In this document: piece by piece, positions 1 to 64,000 of the stretch
Position numbering within the stretch: position 1 is the first letter of the stretch
Layout of the letters: each line of letters opens with the position of its first letter
Assembly (NCBI GenBank): GCA_020444245.1
Contig: JAHLLI010000015.1
Span: 1-64,000 of the forward strand
Direction: 5' to 3'
Origin: Actinomycetales bacterium
GTDB lineage: Bacteria > Actinomycetota > Actinomycetes > Actinomycetales > Cellulomonadaceae
Length of the DNA: 64,000 nt
Program-made: the position numbers and the translations under genes
Notes under the pieces: model-generated
Databases searched by the model: none
What the model was told of the DNA's origin: nothing
What the model saw: only the letters and a program-made list of their open reading frames with translations

Positions 1-1624
1 GGCGCGCCGACGCGCCCGCGCGGCCCGCGGCCACCCCGCGCAGCCGCCCGTCGTCGAGGCGCCGCTCCTCGCGCCGGCCCAGGACGTCGCCCGCGAGCGC
101 GAGGACGCCGACGATCGAGGTGCCGACCGCCGCCGCCGACCACGCCGCGACGACGCCGTCCCCGACGGCCCGCGTCGCGTAGGTCGCAGCCCCGCTCGCC
201 AGCGCGGCGAGCACCGGCACCGGTCCGAGGTGCCCGGACACCCGGCGCACCGACAGCAGAGGCACCAGGCCCCGGGCCAGCCGCGCGGGCGGCACCAGGA
301 CACGCGCGACCAGCGGCGCCACGAGCGCCCCGACCAGCCCGGCGCAGACCAGCACGAGCGCCGGGGCCACGGTCGCCACCGCTCCTCCGGGCGCGCGCAC
401 CAGCTGCCACACGCCGAGGGCAGTCGCGACGACGAGCACCGAGGCCCCGACCGCCGTGGTGACCCCGGGCGGCGGGCCGGACCGGTCGACGGGCAGAGGC
501 CTCCTGGCCGGGACGAGCGCGCCCGCGCCGCCGGCCAGACAGGCGGCGACGGCCCACGACGCCGGAACCCCCGCGACGACACCGGCCGCCAGGCCGAGCA
601 GGCCGCCCAGCGCCGCGGCCGCGACCGCCCCCGGCGCCTCGCGGGACAGCAGCGGCCCCGACCGAGCCCCCCGCGCGCGCAGCAGGGTCCGCTCCCGACG
701 GGTCCGCGCCTCGAGCAGGCCGACGGCGGCCCACAGGCCGGCCAGCCCCGCGGCACCACCGGTCATGACCGCCGCACGCGAGTCCCGGCGGGCGGCCGAC
801 GCCGCGTCGGCGATCCCGGACAGGTTCGGACCGCCCTCGGCGTCGATCGACGCGCCCTGCACCAGCAGGCCCGCCCCGGCCAGGGCGTCCGGGACCGCGT
901 CGAGCCGCTCCGCCAGCCGGACCATCTGGTCGGTGGTCAGGTCCCGGACCTCGGGCACCACCGTCCAACGCACCAGCGGTCGCTGCGCAGCGCTGTTCAC
1001 GACGGCGTCGTCGGCGGCGAGCAGCGGGCCCACGGCGCCCCTGAGGCCGCTCATCGTGCCGCGGGCCAGGCCCGGGTCGGCGAACCAGAGCGGATCGGAC
1101 GGGTCCACGGGCTTCCAGGTGCCGACCACGTCCACCGGTACGCCGGCGCTGCCGACGAGCAGCCGGCTGCCGGCCGCCAGGCCCGCCGCGTCCGGAGCGA
1201 CCACCTCGGCGGCGCCGTCCGCGCGCGGTGCCCGGCCGGTCACGATCTCCACGTGCGTGGCCCAGTCCGGGACGTGCGCGAGCACCACGCTGCGGGTGGC
1301 GCCGGCGCCGTCGGCGGGCCGGGCCTCGAGCGGGTACGTCAGCCGGGTGGTGAGCACCGGGACGTCGTCGAGCAGCTCACCGAGCACCGCGTCGGCGCCC
1401 GAGAGCTGCGCCCCGGCGTCGTCGGCCGAGCTCGTGGTCACGCGCACGCCGCGTTGGGCCGCGTCCAGGGCGACGGCCGCCTCGCGCACCAGCGCGTCGG
1501 TCCGTTGCGCGGTGCGGCCCACGACCAGCGCGGGCACCGCCACGGCGAGCGTCACGGCCGCGGCCAGGAGCACGAGGGCGACGCCGCGCCGTCGCGCGAT
1601 CCAGGTGCCGCCGCGAGTAGCCAC
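1..1624 (-). CDS. FtsX-family ABC transporter permease, 3' end outside window
   Basis: Open on the minus strand from a GTG at 1624 to the window edge, at least 541 codons without a stop. It begins with a basic stretch and a hydrophobic helix (residues about 10-30), then a long extracytoplasmic domain of about 250 residues, then a series of hydrophobic helices separated by Arg-rich loops. This is the layout of MacB/FtsX-type permeases (LolE/MacB superfamily), which work with a separate ATPase to move lipids, peptides or drugs, or to transmit mechanical force. A GGAG lies about 12 bases upstream of the GTG. The ATPase partner is not seen and may lie beyond position 1. The substrate cannot be inferred. 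Long plus-strand ORFs here are shadows. Confidence 0.75.
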   Translation of the reverse strand, partial: MATRGGTWIARRRGVALVLLAAAVTLAVAVPALVVGRTAQRTDALVREAAVALDAAQRGVRVTTSSADDAGAQLSGADAVLGELLDDVPVLTTRLTYPLEARPADGAGATRSVVLAHVPDWATHVEIVTGRAPRADGAAEVVAPDAAGLAAGSRLLVGSAGVPVDVVGTWKPVDPSDPLWFADPGLARGTMSGLRGAVGPLLAADDAVVNSAAQRPLVRWTVVPEVRDLTTDQMVRLAERLDAVPDALAGAGLLVQGASIDAEGGPNLSGIADAASAARRDSRAAVMTGGAAGLAGLWAAVGLLEARTRRERTLLRARGARSGPLLSREAPGAVAAAALGGLLGLAAGVVAGVPASWAVAACLAGGAGALVPARRPLPVDRSGPPPGVTTAVGASVLVVATALGVWQLVRAPGGAVATVAPALVLVCAGLVGALVAPLVARVLVPPARLARGLVPLLSVRRVSGHLGPVPVLAALASGAATYATRAVGDGVVAAWSAAAVGTSIVGVLALAGDVLGRREERRLDDGRLRGVAAGRAGASAR

Positions 1625-1730
1625 GAGGATCCCGGGCTCCCTTCCCGCGGCGACCTCGTCGAGGTCCGACTGGTCGAAACGCTATGACACATCGGCCCCC
1701 AGGACGGAGAGATCCACGCGGTGCCGCGAA

Positions 1731-1741
1731 TCATCGGGTCA
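1731..1741 (+). promoter_or_regulatory. Candidate GntR operator, ALDH upstream site
   Basis: TCATCGGGTCA, identical to the site at 4518-4528 and one R-to-R change from the site at 4251-4261. The pattern TNRTCGGRTNA is a pseudo-palindrome like the TNGTNNNACNA half-site geometry known for FadR-subfamily GntR regulators. Binding by the regulator at 3506-4204 is inferred. Confidence 0.5.
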
Positions 1742-1969
1742 ATCTCGCTGAGGAGCCTCCGCGGACCGAGGCGGCCGGCATCCGGGACAGCTGCGGCGGG
1801 GAGTGCCCAGAGCGACGCGAATCGGCTGCAGTCGTGCAGGAATACGTGTCAGACTCGCGGTGGCTGCCGACTCGCGGACGCCTCGGGCGAGATCGGGTGC
1901 GTCGCCAGGCACCGTGCCCGCGAGACAGATGCATCCGATGTATTAGCCCGGGCTCCGCGGTCGTCGGGA

Positions 1970-1980
1970 GCATCGGATCC
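1970..1980 (+). promoter_or_regulatory. Weak GntR operator match next to ALDH start
   Basis: GCATCGGATCC matches 9 of 11 positions of TCRTCGGRTCA and lies 20 bases before the ALDH start, where a bound repressor could block expression. Another 8/11 match lies at 1931-1941 on the minus strand. Confidence 0.3.
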
Positions 1981-2000
1981 CTACGGCGGGAGGCAGGTCG

Positions 2001-3461
2001 ATGGAGACCACGCCAGAGCAGATCGAGGCGCACGTGAGCGCGGCCCATGAGGCCTACGAGGCGGCGCGCGACGTCCCGCCTGCCGTGCGCGCCAGATGGT
2101 TGACGGCGGTGGCCGACCGACTGGACGCGCACGCCGCCGAGCTGGTGGCCCTCGCGGTCGAGGAGACGCACCTCACGCAGCCGCGGCTCACCGGTGAGCT
2201 GACCCGGACGACCTTCCAGGCGCGCCTGCTGGCCGCGGAGGTCGTCGCCGGCGAGCACCTGGACGCCACCATCGACCACGCCGACACCTCGTGGGGCATG
2301 GGCCCCCGCCCGGACCTGCGCCGCGTCAACGTGCCCCTCGGGGTGGTCGCGGTGTTCGGCGCCTCGAACTTCCCCTTCGCGTTCAGCGTGTTCGGCGGCG
2401 ACACGGTCTCCGCCCTCGCCGCGGGGTGCTCGGTGGTCCACAAGGTGCACAGCGCGCACCCCAGGCTCGGTGCGCGCACCGCGGAGCTGGTGGTGAGCGC
2501 GCTCGAGGACGCTGGAGCCCCCGCCGGGCTGTTCTCCTCGGTCCACGGCCGCCCCGCCGGGCCGGCGCTCATCGACCACCCCCTGACCCGGGCGGGGGCG
2601 TTCACCGGCTCCGAGCACGCCGGGCGGCTCCTGTTCGACCGTGCGAACGCCCGGCCGGTGCCGATCCCGTTCTACGGCGAGCTGGGCAGCATCAACCCGG
2701 TGTTCGTCACGCGCGCGGCGTGGCAGGCGCGCGGCGACGAGATCGTCCGCGGCTACGTCGCGTCGTACACGCTCGGCGTCGGCCAGTTCTGCACCAAGCC
2801 CGGCGTCCTGGTGGTGCCGGCCCCGGTCGACGAGCGCCTCGCCACCCTGGAGGCCGCGGCCCGGGACGTCGCGCCCGCGGCGATGCTCACGCCGAGGCTC
2901 GCCTCGAGCTTCCGGATCGCGCGCGACGCCCTCGTCCAGCGCGGCGGGGTCGACCTCCTCATCCGCGGCGACGCCTCCGACACCCCCGCCCCCACGCTGA
3001 TGGCCATCTCCGCCGACCGCGCCCGCGCGGACCGGTCCGTCCTCGCCGAGGAGGTGTTCGGGCCGGCCAGCCTGCTGGTGGGGTACGACGACGAGGCGGA
3101 GTTGCCCGGCCTCGCCGCGCTGTTCGAGGGGCAGCTCACCGCGACGCTGCACGCCGAGCCGGCGGATGACGTCGCAGCCCTGGTGCGCGCGATCGCCGAC
3201 CGTGCAGGGCGCGTGCTGTGGAACGGGTGGCCCACCGGGGTCTCCGTGACGTACGCCCAGCAGCACGGAGGCCCCTACCCCGCCACGACGGCACCGTCGA
3301 CGACCTCCGTGGGCACGGCGGCCATCAGGCGGTTCACCCGCCCGGTCGCGTACCAGGCGTTCCCCGACCACCAGCTGCCACCGCCGCTGCGCGAGGCGAA
3401 CCCGTGGGGCGTGCGGCGTCGCGTCGACGGTGCGTGGCACGAGCCCGACCGCGCGAGGTGA
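2001..3461 (+). CDS. Aldehyde dehydrogenase, type III alpha-ketoglutaric-semialdehyde-like
   Basis: 486 residues, usual length for the family. It would oxidise an aldehyde to a carboxylate with NAD(P)+ in the cytoplasm. The oxyanion Asn123 sits in FGASNFPFAFS, the general base Glu227 in GELGSINP, and the catalytic Cys264 in GQFCTKPG. These motifs resemble the 2,5-dioxovalerate dehydrogenase branch found in non-phosphorylating sugar-acid and hydroxyproline pathways. A GGGAGG seven bases upstream supports the ATG. It converges with the gntR gene and shares its putative operator, so it probably belongs to the fucose regulon. L-lactaldehyde from 2-keto-3-deoxy-fuconate cleavage is an alternative substrate. 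The exact substrate is not shown by the sequence. Confidence 0.85.
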   Translation: METTPEQIEAHVSAAHEAYEAARDVPPAVRARWLTAVADRLDAHAAELVALAVEETHLTQPRLTGELTRTTFQARLLAAEVVAGEHLDATIDHADTSWGMGPRPDLRRVNVPLGVVAVFGASNFPFAFSVFGGDTVSALAAGCSVVHKVHSAHPRLGARTAELVVSALEDAGAPAGLFSSVHGRPAGPALIDHPLTRAGAFTGSEHAGRLLFDRANARPVPIPFYGELGSINPVFVTRAAWQARGDEIVRGYVASYTLGVGQFCTKPGVLVVPAPVDERLATLEAAARDVAPAAMLTPRLASSFRIARDALVQRGGVDLLIRGDASDTPAPTLMAISADRARADRSVLAEEVFGPASLLVGYDDEAELPGLAALFEGQLTATLHAEPADDVAALVRAIADRAGRVLWNGWPTGVSVTYAQQHGGPYPATTAPSTTSVGTAAIRRFTRPVAYQAFPDHQLPPPLREANPWGVRRRVDGAWHEPDRAR

Positions 3462-3479
3462 GCCGGAGCGCCGGCCTGT

Positions 3480-3492
3480 CCGGGTCACCCGG
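3480..3492. terminator. Small hairpin between convergent ALDH and gntR
   Basis: CCGGG-TCA-CCCGG, a five-base-pair stem in the 44-base gap between the convergent stops. No T-tract, so only a weak candidate for a bidirectional terminator. Confidence 0.25.
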
Positions 3493-3505
3493 TGGGCGGC
3501 GCACC

Positions 3506-4204
3506 TCAGGACCGCTGGTCGACCTGGGTCCCGAGCCAGTCCTCGAGGGCGAGCACGTGCGTCGCGGCGCGCAGCCGGGCGCGCTCGACGTCACGCGCCG
3601 CGATCGCGTCGACGATCCCGTCGTGCTCGGCGATCGAGGTGGCCGCCGTCGTGTCGCGCGCGACCAGCCGCAGCGTCCGGGCGGGAGCCGTCTGGCCGCC
3701 GAGCATGTCCGCCAGCGCGGCGAGCGCCGGGTTGCCGCACGTGGCCGCGATCCGGCTGTGGAACTCCCGGTCGAGCTCGATCATGCGAGCAGGGTCGAAC
3801 GGCACGTCAGCGGCGACCTCGCGCAGCCGGTCGTTCAGGGCGCGCAGCTCCTCGACATCGTGCTCGTCGGCGTGGACGCACGCACGGGCGGCGGCCTCCG
3901 AGTCGAGCAGGCGGCGGACCTCCAGGAAGTGGATGGCGGTCGCGGGGTCGTGGAAGTTGACGATGAAGCTCACGGCCTCGAGCACCAGGCCCGGCGCGAG
4001 GCTCGTGACGAAGGTGCCCGCGCCCTGGCGGGTCTCCAGGACCCGGAGGACGCCGAGGGCCCGGACCGCTTCGCGCAGCGAGTTGCGGGAGAGCCCCAGG
4101 CGGCTCGCCAGGATCTTCTCGACGGGCAGACGGTCCCCGGGCTTGAGCTCGCCGGAGACGATCATGGCCTTGATCTTCTCGATCGCCTCATCCGTGACAG
4201 CCAT
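3506..4204 (-). CDS. FadR-subfamily GntR transcriptional regulator
   Basis: 232 residues. A winged helix-turn-helix (about 5-68, with the typical LPVEKILASRLGLSRNSLRE recognition region) is followed by an all-helical FCD ligand domain. The FCD metal-site residues are present: Asp145 and His149 in DREFHSRIA, His194 in EHDGI and His216 in ATHV. Such regulators usually respond to a sugar acid or organic acid and repress the adjacent operon. It is divergent from the fucose operon. A motif match lies in its own promoter, suggesting autoregulation. The start is supported by a GGGGGA about eight bases upstream. The ligand is probably a fucose pathway intermediate, which is inference. Confidence 0.88.
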   Translation of the reverse strand: MAVTDEAIEKIKAMIVSGELKPGDRLPVEKILASRLGLSRNSLREAVRALGVLRVLETRQGAGTFVTSLAPGLVLEAVSFIVNFHDPATAIHFLEVRRLLDSEAAARACVHADEHDVEELRALNDRLREVAADVPFDPARMIELDREFHSRIAATCGNPALAALADMLGGQTAPARTLRLVARDTTAATSIAEHDGIVDAIAARDVERARLRAATHVLALEDWLGTQVDQRS

Positions 4205-4242
4205 CGCCGCATCCCCCGCCTTCGACGTCGTCGTCGGGCGAC

Positions 4243-4271
4243 ATCCTAAATGATCCGACGAGTTGGCGACA
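4243..4271 (-). promoter_or_regulatory. gntR promoter with operator in its spacer
   Basis: On the minus strand a -10 TAGGAT (4248 to 4243) is preceded by a weak -35 TGTCGC 17 bases upstream. The predicted leader is about 32 bases. The motif TCGTCGGATCA (4261 to 4251) occupies the spacer, the classic position for a repressor that excludes RNA polymerase. Confidence 0.5.
4251..4261 (-). promoter_or_regulatory. Candidate GntR operator in gntR promoter
   Basis: TCGTCGGATCA read on the minus strand, a full match to the three-site consensus TCRTCGGRTCA. Its place inside the gntR promoter spacer suggests autoregulation. Confidence 0.5.
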
Positions 4272-4471
4272 TACCCACGAGAGACCCGATCACTCGAGAG
4301 GGCGTCGCGCCCGCCCGAATGGGATCGGTTCCGGTGTGATCAGGGAGTCATCGATGAACGTTCGGTAACAAGTTAGGCGTTCCTGACCTGCGAAGATACT
4401 GGTCCCCTGCACCGGGATGGCCCGCTGTCCGCCTCGCCGCGCAGCGTCACCGAGCCGTTATCGAAACCTCC

Positions 4472-4501
4472 TTGACGTCCCGAGAACGCCACCGTTACGC
4501 T
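4472..4501 (+). promoter_or_regulatory. Promoter of the fucose operon
   Basis: TTGACG at 4472-4477 and TACGCT at 4496-4501 with an 18-base spacer, predicting transcription from about 4508. The putative operator at 4518-4528 would sit just downstream of the start. Confidence 0.5.
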
Positions 4502-4517
4502 GCCGAGCAATGCCAAG

Positions 4518-4528
4518 TCATCGGGTCA
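4518..4528 (+). promoter_or_regulatory. Candidate GntR operator of the fucose operon
   Basis: TCATCGGGTCA, identical to 1731-1741; identity continues two more bases (AT) in both copies. It lies at about +10 to +20 of the predicted transcript, so binding would block elongation or initiation. Confidence 0.55.
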
Positions 4529-4617
4529 ATGAGGACCATGGCAGGTGAAGTCGGTCGCCCGTAGGCCCGGCGGTCGAGTTCCCCGGTAGCAGCACGACCG
4601 ATGCGCAGGAGTCGACG

Positions 4618-6762
4618 ATGACCCCAGTCCGTGACGCACTCCCGGTGTTCCAGCAGCACACGCACCGGCTCCTGCGGGACATGCACATCCCCGACTGGGA
4701 CCCGGGGTTCCTGTCCGACTACGACCCGGACCGCCTCGCCCAGCAGTGCGCCGACGCCGGGCTCGACGCGGTGATGATCTACGCCAAGTCCCACGTGGGC
4801 CTGTGCACCTACCCGACGCGGATCGGTCGGCCGCACGGCAACCTGACCGGTCGTGACGCGCTCGGCGAGCTGAACGACGCCCTGCGGTCCCGGGGCATCT
4901 CCACGATGGCCTACCAGAGCATCACGTTCGACAACTGGGCGGCGACCACGCACCCCGAGTGGGCACAGGTCGATGTGCTCACGGGCCGTCCGCTGCACGA
5001 CCGCACCCGCTACGGCGTGTGCTGCCCCAACAACGCCGAGTACCGCGACTACGAGCTCGGGATCATGGAGGAGATCCTGACCGGCTACGAGTTCGACGGC
5101 ATCTGGCTGGACATGATCTTCTTCCTCGCGATCTGCGCGTGCCCCGCGTGCCGCGACCGGCTGCAGGCCGAGGACGGCATCGAGATCCCCCGCACCGTGG
5201 ACTGGACCGACCCGGCGTGGGCCACGTTCCAGGCGGCACGACGGCGCTGGATCGGCGAGTGGACCGAGGTGCTCATCGCCCGGGCCGAGGAGCTGCGCCC
5301 CGGCATCGCGATCACGCACAACCTCGCCAACGCGCTCTCCGGCTGGCACTGCGCACAGCCGCTCGGTGCGGGCCGCCTCGACACCTACACCTCGCTCGAC
5401 CTGTACGGCGACCGGTTCGAGCACCTCGTCGTCACCAAGATGGCGCAGCACCTGAGCGCCAGCCAGCCCGCCGAGCTCATGGTCAGCGTCGGGGTCGACC
5501 TCGTCGACCACGTGACGCTCAAGACCACCGCCCAGCTCACCGCCGAGGGGCTCGCCGCCACGGCCACCGGCTCGGCGTTCATCGTGATCGACGGCATCGA
5601 GCCCGACGGCAGTGAGCACGCCGGCAACTTCGAGGTCCTCCGGGACGCGTTCCGGGCGATGGCCCCGTACGAGGAGTACGTCGGCGGCCGGCCGCTCGAG
5701 GACGTGGCCATCTACCTCTCGGACCACTCGTTCGTCGACTTCGCCGACAACGGTTCGCCCGCCGGCCCGCCCACCCGGCTCGGCGGGACGCCGTTCCCGC
5801 ACGTGCTCGCCGCCCGCGGCGCGGCGCGCGCGCTCACCGAGGCGCACATCCCGTTCGGCGTCCTGACCGAGTCGGACCTCGACAAGCTCGCCGACTACCG
5901 CGTCGTGGTGCTCCCGGACGTCTCGCGGATGACCGCCGAGGAGGCGCAGGCCATGCGCGCCTACGTGGCCGACGGCGGGCACCTGTACGCGAGCGGCTAC
6001 ACCTCCCTGGTGGAGGTGACCGGGGTCCGCCACGACGACTTCATGCTCGCCGACGTGTTCGGCGCCTCGTTCGCCGGCGAGGAGGACCGGCGCGTCGCGT
6101 TCCTCACGCCGGACACCGACGAGGTCCGGGCCGCCGTGTGGCCGCAGCCCGCGATCAGCGAGCCCTACAACGAGGAGTGGGGCGTGCCGCACGAGCCGAA
6201 GCCGCTGTGCACCGCGCCCCGGGCGGACGCGACCAGCGGCGCGCGGCTCGCCCACCTGACCCTGCCGTACGGCGGCCCGGCCTGGGGGTCGGTCGACGAC
6301 ACCTCGTGGGCCTCGATCCACTCGGCACCGCCGTGGGCGCACACCGAGCACGCCGCCCTGGTCCGCAACGGCTTCGGCCAGGGCGTGGCGGTCTACAGCA
6401 CCATGGTCCTCGAGCGGGCCCAGCCGCAGGCCAGCCGCACGCTGTTCACCGCACTGGTCCGGGACCTGCTCGGCTCCGAGCCCACGTTCGAGGCGAACGC
6501 CCGCACGTCGGTCTGGGTGAGCGCGTACGACCAGGACGAGGACGACCGGGTCCTGGTGTGCCTGCACCACTACGGCGTCGAGCAGCCCGCGCCCGTCGAG
6601 CCGGTGGCGGTCACCGTGCGCGCACCGGCGGGGCGTTCGTTCACCGACGCAGCGGACGGGCCCGGGGCGCGGGTGACCGGATCCCGGATCGCGGGCGACG
6701 CGATCGTCGTCGACGTCGACCTCACCGCCGAGCTCGGCTTCGTCCTCCTGAGCTACGCCTGA
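4618..6762 (+). CDS. GHL6/GH151-like putative alpha-L-fucosidase
   Basis: 714 residues without a signal peptide, so cytoplasmic. The N-terminal half is a TIM-barrel of the hypothetical glycosyl hydrolase 6 type: FDGIWLDMIFF (Asp165, candidate nucleophile) followed by a CACPACRD cysteine cluster at 173-179. The second half (about 350-620) resembles the beta-galactosidase trimerisation domain, with VAIYLSDHSF and a glutamine-amidotransferase-like fold, and ends in a small beta domain. GH151 alpha-L-fucosidases have this build. GGAG six bases before the ATG fixes the start. As first gene of an operon with fucU and an ABC importer it probably releases L-fucose from imported oligosaccharides. Another deoxy-sugar or galactoside activity remains possible. 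Confidence 0.7.
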   Translation: MTPVRDALPVFQQHTHRLLRDMHIPDWDPGFLSDYDPDRLAQQCADAGLDAVMIYAKSHVGLCTYPTRIGRPHGNLTGRDALGELNDALRSRGISTMAYQSITFDNWAATTHPEWAQVDVLTGRPLHDRTRYGVCCPNNAEYRDYELGIMEEILTGYEFDGIWLDMIFFLAICACPACRDRLQAEDGIEIPRTVDWTDPAWATFQAARRRWIGEWTEVLIARAEELRPGIAITHNLANALSGWHCAQPLGAGRLDTYTSLDLYGDRFEHLVVTKMAQHLSASQPAELMVSVGVDLVDHVTLKTTAQLTAEGLAATATGSAFIVIDGIEPDGSEHAGNFEVLRDAFRAMAPYEEYVGGRPLEDVAIYLSDHSFVDFADNGSPAGPPTRLGGTPFPHVLAARGAARALTEAHIPFGVLTESDLDKLADYRVVVLPDVSRMTAEEAQAMRAYVADGGHLYASGYTSLVEVTGVRHDDFMLADVFGASFAGEEDRRVAFLTPDTDEVRAAVWPQPAISEPYNEEWGVPHEPKPLCTAPRADATSGARLAHLTLPYGGPAWGSVDDTSWASIHSAPPWAHTEHAALVRNGFGQGVAVYSTMVLERAQPQASRTLFTALVRDLLGSEPTFEANARTSVWVSAYDQDEDDRVLVCLHHYGVEQPAPVEPVAVTVRAPAGRSFTDAADGPGARVTGSRIAGDAIVVDVDLTAELGFVLLSYA

Positions 6763-6782
6763 CCGATCCGAGGGAGCCAGCC

Positions 6783-7859
6783 ATGCGCGCAGCGCTGTTC
6801 GTCGGGGTGGACCAGGCGCTCGAGATCACCGACCTCACGCCGCTGGACCCCGGTCCATCGGACGTCGTGGTCGAGGTCGGTGCGAGCGGCGTGTGCCACA
6901 GCGACCTCTCGGTGGTCAACGGCGGTCGCCCGCTGGCCGGCCCCGCGGTCCTCGGGCACGAGGCCGCCGGCACCGTGGTCGCGGTCGGCTCGGAGGTCCG
7001 GCTGGTCTCGCCGGGCGACCGCGTCATCACGACGTTCATCCCCGCGTGCGGTCGGTGCTACTGGTGCCTGCGCGGGCAGTCCAACCTCTGCGAGCTGGCC
7101 TTCGACGTGGCCGCCACCCCACGCGAGATGCTGCCGGACGGGAGGACCGCCACCGCGTTCCTCGGGCTGGGCACGTTCGCCGAGCAGATCACCGTCCACG
7201 AGGCATCGGTCGTCCCGGTCCACTCCGACCTGCCCGACGACCAGCTCGCGCTCCTCGGGTGCGGGGTGACCACGGGCGTGGGTGCAGTGCTCCGCACGGC
7301 GCAGGTGCGCCCGGGCGACACCGTCGCGGTGATCGGCTGCGGGGGTGTCGGGCAGGCCGTGGTGCAGGGCGCGGCGCTCGCCGCTGCCGGCCGCGTGATC
7401 GCCGTCGACCCGGTGGCCTGGAAGCGCGACGTCGCACTCCGGCTCGGCGCGACGCACGTCGTGGACCCGGCCGCGGAAGACGTGCGCGAGGCGGTGCTCG
7501 CACTGACCGACGGACGCGGCGTCGACCATGCGTTCGAGGTGACCGGCAGCCCCACGGTCGTGTCCGAGGCGCTCGACCTCACCAGGCGCGGCGGCGAGGT
7601 CCTGGTCCTCGGCATGCCGCGCTTCGACTCCGAGATATCGATCCCGGCGCTGCCGTTCTTCGCGACGGGCAAGCGGGTCGTCGTCTCCAAGTACGGCGAC
7701 GCCCAGGTCCGCACGGACATCCCGACCATCGTCGGGCTCGCCGAGTCGGGCCGCCTCGATCTGGCGGCCCTCGTGACCAGGCGCGTCTCGCTCGACGACG
7801 TCAACGAGGCCCTGCGGGCCATGACCGACGGGGAAGTGATCCGAAGTGTCATCGTCTGA
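6783..7859 (+). CDS. Zinc-dependent alcohol dehydrogenase
   Basis: 358 residues, medium-chain dehydrogenase family. Catalytic zinc ligands lie in GVCHSD and GHEAAG, the structural zinc site in CGRCYWCLRGQSNLC, and the NAD(P) Rossmann motif in IGCGGVGQ. The ATG at 6783 has AGGGAG upstream and lies 20 bases after the previous stop. A much longer reading frame to 6138 only runs back through the upstream gene in another frame. In oxidative fucose pathways a dehydrogenase oxidises C4 of 2-keto-3-deoxy-fuconate, and lactaldehyde or propanediol conversion is the other plausible role. Substrate not determined. Confidence 0.8.
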   Translation: MRAALFVGVDQALEITDLTPLDPGPSDVVVEVGASGVCHSDLSVVNGGRPLAGPAVLGHEAAGTVVAVGSEVRLVSPGDRVITTFIPACGRCYWCLRGQSNLCELAFDVAATPREMLPDGRTATAFLGLGTFAEQITVHEASVVPVHSDLPDDQLALLGCGVTTGVGAVLRTAQVRPGDTVAVIGCGGVGQAVVQGAALAAAGRVIAVDPVAWKRDVALRLGATHVVDPAAEDVREAVLALTDGRGVDHAFEVTGSPTVVSEALDLTRRGGEVLVLGMPRFDSEISIPALPFFATGKRVVVSKYGDAQVRTDIPTIVGLAESGRLDLAALVTRRVSLDDVNEALRAMTDGEVIRSVIV

Positions 7860-8856
7860 GGCACCCCAGATCGGCTTCGGGACCGCGCCGCTCGGGGGGA
7901 TGTTCACCCCGGTGCCCGCCGCGCAGGCGAAGGCCGTGCTGGACGCCGCGTACGACCGCGGCATCCGGTGGTTCGACACCGCGCCCATGTACGGCTACGG
8001 GAACGCCGAGCGACGGGTCGGCCACTTCCTCGACGGGGTCGACGACCGCGAGAACCTGAGGCTGACCACCAAGGCGGGCCGCGTCATGCGCCCCCGCCGG
8101 TGGCCGGGCGTCCCCGTGCAGGCCGAAGACGACCTGTGGCTGAGCCGTGCGCCGTTCGCCCAGCAGTTCGACTACAGCTACGACGGCCTGATGCGGTCGG
8201 TCGAGGCCAGCCTGCAGCGGCTCGGCGTCGAGCGGCTCGACGCCGTCTTCATCCACGACATCGGCCGCGACACCCACGGCGACCGGAACGAGGAGTACCT
8301 CGGGCAGCTGAGGGCCGGCGGCTACCGCGCACTGGCCGACCTCAAGGCGGCCGGCGTGGTGGACGCGATGGGCGTCGGGGTCAACGAGGTCGAGGCGCTG
8401 CGCACCTGCCTGGACGACACCGACCTGGACATCTGCCTGCTGGCCAACGAGTTCACCCTGCTCAACCAGCCACCGGACGAGAACGTGTTCGACGAGTGCC
8501 GACGCCGCGGGGTCCGGCTGGTCGCGGGCGGCGTCTACAACTCCGGCGTGCTCGCCGGCGGGGACCACTTCGTCTATCGCGACGCACCCGCCCCGATCCG
8601 CGAGCGGGTCGCGGCGCTCGCCGCCACCTGCGCGGCGCTGGACGTCCCGCTCAAGGCCGCCGCGATGCAGTTCGTCACGGGTAGCCCCTACTTCGCGTGC
8701 GTCCTGCTCGGCGCACGGTCCGTCGACGAGCTCGACGACTCGCTCGCGATGATGCGCACCCCGCTGCCCGACGCGCTGTGGCACGAGCTCGTCCGGCGCG
8801 GACTGGTCGACGAGCGCTGGATCGCGAGCCGACGCGACGAGGGGACGACGCCATGA
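7846..8856 (+). CDS. Aldo/keto reductase, putative L-fucose dehydrogenase
   Basis: 336 residues, starting at a GTG that overlaps the ADH end by 14 bases, with GGGGAAG upstream. The AKR catalytic tetrad is visible: Asp44 and Tyr49 (FDTAPMYGYG), Lys76 (TTKAGR) and His137 (FIHDIG). The sequence resembles D-threo-aldose 1-dehydrogenases, which oxidise L-fucose to L-fucono-1,5-lactone. Next to FucU and a lactonase-like amidohydrolase this is the natural first oxidation step. Pyridoxal 4-dehydrogenase is a close relative but does not fit the context. Confidence 0.78.
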   Translation: MSSSEAPQIGFGTAPLGGMFTPVPAAQAKAVLDAAYDRGIRWFDTAPMYGYGNAERRVGHFLDGVDDRENLRLTTKAGRVMRPRRWPGVPVQAEDDLWLSRAPFAQQFDYSYDGLMRSVEASLQRLGVERLDAVFIHDIGRDTHGDRNEEYLGQLRAGGYRALADLKAAGVVDAMGVGVNEVEALRTCLDDTDLDICLLANEFTLLNQPPDENVFDECRRRGVRLVAGGVYNSGVLAGGDHFVYRDAPAPIRERVAALAATCAALDVPLKAAAMQFVTGSPYFACVLLGARSVDELDDSLAMMRTPLPDALWHELVRRGLVDERWIASRRDEGTTP

Positions 8857-9695
8857 TCGACGCGCACGTGCACGTGTGGCAGATCGCCCGCGGCGACTAC
8901 GACTGGCTCGCGGGTGAGGACGTGGCGCTGCGCCGCGACTTCACGCTCGAGGACTGGGCGACGGCGGCCGCGCCGACCCCCGTGACGGCCGCGGTGCTGG
9001 TCCAGGCGACCCCCACCGCCGCCGAGTCGACGTTCGTCCGGTCGGTGGCCGCCGCGAACCCGGACCGCGTCGTCGGCGTCGTGGGCTGGGCGGCGCTCGA
9101 GGACGCCGACGCCCCGGCGAGCGTCGCCGAGCTGGCCGAGGATCCGGTGGTCGTCGGCGTGCGGCCGTGGCTGCAGGCCATCGAGGACCCGAGCTGGATC
9201 CTGCGCGCCGACGTCGCCCGTGGGCTCGCGGCGGTCGAGGAGGCCGGCCTGGTCTACGAGGCCCTGGCGCTCCCGGTGCACCTGTCCCGGCTCGTCGAGC
9301 TCGTCGAACGCCGGCCGGGGTTGCGGGTGGTGCTCGACCACGCCGCGAAGCCGGACATCGCGCACGGCGCGCTCGACGCCTGGGCCGCCGACCTCGGGCG
9401 GCTCGCCGCCGCCGGGCCCGTCGTCTGCAAGCTCTCGGGCCTGCTCACCGAGGCCGGGTCGAGGACCTCCGCGGCCGACCTGCGCCCCTACGTCGAGACC
9501 GTGCTGACGGCTTTCGGGCCCGACCGCGTCATGTGGGGCAGCGACTGGCCGGTGGTCTCCACCGTCGCCTCCTACGCGGACTGGCACACCATGGCCCGCG
9601 CCCTCGTGCCCGCCGCGGACCACGACGCCGTCTTCGCCGACACGGCCCGGCGCGCCTACGGGCTGGAGTCCTCGGTGGACGGCGCCCGACCATGA
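8853..9695 (+). CDS. Amidohydrolase, putative L-fuconolactonase
   Basis: 280 residues of the amidohydrolase_2 (COG3618) type, TIM barrel. Metal-site motifs: DAHVHVW at residues 3-9, DHAAKP in the middle and GSDWPV near the C-terminus. Its ATG overlaps the AKR stop (ATGA), so translation is coupled. COG3618 enzymes include L-fuconolactonase and L-rhamnonolactonase, which open the lactone made by the sugar dehydrogenase. The fucose assignment rests on neighbours. Confidence 0.78.
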   Translation: MIDAHVHVWQIARGDYDWLAGEDVALRRDFTLEDWATAAAPTPVTAAVLVQATPTAAESTFVRSVAAANPDRVVGVVGWAALEDADAPASVAELAEDPVVVGVRPWLQAIEDPSWILRADVARGLAAVEEAGLVYEALALPVHLSRLVELVERRPGLRVVLDHAAKPDIAHGALDAWAADLGRLAAAGPVVCKLSGLLTEAGSRTSAADLRPYVETVLTAFGPDRVMWGSDWPVVSTVASYADWHTMARALVPAADHDAVFADTARRAYGLESSVDGARP

Positions 9696-11263
9696 GCCCG
9701 GCACGCAAGGCCCCCGTGCCCGTCGCCCTCGCCCGGTCGCGACGCGCCGTGGTCCGCCTGCACCCCGACGACGACGTCGTCGTCGCGAGCCACACCCTGA
9801 CCCCCGGGGACCGACTGGACGGCGAGGACGTCGCGGTGGTCGACCCGATCCCGTCCGGCCACAAGGTCGCCACCCGCGACATCCCGGCCGGCACGCGCGT
9901 GCTCCGGTACGGGCAGGTGATCGGCGTCGCGAGCACCGACATCGCGCGCGGGGCGCACGTGCACACGCACAACCTGCGGATGCTCGAGTTCGAGCGCCAG
10001 GTGGAGCCCTCGACCAAGTCCCGGCCCACCCGGTACGTCGACGAGCCCGCGACCTTCCTGGGCATCCGGAGGGCCAACGGGCGCGTGGGCACCCGCAACT
10101 TCATCGGCGTGATGAGCACGGTGAACTGCTCGGCCACCGTCGTCCAGGCCGTCGCCGACGCCTTCCGCCGCGACATCCACCCCGAGGCCCTGGCCGGCTT
10201 CGACAACGTCGACGGGGTCGTGCCCCTGACGCACGGCGTCGGGTGCGCCGTCGACCCGCTGGGCGAGGGGCTCGCGGTGCTCCAGCGGACCATGCGCGGC
10301 TACGCCCAGCACCCGAACTTCGGCGCCGTGATCGCCATCGGCCTGGGCTGCGAGACCAACCAGCTCTCGGACCTGTTCGAGGCCGACCTGTCGGACGTCG
10401 ACCGCCCGATCGTCAGCTTCAACATGCAGGACGCCGGCGGGACGCGCATGAGCATCGAGCGTGCGGTGGCCCTGATCCGCGACATGCTGCCGGCGGTCAA
10501 CGACGTCCGCCGCGAGCCGGTGCCGGCCTCCGAGCTCGTGGTCGGCCTGCAGTGCGGCGGCTCCGACGGCTACTCCGGGATCACCGCGAACCCCGCACTC
10601 GGGGCGGCGGTGGACCGCCTCGTCGCGCACGGCGGGACGGCGATCCTCTCCGAGACGCCGGAGATCTACGGCGCCGAGCACCTCCTGGTCGAGCGCGCTC
10701 GCACCCCGCAGGTCGCCCAGCGACTGCTCGACCGGTTCACGTGGTGGAAGGAGTACGCCGACCGGATGCGGGCCGAGCTCAACAACAACCCGTCGGCCGG
10801 CAACAAGACCGGCGGCCTGACGACGGTCCTCGAGAAGGCGCTCGGCGGGGTGGCCAAGGGCGGCACCACCGACCTCATGGCGGTGTACGAGTACGGCGAG
10901 CCCGTCCTGGAGCACGGCCTGGTGTTCATGGACACGCCCGGCTTCGACCCGACGTCGGCCACCGGCCAGGTCGCGGGCGGCGCCACCCTCATCGCCTTCA
11001 CCACGGGTCGGGGCTCGGCCTTCGGGTGCCAGCCGACCCCGTCGCTGAAGCTCTCGACCAACAACGAGCTGTGGCTGCGGCAGCGCGAGGACATCGACAT
11101 CAACTGCGGAGACATCATCGGCGGCTTCACGACCGTCGACGAGGTCGGTGAGCAGATCTTCCAACGCATGCTCTCCTGCGCGTCCGGGGAGCGGTCCGTG
11201 AGTGAGCTTCTGGGCTACGGCCAGAACGAGTTCGTGCCGTGGCAGCTCTCGGCGGTGATGTAG
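9692..11263 (+). CDS. UxaA-family sugar acid dehydratase (altronate dehydratase-like)
   Basis: 523 residues, ATGA-coupled to the amidohydrolase. An N-terminal SAF domain (about 20-105, VHTHNLRM) is fused to the large UxaA/GarD catalytic domain with GVGCA, GLGCETNQ, GLQCGGSDGYSG and the CQPTPSLKLSTN segment. The family dehydrates altronate or galactarate with a metal. In the Campylobacter jejuni L-fucose locus a UxaA protein also occurs beside an amidohydrolase and a mutarotase, so here it is probably the L-fuconate dehydratase, giving 2-keto-3-deoxy-L-fuconate. Better-known fuconate dehydratases belong to the enolase superfamily. Confidence 0.8.
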   Translation: MSPARKAPVPVALARSRRAVVRLHPDDDVVVASHTLTPGDRLDGEDVAVVDPIPSGHKVATRDIPAGTRVLRYGQVIGVASTDIARGAHVHTHNLRMLEFERQVEPSTKSRPTRYVDEPATFLGIRRANGRVGTRNFIGVMSTVNCSATVVQAVADAFRRDIHPEALAGFDNVDGVVPLTHGVGCAVDPLGEGLAVLQRTMRGYAQHPNFGAVIAIGLGCETNQLSDLFEADLSDVDRPIVSFNMQDAGGTRMSIERAVALIRDMLPAVNDVRREPVPASELVVGLQCGGSDGYSGITANPALGAAVDRLVAHGGTAILSETPEIYGAEHLLVERARTPQVAQRLLDRFTWWKEYADRMRAELNNNPSAGNKTGGLTTVLEKALGGVAKGGTTDLMAVYEYGEPVLEHGLVFMDTPGFDPTSATGQVAGGATLIAFTTGRGSAFGCQPTPSLKLSTNNELWLRQREDIDINCGDIIGGFTTVDEVGEQIFQRMLSCASGERSVSELLGYGQNEFVPWQLSAVM

Positions 11264-11331
11264 GCAACGCGCAACCGGGAAATCGCAAGGGGACGCATGT
11301 CCCGCACGTCGAAGGACAAGGGAGTCTGAGG

Positions 11332-12642
11332 ATGAGAGCGAAGCGGCTATTCGGAATCGCGGTGGTGGGCGTGATCACGGCCGCGCTCGCCGCCTGTGGG
11401 ACGTCGGGGCCCGCGGGGGAGACGTCCGACGGAGGAGGCAGTGCGACCGCGGGTGACGAGGGCGGGTCCCTCAACCTGTGGTACCTGTCGGACAACCCGA
11501 CCGTCGAGGGCGCGATGGCGCGGTTCGAGGCGGACAACCCGGGCTGGACGGTCAACCTGACCGCGACGCCCAACGACCAGTACAAGACCAAGCTGCGGGT
11601 GGGCCTCGGGACGGAGAACGGTCCCGACGTCTTCCTCAACTGGGGTGGGTCGGACCTCGTCGAGTACAACAAGTCCGACCTGATCCTGCCGCTGGACGAC
11701 ATGATCGAGTCCAAGAACCTCCCCGACGTCTTCAGTGCGGGCGTGATCGGGCAGGGCAAGGTGGGCGACACCCTGTTCGCGCTCGCCACCGCCGTCGAGG
11801 CGTCCATGGTCTGGTACAACACGTCGATCTTCGACGAGCTCGGCCTGTCCGAGCCGACGACGTGGTCGGAGTTCCTCGACATCATCGCCAAGACCAAGGA
11901 CGCGGGCTACACGCCGATCGCGATGGCGAACGCCACCCAGTGGCCCGGCAGCCAGTGGTGGTCCGAGCTCGTGACCCTGTCCTGCGGCCCCGACTTCTGG
12001 GCGACGATCGCCACCGACACCCCCGCGATCGCGCTCGACGACCCGTGCGTGGTCGACGCGAACCAGAAGATCGTCGACCTCGTGAACGCCGGCGCGTTCA
12101 ACCAGGGCTTCAACGGCCTGGACTACGACAAGGGCGAGTCGAGGCAGCTGTTCTGGTCCGGCAAGGCCGCGATGAACCACATGGGCAACTGGACCCTGAC
12201 CTCGGCCAAGGACGAGGCGCCCGACATGCTCGACACGATGGACTTCTTCCTCGTGCCGGCCTGGGACGGCGCCAAGGGCACCTCCGAGATGATGACCGGC
12301 GGCCTGGCCCCGATGTACTCGGTCGCCTCGACCACCGCGAACCCGGAGATGGCCAAGGAGGTGCTCTGGTACCTCGTCAACGCCGAGGCCGCGAACGACA
12401 TCGCTCAGCTCGGTCGTGTCCCGGTGTACAAGGACACCACGATCCCTGACCCGCTCGTGAAGAAGGTCTCGGATGCCATCGGCGCCGCCCCTGCCCTCGC
12501 TCCGTGGCCCGACCACGTGCTCGCGCCGGAGTGGACGACCGAGATGCTGCAGCAGACCCAGAACCTGTTCGGGTTGGCGACGACGCCTGAGGATGCCGCC
12601 AAGGCGATGCAGGCGATGTACGAGCAGGTCTCCGGCCAGTAG
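11332..12642 (+). CDS. CUT1 ABC transporter sugar-binding lipoprotein
   Basis: 436 residues. Lipoprotein signal peptide with lipobox LAAC (Cys about 22), Gly/Ser/Asp linker, then an extracellular solute-binding family 1 fold rich in Trp and Asn/Asp. The start at 11332 has GGGAG upstream and removes an in-frame extension without a signal peptide. Large aromatic content fits an oligosaccharide ligand. It feeds the two permeases downstream, and the ligand is probably a fucosylated oligosaccharide given the cytoplasmic fucosidase. Confidence 0.85.
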   Translation: MRAKRLFGIAVVGVITAALAACGTSGPAGETSDGGGSATAGDEGGSLNLWYLSDNPTVEGAMARFEADNPGWTVNLTATPNDQYKTKLRVGLGTENGPDVFLNWGGSDLVEYNKSDLILPLDDMIESKNLPDVFSAGVIGQGKVGDTLFALATAVEASMVWYNTSIFDELGLSEPTTWSEFLDIIAKTKDAGYTPIAMANATQWPGSQWWSELVTLSCGPDFWATIATDTPAIALDDPCVVDANQKIVDLVNAGAFNQGFNGLDYDKGESRQLFWSGKAAMNHMGNWTLTSAKDEAPDMLDTMDFFLVPAWDGAKGTSEMMTGGLAPMYSVASTTANPEMAKEVLWYLVNAEAANDIAQLGRVPVYKDTTIPDPLVKKVSDAIGAAPALAPWPDHVLAPEWTTEMLQQTQNLFGLATTPEDAAKAMQAMYEQVSGQ

Positions 12643-12679
12643 CCCGACGCGGCCCACGACGAGGAGGTCTCAGCACGCC

Positions 12680-13570
12680 ATGCAGCGCTCTGAACGGCTG
12701 AAGTGGATGGGGTTCCTGCTGCCCGCGCTCGCGGTGTACGCAGTGTTCCTCATCTACCCGATCGTCCAGTCCGGCGTGCTGAGCTTCTCGTCGTGGGCGG
12801 GCCCGGGCCGGCCGAAGACCTCGGTGGGCTTCGGCAACTACGCCGAGCTCCTCCAGGACCCGATCTTCTGGCTCTCGCTGCGCAACACCGGGGCGCTGCT
12901 GCTGGTCAGCGTCTTCCTGCAGCTGCCGGTCGGCCTCGGGCTCGCACTGATCGTGACGAGCGCCCGGCGCGCGAAGCGCTTCTGGCGCGCGGTCTACTTC
13001 CTGCCCACGCTCATGTCGACGGTCGCCGTGGCCATCCTGTGGCGGTTCGTGTACAGCCCCGAGTACGGGATCATCAACGGCTTCCTGCGCTGGGTCGGCC
13101 TGGACTCGTGGACCCAGGGTTGGCTCGGCCAGACCGGAACGGCGCTGTGGGCGGTCATCGCCGCGAACCTGTGGCAGTGGGCGCCGTTCTACATGATCAT
13201 CTACATCGCCGCGATCCTGGGCATCGACCGCGAGATCTACGAGGCGGCGGAGATGGACGGCGCCTCGCCGTTCCAGCAGTTCAGGTTCATCACGCTGCCG
13301 CTGCTGGTCCCGGTCCTGATCACGACGTCCATCCTGTCGCTGGCCGGTTCGATCAAGGCGTTCGACCTCGTCTACATCATGACGCTCGGAGGACCCAGCA
13401 ACTCCACCGAGCTCCTGGCGACGTACATGTTCCGACAAGGCTTCCGCAACTACCGGCTCGGGTACGCCAGCGCCGTCGCGATGGTGATGTTCGCCATCAC
13501 GTTCGTGATCACGGTGATCGTCCTGGTGCGGTCCAACCGGAGCCAGCACGCCAACGGCGGGAGGGGCTGA
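12680..13570 (+). CDS. CUT1 ABC sugar permease, MalF-like
   Basis: 296 residues with six hydrophobic helices and the EAA loop EAAEMDGASPFQQFRFITLP that docks the ATPase. GAGGAGG lies about 11 bases before the ATG. No ATP-binding subunit is encoded in the operon. Actinomycete CUT1 systems commonly share an MsiK-type ATPase encoded elsewhere. Confidence 0.88.
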   Translation: MQRSERLKWMGFLLPALAVYAVFLIYPIVQSGVLSFSSWAGPGRPKTSVGFGNYAELLQDPIFWLSLRNTGALLLVSVFLQLPVGLGLALIVTSARRAKRFWRAVYFLPTLMSTVAVAILWRFVYSPEYGIINGFLRWVGLDSWTQGWLGQTGTALWAVIAANLWQWAPFYMIIYIAAILGIDREIYEAAEMDGASPFQQFRFITLPLLVPVLITTSILSLAGSIKAFDLVYIMTLGGPSNSTELLATYMFRQGFRNYRLGYASAVAMVMFAITFVITVIVLVRSNRSQHANGGRG

Positions 13571-13571
13571 G

Positions 13572-14459
13572 ATGACGAGCGCGACCGTCCGCACGGTCGA
13601 CCAGGGCAGCGCCGGCACGCCCGGCGCACGCCGGTCCGGGCGGCGCAGGCCGGGACTCCTGCGACTGGCGATCGCCACGGTCGCGGCGATCCTGTCGGTG
13701 TTCCCGGTCGTGTTCATGCTCTCCGGCGCACTCAAGACCCGGGGCGGGTTCCTCGAGAACCCGTTCGGGATCCCCACCGAGATCACGCTCGCGAACTTCA
13801 CCGGGCTGATCCACTCGGAGTTCGGCAAGTACTTCCTCAACAGCATCGTGATCGCGGTGGTCACGGTGACCGGGACGGTCACACTCGCCGTGCTGGCCGC
13901 CTACCCGCTGTCGAGGTTCCGGACCCGGCTGAACACGCCGATGATGCTCGTCTTCCTCGCGGGGATCATGATCCCCGTCCACGTCACGCTGATCCCGATC
14001 TACGTGCTCACGCAGCAGATGCGGATGTACGACTCGATCGCCGGGCTGTTCGGGCCGTACATCGCCTTCAACCTGCCGATCGCGGTCTTCGTGCTGGCGA
14101 GCTTCTTCCGGCAGATCCCCGAGTCGCTGTTCGACGCGGCCAAGATCGACGGCGCAGGCCACTGGCGCATCGTGCGGAGCATCGTGGTGCCGATGTCGGG
14201 CCCGGCGATCTCGACCGTCGCCGTGATCACCTACATCTTCGCGTGGAACGAGTTCGTCTTCGCGCTCGTCCTGCTGTCCTCCTCGACCAACTACCCGCTG
14301 CCGCTCGGGCTGAACGCCTTCTACGGTGAGTTCAGCGTGGACATCCCCGGGATGATGGCGGCACTGACGGTGGCGACGCTGCCGTCCTTCCTCTTCTTCC
14401 TCGCTGCGCAGGAGCGGGTCGTCTCCGGTCTTGCGGCCGGCGCGCTCCGCGGAGAGTAG
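13572..14459 (+). CDS. CUT1 ABC sugar permease, MalG-like
   Basis: 295 residues, one base after the previous stop. A basic N-terminal tail (about 1-35) precedes six membrane helices. The EAA loop reads DAAKIDGAGHWRIVRSIVVP. It pairs with the MalF-like permease to form the channel. Confidence 0.88.
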   Translation: MTSATVRTVDQGSAGTPGARRSGRRRPGLLRLAIATVAAILSVFPVVFMLSGALKTRGGFLENPFGIPTEITLANFTGLIHSEFGKYFLNSIVIAVVTVTGTVTLAVLAAYPLSRFRTRLNTPMMLVFLAGIMIPVHVTLIPIYVLTQQMRMYDSIAGLFGPYIAFNLPIAVFVLASFFRQIPESLFDAAKIDGAGHWRIVRSIVVPMSGPAISTVAVITYIFAWNEFVFALVLLSSSTNYPLPLGLNAFYGEFSVDIPGMMAALTVATLPSFLFFLAAQERVVSGLAAGALRGE

Positions 14460-14466
14460 GTCCCCG

Positions 14467-14874
14467 ATGCTGCTCAACATCAACCCCCTGCTGACCGGCG
14501 AGCTGCTCAAGCGGCTCGACGAGATGGGCCACTCGGACTTCGTCCTGGTCGCGGACGCCAACTTCCCCGCGCACCGGGTCGATCCGACGGCGATCGAGTA
14601 CCCGGGCACCACCGTGCCCGAGGTGGTCCGGGCGATCTGCCAGGTGCTGCCGCTCGACGCCGAGCTCGCGCCGGCACTGATGGACTCGGGCCAGACACCC
14701 GCGCCACCGGTGCAGGACGAGATCGAGGCGGCCGCGGGTCATCCGCTGCCCGCCCGGCTCGTGGACCGTTGGGAGTACTACGACCTGGCTGCCAGAGCGA
14801 GCGTCGTGGTCGCGACCGGCGAGCTGCGGCTGTGGGGCAACGTCGTCCTGTACAAGGGCCTGATCACCGGATGA
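14467..14874 (+). CDS. fucU: L-fucose mutarotase, FucU/RbsD family
   Basis: 135 residues. The family signature is clear: PLLTGELLKRLDEMGHSDF with His22, VADANFPA with Asp30, and a WEYYDLA segment near residue 105. FucU interconverts the alpha and beta anomers of L-fucose in the cytoplasm. It starts seven bases after the permease stop and overlaps the next gene by ATGA. This gene is the strongest single marker that the operon handles L-fucose. RbsD-type ribose pyranase is the alternative. Confidence 0.82.
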   Translation: MLLNINPLLTGELLKRLDEMGHSDFVLVADANFPAHRVDPTAIEYPGTTVPEVVRAICQVLPLDAELAPALMDSGQTPAPPVQDEIEAAAGHPLPARLVDRWEYYDLAARASVVVATGELRLWGNVVLYKGLITG

Positions 14875-15869
14875 GCCCCCTGCGCGTCGGGATCCTGGGC
14901 GCCGCCGGCATCGCTCCTGCGTCGATGATCCGACCGGCGCGGCGCCGGGACGACGTCGAGGTCGTCGCCATCGCCGCCAGCTCGGCGGACCGCGCGGCGG
15001 CCTTCGCGCGGCGGCACGGGATCGACCGCTCCTACGGCTCGTACGACGCGCTGCTCGCCGACCCCGCGATCGACCTCGTCTACGTGGCCCTCCCCCCGGT
15101 GTCCCACGCCCCGTGGTCGATCGCCGCGCTGCGGGCCGGCAAGCACGTCCTGTGCGAGAAGCCCTTCGCACTGGATGCGGGCCAGGCGCGCACCATGAAC
15201 GACGTCGCGGCCGACACCGGGATGCGGCTGGTCGAGGCGTTCCATGACCGCTACCACCCGCTCAGCGCGAGGATCTCCGAGCTCGCGGCGCTGGTGGGGC
15301 CCGTGCGCGACGCCGCTGCCACGTTCACCGCGCCCGTCCCGTTCGACCCCGACGAGCTGCGGCACTCCCCCGGGCTCGGCGGCGGGGCCCTGATGGACCT
15401 CGGCTGCTACCCGGTGCACTGGTTGCGGACGCTGTTCGGCGACGAGCCCGTGGTGATCGAGGCGAGCGCTCGGCCGAACCCGCTGGGCGTCGACGAGAGC
15501 ATCACCGCGCGGCTCGGGTTCGCGGGCGCCACGGCCCGCCTGAGCGCGAGCCTCGCCGCGGACCTGCCGTTCGAGGCCCGCCTGGCGTTCGAGGGTGACC
15601 GCGGCAGGGTCGAGGTCGACAACCCGCTGTTCCCTGCCCAGGGCCACAGCATCCGCAGCCGGGTCGACGGCGTGGACCGTGTCGAGACCGTCGCGGGTCA
15701 GGAGACCTACGACCACCAGCTCGCCGCGGTCGTCGCCGCGCTCGCGGACGGCATGCCTCTGCCGACCGAGGGCGAGGACCCCGTGGCGACCATGACGGTC
15801 ATCGACGCGATCTACGCGGCCGCCGGCGTCGACCGCGGGGCCCTGGTCGGCGGGTCGGGGACCCGCTAG
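14871..15869 (+). CDS. Gfo/Idh/MocA family oxidoreductase
   Basis: 332 residues, translationally coupled to fucU (ATGA). N-terminal Rossmann fold (GILGAAGIAP), catalytic Lys97 in CEKPFA and the C-terminal DLGCYPVHW motif. Closest in feel to dihydrodiol/D-xylose 1-dehydrogenase members. Likely oxidises a sugar or sugar derivative with NAD(P), but the substrate cannot be read from sequence. Last gene of the operon. Confidence 0.83.
   Translation: MSPLRVGILGAAGIAPASMIRPARRRDDVEVVAIAASSADRAAAFARRHGIDRSYGSYDALLADPAIDLVYVALPPVSHAPWSIAALRAGKHVLCEKPFALDAGQARTMNDVAADTGMRLVEAFHDRYHPLSARISELAALVGPVRDAAATFTAPVPFDPDELRHSPGLGGGALMDLGCYPVHWLRTLFGDEPVVIEASARPNPLGVDESITARLGFAGATARLSASLAADLPFEARLAFEGDRGRVEVDNPLFPAQGHSIRSRVDGVDRVETVAGQETYDHQLAAVVAALADGMPLPTEGEDPVATMTVIDAIYAAAGVDRGALVGGSGTR
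15850..15866 (+). terminator. Hairpin at the end of the fucose operon
   Basis: GCGGGTC-GGG-GACCCGC, a seven-base-pair perfect stem over the last codons of the final gene. No T-run follows, so the role as terminator is tentative. Confidence 0.35.
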
Positions 15870-15900
15870 GCCCGCGCCAGGGCGATCCGGGGCGCGGTCG

Positions 15901-15906
15901 TATCCT
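15901..15906 (+). promoter_or_regulatory. -10 box of leaderless gene at 15913
   Basis: TATCCT followed by six bases and the GTG start, with no Shine-Dalgarno. The spacing implies transcription from the start codon. Confidence 0.5.
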
Positions 15907-15912
15907 GGACGG

Positions 15913-17313
15913 GTGCCGGGCGCAGCCCCGCACGGGGCGCTTGTCGACGTCGAGCTCTCCGAGGAGGACGAACTCCTCGAGGCCCGCCGGCCCTGGCCTG
16001 CCCGGCGCCTGGCGTGGGTCGCGCTGCCGGTGGCGGTCGGGCTCGCGGTGGCGAGCATGGCGCAGGCCGCCGAGAGCGCCCACGGGGCGCACGCCTTCGC
16101 GGCGCTGGGCACGACCGCGATGGGCCTGAGCGCACCGCCGGCCGAGCGGTGGCGCGTCCCGGGCTCACTGATCGGCGTGGCGGGCGACGTCGTGCTCGTC
16201 GGCGACCAGCGCCGCGGCGTGCAGGCCGTGGACGCGGCGACCGGCGCCGTGGTGTGGGCGCGGGCGGAGACCGGCAGCTGTGCGATGGCCGTGCCGGACG
16301 CGTTCGCCGCGACGGCGCGGCCCGACGGCGAACCGCGTCGCCTGGTGTGCGGGTGGGCGCCCGGGCAGGTGGGCCGCGAGGCGACCTCGGTCGAGGTGCT
16401 CGACCCGGCGACCGGCAGGCGCCTCAGCACGGCCTCGCTGCCCGGGAGCGCGGGCTGGTGGTTCGTGGACCACGGCGACGCCTTCCTGGTGGCCGCCGCC
16501 CTCGACGGCGCGTTCACCGCGCTGCGGCTCGACACGTCCTCGGGGCGGGTGGTGTGGTCCTTCCGCTCGGGCGATGCCCTGGTGCAGCCCGGTGGCGGCT
16601 TCAGCGCGTCCGGCCTCAGCTCCGACGAGATCATGGCCGCCGGGTCCGGCGGGACGATCCGCCTCACGCAGGACACCGGCGTCGCAACCACCGGACGGCC
16701 GATCCTCACCGCCCGAACCGCCGAGCACACGTCACCGCTGCCGGGCGGAGCGCAGGTGCTCGGCGGCCGGGACACCGACGGTACCGCCGTGGTCCGCGCG
16801 CTGGCCGCGGACGGCACGGCGCGCTGGACCGTGCCCGGACGGCTGGCGGCGCCGGCGACCGACGACCGGAGCCTCGGGGACCTCGTGGTGGCCGTCCCGG
16901 CCGACGGCCGCGGGCTGATGGCACTCGACGCCGCGGACGGCCGGGTGCGCTGGCGCGCGCCCGGCGCCCCCACCGGCGTCGAGGCCCGGGTGAACGGGGT
17001 GCTGGTCACCGCCGACCGGGGCCGGGTGGTCGCGCTGGACCTGCGCACCGGCACCCAGCTGTGGCAGGCAGTGCCCTACGGCACCGGGGCGGTGAGCGAC
17101 GGCGGCACGGTCGCGACGCTGGAACGCGTCGACGGCGCCTCGCGGCTCGTCGCCCGAGACCTGCGCACCGGCGCGGAGCTGTGGCGCCGGACCGCGGGCA
17201 GAGAGCTCTGGCCGGAGATCACGACCTACCGCGGCGACCGGCTCGTCGCAGTGCGCCACGACCTGGTGCTGCTCGGGACGGACACCGAGGTGGTGGCGTT
17301 CGAGCCGACGTAG
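15913..17313 (+). CDS. Membrane-anchored PQQ-like beta-propeller protein 1
   Basis: 466 residues. A short acidic cytoplasmic N-terminus, one membrane helix (about 34-56), then an extracytoplasmic beta-propeller of PQQ-enzyme-like repeats (for example VDAATGAVVWA, LDLRTGTQLWQA, RDLRTGAELWRR). There is no sign of the catalytic residues of quinoprotein dehydrogenases, so a scaffold or sensing role is more likely. Apparently leaderless. Followed directly by a paralogue. Confidence 0.75.
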   Translation: MPGAAPHGALVDVELSEEDELLEARRPWPARRLAWVALPVAVGLAVASMAQAAESAHGAHAFAALGTTAMGLSAPPAERWRVPGSLIGVAGDVVLVGDQRRGVQAVDAATGAVVWARAETGSCAMAVPDAFAATARPDGEPRRLVCGWAPGQVGREATSVEVLDPATGRRLSTASLPGSAGWWFVDHGDAFLVAAALDGAFTALRLDTSSGRVVWSFRSGDALVQPGGGFSASGLSSDEIMAAGSGGTIRLTQDTGVATTGRPILTARTAEHTSPLPGGAQVLGGRDTDGTAVVRALAADGTARWTVPGRLAAPATDDRSLGDLVVAVPADGRGLMALDAADGRVRWRAPGAPTGVEARVNGVLVTADRGRVVALDLRTGTQLWQAVPYGTGAVSDGGTVATLERVDGASRLVARDLRTGAELWRRTAGRELWPEITTYRGDRLVAVRHDLVLLGTDTEVVAFEPT

Positions 17314-17316
17314 CCT
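17311..17316 (+). promoter_or_regulatory. -10 box overlapping a stop codon
   Basis: TAGCCT, six bases before the ATG at 17323. Its first three bases are the TAG stop of the preceding gene. Implies a leaderless transcript for the second propeller gene. Confidence 0.45.
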
Positions 17317-17322
17317 GACCGG

Positions 17323-18672
17323 ATGCGCCCCGACGGCCTGGTCGAGGTGGCGCTCGTCGAGGGCGACGACGCGCCCGGCCCCCGCGCGGGACGCCGACGT
17401 CGTTCACCAGCCCGACGTCGGCGGGTGGCCGCCGCGGTCGCGGCCGCCGCGCTGGCCGCCGTGGTGCTCGTCGACGCGCACGCCGCGGCGACGGTGGCCG
17501 CACGGACCCGGGACGCCGTCGCGCTCAGCACCTCCCTCGCCGTCCCGCCCGCCGTCGTGTGGCAGGTCGCTGCGGGCACGGTCGCAGGCACGGTCGACGA
17601 CGTGGTGGTGCTCACCGATCCCGACGGCACCCATGTGACGGCCGTGGGCCTGGACGACGGCGCGACGCGGTGGAGCCACCCGATCCCGGTGGACCAGGGC
17701 GGGTGCTCGGTGCACAGCGGCGTGGTGGTGTGCCTGGGCACGACCCCGGGCGACGCGACGACGTCGTCGGTCGTCTCGCTCGACCCACGATCCGGCGCCG
17801 AGCTGCACTCCTTGCTGTGGCCCGGTGCCTACGCCCTGACGACGCGGGTCGGCGACGACCTGGTCCTGGTGGGCAGCGACGACGCGGGACGGATGGTCGC
17901 GGCCCGCTGGTCCCCGACCAGCGGGGCGACCGTGTGGGCCTACCGGTCCGCGGCCGACGTGGTCGGGCCGGTGCCCACCGCCTGGGAGCTCGGCACCGGC
18001 TGGGCGCGCGTGTCCAGCCGCTCCCGCGCTGCGGTGTCCCTCGCCACCGGGCGGGCGGTGCCCGTCGATGCCCCGGGCCAGGGGCCGCTCGAGGACCCCA
18101 CGACCGTCCGCACCGGTGCCGGGGTGCTCGTGCAGACCACGGCGCCGGCCGGTTCGGACCTCGTGCTGGCCGTCTCCCGAGGCGTTGAGCACGAAGTGAC
18201 CGGGACCCTGGTGCCCGTGCCCGCAGGAGACCGGACCGCCAGGGGGCTCGCGCTGGTGGGCTCCGACGGCACCCTGGCGCGCGTGGACGACTCCGGGCGG
18301 GCCCACTGGCGCCTGCTGACCGCAACCTGGGCGAGCGTCGCGCCCTACCCGGTCCTCGCGGTGGACGGTGTGCTCGCGGTCTCCCAGGGAGACACGCTGC
18401 TGACGATCGACGCCTTGGACGGCCGGACCTTGTGGAGCGCACCCACCGGGGTGCCGGCCGCGGCGTCGGCGGTGTCGGACGGGACGCTGCTCGCGCACGT
18501 CGAGCGGAGCGCCGCGGGCCTGGCACTGGTGGCTCGGCTGCCGCGCACCGGGACCGTCGTGTGGCGCGACCCGCTGCCCGACGCCTCCGTCGCGCGCCTC
18601 GCCCTCGCGCCCGACGGCACGGTGCTGGTCACCACCGGAAGCGACCTGCTCGCGCTGCGCCCGCCGGGGTGA
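17323..18672 (+). CDS. Membrane-anchored PQQ-like beta-propeller protein 2
   Basis: 449 residues and the same plan as its upstream neighbour: acidic/basic cytoplasmic tail, one membrane helix (about 36-56), then PQQ-like repeats outside (VGLDDGATRWSH, IDALDGRTLWSA, LPRTGTVVWRD). A tandem duplication is likely. Converges with the subtilisin gene. Function unknown. Confidence 0.73.
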   Translation: MRPDGLVEVALVEGDDAPGPRAGRRRRSPARRRRVAAAVAAAALAAVVLVDAHAAATVAARTRDAVALSTSLAVPPAVVWQVAAGTVAGTVDDVVVLTDPDGTHVTAVGLDDGATRWSHPIPVDQGGCSVHSGVVVCLGTTPGDATTSSVVSLDPRSGAELHSLLWPGAYALTTRVGDDLVLVGSDDAGRMVAARWSPTSGATVWAYRSAADVVGPVPTAWELGTGWARVSSRSRAAVSLATGRAVPVDAPGQGPLEDPTTVRTGAGVLVQTTAPAGSDLVLAVSRGVEHEVTGTLVPVPAGDRTARGLALVGSDGTLARVDDSGRAHWRLLTATWASVAPYPVLAVDGVLAVSQGDTLLTIDALDGRTLWSAPTGVPAAASAVSDGTLLAHVERSAAGLALVARLPRTGTVVWRDPLPDASVARLALAPDGTVLVTTGSDLLALRPPG

Positions 18673-18687
18673 GCTGCGGTCCGACGC

Positions 18688-21600
18688 CTACAGCCGGACG
18701 CCCCGGCAGGTGTCCTGGCAGCTGGTCCCCCACAGACCTCCGAGCGACCGGAACAACGCGCTGCGCACCAGGCGCTCGCCGTTCGGACCGACCCGCGTGA
18801 CCGGTCCCTGGTCGGTGCCGGAGCCGCTGTCCTGCCCCGCCTGCCCGTCCGGGGCCGGATCGGTGACCGGCGTGCCGGGGCTCGTGCCAGGGTCGGTGCC
18901 GCCACCCGGTGCGGGATCGGGCGCCGGGCCGGGGCCGGTGCCGCCGCCAGGTGCGGGGTCGGGCGCCGGGCCGGGGTCGCTGCCTCCGGGCTGCGGGGTG
19001 GTGCCGCCGGGCTGCGGGGTGGTGCCGCCCGGCTCGGCGGCCGCGGCGTAGACGAGGGCGTCGGGCAGCACCGAGGTCCGGCCGGGCGCGCTGATCACCA
19101 GGTCGTGGCTGCCGGCCGTCGCCGACGGGGTGAGGAACATCAGGAACGAACCGGCGGCCCACAGCACCGAGCCCTGCCGCGTACCGCCCACGAGCACGGA
19201 CACGCCCGGGTCGAGGCCGTCACCGGTGACCGTCACGAGATCGCCGCCCCAGGCGGCGACGTGCACCGGGGTCACCGAGGTGACGGCGAAGTCGCCGACG
19301 CGGTCGTAGCGGACGGCGTCCTGCGGGCCCGGGGCGGACGGGGCCGGGTCCTGCGGTTGGCCGGGCGAGGGGCTCACCGACGGCTCGGAGCCCGGCGACG
19401 TACCACCGGAAGGCCCACCGCCGGATCCGCCGCTGCCGGACCCGGACGACGGCGTGCCGCCGCTGGACCCGCCGGGCGTCCCCGGGTCGGTCGGCGAGGT
19501 GGGGGCGGGACCCGACCCGGGGGCCGGGTCTCCCACACCCGGGTCGGGCGTGCCGGGACCGGAGGAACCCGCGCCGGGCCCGGTCGGGGCGGTGGGTGAC
19601 GGGGACGGCGGCGCCGGGTCGGTCCCCGGCGAGGACGGGCCGGAGGACCCCGGCCCGGGCGAGCTCGGCGGCGCATCGGGGTCGGTCGTGGGCGACGGGG
19701 ACGGCGCTCCGGGGTCGGTGCCCGGCGAGGACGGCCCTGGGCCCGCCGGACCGGGCGACGGCTCGGCCGTCGGGTCGGGCGACGGGTCGCCGCCCGGCGA
19801 GGACGCGCCGTCCTGCGGTACCGGGGCGAGCAGCATCGGCGCGGCCCAGGTGTCGCCGACGGGCTCGCCGTCGCGCAGCAGCCGCACCGTGAGCGCGTAC
19901 GCCCCGGGCCCGAGCGCGGTGTCCAGGGCGAGGACCTCGCCGTCTGGCGACCCGAGCTCACCCAGGTCGACCGTCACCGTGCCGGTGTCGTCGGTGACCA
20001 CCGTCTGCCCGGCGACGCTCACGCTCTGGCCGGACAGCGCCCAGACCTCGCCGGCGTCGAGCATGCCGAGCCCCAGCTCTGCGGTGTAGCGGCCGGCGCC
20101 GGCCCGCGAGGCGACGGTGATGGTGGCGGACACCGACCCCGCCGTGCCGGTCATGCCGCCGAAGGTGTACGTGGTCGCGGTGGACAGCTCGGCGATCCGG
20201 GCCACGTCGAGCCGCCCGCCGGACACCGAGCGGCCGGCGAACGCGGGGCCCCGCTCCGCGGTGTCGAGCAGCGCCGCCTTGAGCTCGGCCACGCCCAGCT
20301 CTGGCGCCACCGAGCGGTACAGGGCCGCGGCGGCGGCGACGTGCGGCGCGGCGAACGAGGTCCCCGACACCAGCCGGTAGGAGCCGTCGTTCCACGGCGC
20401 GACCGTGAGCTGCCCCGGTGCGAACAGGTCGACGGACTGCGCGCCCCACGCCGAGTGGTCGGCGACGGTGTCGGACGCGGTGCTCGACCCGACGGTGACG
20501 ATGCCCGTCTGGGGCAGGCTCGCCGGGTAGCTCGGCACCCGGTCACGGTCGGCGCTGTCGTTGCCCGCCGCCACCACCACGAGGACGCCGTGCGCCACGG
20601 CGTAGTCGATCGCGGCGGAGAGCTGGTCCAGGGCGTAGCCGGTCATGGTGCCGCCGAACGAGGCGTTGATCACGTCCGCGCCGTTGTCCGCCGCGTAGCG
20701 GAACGCCTTGGCGGCGAGCAGGACGTCGACGTTCTCCCCGCCGCCGACCACCAGGGGCATGATCCGCGTCCCTGGGGCCAGCCCGGCCGAGCCCTGGCCG
20801 TTGCCGAGCGCGGCGGCGATGGTGCCCGAGACGCTGGTGCCGTGGGTCCCGGCGGCGCCGTTGTCGATGTCCGGGCTGTCGGCGTAGAAGTTCCAGCCGT
20901 GGCAGTCGCCCGCCAGGCCGTTGCCGTTGACGTCGCCGGCCCCGCACGGCTCGGTCGGGTTGGTCCACAGGGCACCTGCGAGCTCAGGGTGGTCGTGGTC
21001 GTAGCCCGTGTCGACGACGGCCACCACGGCGCCCTCGCCGAGCGTCGTCCGCCACGCCTCGGGGGCGCCGACGTCCGCACCCGCGACGGCCGGTTGCCCG
21101 TAGGCGTTCGCCCCCGTGTTGTGCAGGTTCCAGCCGTAGGACGCGTAGTACGGGTCGTCGGGGTCCGCGGCGACCGGCACGCTCTCGGACGGCTCGGCGG
21201 TGGCGACCTCGGGCAGCGCGCGCACCTGGCCGAGCGACAGGTCCGTGGCGAGCAGCACTGCTCCGTCCCCGACCACCTGGGCCGAGTCGACGCCCGGACG
21301 GTCCTCGAGCGCGTCGAGCGGGCCGGTGGCCGACTCGACCGGCAGGGCCACCGGAGCCTGGTCCGCGGTGCGCACGGACGCGCCCCCGACCGGTGCCGCA
21401 CCGGCCGACGTGACGTACCAGGGACCGTCGGCGCGCCACTCGATCCCGCCGCCCTCACCCAGCGTCTGCTGGGCGGCGGTGACGAGGTCCAGGTCGAGCG
21501 CGCCGCGTGCCGCTCCCCCACCCGGCACCGCGAGGTCGAGCGTCGCAGCATCCGGCAGCTCCGCATCCCCGATCTCCTGGGCGTACCGCGGGGCCAACGT

Positions 21601-21747
21601 GACGACGTAGCGGTTCAGCCCGTCGCCGGACCCGAAGCCCGACGCGACCTCCAGCGCCGCGGCCCGGCCGGCGCCGACCACGACGAGCCCGACGGCGCAC
21701 GTCACCGCGCACGCCACACCTGCCGCGATCCATCGCTGCGTCCTCAC
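18688..21747 (-). CDS. Secreted S8 subtilisin-like protease with IPT and Pro-rich domains
   Basis: 1019 residues from a GTG with AGGAGG just upstream. A longer frame to 21876 lacks a signal peptide at its N-terminus. Signal peptide (1-32), a propeptide-like region, then the S8 domain with Asp about 246 (AVVDTGYDHDHP), His about 302 (GTHGTSVSG) and Ser about 463 (SGTSFAAPH). Next come a beta region, a long Pro/Gly/Ser/Asp linker (about 640-765), an IPT/TIG domain (about 820-900), a second linker with PGGTTPQ repeats, and a C-terminal tail with two Cys (GTSCQDTC). Probably exported to the cell surface to degrade proteins. Confidence 0.85.
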   Translation of the reverse strand: MRTQRWIAAGVACAVTCAVGLVVVGAGRAAALEVASGFGSGDGLNRYVVTLAPRYAQEIGDAELPDAATLDLAVPGGGAARGALDLDLVTAAQQTLGEGGGIEWRADGPWYVTSAGAAPVGGASVRTADQAPVALPVESATGPLDALEDRPGVDSAQVVGDGAVLLATDLSLGQVRALPEVATAEPSESVPVAADPDDPYYASYGWNLHNTGANAYGQPAVAGADVGAPEAWRTTLGEGAVVAVVDTGYDHDHPELAGALWTNPTEPCGAGDVNGNGLAGDCHGWNFYADSPDIDNGAAGTHGTSVSGTIAAALGNGQGSAGLAPGTRIMPLVVGGGENVDVLLAAKAFRYAADNGADVINASFGGTMTGYALDQLSAAIDYAVAHGVLVVVAAGNDSADRDRVPSYPASLPQTGIVTVGSSTASDTVADHSAWGAQSVDLFAPGQLTVAPWNDGSYRLVSGTSFAAPHVAAAAALYRSVAPELGVAELKAALLDTAERGPAFAGRSVSGGRLDVARIAELSTATTYTFGGMTGTAGSVSATITVASRAGAGRYTAELGLGMLDAGEVWALSGQSVSVAGQTVVTDDTGTVTVDLGELGSPDGEVLALDTALGPGAYALTVRLLRDGEPVGDTWAAPMLLAPVPQDGASSPGGDPSPDPTAEPSPGPAGPGPSSPGTDPGAPSPSPTTDPDAPPSSPGPGSSGPSSPGTDPAPPSPSPTAPTGPGAGSSGPGTPDPGVGDPAPGSGPAPTSPTDPGTPGGSSGGTPSSGSGSGGSGGGPSGGTSPGSEPSVSPSPGQPQDPAPSAPGPQDAVRYDRVGDFAVTSVTPVHVAAWGGDLVTVTGDGLDPGVSVLVGGTRQGSVLWAAGSFLMFLTPSATAGSHDLVISAPGRTSVLPDALVYAAAAEPGGTTPQPGGTTPQPGGSDPGPAPDPAPGGGTGPGPAPDPAPGGGTDPGTSPGTPVTDPAPDGQAGQDSGSGTDQGPVTRVGPNGERLVRSALFRSLGGLWGTSCQDTCRGVRL

Positions 21748-21864
21748 GGGCCTCCTGCCACGGACTCCTCGACCCGTACATCGGCCCGCACCGGCGGGTT
21801 CCCCAGGCGCTGTGGCCCGGTGTCCGTCGAACAGCGCATCAGATCGACCCGATCGGTCGCCCCA

Positions 21865-21881
21865 GACCGGACACACCGGTC
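21865..21881 (-). terminator. Hairpin downstream of crcB unit
   Basis: GACCGG-ACACA-CCGGTC, a six-base-pair perfect stem ten bases after the last minus-strand stop. No T-run. Confidence 0.35.
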
Positions 21882-21890
21882 ACGCGGGGC

Positions 21891-21977
21891 TCACCAGATC
21901 CGGCGAGTCCAGGCCGCGATGAACTCCATGCCCGTGGCGATCACGGCGAGGGCCACCCAGCCGATAACGGGACTCAT
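21891..21977 (-). CDS. Possible 28-residue single-helix membrane peptide
   Basis: ATG at 21977, stop at 21891. The peptide starts MSPVIGWVALAVIATG and ends with AAWTRRIW: one hydrophobic helix with a basic C-terminus. No Shine-Dalgarno is seen. Its position just after the fluoride channel pair is suggestive only. Could be chance in GC-rich DNA. Confidence 0.3.
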   Translation of the reverse strand: MSPVIGWVALAVIATGMEFIAAWTRRIW

Positions 21978-22080
21978 GCGCGTAGATTCCCGCCCCCGCT
22001 CGCGCGGCACGCCGCGTTCCGTTGTGGGGTGCACCACACGACCTGCGACGGCCGCGTCCGCTCCTGGGCGCGTGCTCCGA

Positions 22081-22461
22081 TCAGGCGGCGAGCGCCATGA
22101 CTGCGACGCCGAGCGCCGCGGCGCTGACCGTGAGCACCAGCGACCCGGCCGCCGTGATCGTCGCACGACGGAGCTCGCCGGCCTGGAGCAGGCGGGCGGT
22201 CTCGACCATCGCGGTCGAGAACGTGGTGAACCCGCCGCAGAAGCCGGTCATCGCAGCCACCAGCCACGGACCGCCGGCGCCGTGGTACAGCTGTGCGCCG
22301 GCCAGCAGGCCGATGATCAGCGATCCCGATACGTTCACCACCGCGGTGCCGATCGGCAGGCCCTGGGCCACGCGGTCGCGGACCAGGCCGTCGACCACGA
22401 ACCGGCTCGCGGCGCCCACCCCGCCCAGCAGCGCGACCAGCAGGAGCGTCGGGCCGGTCAT
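22081..22461 (-). CDS. crcB: CrcB fluoride channel subunit 2
   Basis: 126 residues, four membrane helices. Family motifs are GGVGAASRF at the N-terminus, NVSGSLIIG in the middle and [11 protein letters not shown]. CrcB/Fluc proteins are dual-topology dimeric channels that expel fluoride. Starts at an ATG that overlaps the upstream crcB stop (ATGA), fitting an obligate heterodimer. Confidence 0.9.
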
Positions 22462-22907
22462 CGGCGCGGCTCCCGACGCAGCACCCGGCGCAGCGCGGCG
22501 CGCGGCCGAAGCCGAGCGCCCAGCAGCATCCCCGCGACGCAGGCGAGCAGCCCGAGGACGAGGCTCGCGCCGGCGTACCCCGCGGCGATCCCCAGCTCGC
22601 CGCCGGCCAGCAGCCGCTCGATCTCGAGCGCGAAGCTGGAGAACGTCGTGAACCCGCCCATCACCCCGGTGCCCAGGCCCAGCCGGACCAGGCGGGCGCG
22701 CGGCGTCTCCGCGCCGGCCCGCAGCAAGGCCTCGAGCAGCATGCCGAGCAGGAACGAGCCGACGACGTTCTCCGTCAGGGTGCCCAGCGGCCAGCCGCCC
22801 ACCTGACCGATGGCGCCGGTGAGCGTGGCCCTTGCCGTGGTGCCCAGGATGCCGCCGGCGCCCACGGCCAGGACCAGGCCGGGGTGCAGGTGCGGCCGGG
22901 TGCTCAC
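22458..22907 (-). CDS. crcB: CrcB fluoride channel subunit 1
   Basis: 149 residues, four membrane helices with [20 protein letters not shown] and [11 protein letters not shown]. The usual VN before the GSF motif reads EN here. A basic C-terminal tail ([18 protein letters not shown]) extends past the family core. GTG start, apparently leaderless with TAGGGT seven bases upstream, so there is no room for a fluoride riboswitch. Confidence 0.9.
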
Positions 22908-22914
22908 GCGCGAG

Positions 22915-22920
22915 ACCCTA
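22915..22920 (-). promoter_or_regulatory. -10 box of leaderless crcB operon
   Basis: TAGGGT on the minus strand, seven bases before the GTG at 22907. Confidence 0.5.
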
Positions 22921-22945
22921 ACGTTGTCACCGCACGGCCGCCGGA

Positions 22946-22974
22946 TTGCCTGACCCCTGGACTCCGGCTACCGT
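22946..22974 (+). promoter_or_regulatory. Promoter of the cysteine attenuator and cysK-cysE
   Basis: TTGCCT at 22946-22951 and TACCGT at 22969-22974 with a 17-base spacer, predicting a start near 22981. This gives a leader of about 220 bases before cysK, containing the leader peptide and hairpins. Confidence 0.55.
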
Positions 22975-23004
22975 CGAGCCCGACCAGACGAGAGGAGCAC
23001 GGCC

Positions 23005-23067
23005 GTGGCGTTCGCCCCGACCCTTCGGTGCTCCCTGGTGTGCGCCCGCTGCTGCAGCTGTCTGTAG
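23005..23067 (+). CDS. Cysteine-rich attenuator leader peptide
   Basis: A 20-codon ORF: GTG start with AGAGGAG seven to eight bases upstream, TAG stop at 23065. The last half reads [13 protein letters not shown], five Cys in 12 residues (codons at 23029, 23041, 23050, 23053 and 23059). It is followed one base later by strong alternative hairpins and then by cysK-cysE, the two enzymes of cysteine synthesis. Poly-Cys short ORFs acting as cysteine-responsive attenuators are known in mycobacteria. When Cys-tRNA is scarce the ribosome should stall here and alter leader folding so that the genes are read. Too short for routine gene finding. Confidence 0.75.
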
Positions 23068-23112
23068 AGCGCTGGCACCGGCCCGCGGCCCTGCGCCGCG
23101 GCGTCCAGCGCT
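23068..23112 (+). promoter_or_regulatory. Long leader hairpin of the cys attenuator
   Basis: AGCGCTGG at 23068-23075 pairs with CCAGCGCT at 23105-23112 (eight perfect base pairs), with inner pairing between the CCGCGG segments. The left arm begins one base after the leader peptide stop, so a ribosome finishing the peptide would cover it and a ribosome stalled at the Cys codons would not. Confidence 0.6.
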
Positions 23113-23125
23113 CGTGCCCCCGCCC

Positions 23126-23142
23126 CCGGGGGAAGTCCCCGG
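23126..23142 (+). terminator. Second hairpin of the cys attenuator
   Basis: CCGGGG-GAAGT-CCCCGG, six base pairs, directly after the long hairpin and overlapping a CCCCCGGGGG palindrome at 23123-23132. Candidate intrinsic terminator or sequestering stem, without a T-run as is usual in actinomycetes. Confidence 0.45.
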
Positions 23143-23198
23143 ACTCCCAGACCGTTACCCCCATGGCGCGCTTGCGCCCCGCACACCGAAGGACTCTC

Positions 23199-24131
23199 AT
23201 GGCTCGGATCTACGACGACGTCACCACGCTCATCGGCAACACCCCGCTGGTTCGGTTGAACCGGCTCCCCGACACCACGGCCACCGTGGTCGCCAAGCTC
23301 GAGTTCTACAACCCCGCCAACTCCGTCAAGGACCGGATCGGCGTCTCGATCATCGACGCCGCCGAGGCGTCCGGCCAGCTGCCGCCCGGCGGCACCGTGG
23401 TCGAGGCGACCAGCGGCAACACCGGCATCGCGCTGGCGATGGTCGGCGCGGCCCGCGGCTACCACGTCGTGCTCACCATGCCCGAGTCGATGTCCAAGGA
23501 GCGCCGCGCGCTGCTGCGCGCCTTCGGCGCAGAGCTGGTCCTCACGCCGGCCGGCGAGGGCATGAAGGGCGCCGTCGACCGGGCCGAGCAGCTCGCCGCC
23601 GAGCGCCCGGGCGCGATCCTCGCCCGGCAGTTCGCCAACGAGGCCAACCCGGCGATCCACCGCCGCACCACCGCCGAGGAGATCTGGGCGGACACCGACG
23701 GCGAGGTCGACATCGTGGTGGCCGGGATCGGCACCGGCGGCACGATCACCGGCGTCGGGCAGGTCCTCAAGGAGCGCAAGCCGGGCGTGCAGATCATCGG
23801 CGTGGAGCCGGCCGAGTCGCCGATCCTCAACGGTGGCGCCCCCGGACCGCACAAGATCCAGGGCATCGGGGCCAACTTCGTCCCGGAGATCCTGGACACG
23901 TCGGTCTACGACGAGATCATCGACGTCGACGCCGGCACGGCCGCCGAGGTCGCGCGCCGCACCGCGCGGGACGAGGGCCTGCTGGTCGGCTTCAGCTCCG
24001 GCGCCGCGATCGCCGCGGCCCAGCAGGTGGCCCAGCGACCGGAGAACGCCGGCAAGCTGATCGTCGTCATCGTGCCGTCGTTCGGCGAGCGCTACCTGTC
24101 CACCGTCCTCTACGCCGACCTGATGGACTGA
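23199..24131 (+). CDS. cysK: Cysteine synthase A (O-acetylserine sulfhydrylase)
   Basis: 310 residues. Makes L-cysteine from O-acetylserine and sulfide with pyridoxal phosphate. The PLP lysine is Lys44 in NSVKDRIG, the substrate loop TSGNTG at 71-76, the phosphate loop GTGGT near 175 and the C-terminal SSGAA. The start at 23199 has GAAGGA upstream. An in-frame ATG at 23163 would add 12 Arg-rich residues and is less likely. One base from cysE and preceded by the attenuator. Confidence 0.95.
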
Positions 24132-24132
24132 G

Positions 24133-24768
24133 ATGACTTCGATGAGACGGTTCCTCGGCGTGCTGCGCGAGGATCTCCAGGCGGCCCGGGACCGCGACCC
24201 GGCAGCCCGATCGATGCTTGAGGTCGCGCTCGGCTACCCGGGCGTGCACGCGATCTGGGGCTACCGGATCGCGCACCGGATGTGGCGCGAGCCCGGTCTG
24301 CGCCTGCCCGCGCGTCTGCTCTCGCAGCTCGTGCGGTCGGCGACCGGGATCGAGATCCACCCCGGGGCCCAGCTGGGACGCAGGCTCTTCATGGACCACG
24401 GCATGGGCATCGTGATCGGGGAGACCGCGATGGTCGGCGACGACGTCGTGATGTTCCACGGCGCGACGCTCGGCGGGGTCTCGATGAAGCACGGCAAGCG
24501 GCACCCGACGCTCGGCGACGGGGTCGTGATCGGCTCCGGGGCCCGGGTCCTGGGGCCGGTGTGGGTCGGGGACGGGGCCAAGATCGGGGCGAACGCGGTG
24601 GTCGTCAAGGACGTCCCGGCGGGCGCGACCGCCGTCGGCGTCCCCGCGGTGATCCGCCGGCACGAGCACACCGGCAACGGCTCGGCCGACACCTCACGGG
24701 TGGACGTCCGTTCGCCCGACCACATCCGCGACCCGGCCCTGGACGTCGACCCCGCGATCTGGATCTAG
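24133..24768 (+). CDS. cysE: Serine O-acetyltransferase
   Basis: 211 residues. Helical N-terminal region, then left-handed beta-helix hexapeptide repeats ([32 protein letters not shown]) with the catalytic His in MDHGMG and HGATLGG. Acetylates serine to O-acetylserine for CysK. The C-terminus ends in DPAIWI; a terminal Ile is the feature by which CysE binds CysK in the cysteine synthase complex. Its stop overlaps the convergent ATL stop at a shared CTAG. Confidence 0.95.
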
Positions 24769-25130
24769 GCGTCCTCGGGCCACCACAGCGCGCGCCGGAG
24801 CACGACGCGCGCCTCGTCGGGGTCCTCGGGCTCGGTCAGCGGGCAGCCCTCGGCGCGCAGCCGGGCGAGCGCGTCGCGGCGGTAGGGCCGCGGCGGCAGG
24901 CCCGACGCGTTGACGACCCGCCACCACGGCACGCCCGAGCCGGCCCTGGCCAGCACCGAGCCGACCTGGCGTGGCCCGCCCACGCCGAGCCGCTCGCGCA
25001 GCACCTCGGCGAGCGAGCCGTAGGTCGCGGCCCGGCCGGGCGGGATCTGCGCGACCAGGTCGAGGACCTCGCCGAGGTACTCGTCGGGCGTCAGAGCGAC
25101 CTCAGAGCCGCTGGACCAGGACGAGGGCAC
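24765..25130 (-). CDS. Alkyltransferase-like protein (ATL), MGMT family
   Basis: 121 residues of the O6-methylguanine-DNA methyltransferase C-terminal domain: [15 protein letters not shown] helix-turn-helix entry and a [10 protein letters not shown] segment where active enzymes have PCHRV. The active Cys is replaced by Trp, as in ATL proteins, which bind O6-alkylguanine and hand the lesion to nucleotide excision repair. GTG start overlaps the upstream phosphatase gene by 29 bases. Confidence 0.85.
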
Positions 25131-26235
25131 GGTCGTCTCCTTCCCCTGCGTCGAGCTGGTCGAGGACCTCCTGGGCGCCGCCGGTCGCGGTCGCCACGAG
25201 CCGGTCGAACGTGCCCATCAGGCGGTCGATGCCCAGGTCGAGGTCGCGCTTGGGACTCTCGACCAGGCCGTCGGTGTAGAGCATCAGGGTGTCACCGGGG
25301 TCGAGCCTGCCCTGGAAGGCGCCGAACACCGGGTCGGGGACCACCCCGAGCACGGGCCCGCCCGTCCCGTGCACCAGCTCCAGGCGCCCCGAGCCCGCGT
25401 GCAGCTGCACGGCGGGAGGGTGCCCGGCGTTGGACACCCAGTACTCGCCGGTCTCCAGGTGCACCGCGAGGTGCACGGCGGTGGCGAACCCCTCGTCCCA
25501 GCGCTGGTCGAGCAGGTATGCGTTGGCGGCCGGCAGGAAGGCGGGTGGCGGCATCGCGCCGAGCAGCCCGCCGAACGCGCCGGACAGCAGCAGCGAGCGC
25601 ACGCCGGCCTGCTGACCCTTGCCGGACACGTCGACCACCACGATCTCCAGCACGGGGCCGTCCGCGCCGCGGGCGGCCACCACGAAGTCCCCCGAGAACC
25701 CGTCGCCGTACGCGGAGCGCACCAGGGACTCGACGCGCCAGCCGGGCGGCAGCGGCGGGATGCGCCCGTGGGCGGCGATCCGGTCGCGCAGGTCGACCAG
25801 CATGAGCTGGCTCGGCGCGCCCTGCAGGCCCAGCCGCTCGCGGCTGCGGACGAACAGCAGGCTCGCCACCAGCCCGACCGCCTGCACCGCCAGGACGCCG
25901 GGCGTCAGCTCCGGCGTCCAGCCGGTCAGGCCCACCACCAGCGTCTCGACGATCATGGCCACGGCCAGCGCGATCATCGCGACCCTGCGCAGCACGACCA
26001 CCGCGACCAGCAGCACCAGCAGCATCGCGGCGGGCGGCACCCAGTCGGGTGCGACGGCGGTCCCGGTCGTGACCAGCACGGAGAGCGCGATCAGCAGGGC
26101 ACCCAGCACCGGCTGACCGACGAGTGCGCCGCGAGTCTCCCCCCGCGCACCTCCGAGCCGGGCCAGGGATCTCCACCTGACCCGCCAGGTCGGTCGCCCG
26201 ACGTGAGACCGCGACCGGGCTGCGGTCACGCTCAC
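25102..26235 (-). CDS. Membrane-bound PP2C/SpoIIE-type serine phosphatase
   Basis: 377 residues. Four or so hydrophobic helices (about 40-130), then a SpoIIE-type phosphatase domain with metal motifs GDFVV, DVSGKG, NAGHPPA, YTDGLVES and a C-terminal GDDRALVLV. Such phosphatases dephosphorylate anti-anti-sigma factors or act in stress signalling. GTG start with TAGCCT six bases before it, so probably leaderless, although GAGG lies close too. No partner switch genes nearby. Confidence 0.85.
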   Translation of the reverse strand: MSVTAARSRSHVGRPTWRVRWRSLARLGGARGETRGALVGQPVLGALLIALSVLVTTGTAVAPDWVPPAAMLLVLLVAVVVLRRVAMIALAVAMIVETLVVGLTGWTPELTPGVLAVQAVGLVASLLFVRSRERLGLQGAPSQLMLVDLRDRIAAHGRIPPLPPGWRVESLVRSAYGDGFSGDFVVAARGADGPVLEIVVVDVSGKGQQAGVRSLLLSGAFGGLLGAMPPPAFLPAANAYLLDQRWDEGFATAVHLAVHLETGEYWVSNAGHPPAVQLHAGSGRLELVHGTGGPVLGVVPDPVFGAFQGRLDPGDTLMLYTDGLVESPKRDLDLGIDRLMGTFDRLVATATGGAQEVLDQLDAGEGDDRALVLVQRL

Positions 26236-26241
26236 GCCTCG

Positions 26242-26247
26242 AGGCTA
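26242..26247 (-). promoter_or_regulatory. -10 box of leaderless phosphatase gene
   Basis: TAGCCT on the minus strand, six bases upstream of the GTG at 26235. Confidence 0.45.
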
Positions 26248-26313
26248 CCGGCGGATCGCACGGAACTCACGGACCGTGCCTGGACGAACGCTGAGTGTTG
26301 CCTGCCAATTGGG

Positions 26314-26342
26314 TTGGGGCAGCGCGCTCGCCACGGCACGAT
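26314..26342 (+). promoter_or_regulatory. Promoter of leaderless acetyltransferase gene
   Basis: TTGGGG at 26314-26319, 17-base spacer, CACGAT at 26337-26342, then six bases to the ATG. No Shine-Dalgarno. Confidence 0.45.
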
Positions 26343-26348
26343 GACCCC

Positions 26349-27590
26349 ATGAGCCTGCCTGCCGGATACCGCATCGTCGACGTCCCCGCCGAGGCCAACC
26401 GCGAGTGGTTGGTCACCGACGGCTGGGCCTTCCCCGGGGACATCGACCCGGACGTCGCCGCCGAGTGGCCCTCCTCGCTGGACTGGACCCGTACCCGCGG
26501 TGTGCGCACCGACGACGACGAGCTGGTCGCCACCCACGCGTCGTTCGCCTACCACGCGCTCCCGGTACCGGGCGGGCGGGCGAGGACCTCCGGCCTGACC
26601 TGGGTCGGTGTGCACCCGGGGCACCGCAGGCGCGGGCTGCTGCGCGCGATGATCGACGACCACTTCACCCGCAGCCTTGCGCGCGGCGAGGTGCTCTCGC
26701 TGCTGTTCGCCGCCGAGCCGGCGATCTACGGCCGCTTCGGGTACGGGCTGGCCGCGCACCAGCTGCGGGTCAAGGTCCCACGGCAGGCCGCGCTGCGTGA
26801 CGTGCCGGGCGCCGACCGCATCAGGCTGCGCCTGGAGACCGTGGACGCCGAACGGCACGGCGCGGCCGTCGCCGCGGTGCACGGCTCGTTGGACCGGCCC
26901 GGCTGGACCACCCGCGAGTCGCAGGCCCAGGCGACCGCGTTCCTGCACGACCCCCCGCAGCACCGCGGCGGCGCCGAGCAGCTGCGGATCGCGCTGGCCG
27001 AGCGGGACGGCGAGCCGGTGGGCTACGCCCTGCTGCGCCGCAAGACCGACTGGCAGCGCGGCGGGCCGCGCGGCACGGTCCGCGTGCGCGAGCTGTGCGC
27101 GCCGGACCCGGCCGTCGCCCGCGCGCTGTGGGGTCTGCTGGTCGACCTGGACCTCACGTCCACCGTCGACGTCGGCTGCCTGGCGGTCGACGACCCGATC
27201 ACCCACCTGCTGGTCGACGTCCGCGCCGCCGAGGCGGACTGGCAGGACAACCTCTGGGCCCGGCTGCTCGACGTGCCCGCCGCGCTGGCGGCTCGCCGCT
27301 ACGCCCGTGATGTTGACGTGGTGCTCGAGGTGCGCGACACGCTGCTGCCCGCCAACGACGGTCGGTGGCGCCTGGTGGGCGGGCCCGACCGCGCCCAGGT
27401 CGCGGCGACCGACGCACCCGCGGACCTCGCGCTGGACGTCCGCGAGCTCGGCTCGGCCTACCTGGGAGGCCTGTCGCTCGCCGCGATGGCGGCGGGCGGT
27501 CAGGTCACCGAGCTGCGCTCCGGCACGCTGGGGCCGGCCGCGACCGCCTTCGGCTGGCCCGTCGCCCCGGTGGCGAGCTTCGTGTGGTGA
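26349..27590 (+). CDS. Eis-like GNAT N-acetyltransferase
   Basis: 413 residues, the length of the Eis family. N-terminal GNAT domain with the acetyl-CoA motif VGVHPGHRRRGLLRAM and YGRFGYG, a second degenerate GNAT domain, and a C-terminal SCP2-like domain ending in SFVW, whose terminal carboxylate is catalytic in Eis. Eis proteins acetylate amines on aminoglycosides, peptides or proteins. The natural substrate here is unknown. Confidence 0.85.
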   Translation: MSLPAGYRIVDVPAEANREWLVTDGWAFPGDIDPDVAAEWPSSLDWTRTRGVRTDDDELVATHASFAYHALPVPGGRARTSGLTWVGVHPGHRRRGLLRAMIDDHFTRSLARGEVLSLLFAAEPAIYGRFGYGLAAHQLRVKVPRQAALRDVPGADRIRLRLETVDAERHGAAVAAVHGSLDRPGWTTRESQAQATAFLHDPPQHRGGAEQLRIALAERDGEPVGYALLRRKTDWQRGGPRGTVRVRELCAPDPAVARALWGLLVDLDLTSTVDVGCLAVDDPITHLLVDVRAAEADWQDNLWARLLDVPAALAARRYARDVDVVLEVRDTLLPANDGRWRLVGGPDRAQVAATDAPADLALDVRELGSAYLGGLSLAAMAAGGQVTELRSGTLGPAATAFGWPVAPVASFVW

Positions 27591-27594
27591 GAGC

Positions 27595-27611
27595 GCCCGC
27601 GCTCAGCGGGC
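27595..27611. terminator. Hairpin across convergent stops
   Basis: GCCCGC-GCTCA-GCGGGC, six base pairs, spanning the 12-base gap between the acetyltransferase and rpiB ends. A candidate bidirectional terminator. Confidence 0.45.
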
Positions 27612-28052
27612 CGCCTCGTAGGCGGTGAGCAGGTCGATCCGACGCTGGTGGCGCTCGTCGTGGCTGAACGGCTCGGCGAGGAACGCCTCGACGATCGCGA
27701 TCGCGTCGTCGACGGAGTGCTGGCGCGCCCCGACGGCCACGACGTTCGCGTCGTTGTGCGCGCGCCCGAGGGTCGCGGTCGCGATGTTCCAGGCCAGCGC
27801 CGCGCGCACCCCGGTCACCTTGTTGGCGGCGATCTGCTCACCGTTGCCGGAGCCGCCGATCACGATGCCCAGGCTCCCCGGGTCGGCGACCACGGCCTCG
27901 CCGGCCGCGAAGCAGACCGGCGGGTAGTCGTCCTGCGCGTCGTAGGCGGGCGCGCCGTGGTCGGTGACGTCGTGGCCGGCGGCCCTCAGGTGCTCGACGA
28001 GGACGGACTTCAGCTCGAACCCGGCGTGGTCGGCGGCGATGTGGATGCGCAT
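27603..28052 (-). CDS. rpiB: Ribose-5-phosphate isomerase B
   Basis: 149 residues. Interconverts ribose 5-phosphate and ribulose 5-phosphate. Motifs: AADHAGFELK at 6-15 and VIGGSGNGEQIAANKV near 67-82. The catalytic Cys of E. coli RpiB is replaced by Ser, and the Glu of NGEQ serves as base in the mycobacterial type. GAGGAC before the ATG at 28052 favours this over a longer frame to 28100. Confidence 0.92.
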   Translation of the reverse strand: MRIHIAADHAGFELKSVLVEHLRAAGHDVTDHGAPAYDAQDDYPPVCFAAGEAVVADPGSLGIVIGGSGNGEQIAANKVTGVRAALAWNIATATLGRAHNDANVVAVGARQHSVDDAIAIVEAFLAEPFSHDERHQRRIDLLTAYEAAR

Positions 28053-28083
28053 GTCCTCATCCTGCCGCACCCGATGCGGCGAC

Positions 28084-29511
28084 TCAGCCCTGCCACTCAC
28101 TGAGGGGCGTGACGCGCCCGGTGCGGAAGTCCCGCATCGCGAGTCCCTCGTAGATCGACATCGACGGCCACTGGTCCACGTAGTCGGCCCAGGTGTCCGC
28201 CCAGTCGAGCATCTCCTGGATCCCTGTCGCGGCGCCGATCTCGCGCAACCGACGGATGTGCACCCCGTGGTAGATGTTCACATTGAGCCCGTCAATCTCC
28301 TTGACGAAGTTCGTCGGGTACGCGGCAGCACGGGCGATCTCGTCCCCGATGGCGAGCCGAACGCGGTGACGCGCGGCCTCCGTCGTGGCGTCATCGAGCC
28401 GGACCCACTGGGAGCGGACGGGCGCGCTGCTCCGCGGGTCGTACTCGCCCTTCATTCCCTCCAGCACCACCCGCACCGGACGGTCGGCCACGACCGTGGC
28501 CTCCAGCGCGTTGCCGCCCCCGACGGTGGCGATCGAGAGGACCGCGTTCAACCGGACCGTCCTGGACGTCGGGGTGGTGCCGGCCATGTCGCCGTCGAGC
28601 ACGAACGTCTGCCAGCGCGACACACCGGTGGCTGCGACTTGCACGTCCGCCTCGCCCGGCACCACGAGCACGAGGTCCTCGAGCCCCGTCGGGACGGTGT
28701 CGAACACCAGCCGTAGGTAGGTGAAGCCGGTGAGACCGTAGAGGCTCGTGCGCAGCGCGGGGTCGTCGAACAGAGGCAGAAGGTCCGCCATCGACAGGGC
28801 GCTCGCGGCGAAGGTCTCCTGCGCCTGCGCCGAACCGCTCAGCTCCGCGTAACGGCGCACCGAGGCCAACGACGACATCCAGCCGTTCAGGATCCAGCTG
28901 TTGGGATGCTGCGGAACCTCACAGATCGTGGAGCCGCGAGCGTTCTCGAAGTAGACCCCGCCTTCCTGGACCGGCACAAGGAGACTGGCGAACGTCCGCT
29001 CGGCCGCGTCCAGCAGAGCGGTGTCACCGAGAAGCGTTCCGGCGCGGTAGAGCTCGACCGCGTAGTAGCCCTGCGTCAGGCCCGAGTAGTGGCGCTCGTA
29101 GAGGCGCGCACTGCGCACAGGGTCCGCGTCGTACCAGAACGCCAGCGCGCCGCGGTGGTCCTCCATCCTGTCGACGGCCGCATGGGCGACGGTCCGCAGC
29201 GCCGACTCAAGCTCCGCAGTGCGCTGACGCTCCAACTGGCCTGCGTAGTCCGCGAGCACATACGTGCCGTAGATCGGATGGGCGAAGACGGTGCCGTCCG
29301 GCTCGGCACGGCCGGGGTACCCGTCGGAGAGGAAGTGGAACCGGTAGAAGTCCTGCATCGACGCGAACCGCGCAGACAGGGGCGGCATCGGCGGCTGCGG
29401 CGGCAACTCACCTGCCGGTTCGTCCACCCGGCCGACCTCGGAGTCGGGCCGTCCACGAAGGACCCGGTCGAGCCAGCCAGGTCTCGGCCCTGCCCGGCGC
29501 CGGGAACTCAC
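28084..29511 (-). CDS. D-glucuronyl C5-epimerase-like protein
   Basis: 475 residues. The C-terminal half of D-glucuronyl C5-epimerases is recognisable: a helical toroid with YERHYSGLTQGYYAVEL, YFENARG, CEVPQHPNSWILNGWMSSLASV, and the region DFYRFHFLSDGYPG near the N-terminus; the far C-terminus is DYVDQWPSM. In animals this enzyme epimerises glucuronate in heparan. Bacterial members probably modify uronic acids in exopolysaccharide. No signal peptide. GTG start with GGAAGG nine bases upstream. GC and third-position bias look lower than in neighbours, and the gene lies against a broken sirtuin gene, both signs of acquisition. Confidence 0.75.
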   Translation of the reverse strand: MSSRRRAGPRPGWLDRVLRGRPDSEVGRVDEPAGELPPQPPMPPLSARFASMQDFYRFHFLSDGYPGRAEPDGTVFAHPIYGTYVLADYAGQLERQRTAELESALRTVAHAAVDRMEDHRGALAFWYDADPVRSARLYERHYSGLTQGYYAVELYRAGTLLGDTALLDAAERTFASLLVPVQEGGVYFENARGSTICEVPQHPNSWILNGWMSSLASVRRYAELSGSAQAQETFAASALSMADLLPLFDDPALRTSLYGLTGFTYLRLVFDTVPTGLEDLVLVVPGEADVQVAATGVSRWQTFVLDGDMAGTTPTSRTVRLNAVLSIATVGGGNALEATVVADRPVRVVLEGMKGEYDPRSSAPVRSQWVRLDDATTEAARHRVRLAIGDEIARAAAYPTNFVKEIDGLNVNIYHGVHIRRLREIGAATGIQEMLDWADTWADYVDQWPSMSIYEGLAMRDFRTGRVTPLSEWQG

Positions 29512-29533
29512 TGCGCCCTACCTTCCGAGTCCA

Positions 29534-29741
29534 TCAGTCAATCCTGCACCACCGCGCCCCAGACCTGTGCACCCGGACCGCTGGGTCGGACCGGTACGCC
29601 GGCCAGTCCAACAGGCGCTTGGCGCCCGGGTCCCGGGTTCACACGCCCTCCGGGCCGCGGAAGCCCGGTATCCCCCGAGCCCGTCGAGATCCCCGCCCCG
29701 GTCAGCACGACCAAGCTCTTGCCCACCCCTCGATGGTCCAC
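29534..29741 (-). pseudogene. Remnant of a sirtuin (Sir2) gene
   Basis: The minus strand from a GTG at 29741 encodes VVLTGAGISTGSG, the NAD-binding start of sirtuins. A run of five G (plus-strand C at 29672-29676) then shifts the frame. In the next frame the sirtuin continues as IPGFRGPEGV, hits a TGA (29639-29641) where family members have Trp (GVWTRDPGA), and reads on as TRDPGAKRL and SDPAVRV. Homology fades near 29534 and the rest of the gene is absent. So it is a 5' fragment with one frameshift and one nonsense change. Confidence 0.7.
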
Positions 29742-29771
29742 CCGCGAGCGCCGCCACCGCCGACTCTCACC

Positions 29772-29777
29772 TAGCCT
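29772..29777 (+). promoter_or_regulatory. -10 box of leaderless M13 peptidase gene
   Basis: TAGCCT, seven bases before the ATG at 29785, no Shine-Dalgarno. Confidence 0.45.
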
Positions 29778-29784
29778 GGCACCC

Positions 29785-31773
29785 ATGACCTCCGGCATCG
29801 ACGCTCACGACCTCGACCCCGCCATCCGCCCGCAGGATGACCTGTTCCGGCACGTCAACGGCCGCTGGCTGACCGAGCACGTGATCCCGGCGGACCGCTC
29901 CTTCGACGGGGCGTTCCGCGCGCTGTACGACCGCGCCGAGCAGCAGGTGCGCCAGATCATCACCGAGCTGGGCGGCCAGGCCACCGGGTCCGGCGGGGCG
30001 CCGGCCGACCCGACCGCAGCCAGGATCGGCGCGATGTACGCCAGCTTCATGGACACCGAGACCGTCGAACGACTGGGCCTGACGCCGATCGACGCCGAAC
30101 TCGCCTCGATCGACGCCGCGGCCGACCACACCGAGCTGGCCGCCGTGCTGGGCGCCCTGCAGCGCACCGGTGGTGCCGAGGTGACCGGGTTCTACGTCGA
30201 CAACGACGCCCACGACCCCGAGCAGTACGCGGTCTACGTGCACCAGGCCGGGATCGGCCTGCCCGACGAGTCCTACTACCGCGAGGACTCCCACGCCCCG
30301 ATCCGCGAGGCGTACGTCCCGCACGTCGCGCGGATGCTCGAGATCTCGGGGCTGGACCCCGCGCGGGCGCGCGCCGCCGCCGACGACGTCATGGCGTTCG
30401 AGACCGCGTTGGCGGCCCACCACTGGGACGTGGTCGCAGACCGTGACGCCGAGCGCACCTACAACCCGATGACGTTCGCCGAGCTCGTCGGGCGCGCCCC
30501 GGGCTTCGACTGGGCGGCGTGGGCCGCGACGCTCGGCGCGCCCGCCGGCGTCCTCGACCGCCTCGTGGTCCGCGAGCCGGACTTCGCGGTCGGCCTCGGT
30601 GAGGTCTGGTCAGGAACCGACCCGGCCACGATCCGCGCGTGGCTCCGGTACCACCTCGTCACCCACCGGGCGCCGTACCTGCCCGAGACGGTGGTCGAGG
30701 CGAACTTCGACTTCTACGGCCGGACGCTGACCGGCGCGCAGGAGGTCCGCGAGCGCTGGAAGCGCGGCGTGAGCCTGGTCGAGGGCACGCTCGGCGAGGC
30801 CGTGGGCCAGGTCTACGTGGCCCGGCAATTCCCGCCGTCGCACAAGGAGCGCATGGTCGACCTCGTCGCGAACCTGGTCGAGGCCTACCGGCGCTCGATC
30901 ACCGGGCTGGCGTGGATGGGCGAGGAGACCCGCGTCCGCGCGCTCGACAAGCTCGCGACCTTCAACCCGAAGATCGGCTACCCCGAGCGCTGGAAGTCCT
31001 ACGACGGTCTCGAGGTCGACCCGTCGGACCTGCTGGGCAACGTGCGCCGGTCCCGCGCGTACGAGCAGGACCGCGAGCTGGCCAAGATCGGCCGGCCGCT
31101 GGACCGCGACGAGTGGTTCATGACACCGCAGACCGTCAACGCCTACTACAACCCGGGGATGAACGAGATCGTCTTCCCCGCAGCCATCCTTCAGCCACCG
31201 TTCTTCGACATCGAGGCCGACGACGCGGTCAACTACGGCGGGATCGGCGCGGTGATCGGTCACGAGATCGGCCACGGCTTCGACGACCAGGGCTCGAAGT
31301 ACGACGGCACCGGCGCCCTGCACGACTGGTGGACCCCGGCCGACCGTGAGGAGTTCGAGAAGCGGACCGCGGCACTCATCGCGCAGTACTCGGCGTTCTC
31401 CCCTGCCCAGCTCCACGACGACACCAAGCGCGTCAACGGGGCGTTCACGGTCGGGGAGAACATCGGCGACCTCGGCGGACTGGCGATCGCCGTGGAGGCG
31501 TACGGGCTGGCGCTGGGCGGACCGCTCTCCGCCGCGCCCGTCCGCGACGGGCTCACGGGCGCGCAGCGGGTGTTCCTCGGCTGGGCGCGGGCGTGGCGCG
31601 AGAAGGGCCGTGACGAGGCGGTGCTCCAGCGGCTGGCGACCGACCCGCACTCCCCGGCCGAGTACCGCTGCAACGGCGTGGTCCGCAACATCGACGCGTT
31701 CCACGAGGCGTTCGGCACCGCGCCCGGCGACGCGCTGTGGCTCGACCCGGCCGACCGCGTGTCGATCTGGTAG
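29785..31773 (+). CDS. M13 family zinc metallopeptidase (PepO/neprilysin-like)
   Basis: 662 residues, no signal peptide or membrane anchor, so cytoplasmic like bacterial PepO. Zinc site HEIGHGFDDQG at about 493, third ligand in GENIGDLGG at about 557, substrate-binding NAYYNP motif upstream. Cleaves oligopeptides. The ATG at 29785 is where family homology (DDLFRHVNGRWL) begins. A long frame back to 28906 runs over the epimerase gene and is not used. Confidence 0.92.
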   Translation: MTSGIDAHDLDPAIRPQDDLFRHVNGRWLTEHVIPADRSFDGAFRALYDRAEQQVRQIITELGGQATGSGGAPADPTAARIGAMYASFMDTETVERLGLTPIDAELASIDAAADHTELAAVLGALQRTGGAEVTGFYVDNDAHDPEQYAVYVHQAGIGLPDESYYREDSHAPIREAYVPHVARMLEISGLDPARARAAADDVMAFETALAAHHWDVVADRDAERTYNPMTFAELVGRAPGFDWAAWAATLGAPAGVLDRLVVREPDFAVGLGEVWSGTDPATIRAWLRYHLVTHRAPYLPETVVEANFDFYGRTLTGAQEVRERWKRGVSLVEGTLGEAVGQVYVARQFPPSHKERMVDLVANLVEAYRRSITGLAWMGEETRVRALDKLATFNPKIGYPERWKSYDGLEVDPSDLLGNVRRSRAYEQDRELAKIGRPLDRDEWFMTPQTVNAYYNPGMNEIVFPAAILQPPFFDIEADDAVNYGGIGAVIGHEIGHGFDDQGSKYDGTGALHDWWTPADREEFEKRTAALIAQYSAFSPAQLHDDTKRVNGAFTVGENIGDLGGLAIAVEAYGLALGGPLSAAPVRDGLTGAQRVFLGWARAWREKGRDEAVLQRLATDPHSPAEYRCNGVVRNIDAFHEAFGTAPGDALWLDPADRVSIW

Positions 31774-31807
31774 CCCGGCGCGTAGCCGGTCAGATGGACG
31801 TAGCCGC

Positions 31808-32368
31808 TCAGAAGAAGCGGTAGCCGGCCCGGGCCACCGAGAAGCCGGCGCCGCTGGGGTTGTGCCGGCAGGTGACGCCGTTGGTCGAGGAGTGACAGGT
31901 CATCTGGCCGACGGTGCTCGCCTGGCCGTACTCGAGCGTCGGCGCGCCCTTGGGCACCGCGGGCGGGTCCCCGACGACGCAGGCCATCTCGGGCTCCTTG
32001 CCGGCCACGATGGTCAGCACGTTGCCGACCGTGCCCTCGCACCCCTCCGGCGGCGCCGGCGGGGTGAAGGTGAAGCGCAGGATGGTGCAGGTGGCGGAGG
32101 TCTCCGTCATCTCGCACCAGATGTTGCGGCTGGGCAGCTGGAAGTCGGTGTAGGTGTTCGGGTCACCGGTCTCCGAGGGCACGGCGGTGTCCGGGGTCGT
32201 CTCCGGTGGCGGGGTGGAGGACACCGAGCTCGCCCCGGCCTCGGGCGTCGAGGACCCGAACGGCCGCAGGAGCACGACGAGCAGCAGGAAGGTGGCGACC
32301 AGGATCACGTCGACGACGACGAACGTCGTCATCGCCGGGGTCAGACCCCATCGTCCACGCTGGTCCAT
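31808..32368 (-). CDS. Membrane-anchored DUF6636-like secreted protein
   Basis: 186 residues from an ATG with GAGGAGG upstream. A short cytoplasmic N-terminus, one membrane helix (about 15-38), a Thr/Pro/Ser-rich linker (about 42-68), then a six-Cys domain that begins FQLPSRNIWCEM and ends GVTCRHNPSGAGFSVARAGYRFF. This pattern matches the DUF6636 family of actinomycete exported proteins. Function unknown. A longer frame to 32554 lacks start signals. Confidence 0.72.
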   Translation of the reverse strand: MDQRGRWGLTPAMTTFVVVDVILVATFLLLVVLLRPFGSSTPEAGASSVSSTPPPETTPDTAVPSETGDPNTYTDFQLPSRNIWCEMTETSATCTILRFTFTPPAPPEGCEGTVGNVLTIVAGKEPEMACVVGDPPAVPKGAPTLEYGQASTVGQMTCHSSTNGVTCRHNPSGAGFSVARAGYRFF

Positions 32369-32469
32369 CAACCCTCCTCGCCCGCCGGGCAGGATCGCAC
32401 GCCCGCTGCGCCATCGCGAGGCATCCTGCCCGATCCGCGGCGACGACGACGCCGCGTCCACGCTGCGAC

Positions 32470-33093
32470 TCAGTCGAACACGGGCCCCTGGGTCCGGGAA
32501 CGCTTGAGCTCGTAGAACCCCGGTACGGACGTCGCGAGCACCACGGCGTCCCACAGCCGCTCGGCGGCCTCGCCGGTCGGCGCGGGCGTCACGACCGGGC
32601 CGAAGAACCCCACGCCGTCGATCGCGAGCACCGGGGTGCCCACGTCGTCACCCACCAGCGCGACGGCCTCGGCGTGCGAGGCCCGCACGTCCGCGTCGAA
32701 CGCTGCGTCCTCGGCCGCGTCGGCGAGCTCCGGCGCCAGGCCGACATCGGCGAGCGCCTTGCGGCACGCCTCGGCGAGGGCGTCCTCACCGCCGGGGTGG
32801 ATCTGGTTGCCGATCGCGTCGTACAGGGCCTTGACCACCCACGGTCCGTGGGCCGCCCGTGCAGCGGCGATCACCCTCAGCGGCCCCCAGGAGCGCGCCA
32901 GCTGCTCGGCGTACCGAGGGGAGACCTCGCGGTCCTCGTTGAGCACCGCCCGGCTCATCAGGTGCCACCGCACGGTCAGGTCGTGGCCCTGCTCGATCTC
33001 GGTCAGCCAGCGGCTCGTCAGCCAGGCCCACGGGCACGTCGGGTCGAACCAGAAGTCGACGGTGGCGGGGGCCGGTGGCACGGCAGCGGTCAC
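32470..33093 (-). CDS. DsbA-family mycothiol-dependent oxidoreductase (Rv2466c-like)
   Basis: 207 residues from a GTG at 33093, with AGGAAGG upstream. Thioredoxin-fold DsbA domain: FWFDPTCPWAWLTSRW at about 13-28, WHLMSRAVLNEDR, and cis-Pro region GTPVLAI. Rv2466c of Mycobacterium tuberculosis is a mycothiol-dependent reductase with CPWC. Here the second Cys is Ala, so chemistry would go through one Cys and mycothiol. Divergent from pepN. Confidence 0.82.
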   Translation of the reverse strand: MTAAVPPAPATVDFWFDPTCPWAWLTSRWLTEIEQGHDLTVRWHLMSRAVLNEDREVSPRYAEQLARSWGPLRVIAAARAAHGPWVVKALYDAIGNQIHPGGEDALAEACRKALADVGLAPELADAAEDAAFDADVRASHAEAVALVGDDVGTPVLAIDGVGFFGPVVTPAPTGEAAERLWDAVVLATSVPGFYELKRSRTQGPVFD

Positions 33094-33232
33094 GGCGGGG
33101 CGTCCTTCCTGCGCACCCCGGGCGGGGGCACACCTCCACTGTGCACGGGTCGATCGGATCGTTCCACACAGGCCCGCGCGGCGCGGCGCGTCGTGAAAGG
33201 ATGCGCCCACCACGCAGCGAAGGAGCACCACA

Positions 33233-35809
<2,577 letters not shown>

Positions 35810-35817
35810 CGGGCCGC

Positions 35818-37941
35818 TCACCGGGTCAGGACGGAGACCAGGGACCGCAGGCGCTGGTTCTCGAACACTCCGTCGACGGTGACCAGGTTCTGCGCGGAGT
35901 CGGCCAGCGGGACCCGCCAGTTCGGGTACTCCTGGTCCGTGCCCGGCTGGTTCTGGGTGCGCCGCTCACCGACCGCGTCGGCCAGCGAGACCCCGATCAG
36001 CACCGACGGCGCCGCCAGCACGAGGCGGTGCAGCGCCTCGATCACCTCGCGCTCGCTCGGGTCGTCGCCGATCAGCCCGCGGGCGCGCAGCACGTCGACC
36101 ATCCGGTCCCGCTCGGCCATGGCGTCGGACCTGGTCTTCTCCAGCGGCTCGGTGAGCAGGCCCAGCTGGTGGCGCAGGTCCACGTGCTCCCCCGCCAGGT
36201 ACCCGGCGGTCGGTGGCAGGTCGTGGGTCGTCACCGTGGCCAGCGCCAGGCGGCGGTAGTGCTCGGGCGGCATGACCCCGCCGTCCTCGTACTCGAACCA
36301 CAGCACCGAGGTGCCGAGCACGCCACGGTCGGACAGGTAGTCGCGCACCCACGGCTCGAAGGTGCCCAGGTCCTCGCCGATCACCACGGCGCCGGCCCGC
36401 TGGGCCTCCAGGCACAGGATCCCGATCAACGCCTCGTGGTCGTAGCGGACGTAGGCGCCCTCGCGCGCGGAGTGGCCCTCCGGGATCCACCACAGGCGGA
36501 ACAGTCCGATCACGTGATCGACCCGTAGCGCGCCGGCGTGCCGCAGGATGGTGCGCAGCAGGTCCCGGAACGGGCGGTAGGCCGCCCTGGCCAGTGCGTC
36601 GGGGCGCCACGGCGGCTGGGACCAGTCCTGCCCGTGCTGGTTGTACATGTCCGGTGGGGCGCCCACCGCCACGCGCTGGGCGAGCACGTCGCGCAGCGCC
36701 CACGCGTCGGCACCCTCCGGGTGCACCCCTACCGCGAGGTCGTGCGCGATGCCCAGGCGCATCCCGGCCCGTAGGGCGTCGGCCTGCGCCGCCGCGAGCT
36801 GCTCGTCGGCCACCCACTGCAGCCAGCAGTAGAAGTCGATCCGCTCGGCGAGCTCGGCGCGCAGCCGCCGCACCAGCGGCGAGTGCCGGTCGTGCGCCTC
36901 GTCGGGCCAGTCGTCCGGGCCGTACTTCTCGTACAGGGCGCACCAGGTGGCGAAGTCCTCCAGGCCCTGGCCCTGCTCGGCACGGAACTCGTCGAACATC
37001 GCCTGGCGCGCCGTCGAGCGCGGCGCCGCGAAGACCACCTCGAGCGCCACCCGCTTGGCCGACCAGGCCGCGTCGCGGTCGATGGGCCCGGACTCCAGGG
37101 ACATCGGGCGCGCCACCTCCGCCTGCCACTCGACCAGCGAGCGCTCGGCGATCGGCAGGTAGGCGGTCTCGGGGATGTCCTCGGGTCGCACGTAGAGCGG
37201 GTGGACGAACCGACGGGTGGTGGGCAGGTAGGGCGACGGCGTCAGCGGCGAGACGGGCTCGGCCGCGTGCAGCGGGTTGACCAGGAGGAAGTCCGCGCCG
37301 ACCCGGCCCGAACCCCAGGCCAGGTCCGCCAGGTCGGCCAGGTCGCCGACGCCCCAGGACCGCTCCGACCGCACCGAGTACAGCTGCGCCATGAAGCCCC
37401 AGCCGCGGCGCTCGTCGAGGCCGGCGGGCAGCTCGAGCCGCCGGGGGGTCACCACGAGCGAGCACCGCGCGACGGTGGAACCCGACTCGGCGACCAGGGT
37501 GTGCCAGCCGAGCGGCAGGTCACCGGGCACCTCGACGGTCGCCCGGCCCACGACGCGACCGTCGACGGCCCGTGGCGGCACCCACAGGTCCACCGGGGAG
37601 ACCTCACGGCGCTCGCCGGTGTCCTCCAGCTCGACCCACGCGTGCACCTCGGCGCCGTCGTCCACGTGCACCGACACGTGTGGCGTGCCGCCCTCGCGCA
37701 GCACCACGACCGGCGGCAGCATCCGCCGCCACACCTCGTCCTCGGCGTTCTCGAGCTCCACGGTGACCCGCTCGGGACTCGAGGCGTCCACGCCGAGCGC
37801 GGCGAGCACGTCGATCATCGTCCCGGGGCTGACCCACTTGTGGGTGCCGTCGAAGCCCCAGAAGTCGGGCACGACGCCGTAGCGCTCGGCCAGTGCCAGG
37901 AGCGCGTCCGTGAGCCCCTCGGGGCGTGCGTCGTCGAACAC
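35818..37941 (-). CDS. malQ: 4-alpha-glucanotransferase (amylomaltase), GH77
   Basis: 707 residues. Actinomycete-type MalQ: N-terminal MalQ-N domain (about 1-165) and a GH77 barrel with LRVDHVIGLFRLWWIPEG (catalytic Asp), GEDLGTFEP (acid/base Glu) and THDLPPTAGY (third Asp). Transfers glucan segments in maltodextrin and glycogen metabolism. GTG start lies directly after GGAGG, which is too close for a normal ribosome site. CAGGAT seven bases upstream makes a leaderless transcript possible. Confidence 0.94.
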   Translation of the reverse strand: MFDDARPEGLTDALLALAERYGVVPDFWGFDGTHKWVSPGTMIDVLAALGVDASSPERVTVELENAEDEVWRRMLPPVVVLREGGTPHVSVHVDDGAEVHAWVELEDTGERREVSPVDLWVPPRAVDGRVVGRATVEVPGDLPLGWHTLVAESGSTVARCSLVVTPRRLELPAGLDERRGWGFMAQLYSVRSERSWGVGDLADLADLAWGSGRVGADFLLVNPLHAAEPVSPLTPSPYLPTTRRFVHPLYVRPEDIPETAYLPIAERSLVEWQAEVARPMSLESGPIDRDAAWSAKRVALEVVFAAPRSTARQAMFDEFRAEQGQGLEDFATWCALYEKYGPDDWPDEAHDRHSPLVRRLRAELAERIDFYCWLQWVADEQLAAAQADALRAGMRLGIAHDLAVGVHPEGADAWALRDVLAQRVAVGAPPDMYNQHGQDWSQPPWRPDALARAAYRPFRDLLRTILRHAGALRVDHVIGLFRLWWIPEGHSAREGAYVRYDHEALIGILCLEAQRAGAVVIGEDLGTFEPWVRDYLSDRGVLGTSVLWFEYEDGGVMPPEHYRRLALATVTTHDLPPTAGYLAGEHVDLRHQLGLLTEPLEKTRSDAMAERDRMVDVLRARGLIGDDPSEREVIEALHRLVLAAPSVLIGVSLADAVGERRTQNQPGTDQEYPNWRVPLADSAQNLVTVDGVFENQRLRSLVSVLTR

Positions 37942-38022
37942 CCTCCGAATCCTGCCAGAGCGCGGGGCACTCGGCGGAACCTGCCGCCCGGACGCGCGGG
38001 AGCACTCCCCCGGCCGGCGGCC

Positions 38023-39810
38023 TCAGACGCTCTCGCGCTTGGCCTTCGGCTCCCCGGCGAGCCGGCGCGCGGTGGTGACCAGACCCACGTGGCTGAAGGC
38101 CTGCGGCACGTTGCCCAGCTGCCGTCCGGTGCGCGGGTCGTACTCCTCGGACAGCAGCCCGAGGTCGTTGGCCAGCCCGATGGTGCGCTCGAACACCTCG
38201 GTCGCCTCGTCCGCGCGCCCGATCTCCCACAGCGCGTCGGCGTACCAGAAGTTGCAGGCCACGAACGCGCCCTCCTGGCCGGTCAGCCCGTCGCCCTCGT
38301 CGCCGTCGGCCCGGTAGCGCATCACGAACCCGTCGCGCACCAGCTCGCGGCCGATCGCGTCGACGGTCCCGACGATCCGCGGGTCGTCCCACGGCAGGAA
38401 GCCCACCTGGGGCAGGAGCAGCAGGGCCGCGTCCAAGCCCTGCGAGTCGTAGAACTGGGTGAAGGTGTTGCGCTCGGCGTCGAACCCGTAGGTGCACACG
38501 TCGTCGTGGATCTCCTGGCGCAGAGCCCGCCACCGCTCCACCGGGCCGTCCACCCCGTCACGCTCGACCGCCTTGACCATCCGGTCCGCGCCCACCCAGG
38601 CGAGCACCTTGGAGTGCACGAAGTGCCGCTGCGGACCACGCATCTCCCACAGCCCGTTGTCCGGCTCCCGCCAGGTCTGGGCCAAGTGCTCGAGCAGGGC
38701 GACCTGCACCGTCCAGCCCTCCTCGGTGGTCGCCATGCCGTGGGTGCGCGCCATGTGCAGGGTCTCGAGCACCTCGCCCCACACGTCCAGCTGACGCTGC
38801 TCGGAGGCCGCGTTGCCGATCCGGACCGGGCTGGAGCCCTCGAAACCGCCCAGCCAGTCCAGCTCGGACTCCGGGATGCGGCGCGAGCCGTCCAGCGCGT
38901 ACATGATCTGCAGGTCCGCCGGGTCGCCCGCCACGGCGCGCAGCAGCCAGGCCCGCCAGGCCTTCGCCTCCTCGACGTAGCCCGTGCCGAGCATCGCCTG
39001 GAGGGTGAACGAGGCGTCGCGCAACCAGCAGAACCGGTAGTCCCAGTTGCGCGACCCGCCGATCTGCTCGGGCAGGGACGTCGTGGCGGCCGCGACGATC
39101 CCGCCGGTGACCGCGTCGGTGAGGGCCTTGAGCACGATGAGCGAGCGCCGCACGGCGGGGGCCCATCGGCCGTCGTAGCGGAGCTGGTCGATCCAGCCGT
39201 TCCAGAACTCCACGGTGTCGATCAGCGCGTCCTCGGCGTCCGCGGCGATCGGCGCCGGCTCCCAGGCCCGGTAGTGGGTGAGCACCATCGGCACCCGCTG
39301 ACCGGCGCTGACGTCGAAGTGGCTGTACAGGTCCGCGCCGTCGCGCTCGAGCGCCACGGGCGTGGTGACCAGCACGGCGTCCGGGCCGGCCACGGCCGTC
39401 GCGCACCCGCGATCCACCTCGAGCCAGGGCAGCACGTGGCCGTAGTCGAACCGCAGGCGCAGGTGTGAGCGCATCCGCACGGTCCCGCGCACGCCCTCGA
39501 CGATCCGCACGACGTCCGCGGCCCGCCCGCGCGGTGGCATGAGGTCGATCACCCGCACCGCTCCGTCGTCGGTCTCCCAGAAGGTCTCCAGCACCAGGGT
39601 GTCGTCGCGGTACTGCCGGCTCGAGCAACGCCCGGCGCCGTCCGGCGCCAGCCGCCAGTGGCCGGCGTCGTGGTCGCCGAGCAGCGAGGCGAAGCACGCC
39701 GGCGAGTCGAACCGCGGCAGGCACAGCCAGTCGATCGAGCCGTCCACCCCCACGAGGGCGGCGGTCTGCAGGTCGCCGATCAGGCCGTAGTCCTCGATGC
39801 GCGACGCCAT
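38023..39810 (-). CDS. GH15 family protein, glucoamylase or trehalase
   Basis: 595 residues, no signal peptide. N-terminal beta-sandwich, then an (alpha/alpha)6 barrel with RNWDYRFCWLRDASF, the general acid Glu in GLWEMRG, and the general base in SEEYDPRTGRQLGN-PQAFSH. Actinomycete members without a signal are often alpha,alpha-trehalases; a cytoplasmic glucoamylase is the alternative. GGAGAGGACC precedes the ATG. Lies 81 bases upstream of malQ on the same strand, which fits storage-sugar metabolism. Confidence 0.88.
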   Translation of the reverse strand: MASRIEDYGLIGDLQTAALVGVDGSIDWLCLPRFDSPACFASLLGDHDAGHWRLAPDGAGRCSSRQYRDDTLVLETFWETDDGAVRVIDLMPPRGRAADVVRIVEGVRGTVRMRSHLRLRFDYGHVLPWLEVDRGCATAVAGPDAVLVTTPVALERDGADLYSHFDVSAGQRVPMVLTHYRAWEPAPIAADAEDALIDTVEFWNGWIDQLRYDGRWAPAVRRSLIVLKALTDAVTGGIVAAATTSLPEQIGGSRNWDYRFCWLRDASFTLQAMLGTGYVEEAKAWRAWLLRAVAGDPADLQIMYALDGSRRIPESELDWLGGFEGSSPVRIGNAASEQRQLDVWGEVLETLHMARTHGMATTEEGWTVQVALLEHLAQTWREPDNGLWEMRGPQRHFVHSKVLAWVGADRMVKAVERDGVDGPVERWRALRQEIHDDVCTYGFDAERNTFTQFYDSQGLDAALLLLPQVGFLPWDDPRIVGTVDAIGRELVRDGFVMRYRADGDEGDGLTGQEGAFVACNFWYADALWEIGRADEATEVFERTIGLANDLGLLSEEYDPRTGRQLGNVPQAFSHVGLVTTARRLAGEPKAKRESV

Positions 39811-39990
39811 GACGGTCCTCTCCGGTCGGGGCCCCCAGATGCCGACCGGGGGAAGGTCTGCCTACAGTCAAAGCCCGGCCGTCCGTCCCCGCACGGTGGA
39901 CGTCGACGGTGGCTCGCCCCGCCCCGGTGCGCAGTGGCCGAGCCCGCGCCGCCCCCTGCGGCGCCCGACGAACCCGATCGAAGGAGATGC

Positions 39991-41028
39991 ATGTCCGCAC
40001 GTGTCGTAGTGGTGACCGGAGCCAGTGGCGGCGTGGGCCGCGCCGTCGTGCGCGAGCTCGCCGGGCCCGGGGTGGCGATCGGCCTGGCGGCCCGCGGGCG
40101 CGCCGGTCTGGAGGCCGCGGCCGCCGAGGTCGAGGAGGCGGGCGGCACCGCCCTGGTCCTGCCCACCGACGTCGCCGACCCGGCCCAGGTCGAGGCCGCC
40201 GCGGCGCGCGCCGAGGACGAGCTCGGCCCGATCGACACCTGGATCAACGTCGCCTTCTCCAGCGTGTTCGCACCGTTCACCCAGGTCAGCGCCGAGGAGT
40301 TCGGCCGGGCGACCGCCGTGACCTACCTCGGCTACGTGCACGGGACCAAGGCAGCCCTGGACCGGATGCTGCCGCGCGACCGCGGCACGATCGTCCAGGT
40401 GGGCTCAGCCCTGGCCTACCGGGGCATCCCGCTGCAGAGCGCGTACTGCGGCGCCAAGCACGCGATGGTCGGCTTCACCGAGTCGCTGCGCACCGAGCTC
40501 ATGCACGACGGCAGCCACGTGCGCGTCACGATGGTCCACCTGCCGGCCGTCAACACCCCGCAGTTCTCCTGGGTGCTGTCACGGCTGCCGCGCCACCCCC
40601 AGCCGGTGCCGCCGATCTACCAGCCGGAGGTGGCTGCCCGCGCCATCGTGGCCGCGGCCGACGACCCCCGCCGCCGGGAGTACTACGTCGGGTCGTCCAC
40701 GGCGGCGACCGTGATCGGCGGCAAGCTCGCCGGCGGGCTCCTGGACCGGTACCTGGCCCTGACCGGCTACGACTCCCAGCAGACCGACGCACCCGTCGCC
40801 CCGGACCGACCGGCCAACCTGTACGACCCGGTCGACGAGGACCGTGACCTCGGCGCGCACGGCGAGTTCGACGGCGCCGCGACGGACCGGTCGTGGCAGG
40901 CCCGGTTCACCTCCTCACCCTGGCTGGTCGCGGGCGCGGTCAACCTCGCCGCGCTCGCGGTCGCGGGCGCCCGGATGGTCTGGACCGACCGGTCGGCGTT
41001 CGCCAGGGCGGTCGCGTGGCGGCGCTGA
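39991..41028 (+). CDS. Short-chain dehydrogenase/reductase with C-terminal extension
   Basis: 345 residues. Rossmann TGASGGVG at 8-15, catalytic Ser (QVGSALAYR), Tyr and Lys in YCGAKHA. Beyond the usual 250 residues there is an extension ending in a hydrophobic helix (about 315-335), possibly a membrane anchor. AAGGAG just upstream of ATG 39991 sets the start. Divergent from the GH15 gene. Substrate unknown. Confidence 0.85.
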   Translation: MSARVVVVTGASGGVGRAVVRELAGPGVAIGLAARGRAGLEAAAAEVEEAGGTALVLPTDVADPAQVEAAAARAEDELGPIDTWINVAFSSVFAPFTQVSAEEFGRATAVTYLGYVHGTKAALDRMLPRDRGTIVQVGSALAYRGIPLQSAYCGAKHAMVGFTESLRTELMHDGSHVRVTMVHLPAVNTPQFSWVLSRLPRHPQPVPPIYQPEVAARAIVAAADDPRRREYYVGSSTAATVIGGKLAGGLLDRYLALTGYDSQQTDAPVAPDRPANLYDPVDEDRDLGAHGEFDGAATDRSWQARFTSSPWLVAGAVNLAALAVAGARMVWTDRSAFARAVAWRR

Positions 41029-41111
41029 GCGCCGTTCCGCCGGGTCTGCTGTCGATGTCCCGGCTGCACGTGGCTCGCGCGGCCGTGGCACGCCTGCGCC
41101 ACGGGGCTCGA

Positions 41112-41117
41112 TAGCCT
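41112..41117 (+). promoter_or_regulatory. -10 box of leaderless mscS-type gene
   Basis: TAGCCT, seven bases before the ATG at 41125, no Shine-Dalgarno. Confidence 0.45.
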
Positions 41118-41124
41118 GCTCGGC

Positions 41125-42153
41125 ATGCCAGACGCTCTGACTTCCCTGTCCGTACCCTCGCTGGCGGCCCTCGTCACGACCGCCGCGGACGGCTCGGTGA
41201 CGTTCCTCGAGTGGCTGGTGGGACCTCCCCTGCAGACCGTCATCACGATCGTGGTCGCCGGCGCCGTCCTCACGGTGCTGCGCTGGGCGATCCGCCGCAC
41301 GGTGCGCTCGGTGGTCGAGGGCTCGAGCCAGGTGCGCAACCACGCGCGCCGGCTGCTGCTGCGCTCGGGCATCGACGCGCCGGCCGACGACCCACTGACG
41401 GTCGCCCGGCGGGTCCAGCGGGCCGAGACGATGGGTTCGGTGCTGCGCTCGAGCGCGGCGCTCCTGGTCGGCATCGTGGCGATCACCGTGCTCGCCAACA
41501 TCTGGCACTGGGACCTGGGTCCGCTGCTCGCCTCGGCCGGCGTGGCCGGCGTCGCGCTCGGCTTCGGCGCACAGACCCTGGTGAAGGACTTCATCTCCGG
41601 GCTGTTCATGCTCATCGAGGACCAGTACGGCGTCGGCGACGTCGTGGACCTCGGTGAGGCGACCGGCACGGTGGAGGCCATCGGTCTGCGGGTCACCCAG
41701 ATCCGCGACCTGCAGGGCACCCTCTGGTACGTGCGCAACGGCGAGGTGCTGCGGGTCGGCAACCTCACCCAGGGCTGGTCCCGCGCGTTCGTCGAGGTGC
41801 TCATCACCCCCGACCAGGACGTCGAGGCGGCTGCCGAGCTGCTGCGCGCCGCGGCCGGTTCCCTCGCGGACGACGAGGATGTGGCCCCGTTGCTGCTCGA
41901 CGACCCGGCCGTGACCGCCTACGAGGACCTCTCCGGCGAGGCGGTGCGGCTGCGCACGATGGTCAAGACGGTCCCGGGCCAGCAGTGGGCGGTCCAGCGG
42001 GTGCTGCGGCGCCGCATCCGGGACGCCTTCACCGGTGCCGGGGTACCCCTGGCGCTGCCGCACCGGGAGGTCCACGTCCGCCCGGCCGTGAGCGTGTCCG
42101 ACGGCCCGGTCGGGCCGGCGGGCGACGATCAGGACCAGAACAGCAAGGCCTGA
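41125..42153 (+). CDS. Small-conductance mechanosensitive channel, MscS family
   Basis: 342 residues. Three membrane segments (about 30-60, 110-130, 133-160), the last being the pore helix GVAGVALGFGAQTLVKDFISGLFMLIEDQY, followed by the beta domain (VDLGEATGTVEAIGLRVTQIRDLQGTLWYVRNGEVLRVGN) and a C-terminal alpha/beta domain. Releases osmolytes on hypo-osmotic shock. Its end overlaps the convergent EIIA gene by 25 bases. Confidence 0.93.
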   Translation: MPDALTSLSVPSLAALVTTAADGSVTFLEWLVGPPLQTVITIVVAGAVLTVLRWAIRRTVRSVVEGSSQVRNHARRLLLRSGIDAPADDPLTVARRVQRAETMGSVLRSSAALLVGIVAITVLANIWHWDLGPLLASAGVAGVALGFGAQTLVKDFISGLFMLIEDQYGVGDVVDLGEATGTVEAIGLRVTQIRDLQGTLWYVRNGEVLRVGNLTQGWSRAFVEVLITPDQDVEAAAELLRAAAGSLADDEDVAPLLLDDPAVTAYEDLSGEAVRLRTMVKTVPGQQWAVQRVLRRRIRDAFTGAGVPLALPHREVHVRPAVSVSDGPVGPAGDDQDQNSKA

Positions 42154-42605
42154 CCGCGCTCCACCCGGTCACCGGGCTCCACCACGGCGAGCACCTGGGC
42201 AGCCGGGGCCTGCAGCGCGACGACCGGACTGGCCAGCTCGGCCCCCGCGGTCCGCGACCGCTCGACCTCCCAGACCAGCACCGGCTGGCCGACGGCGAGC
42301 CGCTCCCCCACCCTGCACCGCTCGCGCACGTGGTGGTCGACGGCCTGGACGCCCAGGTGGACCAGCACCTGGCGGCCGTGGTCGGCGACCAGCATCACGG
42401 CGTGCGGCAGGATCGCGTGCACCAGGCCGTCGCACGGCGAGGTCACCTCGACGCTCGCGACGTCCGCGTCGGGCAGCACCGCCAGGCCGGGGCCCACCAC
42501 CCCACGCGCGTAGACCGGGTCCGGCAGGTCCGCGAGCTCGACGACGGTCCCCGCGAAGGGCGCGAGGAGCTGCAGGACCGGCCGCTGCGTGCTGCTCACT
42601 GACAC
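42129..42605 (-). CDS. PTS glucose-family EIIA component 1
   Basis: 158 residues of the EIIA-Glc fold (FAGTVVELADLPDPVY, then SPCDGLV). Both functional histidines are present: one in LPHAVML and the phosphorylated one in VLVHLGV. Takes phosphate from HPr and passes it to EIIB. Annotated from GTG 42605; a GTG two codons later has a better placed GGGGG. A possible own -10 TAGGGT lies upstream on the minus strand. Confidence 0.88.
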   Translation of the reverse strand: MSVSSTQRPVLQLLAPFAGTVVELADLPDPVYARGVVGPGLAVLPDADVASVEVTSPCDGLVHAILPHAVMLVADHGRQVLVHLGVQAVDHHVRERCRVGERLAVGQPVLVWEVERSRTAGAELASPVVALQAPAAQVLAVVEPGDRVERGQALLFWS

Positions 42606-42669
42606 CCCCGAAGCGCTGGTTGAGGCGCACCCTACCCGTGGGGGTACTGCCGCGGGGTGGGTGTCCGAC

Positions 42670-42686
42670 GTCGGCCGTCTGCCGAC
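42670..42686 (-). terminator. Hairpin after the second EIIA gene
   Basis: GTCGGC-CGTCT-GCCGAC, six base pairs, immediately following the stop at 42687 on the minus strand. May attenuate read-through into EIIA 1. Confidence 0.35.
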
Positions 42687-43154
42687 TCAGCTGTCCCAGG
42701 TCAGCAGCGGGTCGAGCGCGTGCACGCTGGCGCCGGCGACGGCCAGAGGGTGCAGCGCTCCGTGGTCGGCCTGCAGCGCGACGACGGGGCACAGCGGCGG
42801 GTTCCCGCGCGCGACGGCCGCCGCCAGGTCCCAGGTCACCACGACCTGCCCGGCGCGGACCGTGTCACCCTGCCCGCAGTCCAGCGTGAACGTCTCGCCC
42901 AGCAGCCGGACGGTGTCCAGGCCCAGGTGAACCAGCACGGCGCGCCCGTCGGGCACCTGGACCACGAAGGCGTGGGGGTGCAACGCGGAGAGCACCCCGT
43001 CGACCGGGGAGACCACGTCGACCACGCCGGTGCTGCCCGGGTCGAGGGCGATCCCCGGCCCGAGCATCTCCTGGGCGAACACGTCGTCCGGCACGTCGGC
43101 CATGCTGACCACCGCCCCGGCGATCGGGGCGACGACGGTGAGCGGCTCGGTCAT
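42687..43154 (-). CDS. PTS glucose-family EIIA component 2
   Basis: 155 residues, paralogue of the next gene downstream. IAGAVVSMADVPDDVF, SPVDGVL, LHPHAFVV and the active-site AVLVHLGLDTV. ATG overlaps the EIIB stop (ATGA). The start at 43154 is chosen over a longer frame because of this coupling. Confidence 0.88.
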   Translation of the reverse strand: MTEPLTVVAPIAGAVVSMADVPDDVFAQEMLGPGIALDPGSTGVVDVVSPVDGVLSALHPHAFVVQVPDGRAVLVHLGLDTVRLLGETFTLDCGQGDTVRAGQVVVTWDLAAAVARGNPPLCPVVALQADHGALHPLAVAGASVHALDPLLTWDS

Positions 43155-43384
43155 GAGCGCAGGTCGTCGATCTCGGCGGCGAGGGTGTCCGCCTCCGGGC
43201 CGACGACCACCTGGACCACGGTGCCGGAACGGACCACCCCGAACGCGCCGCTGGAACGCAGCGCGGCCTCGTCGACCCGGGCAGGGTCGGTGAGCTCGAC
43301 CCGCAGGCGCGTGATGCACGGCTCGAGGTCCACGACGTTCCCCGAACCGCCCAGTGCGGCGAGGATCTCCTCGGCCTTGCTCAT
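43151..43384 (-). CDS. PTS glucose-family EIIB component
   Basis: 77 residues, single EIIB domain. The phosphorylated Cys sits in LEPCITRLRVEL at about 23. CAGGAGGACC precedes the ATG. First gene of an EIIB-EIIA-EIIA unit that lacks the membrane EIIC, which must be encoded elsewhere. Confidence 0.9.
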   Translation of the reverse strand: MSKAEEILAALGGSGNVVDLEPCITRLRVELTDPARVDEAALRSSGAFGVVRSGTVVQVVVGPEADTLAAEIDDLRS

Positions 43385-43436
43385 CGGTCCTCCTGGTGGG
43401 CTGTGCGGACGACCATGCCAGCGTATCGCCGTCGAG

Positions 43437-43472
43437 GGGGCCGCACCCTGCGTGCTCGCCAGGTGCGGCCCC
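43437..43472 (-). terminator. Strong hairpin terminator after SnoaL-like gene
   Basis: GGGGCCGCACC at 43437-43447 pairs perfectly with GGTGCGGCCCC at 43462-43472 (11 base pairs, inner stem can extend). Lies seven bases past the stop at 43480 on the minus strand. Confidence 0.6.
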
Positions 43473-43479
43473 GCGCTCC

Positions 43480-43947
43480 TCAGCCGAGGAGCTGATCGGC
43501 TGCGTCCGGCTCGGCCCAGTAGAGCGTCACCGAGGCGAGCTTGCCGTCGGCGAACGTGAACCTGTTCAGCATCGTCAGGTCGAACGGACCCTGGTCGGGA
43601 GCCTCCCCGACCCAGTGGTACTCGACGACGCCGGTCGTCCCGTCGGCCGACACGAAGCTGCGGACCAGCTCGGTCGCCTCGTGGTCGGTGATCGACGCGA
43701 CGTCGCGCAGCACGGACGCGAACGCGTCGCGTCCCTCGGCGTACGAGTCGTGAGCCTTGTTCTCGAACGTCACGTCGTCGGCCGTCAACGCGAGCTGCGC
43801 GTCGACGTCACCGGCCAGCCACGCGTCGACCAGCTGGGACTGCAGCTGCTCGGCCCGGTCCACTGCGGACCCGGTCGAGGCCGCGCACCCGCCGACCGCG
43901 ACGAGCATCAGCAACCCCGCGAACACCAGGGCGGACGTCTTCCTCAT
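43480..43947 (-). CDS. SnoaL-like domain lipoprotein
   Basis: 155 residues. Lipoprotein signal with VAVGGC lipobox (Cys about 21), then an NTF2/SnoaL-like cone fold: AEQLQSQLVDAWLAGDVDAQLALTADDV, YAEGRDAF, FTFADGKLASVTLYW. GAGGAGG before the ATG at 43947 excludes the longer frame to 44001. Likely surface-bound. Ligand or reaction unknown. Confidence 0.8.
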   Translation of the reverse strand: MRKTSALVFAGLLMLVAVGGCAASTGSAVDRAEQLQSQLVDAWLAGDVDAQLALTADDVTFENKAHDSYAEGRDAFASVLRDVASITDHEATELVRSFVSADGTTGVVEYHWVGEAPDQGPFDLTMLNRFTFADGKLASVTLYWAEPDAADQLLG

Positions 43948-44037
43948 CGTGCACCTCCTCGTGCTCGGTGGCGGTGGTCGGGTCGACCCCGCCGGTTCCA
44001 CCGTCGCGCCCGGTCCTCAAGGCGATCTCAAGGGGCG

Positions 44038-44391
44038 TCACGGGTAGGCCGCCTGGACCCGCACGAGGCCGCCGTCCGGGTCGGCGATGTCGGCGATCCG
44101 CGCACCCCACGGCGCATCGAAGGGGCCGGCGACCACCCGGTGCCCGGCCCGGCGCAGGCGCCCGACCACCGCGTCGACCTCCGCGGGCGAGGCGACCCGG
44201 ACCACCGGCCGGGCCGCGACCCGACGCGACGGGTCGGCGCACCCGACCCACTCGACCCTGCAGCGGCCGGGCATGACGACGACGCCGGCCCCGGGCGCGG
44301 GATCCGGGACCACCACGCCCAGCGCCCGGTAGAACGCGATCGAGCGCGCGAGGTCACCGACCTCAAGGAGCACACCGTCGACGAGTCCCAT
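44038..44391 (-). CDS. VOC-superfamily (glyoxalase-like) protein
   Basis: 117 residues, one glyoxalase/bleomycin-resistance type domain: LLEVGDLARSIAFYRALGV at the start, VVAGPFDAPWGARIADIADPDGGLVRV at the end. AAGGAGG before the ATG. Could be a metal-dependent enzyme or drug-binding protein. Function not assignable. Confidence 0.8.
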   Translation of the reverse strand: MGLVDGVLLEVGDLARSIAFYRALGVVVPDPAPGAGVVVMPGRCRVEWVGCADPSRRVAARPVVRVASPAEVDAVVGRLRRAGHRVVAGPFDAPWGARIADIADPDGGLVRVQAAYP

Positions 44392-44503
44392 CGCGGCCTC
44401 CTTCCGCCCGCCACCCTGCGCGGCCCGGCTCAAGGAGACCCAAAGGCGCCGGTGACCTGCCTCGACGTCACCCGTCCGGGGCTCGGGACCCGGGCCCGCG
44501 GCG

Positions 44504-44509
44504 TAGGGT
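44504..44509 (+). promoter_or_regulatory. -10 box of leaderless SARP gene
   Basis: TAGGGT, six bases before the GTG at 44516, no Shine-Dalgarno. Confidence 0.5.
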
Positions 44510-44515
44510 CGAACC

Positions 44516-47368
44516 GTGCGGTTCGGGGTGCTCGGGCCCGTGACCGCCCGCGACGGGGACGCCGAGGTCCCGCTCGGCGGACCGCGTCAGCGGGCGGTGC
44601 TCGCGCTGCTGCTCCGCGCGGCCGGGCGGCCGGTCCCGGCGGACCGCATCGTCGACGCGATCTGGGGCGAGGCCGCCGGGCCCGGGAGCCACGCCTCGCT
44701 GCACACCTACGTGTCCAACCTGCGCGGCGCGCTCGGCGGCGACCGGCTCGTGCGCGACCCGCACGGCTACCGCGTGGTGCTGCGCGAGGGTGACGAGCTC
44801 GACACCGACCTGTTCGCCGCGCGGGTCGAGGACGCGGGCGCGGGACGCGCCGCGACCCTGCGCGCGGCGGGGCTCAGCCGGGCGCTGGAGCTGTGGCGCG
44901 GGGAACCCTACGAGGGTCTCGACGAGGTCGGGCCGCTAGCCGCGGAGCGCGCCCGGCTGACCGAGCTGCGCACCGCGGCGGAGCTGGACCGGGTGGAGGC
45001 GCTGCTGCGAGCGGGCGAGGCACCGGTCGCCGAGGCCACCGCCGTGCGCGACCGCAACCCGCTCGACGAGCGCGCCTGGTCGCTGCTGGCCCACGCCCTG
45101 TACCGCGCCGGCCGGCAGACCGACGCGCTCGCCGCGCTGCGCGAGGTCACCCGGTCGCTGTCGGACGAGCTGGGCCTCGACCCGTCGCCCGCCCTGGTCC
45201 GGCTCGAGGAGCAGATCCTGCTGCACGACCCGGCGCTCGAGCCCGAGGGGGCCGCGCCCGCCCTCGACGTCCCGGCCTACCTGACCTCGTTCGTCGGCCG
45301 GGTCGACGAGCTCAAGAGCCTCGAGGACGCCCTCGCCCACGCCCGGCTCGTCACCGTCGTCGGGCCGGGAGGTGCGGGCAAGACCCGGCTGGCCGTCGAG
45401 GTCGCGCGGCGCCGCCACGACGTCGAGCCGGCCACCGTGCGGTTCGCGGACCTCGCGCGGGTCACCGCGGGCGAGGTCGCCCGCGCCCTGGCTGCGGCGG
45501 TCCACGCGCCCGACACCGGCGACCCGACCCGCCGGCTCGCCGCGGCTCTCGCCGGTCGGCACGTCCTGCTGGTCATCGACAACGCCGAGCACGTCGCCGA
45601 CGCGGTGGCCGAGCAGGTCGGCGCGCTGCTGGCCCGGACGGACCGCGCGACGGTGCTGGTCACCAGCCGCGTCCCGCTCGGCGTCCCCGGCGAGCGACTC
45701 GCACCGCTGGGCGGCATGGGGATCGGGGACGGCCGGGCGGGGGACGCCGAGCAGCTGTTCGCGGACCGGTGCGCCGCACGCGGAGAGGCGGTCTCACCCA
45801 CCGACCCCGAGGTCCGTGAGGTCTGCCGACGGCTGGACGGCATCCCGCTCGCCCTCGAGCTCGCGGCGGCGCGCGTGACCGTGCTCTCGCCCGCGGAGAT
45901 CCTGGGGCTGCTCGACCGCAGGTTCGCCCTCCTCGTCGACCAGGGGCAGCCCCGCGACATGCACCGCTCGTTGGAGGCCACCGTCGGGTGGAGCTACGGC
46001 CTGCTGGACGAGCGGGACCGGTCGGCGTTCGCCGCACTCGGGGTGTTCGACGGCCCGTTCACCGCTCCGGCCGCGACGGCGGTCGTGGGCGACGGCGGCG
46101 CGGCCGGGGCACCCGCCGTCCTCGACCGCCTCGTGGCGAGCTCCCTGGTGACCGCGTCCCGGGGCAGGCCGACCCGGTTCCGGCTGCTGGAGACGCTGCG
46201 GGCCTACGCGCGCGACCGGCTGGTCGAGACCGACCGCTGGGGTCTTGCGGTGGACCGGCACGACACGCACTACCTCGCCGCCGCGATCGGCTCGGCCGAC
46301 GAGCTCCTGGGCCGCGGCCGGGTGGCCACCTGCGAGCGGGTCGAGGTGGAGCTGGCCGAGTACGAGGCGGCGTTCGCCCGCCTCGTCCGCACCGACCCGG
46401 TGCGGGCGCTGCCGCTCGGCTGGACGCTGGGCAACGCGTGGCTGTTCGGCGGTCACGTGGCCGAGGCCGAGGAGCGGCTCCGCCCCGCGCTCGAGGCGAC
46501 CGAGGGCGTGCGCACCACGGCCCGCGCCGACCTGCTGATGATCGCCTCGTGGGTGGCCGTGTTCCGCAACCGGTTCGACGACGCGAGCCGGTGGACCGAC
46601 GAGGGCCTGGCGATCTACCGCGAGCACGACGACGTCCGGCGGCTCGCCTACGGCCTGGCCCGCGCCGGCCACTGGGCCTTCGGACGGGGCGACCCGGCGG
46701 GAGTGCCCCTGCTGCGCGAGGCGCTCGAGGTGTGTGCGCGCGCCGGCCTGCCCGACCTGGAGGCGTGGCCGCTCGCCCTGCTCGCCCAGGCCCGGCTGTG
46801 GTCCGGCGACGGGTCGGCCGAGGTCCGCGCGAAGCTCCTGGACGCCAGGGAGCGGTTCGGTGCGCTCGGCGAGACGTACGGGGTCATCCACGCGGACATG
46901 CTGCTGACCAGCTTCCCCCAGCTCCCGCCGGCCGAGCAGCTCAGGCTCGCCGAGGAGATGGTGGCGCTGTCCGCCGAGCCGGGCGGCGACAACCTCATGC
47001 GTCCGATCGCCCTGCACAACCTCGCCTACGCCGTCGCGAGCCAGGGGTCGCGCGAGCGCGCCGCGGGGCTCAACCGTGCCGCGGTGCGGTCCGCGGTGGC
47101 GAGCGGGACGCTCATCGACCTCGGCCTCGCGCTGTTCCAGGCGGCGCGGTTCGCCTCGGACGCCGGGCGCCACGACCGGGCCGTTGTCCTGCTCGCGGCC
47201 GGCGAGGCGCACTTCGCGATGGACGTCGCACCGTTCCAGCGAGCACAGCTCGCGGACATCGTTCCCACGGCCAGGGCTGCGCTGGGCGGCGAGCCCGTCG
47301 CGGAGCTGGAGCGGATCGGTGCCGCGATGTCGGCCGACGCCGCCGCGGCGTTCGCGGCCAGCGGCTGA
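44516..47368 (+). CDS. SARP/AfsR-type transcriptional regulator with NB-ARC ATPase
   Basis: 950 residues. OmpR-like winged helix (about 1-90), bacterial transcriptional activation domain (about 95-240), NB-ARC ATPase with Walker [12 protein letters not shown] at about 283 and Walker [13 protein letters not shown], then a long TPR-like helical C-terminus. The layout is that of AfsR-family regulators, which activate secondary metabolism or stress genes in actinomycetes. No biosynthetic cluster lies nearby, so targets are unknown. Confidence 0.9.
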
Positions 47369-47450
47369 CCGGGCTCGGGCCGGCACGGCCGCCACCGGGG
47401 CCGCGGGCACCCGGCCGCGGGCACGCCCGCAGCCTGGGAGGATGTCCGCC

Positions 47451-47846
47451 ATGACCGACACCGCCCCGAGCTTCTACCAGGAGGTCGGCGGCGCCGAGAC
47501 CTTCGCGCTGCTGGTCGAGCGGTTCTACGCCGGCGTGGCCACCGACGAGCTGCTGCGCCCGATGTACCCCGAGGACGACCTGGGCCCGGCCGCCGACCGG
47601 CTGAGGATGTTCCTCGAGCAGTACTGGGGCGGGCCCGACACGTACTCCGCCACCCGCGGGCACCCACGGCTGAGGATGCGGCACGCGCCGTTCCCGGTGG
47701 GCCCGGCCGCGCGGGACCGGTGGCTGGTCCACATGCGGGCCGCGGTCGACTCCCTCGGGCTCGCGCCGATCCACCAGGCCACGCTCTGGGACTACCTCGA
47801 GCGGGCGGCGCACTCGATGGTCAACACGTTCGAGGAGGGCCGGTGA
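47451..47846 (+). CDS. Group II truncated haemoglobin (GlbO-like)
   Basis: 131 residues. [22 protein letters not shown], then [15 protein letters not shown], the proximal-His region LRMRHAPF and a Trp at the G8 position (RDRWLVHM), typical of trHbO. Binds haem and oxygen or handles peroxide and NO. An in-frame ATG at 47442 lies too close to GGGAG; 47451 is preferred. Overlaps the tesB start by GTGA. Confidence 0.88.
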
Positions 47847-48703
47847 GCAAGCGGCTCCGACGTGTGCTCGACGCGCTCCAGCTGACCCCGACCGGCCCGG
47901 ACGAGTTCACCGGCGGCAACCTGCCGATGCCGCACGGCCGGCTCTACGGCGGCCAGGTCCTCGCCCAGGCGCTCCTCGCCGCGGCGGCGACCGTCCCGGA
48001 CGACCAGCCGGCCCCGCGTCTGCCGCACTCCGTGCACGGGTACTTCCTGCGGCCAGGCGCCGTCGACGTGCGCGTGACGTTCGCCGTCGAACGGTTGCGC
48101 GACGGGCGGTCGTTCACCGCCCGTCGGACCCACGCGCTCCAGCGCGGACGACCGATCCTGTCGATGATCTCCTCGTTCCAGCTCGACCAGCCGGGCCTGG
48201 ACCACCAGGCGACGGCCCCGCAGGTGCCCGACGCCGAGGACGTCGAGCCCAGCGACGACCAGCTCACCACGCTGGACCACCCGTTGGCCACGTTCTGGGG
48301 CCGGTACGGGGCGTTCGACATCCGCCACATCGAGGCGCAGGTCTACCTGCGGCCCGGCCAGGCGACGACCGACGTCCAGCACGTCTGGATGCGGGCCCGC
48401 TCCCCGCTGCCCGACGACCAGGTGCTGCACCGGGCGCTGCTCGCCTACGCGTGCGACCAGGTCGTGCTCGAGCCGGTGCTGCGGCGCCACGGGCGCAGCT
48501 GGGCGACCGAGGGGCTGTCCATCGCGAGCCTGGACCACGCGATGTGGTGGCACCGGCCGGTGCGCGCGGACGAGTGGCTGCTGTACGAGCAGGCCTCGCC
48601 CAGCGCGCACGGCGGTCGCGGTCTGGGCACCGCGCGGGTGTTCGACCGGTCAGGGGTGCTGGTCGCGACGATCGCCCAGGAGGGCATGGTCCGGGTGCCC
48701 TGA
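47843..48703 (+). CDS. tesB: Acyl-CoA thioesterase II
   Basis: 286 residues, double hotdog fold. [11 protein letters not shown] near 33-43, [11 protein letters not shown], and C-terminal [32 protein letters not shown] with the catalytic Asp. Hydrolyses acyl-CoA. GTG start overlaps the haemoglobin stop. Confidence 0.92.
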
Positions 48704-48733
48704 GCCTCGCGGGGCGGCCGGACGACGGGTCGT

Positions 48734-48762
48734 GAGCCGTCGCCCGGCGCGCGCGACGGCTC
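48734..48762 (+). terminator. Hairpin terminator after tesB
   Basis: GAGCCGTCGC and GCGACGGCTC form a ten-base-pair perfect stem with a nine-base loop, 31 bases past the tesB stop and 22 bases before the next gene. Confidence 0.55.
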
Positions 48763-48783
48763 GCGAGCCCTGACACTGAGCCG

Positions 48784-50289
48784 ATGGCCGACCAGCTGCA
48801 CTGCGCCGTCACCGGAGTCACCGGCTACGTCGGCGGCCGCCTGGTGCCCGAGCTGCTCGCCGCCGGGCACCGGGTGCGGGCGATCGCCCGGAACCCCACC
48901 CGGCTGCGGGACCGCCCGTGGTACCCGCAGGTCGACGCGGTCGAGGCCGACGCCGGAGACCTGGACCGGATCCGCGAGGCGCTCACCGGCGTCGACGTCG
49001 CCTACTACCTGATCCACTCGCTGGGCAGCGGGCGCCGGTTCGAGGCCCGCGACCGGCACGTCGCGCTGACGTTCGCGCGGGCGGCCCGGGAGGCCGGGGT
49101 GCGGCGCATCGTGTACCTGGGCGGGCTCCACCCGGACACCGAGGAGCTCTCGCCCCACATGGAGTCCCGCAAGGAGGTCGGCGAGATCCTGCTCGCCAGC
49201 GGGGTGCCCACCGCGGTGCTCCGCGCCGCCGTGATCCTCGGCTCCGGCTCGGCCTCCTTCGAGATGATGCGCTACCTCACCGAACGTCTGCCCGCGATGA
49301 CCACACCGAAGTGGGTCGAGAACCGGATCCAGCCGATCGCGATCCGCGACGTCCTGCACTACCTGGTCGGCGCGGCGAGCATGCCGCCGGAGGTCAACCG
49401 GTCCTTCGACATCGGCGGGCCCGACGTGCTGACCTACCGCCAGATGATGCAGCGCTACGCCGCGGTCGCCGGCCTGCGGCCCCGGCTGATCGTGCCGGTC
49501 GGGGTGCTGACGCCACGGTTGTCCAGCCTGTGGGTCTCCCTGGTCACCCCGGTGCCCGCGTCGATCGCCCGGCCGCTGGTCGAGTCCCTGATCCACGAGG
49601 TGGTGTGCACCGAGCACGACATCGCCGAGTGGGTCCCCGAGCCCCCGGGCGGCACGGCCGGCTTCGAGCGGGCGGTCGAGCTGGCCCTGGCCAAGATCGC
49701 CGGCGCGGACGTGGCGACCCGGTGGTCCTCGGCCTCGGTGCCGGGTGCGCCCAGCGACCCGCTGCCGTCCGACCCGGACTGGGCCGGGGGCTCGCTGTAC
49801 CGCGACGAGCGCGAGATCGACGTCGCCGCGCCCCCGGACGTGGTCTGGCAGGTCCTGCTCTCGCTGGGCGGCGAGCGTGGCTGGTACTCCTGGCCGCTGG
49901 CGTGGCAGGTCCGCGGCCTCATCGACCGGCTGGCCGGCGGGCCGGGTCTGCGCCGCGGGCGCCGTGACCCACGGCGGCTGTGGGTGGACGACGCGGTGGA
50001 CTTCTGGCGGGTGGAGGAGGTGGTCCCCGGCCGCCTGCTGAGGTTGCGCGCCGAGATGCGCCTGCCCGGACTGGCGTGGCTGGAGCTCGAGGTGATCCCG
50101 GCGGGGTCCGGGAGCCGGCTGCGCCAGTCGGCGATCTTCCACCCTCAGGGTCTGGGCGGGCACCTGTACTGGTGGGCGGTCTCGCCGTTCCACGGCGTGG
50201 TGTTCGGGTCGATGCAGCGTGGGATGGCCGCCGACGCGGAGCGCCTGGTCACCGGCCGCGCAGCGCGGCCCGCAGCTCCGCGGGGCTGA
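48784..50289 (+). CDS. NAD(P)H-binding SDR fused to DUF2867 domain
   Basis: 501 residues. N-terminal atypical SDR/NmrA-like Rossmann domain (VTGVTGYVGGRLVPELL at 9-25, YYLIHSLGSG), then a C-terminal DUF2867 START-like domain (REIDVAAPPDVVWQVLLSLGGERGWY, LRLRAEMRLPGLAWLELEV). GACACT six bases before the ATG and no Shine-Dalgarno suggest a leaderless start. Reaction unknown. Overlaps the convergent panE-like gene by 41 bases. Confidence 0.85.
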   Translation: MADQLHCAVTGVTGYVGGRLVPELLAAGHRVRAIARNPTRLRDRPWYPQVDAVEADAGDLDRIREALTGVDVAYYLIHSLGSGRRFEARDRHVALTFARAAREAGVRRIVYLGGLHPDTEELSPHMESRKEVGEILLASGVPTAVLRAAVILGSGSASFEMMRYLTERLPAMTTPKWVENRIQPIAIRDVLHYLVGAASMPPEVNRSFDIGGPDVLTYRQMMQRYAAVAGLRPRLIVPVGVLTPRLSSLWVSLVTPVPASIARPLVESLIHEVVCTEHDIAEWVPEPPGGTAGFERAVELALAKIAGADVATRWSSASVPGAPSDPLPSDPDWAGGSLYRDEREIDVAAPPDVVWQVLLSLGGERGWYSWPLAWQVRGLIDRLAGGPGLRRGRRDPRRLWVDDAVDFWRVEEVVPGRLLRLRAEMRLPGLAWLELEVIPAGSGSRLRQSAIFHPQGLGGHLYWWAVSPFHGVVFGSMQRGMAADAERLVTGRAARPAAPRG

Positions 50290-51253
50290 GGGCGGGCGAG
50301 CCTCGGCCGGCGCGCTCCGCGTCGTGCACGAGCTCGACGATCCGCCGGTTGACCGGGGCGTCGACGCCGGACCGCCGTGCGAGCGCGACGATCTCACCGT
50401 TGAGGTGGTCCACCTCGGTGGGGCGGCCGCGGGTGAGGTCCTCCCACATCGACGAGCGCGCCTGCGCGTCGGCCGGGAGCCGGGCCGCCAGCAGACGGCG
50501 CGCGAGCGGGTCGGGCAGACGCAGCACCCGCAGCATGAGACCCGGCGCGACACCGCGCACCCGGCCGGGACGGATGCCGGCCACACGGAGCACGGCGATC
50601 CCCTCCGCCAGCAGGGCGGCCACCACCTGCCGGTAGCCCGGCCGCGCCATCAGGTCGCGGGTCGGCGCATCGGACAGCGCGCTGATCGCGTTGTTGAGGT
50701 TGACCAGGAGCTTGGCCCATTGCGCGGGCGCGATGGCGCCCGTGGTGCGGACGGTCAGGCCGGCGCGGCGCAGCGCGTCGACCAGCGCGCGGTCGACGGG
50801 CTCCTCGATGGTCAGAGCCCCGTCGAGGCCGCAGTGGAACGCCCCGTCCCCGCGCGCGACGACGTTGAAGTCGACGACGGCGCCGAGCACCGTGTGCCCG
50901 GGGAGCGCGGAGCGCAGCACCGGGACGTTGCGGACGCCGTTCTGCAGGCTGAGCACCACGGCTCCGGGCGCCAGCACCCGGGCCAGGATCTCGGCGGCCT
51001 GCGGGGTCTGGGCGCTCTTGACGCACACCGCCACCACGTCGGCTGCGGCAAGCACGTCGTCGTCGGTGGTCACCTGGAGGTCGGTGACCGCGACGGCGAC
51101 CGTGCCACGCCGGTCGCTGAGTGTCATGCCGTGCTCGGCCAGCTCGTCGACCACCCGCTGTCGGCCGACGAAGGTCACGTCGGTGCCGGCTGCGACCAGA
51201 CGCCCTCCGACGTAGCAGCCGATCGACCCGGCGCCCAGCACCCCGACCCGCAC
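50249..51253 (-). CDS. panE: Ketopantoate reductase family protein (2-dehydropantoate 2-reductase)
   Basis: 334 residues from GTG 51253. N-terminal VGVLGAGSIGCYVGGRL dinucleotide site, CVKSAQT, catalytic Lys in WAKLLVNLNNAI, and the C-terminal Ser-Met/Glu region RSSMWEDLTRGRPTEVDHLNG typical of ApbA/PanE. Reduces 2-dehydropantoate with NADPH in CoA synthesis, though several paralogues exist with other substrates. Seven bases after the thioesterase stop, so probably co-transcribed. Confidence 0.85.
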   Translation of the reverse strand: MRVGVLGAGSIGCYVGGRLVAAGTDVTFVGRQRVVDELAEHGMTLSDRRGTVAVAVTDLQVTTDDDVLAAADVVAVCVKSAQTPQAAEILARVLAPGAVVLSLQNGVRNVPVLRSALPGHTVLGAVVDFNVVARGDGAFHCGLDGALTIEEPVDRALVDALRRAGLTVRTTGAIAPAQWAKLLVNLNNAISALSDAPTRDLMARPGYRQVVAALLAEGIAVLRVAGIRPGRVRGVAPGLMLRVLRLPDPLARRLLAARLPADAQARSSMWEDLTRGRPTEVDHLNGEIVALARRSGVDAPVNRRIVELVHDAERAGRGSPALSPAELRAALRGR

Positions 51254-51260
51254 CGGCGGC

Positions 51261-51749
51261 TCACCTGCCGCCGCGGCGACGGAACTCGATGGGCGGCTCG
51301 AGGTAGGGCTGCCAGGCCTCGCGTTCGGCGGCGCCGAGCCGCCGCGGACGACCCGTGGCGGCATCCACCACGACGATCGTGGTGCGCGCGTTCACGTGCG
51401 GCACCGGCTCGCTCGGCGCTGCCCCCGGGCGGTGGTCGGCCGGGGCCATGATCCGGTAGCAGACGTCGATGCTGGCACCGCCGAGGCGACCGATCCACAG
51501 CTCCACGGTCACCGGGTCGCGGTGGTAGCCGATCGGCAGGAGGTACTCGACCTCGGTCGACACGACGAACGTGTGGGTCGCGGCGTCGGGTCCCGACTCG
51601 AGCACCGCGGTCTGCGCCGAGTCCGGGCCGTGGCGCCAGAACGCCGCGATCCGGGCCTCCTCCAGGAGCCTGAGCACCTCGACGTTGTTGACGTGCCCGT
51701 AGGCGTCGAGATCCGCCCATCGGAGCGTCACCGGCACCTGCAGCCTCAT
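51261..51749 (-). CDS. Hotdog-fold acyl-CoA thioesterase (4HBT family)
   Basis: 162 residues. LRWADLDAYGHVNNVEVLRLLEEARIA contains the 4HBT active-site Asp. GGGAGGA before the ATG. Overlaps the dynamin-like gene upstream by ATGA. Longer frame to 52256 rejected. Acyl substrate unknown. Confidence 0.87.
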   Translation of the reverse strand: MRLQVPVTLRWADLDAYGHVNNVEVLRLLEEARIAAFWRHGPDSAQTAVLESGPDAATHTFVVSTEVEYLLPIGYHRDPVTVELWIGRLGGASIDVCYRIMAPADHRPGAAPSEPVPHVNARTTIVVVDAATGRPRRLGAAEREAWQPYLEPPIEFRRRGGR

Positions 51750-53380
51750 CGTTCCTCCCGTCGTCCGCGTCGCGACCGCTTGGTGGCCGCGCGCCCTGCC
51801 GCCTCTCGGCACGCCGCATGGTGGGCTACGAGCTGCGCCACCGGAGCCACCACCCGGGTGTCGGCGACCTCGACGACCGCGCGCCGCAGCCCGGCCGAGG
51901 CTCGCGCCGCCGCACGCCGGGCACCGACGGACGCCGCGACGCGCCCGGCCCCGGCGAGCAGCAGGCCGAGCACCACCCCGCCGAGCGCCAGCGCGGTCGG
52001 CAGGGGTACCGCTCCGACCATCGGGGTCTCGGGCGCCGGCAGGCGGAGCGCGTCCAGCCCGGCCAGTGCCGCGAGCCACAGCCCGCCCCCTACCGCGACG
52101 GCGAGCAGCACCCACTGGAACCAGCCGACCACCGACCACCACAGCGGGCGTCGCTCGCGTGCGACCGGCGTGCGGGCCACCGCCCGGTCGAGGTCGTCGG
52201 TCAGCGCGGAGCCCGGGCCGTCGTCCGGCTCGGCGGCCCGGATCGCCGCGCGCCATGCGTCCGGCAACCCGGCTCCGGCGCGGTCTCGCCAGTCCCGGAC
52301 CGCCCCCGCCGCGCGGGCCCGCTCGGCCGGCCCCGCCGGAGGTAGTGACGTCCGTGCGACCTCGTCACGTGCCCGGGCCGGGCCGAGGTGGATCCTGTGC
52401 AACGGGTCGGCCCGCAGCCGGGACAGCCAGCGGGTGGGCGGCCAGCCCGTCGCGAGCCGCGCGGACAGGCGGTAGGACCCCGCGGCCGCCTCGACCACGG
52501 TGGGCACGCCGGCCGCCTCGCTCAGCGCGTCGACCAGGTCGCGGTCCGCTGTCGGCGGGCCCGCCGGGGCGTCACCGCAGCGCACGAGCACCTGGGCCGC
52601 GAGGGCGTCGACGTCGGCGGCGAGCCGTTCGCGGTGCGCCTCGTGCCGGGCCGCGGCGTCCGCCAGGGCGGCGCGCAGGTCGTCGACGCCTTCGCCGGTG
52701 CGCGCGGACACGGGCAGCACCCGTACGCCGTCCAGACCGTCCTCGGCGAGCAGCCGGCGCGCATCGGCGAGCGTGGCCCTGACCTCGTCCGGTTCGAGGC
52801 GGTCGACCTGGTTGAGCACGATGAGCAGCACGTCGCGGTGCGTGGTCAGGGACCGCAGGTACCGCTCGTGCACCGCCGCGTCGGCGTACTTCTGCGGGTC
52901 GAGCACCCAGACCATGAGGTCCACTAGCCCGATCAGTCGCTCGGCCTCCAGGCGGTGCTCGGTGCGCACCGAGTCGTGGTCGGGCAGGTCGAGCAGCACC
53001 AGCCCCGAGGGTTGTCCGGCCGGCCGGGCGACGCGCTCGCGCACGGCGAGCCAGTCCAGCAGCGGGCCCGCGTCGCGCACGCCGTGCACCACGGCCATCG
53101 CCTCGGCGGTGGTCGGACGCAGCACGTCGACGGTCGCCACCTGCTCCCCGACCAGGGCGTTGACCAGGGACGACTTCCCCGAGCCGGTCGCGCCGGCGAC
53201 GGCGACCACGGTGTGCTGCTCGGACAGGCGCAGCCGCTCCCCGGCTCGCCGGGCCAGGGCCCTCGTCTGGTCCACGAGCTCGGCGGGCAGCACGTCGGGG
53301 CCCGCGGCGACGGCGTGCTCCACGGCCTCGCCCAACGCGGCCAGCCGGTCGGCGATCAGGACCACAGTCGCCTCCACCAT
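51746..53380 (-). CDS. Dynamin-like GTPase B1
   Basis: 544 residues. G1 GATGSGKSS at 63-71, G2-like LRPTT, G3 DLPDHDS at 131-137, DPQKYAD at 161-167, G4 LNQVD at 189-193. After a helical middle there are two hydrophobic segments (about 405-430 and 455-480) and a basic C-terminus. Such actinomycete pairs (compare Streptomyces DynA/DynB, mycobacterial IniA/IniC) remodel or seal membranes. Starts inside the end of the A1 gene (25-base overlap). Confidence 0.83.
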   Translation of the reverse strand: MVEATVVLIADRLAALGEAVEHAVAAGPDVLPAELVDQTRALARRAGERLRLSEQHTVVAVAGATGSGKSSLVNALVGEQVATVDVLRPTTAEAMAVVHGVRDAGPLLDWLAVRERVARPAGQPSGLVLLDLPDHDSVRTEHRLEAERLIGLVDLMVWVLDPQKYADAAVHERYLRSLTTHRDVLLIVLNQVDRLEPDEVRATLADARRLLAEDGLDGVRVLPVSARTGEGVDDLRAALADAAARHEAHRERLAADVDALAAQVLVRCGDAPAGPPTADRDLVDALSEAAGVPTVVEAAAGSYRLSARLATGWPPTRWLSRLRADPLHRIHLGPARARDEVARTSLPPAGPAERARAAGAVRDWRDRAGAGLPDAWRAAIRAAEPDDGPGSALTDDLDRAVARTPVARERRPLWWSVVGWFQWVLLAVAVGGGLWLAALAGLDALRLPAPETPMVGAVPLPTALALGGVVLGLLLAGAGRVAASVGARRAAARASAGLRRAVVEVADTRVVAPVAQLVAHHAACREAAGRAATKRSRRGRREER

Positions 53381-55206
53381 GCCCGCAGACCGCGCTCGGG
53401 CGTCTGGTCGCCCCTGCCCCTGCGGCCGTCCTCACGCTCCGCGGACCGGCCTCGCACGTCCGTGGTCGACGGGGCCTCGGGAACCGGGACGCGGGCGAGG
53501 GCGGCGCGCAGGGCCGTCCCGTCCACGCCGACGTCGAGGGCGTCCAGTGGCGTGGTGGCGCGCGCGGCCTCCTCGGCCAGGAGCTGTTCGACGCGCGCGA
53601 CCAGGTCCGCCTCGGCGACCCGGGTCAGGCGCCGTACGGCGTCGTCGCCGAAGATCGCCTCCAGCAGGCGCTGTGCGAGCACCGCGCTGCCGCCGGCGAC
53701 GCCGACCTCGGCCCCGGTCAGCCCACCGGTGTGCGCGAAGATCACGATCATCAGGGCGGCCCCGAGCCCGTTCACGCCGAACGACAGCACCCGGGCGGTG
53801 ACCCGGCGGTCGGCGCCCTCGGTCGCGACCAGGTCCAGCACGCCGCCCTGCCAGTCGCGCACCTGGGCCGCCGTGCGGTCGCGCAGGTCCGGCGACGAGC
53901 GTGCCAGCCGCAGCCCGTCCAGGAGCCGCGCCCCGGCCGGGTCGGCGTGCCAGGTGGTCCAGACACGCTCGGCGGCGCGGTCCGCGGCGTCGACCACCAC
54001 GTCCACCAGCCCGGCTCCGATCGCCGCGGTGACCGGCTCGGGTGGTCGCTTGCCTCGCAGGCCCGCGGAGATCCGGTCACGCCAGGTGCTGACCTTGGCC
54101 TCCAGCGTGCGCAGCAGCTCCCCGGTGCCGATGAACTCCTGCCAGCGGGCCAGCACCTCGCCACGCAGCATGGTGCCGTCGGACGCGAGCTCGTCGACGC
54201 GGGCCGCGGCGTCGGCGTAGGCCTGGATGGCCGTCTCTCCCAACCAGTGGGCGTGGGCGACCTGGGCGTCAGCGGCCTCGGCGAGGCGTGGGACGCGGGT
54301 CATCAGGTCCAGCACCGCACCGTGCACCGTGGACCGGGCGAGGCGTTCGCGCGAACCGGCGTCGGCGGCCAGCCCGTGCAGCCAGTCGGCGACCTCAACC
54401 ACGGCCTGGGGTGGCAGCAGCCCGCCGGCGAGCTCGGCCTCGGGGACCGTCAGCAGCCGGGCTCCGGCCAGGCCGTGCTCGACGAGCATCCGCCCGAGGT
54501 CCGCGCGGACGGCGTCCCGCTCCTCCGGCTCGAGCCGGTCCAGCACCACGCCCACGGCCGCGCGGCGCGCCGCGGCCTGCGCGAGCAGGTCCCACGGCAC
54601 CGCGTCGGCATAGCGGGCCGCGGTGGTGCAGAACACCCACAGGTCGGCGGCGCCCAGCAGCTGTGCGCCGAGCTCGCGGTTCTCCGCGACCACCGAGTCG
54701 ATGTCGGGCGCGTCCAGGAGCGCCAGGCCTCGGGGCACCGCCGGGTGGCCGACGAGCCGCAGGCTGCGGGGGCCCTCGCCCTCACCCTGCCAGCGCGACA
54801 GCCCGGGCAGGACGCGGTCGCCGACGAACCACGCCTGGTCGTCCGGGTGGTGCACCAGCACGGGCGACCGCGTCGTGGGCCGCAGCACCCCAGCGGGGCT
54901 GACCACGGCCCCGACCAGCGAGTTCACCAGCGTCGACTTGCCCGCGCCCGTCGAGCCGCCGACCACCGCGAGCAGCGGCGCCCCCATCTGGCGGACTCGC
55001 GGCAGCAGGTGGTCGTCTAGCTGGGCGAGCACGCGCGCGGCCTCGGCCCGCGCTTCCTCGACCCCGGCCACCTCCAGCGGCAACCGCAGGTCGGCCACGG
55101 CAGCCCGCAGGGCGGCGAGCCCCGCGGCCAGGTCACGCTCGGGCCCGGCGAGGCCGGGGTCGGGCGCGCCGTCCTCCCGACCCGGTGCCGTCCCTGGACT
55201 GCTCAC
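53356..55206 (-). CDS. Dynamin-like GTPase A1
   Basis: 616 residues from a GTG with CATGAT six bases upstream. G1 GGSTGAGKST at about 83-92, LRPTTRSPVLVHH, G3 LLDAPDIDS near 165, and ADLWVFCTTAARYADAVPW. The G4 position reads LDRLEP rather than NKxD. Helical stalk, then a glycine-rich hydrophobic segment (about 445-480). Partner of B1. A frame to 55275 adds 23 Arg/Ser-rich residues and is not preferred. Confidence 0.82.
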   Translation of the reverse strand: MSSPGTAPGREDGAPDPGLAGPERDLAAGLAALRAAVADLRLPLEVAGVEEARAEAARVLAQLDDHLLPRVRQMGAPLLAVVGGSTGAGKSTLVNSLVGAVVSPAGVLRPTTRSPVLVHHPDDQAWFVGDRVLPGLSRWQGEGEGPRSLRLVGHPAVPRGLALLDAPDIDSVVAENRELGAQLLGAADLWVFCTTAARYADAVPWDLLAQAAARRAAVGVVLDRLEPEERDAVRADLGRMLVEHGLAGARLLTVPEAELAGGLLPPQAVVEVADWLHGLAADAGSRERLARSTVHGAVLDLMTRVPRLAEAADAQVAHAHWLGETAIQAYADAAARVDELASDGTMLRGEVLARWQEFIGTGELLRTLEAKVSTWRDRISAGLRGKRPPEPVTAAIGAGLVDVVVDAADRAAERVWTTWHADPAGARLLDGLRLARSSPDLRDRTAAQVRDWQGGVLDLVATEGADRRVTARVLSFGVNGLGAALMIVIFAHTGGLTGAEVGVAGGSAVLAQRLLEAIFGDDAVRRLTRVAEADLVARVEQLLAEEAARATTPLDALDVGVDGTALRAALARVPVPEAPSTTDVRGRSAEREDGRRGRGDQTPERGLRAWWRRLWS

Positions 55207-55399
55207 CCGACGATCATGCCCTGACAGCTCCGCCCAGGACGACCGGCGCGACCGCTTCTTGCTGCCCGGCCCCACCGGTCACCTTCCGAGGCTTGTTCTC
55301 CCCATCCCCCGTCCCCCGATGCTCGGTCGCCTCCAGGTATCGCCCTCTCTCCCCCACCCCCACCGATGCCTGACCCCTCGGGAACTCGGTATGCCTCTT

Positions 55400-55501
55400 C
55401 GAATCGCATCGCAGTTGTCATGCACTCTCCCCAATCCCTGTCGGGCCGCTGCTCTCCACAGCCCGGGCGGACGGGATGCATCACTTCTGCGATGCGATTC
55501 G
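55400..55501. repeat. Inverted repeat pair, about 100-base element
   Basis: CGAATCGCATCGCAG at 55400-55414 and its exact reverse complement at 55487-55501. Similarity continues inward (TGCATSAC-like) to about 27 bases per arm. No transposase. Could be a miniature element or an operator pair. Confidence 0.55.
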
Positions 55502-55583
55502 GAGGACCGCCATGGTTCTGGCGGGCGGCCCGCTCCCGCGCCTGTCACCGGGTCCGCGGGGGGGTCGACCCGCACTCATCCCG

Positions 55584-55678
55584 CGCGCCGGCTCCGCCTC
55601 CGTCGCCACTTCCCACGCGCCGGCTCCGCCTCCGTCGCCACTCCTGCCACGCGCCGGCTCCGCCTCCGTCGCCACTTC
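55584..55678 (+). repeat. Three tandem copies of a 27-base unit
   Basis: Units start at 55584, 55616 and 55650, each beginning CGCGCCGGCTCCGCCTCCGT and ending CGCCACT, separated by five- and seven-base spacers. The period is 32 then 34, so it does not keep a reading frame. Confidence 0.7.
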
Positions 55679-55740
55679 CCCACGCACTGCCCCCTCACCG
55701 CGCCGCCCCGCGCTCCGCGTGCACTCCCACCGCTGGCCGG

Positions 55741-55767
55741 GCAACCTTCTGGAGCGCGCGGGTCGTC
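55741..55767 (+). promoter_or_regulatory. ECF-type promoter of the sigma factor operon
   Basis: GCAACC at 55741-55746, 17-base spacer, CGTC at 55764-55767. The AAC and CGTC cores are typical of ECF promoters, so the sigma factor probably drives its own operon. Confidence 0.5.
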
Positions 55768-55817
55768 ATAGTGGTCGGAGGGCGCGCCGGGTCGGCGCAC
55801 CGTGAGACGGGGGGCTC

Positions 55818-56339
55818 GTGGACGCACCGGAGGGGTTCGGCGCGTTCGTCACCGAGCGCTCGCCCGCGTTGGTGCGCAGCGCGTGGCTGCTCACCGGGGA
55901 CCAGGCGAGCGCGCAGGACCTCGTCCAGACCGCCCTTGCGAAGACCTGGGTGCGCTGGGACCGCGTGGTCCGACAGGAAGCCCCGGAGGGCTACGTCCGG
56001 CGTGTGATGGTGACGACGTACCTGTCGTGGCGACGGCGCCGCTGGCACGGCGAGCTGCCCACGGAGGCGATGCCGGAGCGCGCCGTGGAGGGCGATCCGT
56101 ACGGCGAAGCCGAGCTGCGCGCGACGGTGCGCGCGGCGCTCGACGAGCTCCCTCGACGCCAGCGGGCCGTCGTCGTGCTGCGCTACTTCGACGACCTGAC
56201 CGAGGCCCAGACCGCGCACGCGCTGGGCTGCTCGGTCGGCACCGTCAAGAGCCAGGCCGCGAAGGCCCTGGCGAAGCTGCGCGCCAGCGCCCACCTGTCA
56301 GCGATCTGGGGCGAGGAGGTCTCCCATGACCAGAGCTGA
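55818..56339 (+). CDS. ECF sigma factor, SigE-like (SACE family)
   Basis: 173 residues. Region 2 (FVTERSPALVRSAWLLTGDQASAQDLVQTALAKTWVRW) and region 4 (LDELPRRQRAVVVLRYFDDLTEAQTAHALGCSVGTVKSQAAKALAKLR). GTG start after GGGGG. Overlaps the next gene by 14 bases, so the downstream membrane protein is the probable anti-sigma partner. Confidence 0.92.
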   Translation: MDAPEGFGAFVTERSPALVRSAWLLTGDQASAQDLVQTALAKTWVRWDRVVRQEAPEGYVRRVMVTTYLSWRRRRWHGELPTEAMPERAVEGDPYGEAELRATVRAALDELPRRQRAVVVLRYFDDLTEAQTAHALGCSVGTVKSQAAKALAKLRASAHLSAIWGEEVSHDQS

Positions 56340-57741
56340 GGAGCAGCTGAGCCGACTCCTGGCCGCGGCCGCACCCGACGGCACGGGCGTCGCCGTGGAC
56401 GACGTGGCGTCGATGGTCCGGCGCCGTCGCCAGGTCCGCGAGACGGGCGTCGCCGTCGCGACCGTGCTCGCGGCGGTCGCGACGGTGGTCGGGATCGCGG
56501 TCGTCACCCCGCGATCGCCCGCCGCGCCCTCACCTCCCGCAGTGGACCTGACCGGCACGGTGCCCTGGTCCGACGCTCGGGCGACCCCCTACGTGCCGCC
56601 CGAGCAGCCCAGCCCGAGCGCCGACGCGCGCCCGTGCACCGCCGCCGACGTCACGGCGACCGCCGGGGAGTCGGACGGCGCGGGTGGCCGCCTGGTGCGC
56701 TACATCGAGCTGCGGAACACCGGCTCGTCGGCCTGCCTGCTGCAGGGGTACCCGCAGGTCACCGCGATCGGCGACGGCCTGCCGGACGTCGAGGCCACAC
56801 AGGGCAGCTTCTTCCCCGGCACCGGTGCCGCCGACATGCAGCCCGGCGAGGTGACCACACTGGGGATCGAGACCACGACCGAGTGCCAGGCACTGGTGTC
56901 GGGGGCGGTGAGCGGGCCGTGGCCCGGGCTGCGCATCACGCTCCCCGACGGCGGCGGCACGGTCGACGTCGAGGTGCCTGAGGGCGTCGACGCGCTCTGC
57001 GGGCTGAAGACGTCGGAGTTCTCCGGGCCCACCCCCACGCTGCCCGCGGTCGCGGACCCCCTGGCCTCGCTACGGGCGAGCCTGGAGCTCCCGGCGACGT
57101 TCGTGCCCGGCGAACCCTTGGTCTACGTGGTGCGGCTGACCAACCCGACCGACGCGGCGATCGCGCTGGACCGGTGCCCCTCCTACCTCGAGACACTCAC
57201 CGGGGCGACGACCCACAAGGAGTCCCACGCACTGGCCTGCGCAGCGGCGGGCGGCGAGATCGGCCCGCACCTGACCGTCGCGTTCGAGATGCGGCTCGCC
57301 GTTCCCGCGGACGCGCAGACGTGGCTCGCCCTGAGCTCGCACCAACCGCCGTCGTGGCCGGTCACCGTGACCTGGTCGCTCACCGCGCCCTTCGACGTGT
57401 CCGCGACCGCCGCGCTCACGCTGGTCGACGCCGCGAGCACGGACGCACCCACCGCGACCGCCACCGGCGTGCTCGAGCTCGTCGGCGGCCCCGCCACGAC
57501 GAGCGGGACCACACCGCGGCGCGGGACCGCCGGGACGGTGACGTTCACCGACGATGCGACGAGCACCACCTACTCGGCCACTGCAGCGTCCGACGGGACC
57601 TTCTCGCTCGACGTCCCGCCGGGCACCTACACGGTCGCGGGGACCCCGACTGACTGGTCCTCGCCGTGCGCGCAGGGCGATCCGGTCGACGTCCCCGCAG
57701 GGGGCGCTTCCGGCATCGACGTCATCTGCTCCATCCCGTAG
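56326..57741 (+). CDS. Membrane protein with DUF4232-like domain, putative anti-sigma partner
   Basis: 471 residues. Short cytoplasmic N-terminus (1-38), one membrane helix (about 40-62), Pro-rich linker, then an extracytoplasmic DUF4232-like domain (CTAADVTATAGES, NTGSSACLLQGYPQVTAIG), a second beta domain, and a C-terminal carboxypeptidase-regulatory-like module (TYSATAASDGTFSLDVPPGTYTV). Layout fits a sensor tied to the sigma factor. No zinc-finger anti-sigma motif. Confidence 0.72.
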   Translation: MTRAEEQLSRLLAAAAPDGTGVAVDDVASMVRRRRQVRETGVAVATVLAAVATVVGIAVVTPRSPAAPSPPAVDLTGTVPWSDARATPYVPPEQPSPSADARPCTAADVTATAGESDGAGGRLVRYIELRNTGSSACLLQGYPQVTAIGDGLPDVEATQGSFFPGTGAADMQPGEVTTLGIETTTECQALVSGAVSGPWPGLRITLPDGGGTVDVEVPEGVDALCGLKTSEFSGPTPTLPAVADPLASLRASLELPATFVPGEPLVYVVRLTNPTDAAIALDRCPSYLETLTGATTHKESHALACAAAGGEIGPHLTVAFEMRLAVPADAQTWLALSSHQPPSWPVTVTWSLTAPFDVSATAALTLVDAASTDAPTATATGVLELVGGPATTSGTTPRRGTAGTVTFTDDATSTTYSATAASDGTFSLDVPPGTYTVAGTPTDWSSPCAQGDPVDVPAGGASGIDVICSIP

Positions 57742-57794
57742 GCCGCAGCCCATCTCGTCGCACCCCAGCCCGGTCGGGCCGCGCGCGACGCGGG

Positions 57795-59477
<1,683 letters not shown>

Positions 59478-59522
59478 TGCGGGCTCGCTCCAGTCGTCGC
59501 GGGGTCGTCGGTCCGACCCGAC

Positions 59523-59528
59523 AGCCTA
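59523..59528 (-). promoter_or_regulatory. -10 box of ettA overlapping the ssb stop
   Basis: TAGGCT on the minus strand, whose TAG is the ssb stop codon. Predicts a leader of about 40 bases with GGAG before the ettA GTG. Confidence 0.4.
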
Positions 59529-60080
59529 CGGCGTGCGCACGAGCTCGGCGTCGTCGGGCTGGGCGTCAGCCGTCTCGGACACGGGGCCGTGCACCGCCCA
59601 CGGGTCCGCGGGCATCGCGCCGCCCGGCTCGTCCGGCCCGGCGGGCCCGTCCGGACCGTCGGAGCCACCGCCGCCGGACCCGGGGTCGCGGGGCTCCGGG
59701 CCGTCGGTCGGGCCGTCACGACGCACGCGTCGCCTGAAGGTCCCGTTGCCCCACGTCAGGTCGTGGCCCACGGCGTCGGCCTCGATGACGAACCCGGCCT
59801 GCTGTCCCTTGTCGGCCTGCCAGACCTCCGTGCGCAGCCGCCCCGTGACCACCACCGGGTCGCCCTTGCGGACGGACTCGGCCACGTTGAGCGCCAGGTC
59901 GCGGAACGCCTTGACCGTGAACCACTCGGTGGGCCCGTCGCCCCACTCGCCGCTGCGCGGGTCGAACCTCCGCTCGGTCACCGAGACCCGGAACGAGGTG
60001 AACGCCACCCCGTCGCCGGAGATCTCCCGCGGGGTCGTGCCCGCCCACCCGGTCACCGTGACCGTCGCTGCCTTGCGCAT
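59526..60080 (-). CDS. ssb: Single-stranded DNA-binding protein
   Basis: 184 residues. OB-fold at about 5-110 (VTVTGWAGTTPREI, FTSFRVSVTERRFD, WFTVKAFRDLALNVAESVRKGDPVVVTGRLRTEVW), then an acidic Gly/Pro/Asp-rich tail. The tail ends DDAELVRTP, not the DDDIPF-type tip that recruits partners, so it is probably a second, SsbB-like protein. ATG 60080 with GAGG upstream. Confidence 0.9.
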   Translation of the reverse strand: MRKAATVTVTGWAGTTPREISGDGVAFTSFRVSVTERRFDPRSGEWGDGPTEWFTVKAFRDLALNVAESVRKGDPVVVTGRLRTEVWQADKGQQAGFVIEADAVGHDLTWGNGTFRRRVRRDGPTDGPEPRDPGSGGGGSDGPDGPAGPDEPGGAMPADPWAVHGPVSETADAQPDDAELVRTP

Positions 60081-60162
60081 GATCGCCTCGATCCCGGCCG
60101 GAACCTCCGGCCTCCGACGGTCACGGTGGCCGGACCGGCGACCGGGCGCGGCCCAGGACCGC

Positions 60163-61659
60163 TCAGTCGGTGGACGAACCCGCCGAGGCCGGGGATGTGG
60201 ACGACGCCTCGCGCACCGCCCGGTGGTCCTCGAGCACCGCGCGGCTCGGCGCCGCGAGCTCCGACTCGACCGCCCCGACCACCGCGGCACGCCCCGCCGC
60301 GAGCAGCCTGGCACCCGCGGCCTGCAGCGCAGCTCGCCGCCGCCTGGCCGCCGACCACGGAAGGAGCACGGCCACCAGCACGAGCGCTCCGGCCACCGCC
60401 CACCACCACGGCGCCCACAGCACGCCGGCGACGCCCGCCGCCACCACGGCCAGCCCCAACGGCCAGGCCACCCACCACGCGACCCGGCCGCGCGGCGGCG
60501 CGGGCACGCTGACCTGCGCCAACGCGTCGTCCACCGCCCGGACGAGCGCGTCGTCATCGGCCACCGTGGCATCGAGCGCCTCGGCCCACGGTGCGGGCAG
60601 CGGGCCCGACACGTCGGCGAGCCAAGCCTCGCGGACCAGCGAGGCCCGGTCGACCTGGACCGGTCCGAGCGTCGGGGCCTGGAGGGTGGGCTCGCTCGCC
60701 GCCGGGGCGCCCCGCGCGATCGCGGCCACCTCGCCGGGCACTCCGGCGGCCTCCAGCAGCGCGTCCACGGCGCGGGCGACCGGCAGGTCGGGTTCGGACG
60801 GCCCAACCACCGCGGCGAGTGCCGCCGCGGCGTCGTGCAGCTCCGCGGCGGCGCGCAGCTCGGCCACGCCCCGGTCCGCGACGGTCTGGGCCAGCACGGC
60901 CCGCAGCGTGTCCATGCTGTCGCCGGTGGTCGCGGACACCGCGAGGGTGCGGACGTCGGCCAGCCCGTCAGCGCGGACCAGGCGCGCGACATCCGCCATC
61001 AGCTGGCCACGGTGGCCCGGCGGGACGGTGTCCACCTGGTTGAGCACCACGAGCATCGCGCCCTCGTGCCCTGCCAGGTGGCGCAGGTAGCCCGAGTGCA
61101 GCGCGTCGTCGGCGTACTTCTGGGGGTCGACCACCCAGCACATCAGGTCGACCTGCGGGATCAGCCGGTCCACGACGGCGTGGTGGGCCGCCTCGATCGA
61201 GTCGTGGTCCGGCACGTCGAGCAGCACCAGGCCGCGCAGGTCGGCCTGGGTCTCGCCGTCGAGCTCGGACTCCCGCTCGATCCGCCGGTCCCGCTCGACG
61301 CCCAGCCAGTCCAGCAGCGCGGACGCGTCGTGCGCCCACACGCACGCGGTGACCTGGGAGGTGGTCGGCCGGCGCACCCCGACCTCGGCGAAGTCCAGAC
61401 CGGTGAGCGCGTTGAACACGGTCGACTTGCCCGAGCCGGTGCCCCCGACCAGTGCGACCACGGTGTGGTCCACCCCGAGCGCGAGCCGGTCGCGCACCCC
61501 CGCGAGGAGCACCGACACCCGCTCCCGGATCTCCGGCGGGACCCGGTCCCCGCCTCGGTGCAGCGCGGCGTCGAGGCGCTCGACCTCGGCCAGCAGCGCA
61601 GCGGTGCGCTCGCCGGGAGCGTTCGCGGTCGAGCCGCCGGGCTCGGACGCGTCGGTCAT
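60163..61659 (-). CDS. Dynamin-like GTPase B2
   Basis: 498 residues, paralogue of B1. G1 GGTGSGKST at 72-80, RRPTTSQV, G3 DVPDHDS, the shared DLMCWVVDPQKYADDALHSGYLRHL segment, G4 LNQVD. Two hydrophobic segments near 395-445 and a basic patch follow. ATGA overlap with the A2 stop at 61656-61659. Confidence 0.83.
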   Translation of the reverse strand: MTDASEPGGSTANAPGERTAALLAEVERLDAALHRGGDRVPPEIRERVSVLLAGVRDRLALGVDHTVVALVGGTGSGKSTVFNALTGLDFAEVGVRRPTTSQVTACVWAHDASALLDWLGVERDRRIERESELDGETQADLRGLVLLDVPDHDSIEAAHHAVVDRLIPQVDLMCWVVDPQKYADDALHSGYLRHLAGHEGAMLVVLNQVDTVPPGHRGQLMADVARLVRADGLADVRTLAVSATTGDSMDTLRAVLAQTVADRGVAELRAAAELHDAAAALAAVVGPSEPDLPVARAVDALLEAAGVPGEVAAIARGAPAASEPTLQAPTLGPVQVDRASLVREAWLADVSGPLPAPWAEALDATVADDDALVRAVDDALAQVSVPAPPRGRVAWWVAWPLGLAVVAAGVAGVLWAPWWWAVAGALVLVAVLLPWSAARRRRAALQAAGARLLAAGRAAVVGAVESELAAPSRAVLEDHRAVREASSTSPASAGSSTD

Positions 61660-63296
61660 GTCCACTCCTTGAGCACAGCACGCCGCAGCCGGAGGCGGGC
61701 CGCCGCGTCGTCGGCGAGGTCCGGCAGGTCCAGGCCCGCGCGCACCCGGGCGCCGGCGGCGAGCACCTGGGCACGCATCCGGGCGGCCAGGTCCGCGGCG
61801 GTCTCGTCGTTCAGCGTCCGCCCCAGCTCCCCGCCCAGGGCGCGCTCGGCGACGACCTGCGCGGCCCCCACGCCCAGCGACGCGGCGGCGACCACCACGC
61901 CGGCGCCGGACGTCCCGGCCTGCTTGAGCAGGCGGGCGGCCCCGCGCCGGGCCTTCGCGTCGTGGCCGCCCAGGCCCTCGACCCGGGCGGACGCAGCGTC
62001 GAGCCACGCCTGCGCCTCGGCGTCCGGGCTCGCCGCCCCCGGGGGTTCGTCCGGCAGCTCGATCGCGGCGAGCCGCTCACCCAGCTCGGCGGTCACCGCC
62101 CGTTCGCCCGCCCTGCGGGCCGCGACCAGGGCGACCCGAGCCGCCCCCAGCAGCTCACTGCCGACCTCGGCCAGTGCCGCGGCCCGAGCGTCCGCCGCCC
62201 GTCGAGAGCCCCAGGCACTGCCGAGCGGACCGCCACGCCCGGAGTGCGCCGCCCACGCGCTGCGCACCGGCCCCTCGGAGACGCCGCCACGGCCCACCTC
62301 GGCCGCCATCCGGTCGGCCGGGCTCGCGAGCACGCCGTCGAGCTCGGCCTCGATCGCCACGCGCTCGTCGACCTGCTCCTGGACGGCCTCCGCCAGCTCG
62401 CCGACCCACGGACGAAGTGTGGCCAGCGAGCCGCGCTGGGTGCGGGCGATCACGCCCTGTGCCCGGTCGGCGCCGGCCAGCACGGTCAACCACCGCCGCA
62501 CCGGCGCGACCGACGCCTCCGGCAGGAGCCCCTCGTGGGGCCCGGCGTCGGGGACGAGGAACAGCGGCACCGTCGACAGCCCGTGCGCGCCCAGGCGCTT
62601 GAGCAGGTCGGAGCGCACCGTGACCACGGCGTCCTTCGGCACCCGGTTGAGCACCATCGCCATCGCCGCACCACGTTCGGCGGCCCGGTCGAGGACCTGC
62701 CACGGCAGGGCGTCGCCGTAGCGCGAGGCCGTGGTGCAGAACAACCACAGGTCCGCGCCCTCGAGGAGCCGGTGAGCCATCTCGCGGTTCTCGGCGAGCA
62801 GGGAGTCCATGTCGGGCGCATCGACCAGCGCGACCCCGCGCGGTACGGCCTCGCGGGCGACGGTCTCCATGTCGGCCAGCAGCGGGTGCCCCGCGAGCAG
62901 CTCGCCGTCGGCCGGGTGGTGCACCAGGACGGGGCGGCGCGTGGTGGGCCGGAGCACGCCGGCCGGCGTGACCTCCTCGCCCAGCACGGAGTTGACCAGC
63001 GTGGACTTGCCCGCACCGGTCGACCCGGCGACCACCACCAGGCCCGGCGCGCTCAGCTCGCGCAACCGCGGCAGCAGGTGGTCGTCGAGCTGGGCGAGTA
63101 GCTCCGCCCGGCGCTCGCGAGCGCGGTCGACCCCGGGCAGCGGCAGCGGGAACCCGGTCTCCGCGACGTCGCGGCGCAGGTCACCTACCGCGTCCAGCAG
63201 GGACGACCTGGCGACCGGCCGCTCGGGGTCCGGTTCGCCCGAGCTGTCGGCGACCCTCCCCCACGCACGCGTCGCTCCGCTGTCCACGGGCGTCAT
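61656..63296 (-). CDS. Dynamin-like GTPase A2
   Basis: 546 residues, paralogue of A1. G1 GSTGAGKST, LRPTTRRPVLVHH, G3 LVDAPDMDS, ADLWLFCTTASRYGDALPW, G4-like LNRVPKD. Ala/Gly-rich hydrophobic region near 470-500. The start is uncertain: ATG 63296 directly follows GGGAGG, while a GTG at 63368 opens a stretch with only about two-thirds G/C at third positions, unlike the rest. Confidence 0.8.
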   Translation of the reverse strand: MTPVDSGATRAWGRVADSSGEPDPERPVARSSLLDAVGDLRRDVAETGFPLPLPGVDRARERRAELLAQLDDHLLPRLRELSAPGLVVVAGSTGAGKSTLVNSVLGEEVTPAGVLRPTTRRPVLVHHPADGELLAGHPLLADMETVAREAVPRGVALVDAPDMDSLLAENREMAHRLLEGADLWLFCTTASRYGDALPWQVLDRAAERGAAMAMVLNRVPKDAVVTVRSDLLKRLGAHGLSTVPLFLVPDAGPHEGLLPEASVAPVRRWLTVLAGADRAQGVIARTQRGSLATLRPWVGELAEAVQEQVDERVAIEAELDGVLASPADRMAAEVGRGGVSEGPVRSAWAAHSGRGGPLGSAWGSRRAADARAAALAEVGSELLGAARVALVAARRAGERAVTAELGERLAAIELPDEPPGAASPDAEAQAWLDAASARVEGLGGHDAKARRGAARLLKQAGTSGAGVVVAAASLGVGAAQVVAERALGGELGRTLNDETAADLAARMRAQVLAAGARVRAGLDLPDLADDAAARLRLRRAVLKEWT

Positions 63297-63426
63297 CCTC
63301 CCGTGGGGCGCACCTGGGACAAAACGCCCGCGCCGGTCACGACGCGTGTCATCGGCTGTCGCGGACACACCTCACGGCGACCACGCGTACGGACACGGGG
63401 CCGGTCGGCTCGACAGGTTGAGTGAC

Positions 63427-63458
63427 GGAGGGGCGGGCCCGCTCGGGCCCGCCCCTCC
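63427..63458 (-). terminator. Strong hairpin terminator of the repeat-protein gene
   Basis: 14-base perfect arms (GGAGGGGCGGGCCC and its complement) around GCTC, 30 bases after the stop at 63488 on the minus strand and upstream of the A2 GTPase gene. Confidence 0.65.
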
Positions 63459-63487
63459 CTTCCTCGGCGGCCAGCGCCGGGTGGTGC

Positions 63488-63826
63488 CTAGCGCTCGCCG
63501 TCCTCGACGGCGTCGCCCGGGTCGTTGGTGCCTCCGCCGACGGCACCCGTCCCGCTGGACGGGGCACCCTCACCAGGCGGCTCGGTCGGAGCGTTGGTCC
63601 CGCCACCCACGGCACCGGTGCCACGCGACGGAGCGCCCGCGCCCGGCGGCTCGCTCGGCGCGTTCGTCCCGCCGCCCACGGCACCCGTCCCGCTGGACGG
63701 GGCACCCTCACCAGGCGGCTCGCTCGGAGCGTTGGTCCCGCCACCCACGGCGCCGGTACCACTTGTCGGAGCGCCCGCACCGCCCTCGTAGGTCGGCTCG
63801 TGCTCATGTGTGTGCTTGTCGTTCAT
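63488..63826 (-). CDS. Small protein with four 23-residue Gly/Pro-rich repeats
   Basis: 112 residues from an ATG with GGAGGA upstream. A His/Glu-rich N-terminus (MNDKHTHEHEP) precedes four near-identical 23-residue repeats with core SGTGAVGGGTN followed by an APSEPP turn, the last one ending in an acidic tail. No hydrophobic helix and no signal peptide, so probably disordered and cytoplasmic. Function unknown. Reading frames in the other phases and strand repeat as well but lack start signals. Confidence 0.7.
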   Translation of the reverse strand: MNDKHTHEHEPTYEGGAGAPTSGTGAVGGGTNAPSEPPGEGAPSSGTGAVGGGTNAPSEPPGAGAPSRGTGAVGGGTNAPTEPPGEGAPSSGTGAVGGGTNDPGDAVEDGER

Positions 63827-64000
63827 GTCGTCCTCCTCGCCACGCTGCCCCGGCTTCGAGTCTCGGTGGACGTCGTCGTGGCTGGTTGTGGGGAGGCTGC
63901 TCAGCTGGGCGCCTCCCGCCGGGGGTGGCCCACATCGCCGCTCGCTGTGCGAGCGGGCACCTGTCCAGGGTTGCACGGCCGAGACCGGGCCGCGACCGCG
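63827..64000. other. Region upstream of the repeat-protein gene
   Basis: 174 bases to the window edge. Must hold the promoter of the repeat protein. No clear -35/-10 pair and no gene start recognised. Confidence 0.3.

Follow-up and report, generated by a model that had tools for sequence, protein, structure and literature searches.

A Cys-codon leader with a hairpin on its stop codon precedes cysK in an actinobacterial family and may act as a ribosome-gated attenuator

The window analysed here, a stretch of 64,000 nucleotides from an Actinomycetales genome (contig JAHLLI010000015.1, positions 1 to 64,000), carries cysK and cysE in tandem behind a short Cys-rich leader ORF (Table 1). A sequence-only reading had noted a promoter with hexamers 17 nt apart, a ribosome site and a 20-codon ORF with five Cys among its last 12 residues, all of which are read directly in the DNA; Pfam matches back the identities that it gave to the two downstream genes. 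Its eight-base stem directly 3′ of the TAG is likewise there (AGCGCTGG at 23068–23075 with CCAGCGCT at 23105–23112), and becomes a 9-bp helix when the G of the stop codon is paired with C23113. The segment 23067–23116 has a folding energy of −34.1 kcal/mol (z −3.1 relative to its dinucleotide-shuffled versions), and the second GC hairpin of the same reading is present in the sequence at ~23120–23140. A sigma-70 consensus scan of the window returned no promoter, the promoter-like pair at 22946–22974 included. Hexamers of a similar kind (TTGCC or TTGCG with TASCGT or TACGGT) stand in a similar place, ~30 nt 5′ of the leader start, in 9 of the 13 leaders printed for the genus as judged by eye (three differ, one is cut off), and the Shine-Dalgarno GAGAGGAG is identical in loci L002 and L003. 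Divergent from the leader, on the minus strand, lie two adjacent CrcB-family genes (22081–22907), presumably of the fluoride channel type; an Rfam scan of the window gave no riboswitch. At the far end, a small minus-strand gene (24765–25130) shares four bases with the 3′ end of cysE, its product matching only the DNA-binding domain of O6-methylguanine methyltransferase.

Table 1. Features of the cysK–cysE leader region (positions in the window).
Feature	Position	Strand	Basis or remark
Promoter-like −35 TTGCCT (22946–22951), 17 nt, −10 TACCGT (22969–22974)	22946–22974	+	Sequence
Leader-ORF Shine-Dalgarno GAGAGGAG	22990–22997	+	Sequence; 7 nt before GTG at 23005
Leader ORF, GTG start, 20 codons, stop TAG	23005–23067	+	Sequence and comparison
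Cys codon TGT, two codons 5′ of stop	23059–23061	+	TGT in 169 of 169 motif-bearing family loci (194-locus set)
Conserved covarying hairpin on stop codon, inner part variable	23067–23113	+	Arms GAGCGCTGG (23067–23075) and CCAGCGCTC (23105–23113)
C-rich, G-poor untranslated stretch, 71 nt, 35 C and 20 G	23114–23184	+	Candidate Rho-binding region, putative function
cysK Shine-Dalgarno GAAGGA	23188–23193	+	Sequence
cysK, cysteine synthase (PALP family)	23199–24131	+	Pfam PF00291
cysE, serine O-acetyltransferase	24133–24768	+	Pfam Hexapep, SATase_N

The leader recurs throughout the family. We gathered cysK upstream regions from 148 genomes of this family, which we take to be Cellulomonadaceae; the window's genus takes in Actinotalea, and the family includes Cellulomonas, Oerskovia, Isoptericola and others. 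A short ORF with two or more Cys among the final 8 codons, no more than 400 nt from cysK, is found in 143 of the 148 loci, against 4 on the reverse strand and ~5 in dinucleotide shuffles. Two of the five exceptions (L010 and L013) show such an ORF once 450 nt are read, two more (L128 and L188) have 183 and 252 nt of upstream sequence only, and the last is L008. Addition of 49 loci gave an extended set (194 distinct loci of 197 scored, each with at least 300 nt upstream), in which the motif TGY-NNN-TAG-RGC (R = A/G) precedes cysK in 169 of 194, with no occurrence on the reverse strand. The conservation in relatives that the sequence-only reading had proposed as its check is therefore found. A Shine-Dalgarno of at least 4 nt accompanies 141 of 145 leader starts, a generous count in that the start was chosen partly by its Shine-Dalgarno; together with the promoter-like hexamers ~30 nt upstream, this argues, as had been proposed, that the ORF is probably not leaderless. 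A plasmid search returned matches to cysK or part of cysK, none extending to the leader.

The 25 loci without the motif comprise L008, 14 Cellulosimicrobium-like loci, L177 and nine others, several of these last from incomplete or lower-GC genomes. A two-Cys ORF is still found in 19 of the 25, although for a few of them this means little, as the reverse strand has one in 13 of 194. In L008, ~200 nt 5′ of cysK, the UAG has become a sense codon with the rest of the motif kept, and the leader frame continues a few codons into the stem. The Cellulosimicrobium-like loci (L129, L135, L140, L158, L161, L172, L175, L180, L181, L197, L202, L217, L244 and L391) retain a Cys-ended uORF, with UGA as its stop and no such stem, and their leaders remain C-rich in the 13 scored. 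Because Cys codons and a C-rich leader are kept there without the stem, the hairpin would not be essential in this group.

Codon choice singles out one position. Among the 131 of 145 leaders that read as UAG-type, codon −2 (counted from the stop) is TGT in 130 and TGC in one, and UGU is invariant there in the motif-bearing loci of the larger set (Table 1). Neighbouring genes, by contrast, favour UGC: in long high-GC3 frames, picked mechanically, TGC:TGT is 196:32 for the window and 366:61 for named family loci. Further Cys codons stand at −4 in 101 and at −5 in 76 of the 131 leaders; the upstream Cys codons alternate between TGC and TGT, and, with codon −2 excluded, TGY occurs 324 times in frame compared with 68 and 25 times in the other two frames. 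Ahead of the last five codons, changes per site amount to 0.246, 0.253 and 0.205 at codon positions 1, 2 and 3 (305 ungapped, equal-length pairs of related leaders, which are not independent), and because the three positions vary equally the amino acids of this N-terminal part are judged to be unselected in the family. Over the last five codons changes are few (0.015, 0.085 and 0.086). This pattern suits a ribosome sensor and marks a frame whose importance lies in the ribosome's stopping point and not in the peptide.

Conservation continues past the stop codon as pairing. A perfect helix of at least 7 bp begins at the last stop-codon base or the next base in 125 of 145 leaders, with 7.6 expected from downstream shuffles and 13 seen in shifted windows. 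In an alignment of 53 of 56 representatives (made on sequence, with two UGA-type loci and L239 omitted), no variation is seen in TGTC-NN-TAGAGCG or in GCTC, and almost none in the C that precedes TGTC. Across the ten-pair stem 95.2% of cells are paired and 20 are double-changed, values that none of 500 shuffles reaches, and sliding the stem partner lowers pairing to 26–42%. Two of five covariation measures, the number of pairs with a double change and the number of further pair types, stay within the range of the shuffles, 269 of 500 equalling or passing the first and 252 the second. Double changes are confined to pairs six, seven and nine of the ten, and four pairs are constant. On the alignment, then, the stem covaries, within a few positions. 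A likeness of GGTAGAGCG to the tRNA D-arm was set aside, the base before UAG not being fixed.

A Cys-ended leader in front of cysteine genes, with a free N-terminal part, is most plausibly a device that senses Cys-tRNA through ribosome stalling, and we consider it very likely that the leader is a cysteine-responsive, ribosome-mediated sensor. Open frames are abundant in high-GC DNA, which would speak for a chance ORF; the counts against reverse strand and shuffles, the helix excess, the invariant UGU, the covariation and the in-frame excess of TGY make that explanation extremely improbable. A protein-binding site or DNA operator, of which the Cys codons would be a by-product through the nucleotide motif CTGTC..TAGAGCG, has in its favour that UGU, CTGTC, AGCG and CGCTC are invariant or nearly so, a conservation of nucleotides beyond what the code asks for. 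We nonetheless regard it as very unlikely, given that the upstream Cys codons alternate between synonyms and keep to the frame, that the stem varies in sequence while its pairing stays, and that Cys codons persist in the group that lacks the motif.

For the output of this sensor we infer a transcription start, predicted near 22981, translation, stalling, a response to cysteine and Rho as the effector; which way the switch works is deduced solely from the genes that follow it. The ribosome would load onto the leader ORF through its Shine-Dalgarno. With Cys-tRNA plentiful it would reach the UAG and depart, so that the hairpin seated on the last UAG base refolds and the C-rich untranslated leader lies open to Rho, and transcription would end before cysK or early in it. 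With Cys-tRNA short, the ribosome would halt on the Cys codons. A ribosome covers ~15 nt beyond the first base of its P-site codon, and the spacing fits this model because, on that footprint, a halt with the invariant UGU in the A site would cover RNA to about GAGCG, the invariant foot of the stem; the hairpin would then be blocked and polymerase would continue into cysK–cysE. A stall at codon −4 or −5 would, under the same assumed footprint, leave the stem free. We give even chances to this model, a cysteine-responsive, ribosome-mediated attenuator of cysK–cysE with Rho-type termination gated at the last Cys codon.

The same sensor could instead have a translational output, the stalled ribosome preventing a fold that hides the cysK ribosome site, as reportedly happens at mycobacterial polycysteine uORFs. 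Translation attenuation is stated for the cysteine genes of M. smegmatis in the excerpts of PMC13236596, which cites Canestrari 2020. Folding, a weak test, does not point that way: mean openness of the cysK Shine-Dalgarno across 125 leaders is 0.477 without and 0.482 with a ribosome mask over the Cys codons (18 up, 14 down), and, in the same weak test, its pairing with the hairpin, the intervening region or the uORF does not exceed chance. We hold this output to be rather unlikely. Another reading makes the hairpin abutting the stop an intrinsic or pausing terminator that a ribosome on the last Cys codon blocks, with no need of an antiterminator. It draws on the stem's covariation, on the stem foot, which would be covered whether the ribosome stood at codon −2 or at the stop, and on the lower-GC relative L404 (genome G164), where the U-tract CTTTTTCTT follows the stem ~160 nt before cysK, an arrangement that fits plain (intrinsic) termination. 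Against it, TTTT occurs between leader stop and cysK in none of 145 leaders, the lower-GC members L389, L398 and L409 (55–60% GC) have no four-U run directly after the stem, and a terminator scan of the window found nothing; we see in it a minor possibility. What the sequence-only reading had called a classic end-product attenuation circuit is not supported in that form: apart from L404 there is no U-tract, neither hairpin arm nor the Cys codons have an alternative partner above chance at the 125 loci, where pairing of the 3′ arm to the downstream stretch falls below the chance level (mean rank 0.30), and folding gives no sign that a stalled ribosome would free the cysK ribosome site.

Termination by Rho, gated by a ribosome on the last Cys codon, is suggested by the base composition of the leader. 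The stretch from hairpin to Shine-Dalgarno is 51% C and 28% G, and C exceeds 1.3 G in all 125 stem-bearing leaders; in a fixed window from −120 to −14 before cysK, 122 of the 125 keep this excess of C. Among motif-less cysK leaders taken from other genera 15 of 40 show it, and 5 of the 21 with more than 65% GC. In the 63 of 125 loci compared with composition-matched shuffles, the hairpin-to-Shine-Dalgarno RNA is no more open than the shuffles, and the Cys codons, like the first 40 nt that follow the hairpin, are slightly more closed. Because openness does not exceed that of shuffles, base composition is all that speaks for Rho. Taken together, the three output tests favour ribosome-gated termination, Rho-type first and hairpin second, over hiding of the ribosome site. 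A frameshift fusion of leader and cysK was rejected: in the window the cysK reading frame does extend open beyond its start, but the three nearest leaders place their stop 131, 129 and 130 nt from cysK, which breaks the frame relation. Seven Oerskovia-like loci (L152, L157, L169, L176, L178, L184 and L201) have a short stem only. By eye, the Oerskovia-like Cys-codon stretch CCTGTTGTC could pair with CGACGACAGG ~25–50 nt after the stop, a possible alternative hairpin at the level of that genus.

A covariance model of the element delimits its distribution. In the window's own genome there is one strong match, the window leader itself (58.5 bits; the next scores 22 bits). Within the order, 61 of 297 drawn genomes match at E ≤ 0.01; of 50 matches inspected, 44 sit 0–450 nt before cysK, and the six without a nearby cysK (28.8–36.3 bits) are taken as chance. 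The element was found at named loci of Demequina, Georgenia and Oceanitalea, and the strict motif is absent within 450 nt of cysK in the fetched Arthrobacter, Agromyces, Brachybacterium and Intrasporangiaceae-type loci. At class level 6 of 394 drawn genomes match, four of them in the window's own order; in the two outside it (L318 and L321) the motif shows no stop preceded by a Cys codon. We also looked for further Cys leaders in the window's genome with two Cys-Cys-x-Cys-type patterns, the last codon of which also admits TGG, and found no excess (23 and 35 matches against 48 and 50 reversed). The 19 matches resolved as ended by a true stop are the window leader and others that overlap longer open frames; L368, the only doubtful one, falls within an ArsR-like gene.

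More distant forms escape the model, among them the leader of Gordonia zhenghanii (L091). In a genus that we assign to Gordonia, cysK scores above threshold in 13 of 59 genomes; TGT-NNN-TAG precedes it at 7 of these 13 loci, five of them with an AGCGCC- or AGCGTC-kind stem. The Gordonia leaders (L452–L455, L458–L460, L091 and L087) lie ~120–215 nt before cysK; in them UGU stands two codons ahead of a UAG stop, and several go on into a stem of this type. They carry a single Cys near the stop, within a conserved peptide ALFAH[ST]..[LF]LTDHC that matches no Pfam or NCBIfam model. This peptide is under amino-acid selection, because changes at codon positions 1, 2 and 3 number 77, 86 and 207 (27 pairs from eight sequences, two of them identical); the 21 codons preceding it show no selection (321, 293 and 305). 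The Gordonia leader could thus encode a cysteine-dependent arrest peptide, and with its one Cys and selected peptide would allow sensing by codons and sensing by the nascent chain to be compared in naturally occurring leaders.

Polycysteine leaderless short ORFs reportedly act as attenuators in mycobacteria (Canestrari et al., 2020). By analogy, the cysK leader would share with these uORFs a short Cys-ended ORF before cysteine genes and the ribosome as sensor; unlike them, it has a Shine-Dalgarno, a conserved stem seated on its stop, UGU as the invariant codon −2 and cysK–cysE as its target, and shows no sign, in the weak test that folding provides, of ribosome-site hiding. Conserved Cys-rich uORFs in mycobacteria are described in the excerpts of PMC4633059. 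Cys leaders in Actinobacteria are already known: the sections of PMC1262725 (Seliverstov 2005) available to us predict them for cys operons of Mycobacterium and Propionibacterium acnes and for cbs in Bifidobacterium longum. As presented there, these leaders share with ours runs of Cys codons near the stop and the lack of a terminator, and Rho-dependent termination is offered as a possibility; U-tract terminators are also said there to be few in Mycobacterium. Those sections report no conserved hairpin capable of termination, whereas the cysK leader has a conserved, covarying one. The uORFC-8-2 motif before cysS in Rhodobacterales combines a Cys uORF with an intrinsic terminator and likewise joins tandem Cys codons to RNA structure, but, from the extract of PMC8632094, its codons lie in the stem and its intrinsic terminator follows with a U run.

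Features of trp-type attenuators, a U-tract terminator and antiterminator pairing, are not seen here, the U-tract of L404 excepted. In the tnaC leader, stalling on a uORF decides Rho-dependent termination. Of the features of such a Rho-dependent system, the cysK leaders show the C-rich, G-poor region after the uORF, far more often than motif-less leaders do, but not an unstructured region when compared with shuffles. In the toiL uORF of E. coli, stalling decides Rho-dependent termination by way of a ribosome site, as given in the excerpts of PMC12121999; tnaC and toiL differ from the cysK leader in signal, genes and RNA elements, and Rho is here a putative effector. Rfam gives no match above gathering score in the window; lax thresholds add a single one, on the opposite strand, to a viral microRNA family and far short of its gathering score. 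Among the matches listed from open-licence literature none describes a stop-codon stem with an invariant UGU, and a report elsewhere is possible. What appears new on comparison, then, is this stem with its invariant UGU, to which no Rfam family corresponds. Tentatively, it may belong to an undescribed class of cis-regulatory RNA, in which a ribosome on one invariant UGU, at a fixed distance from a UAG-borne stem, directly gates termination with no U-tract terminator, antiterminator or pairing of the ribosome-binding site, and of which the Gordonia leader would have the same core. One invariant codon at a fixed distance from the stem would make the coupling of ribosome position to termination directly testable in high-GC bacteria. 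Through the cysK leader, cysteine attenuation would reach beyond mycobacteria into a large group of actinobacteria, of soil and of industry, and gain a defined RNA anatomy.
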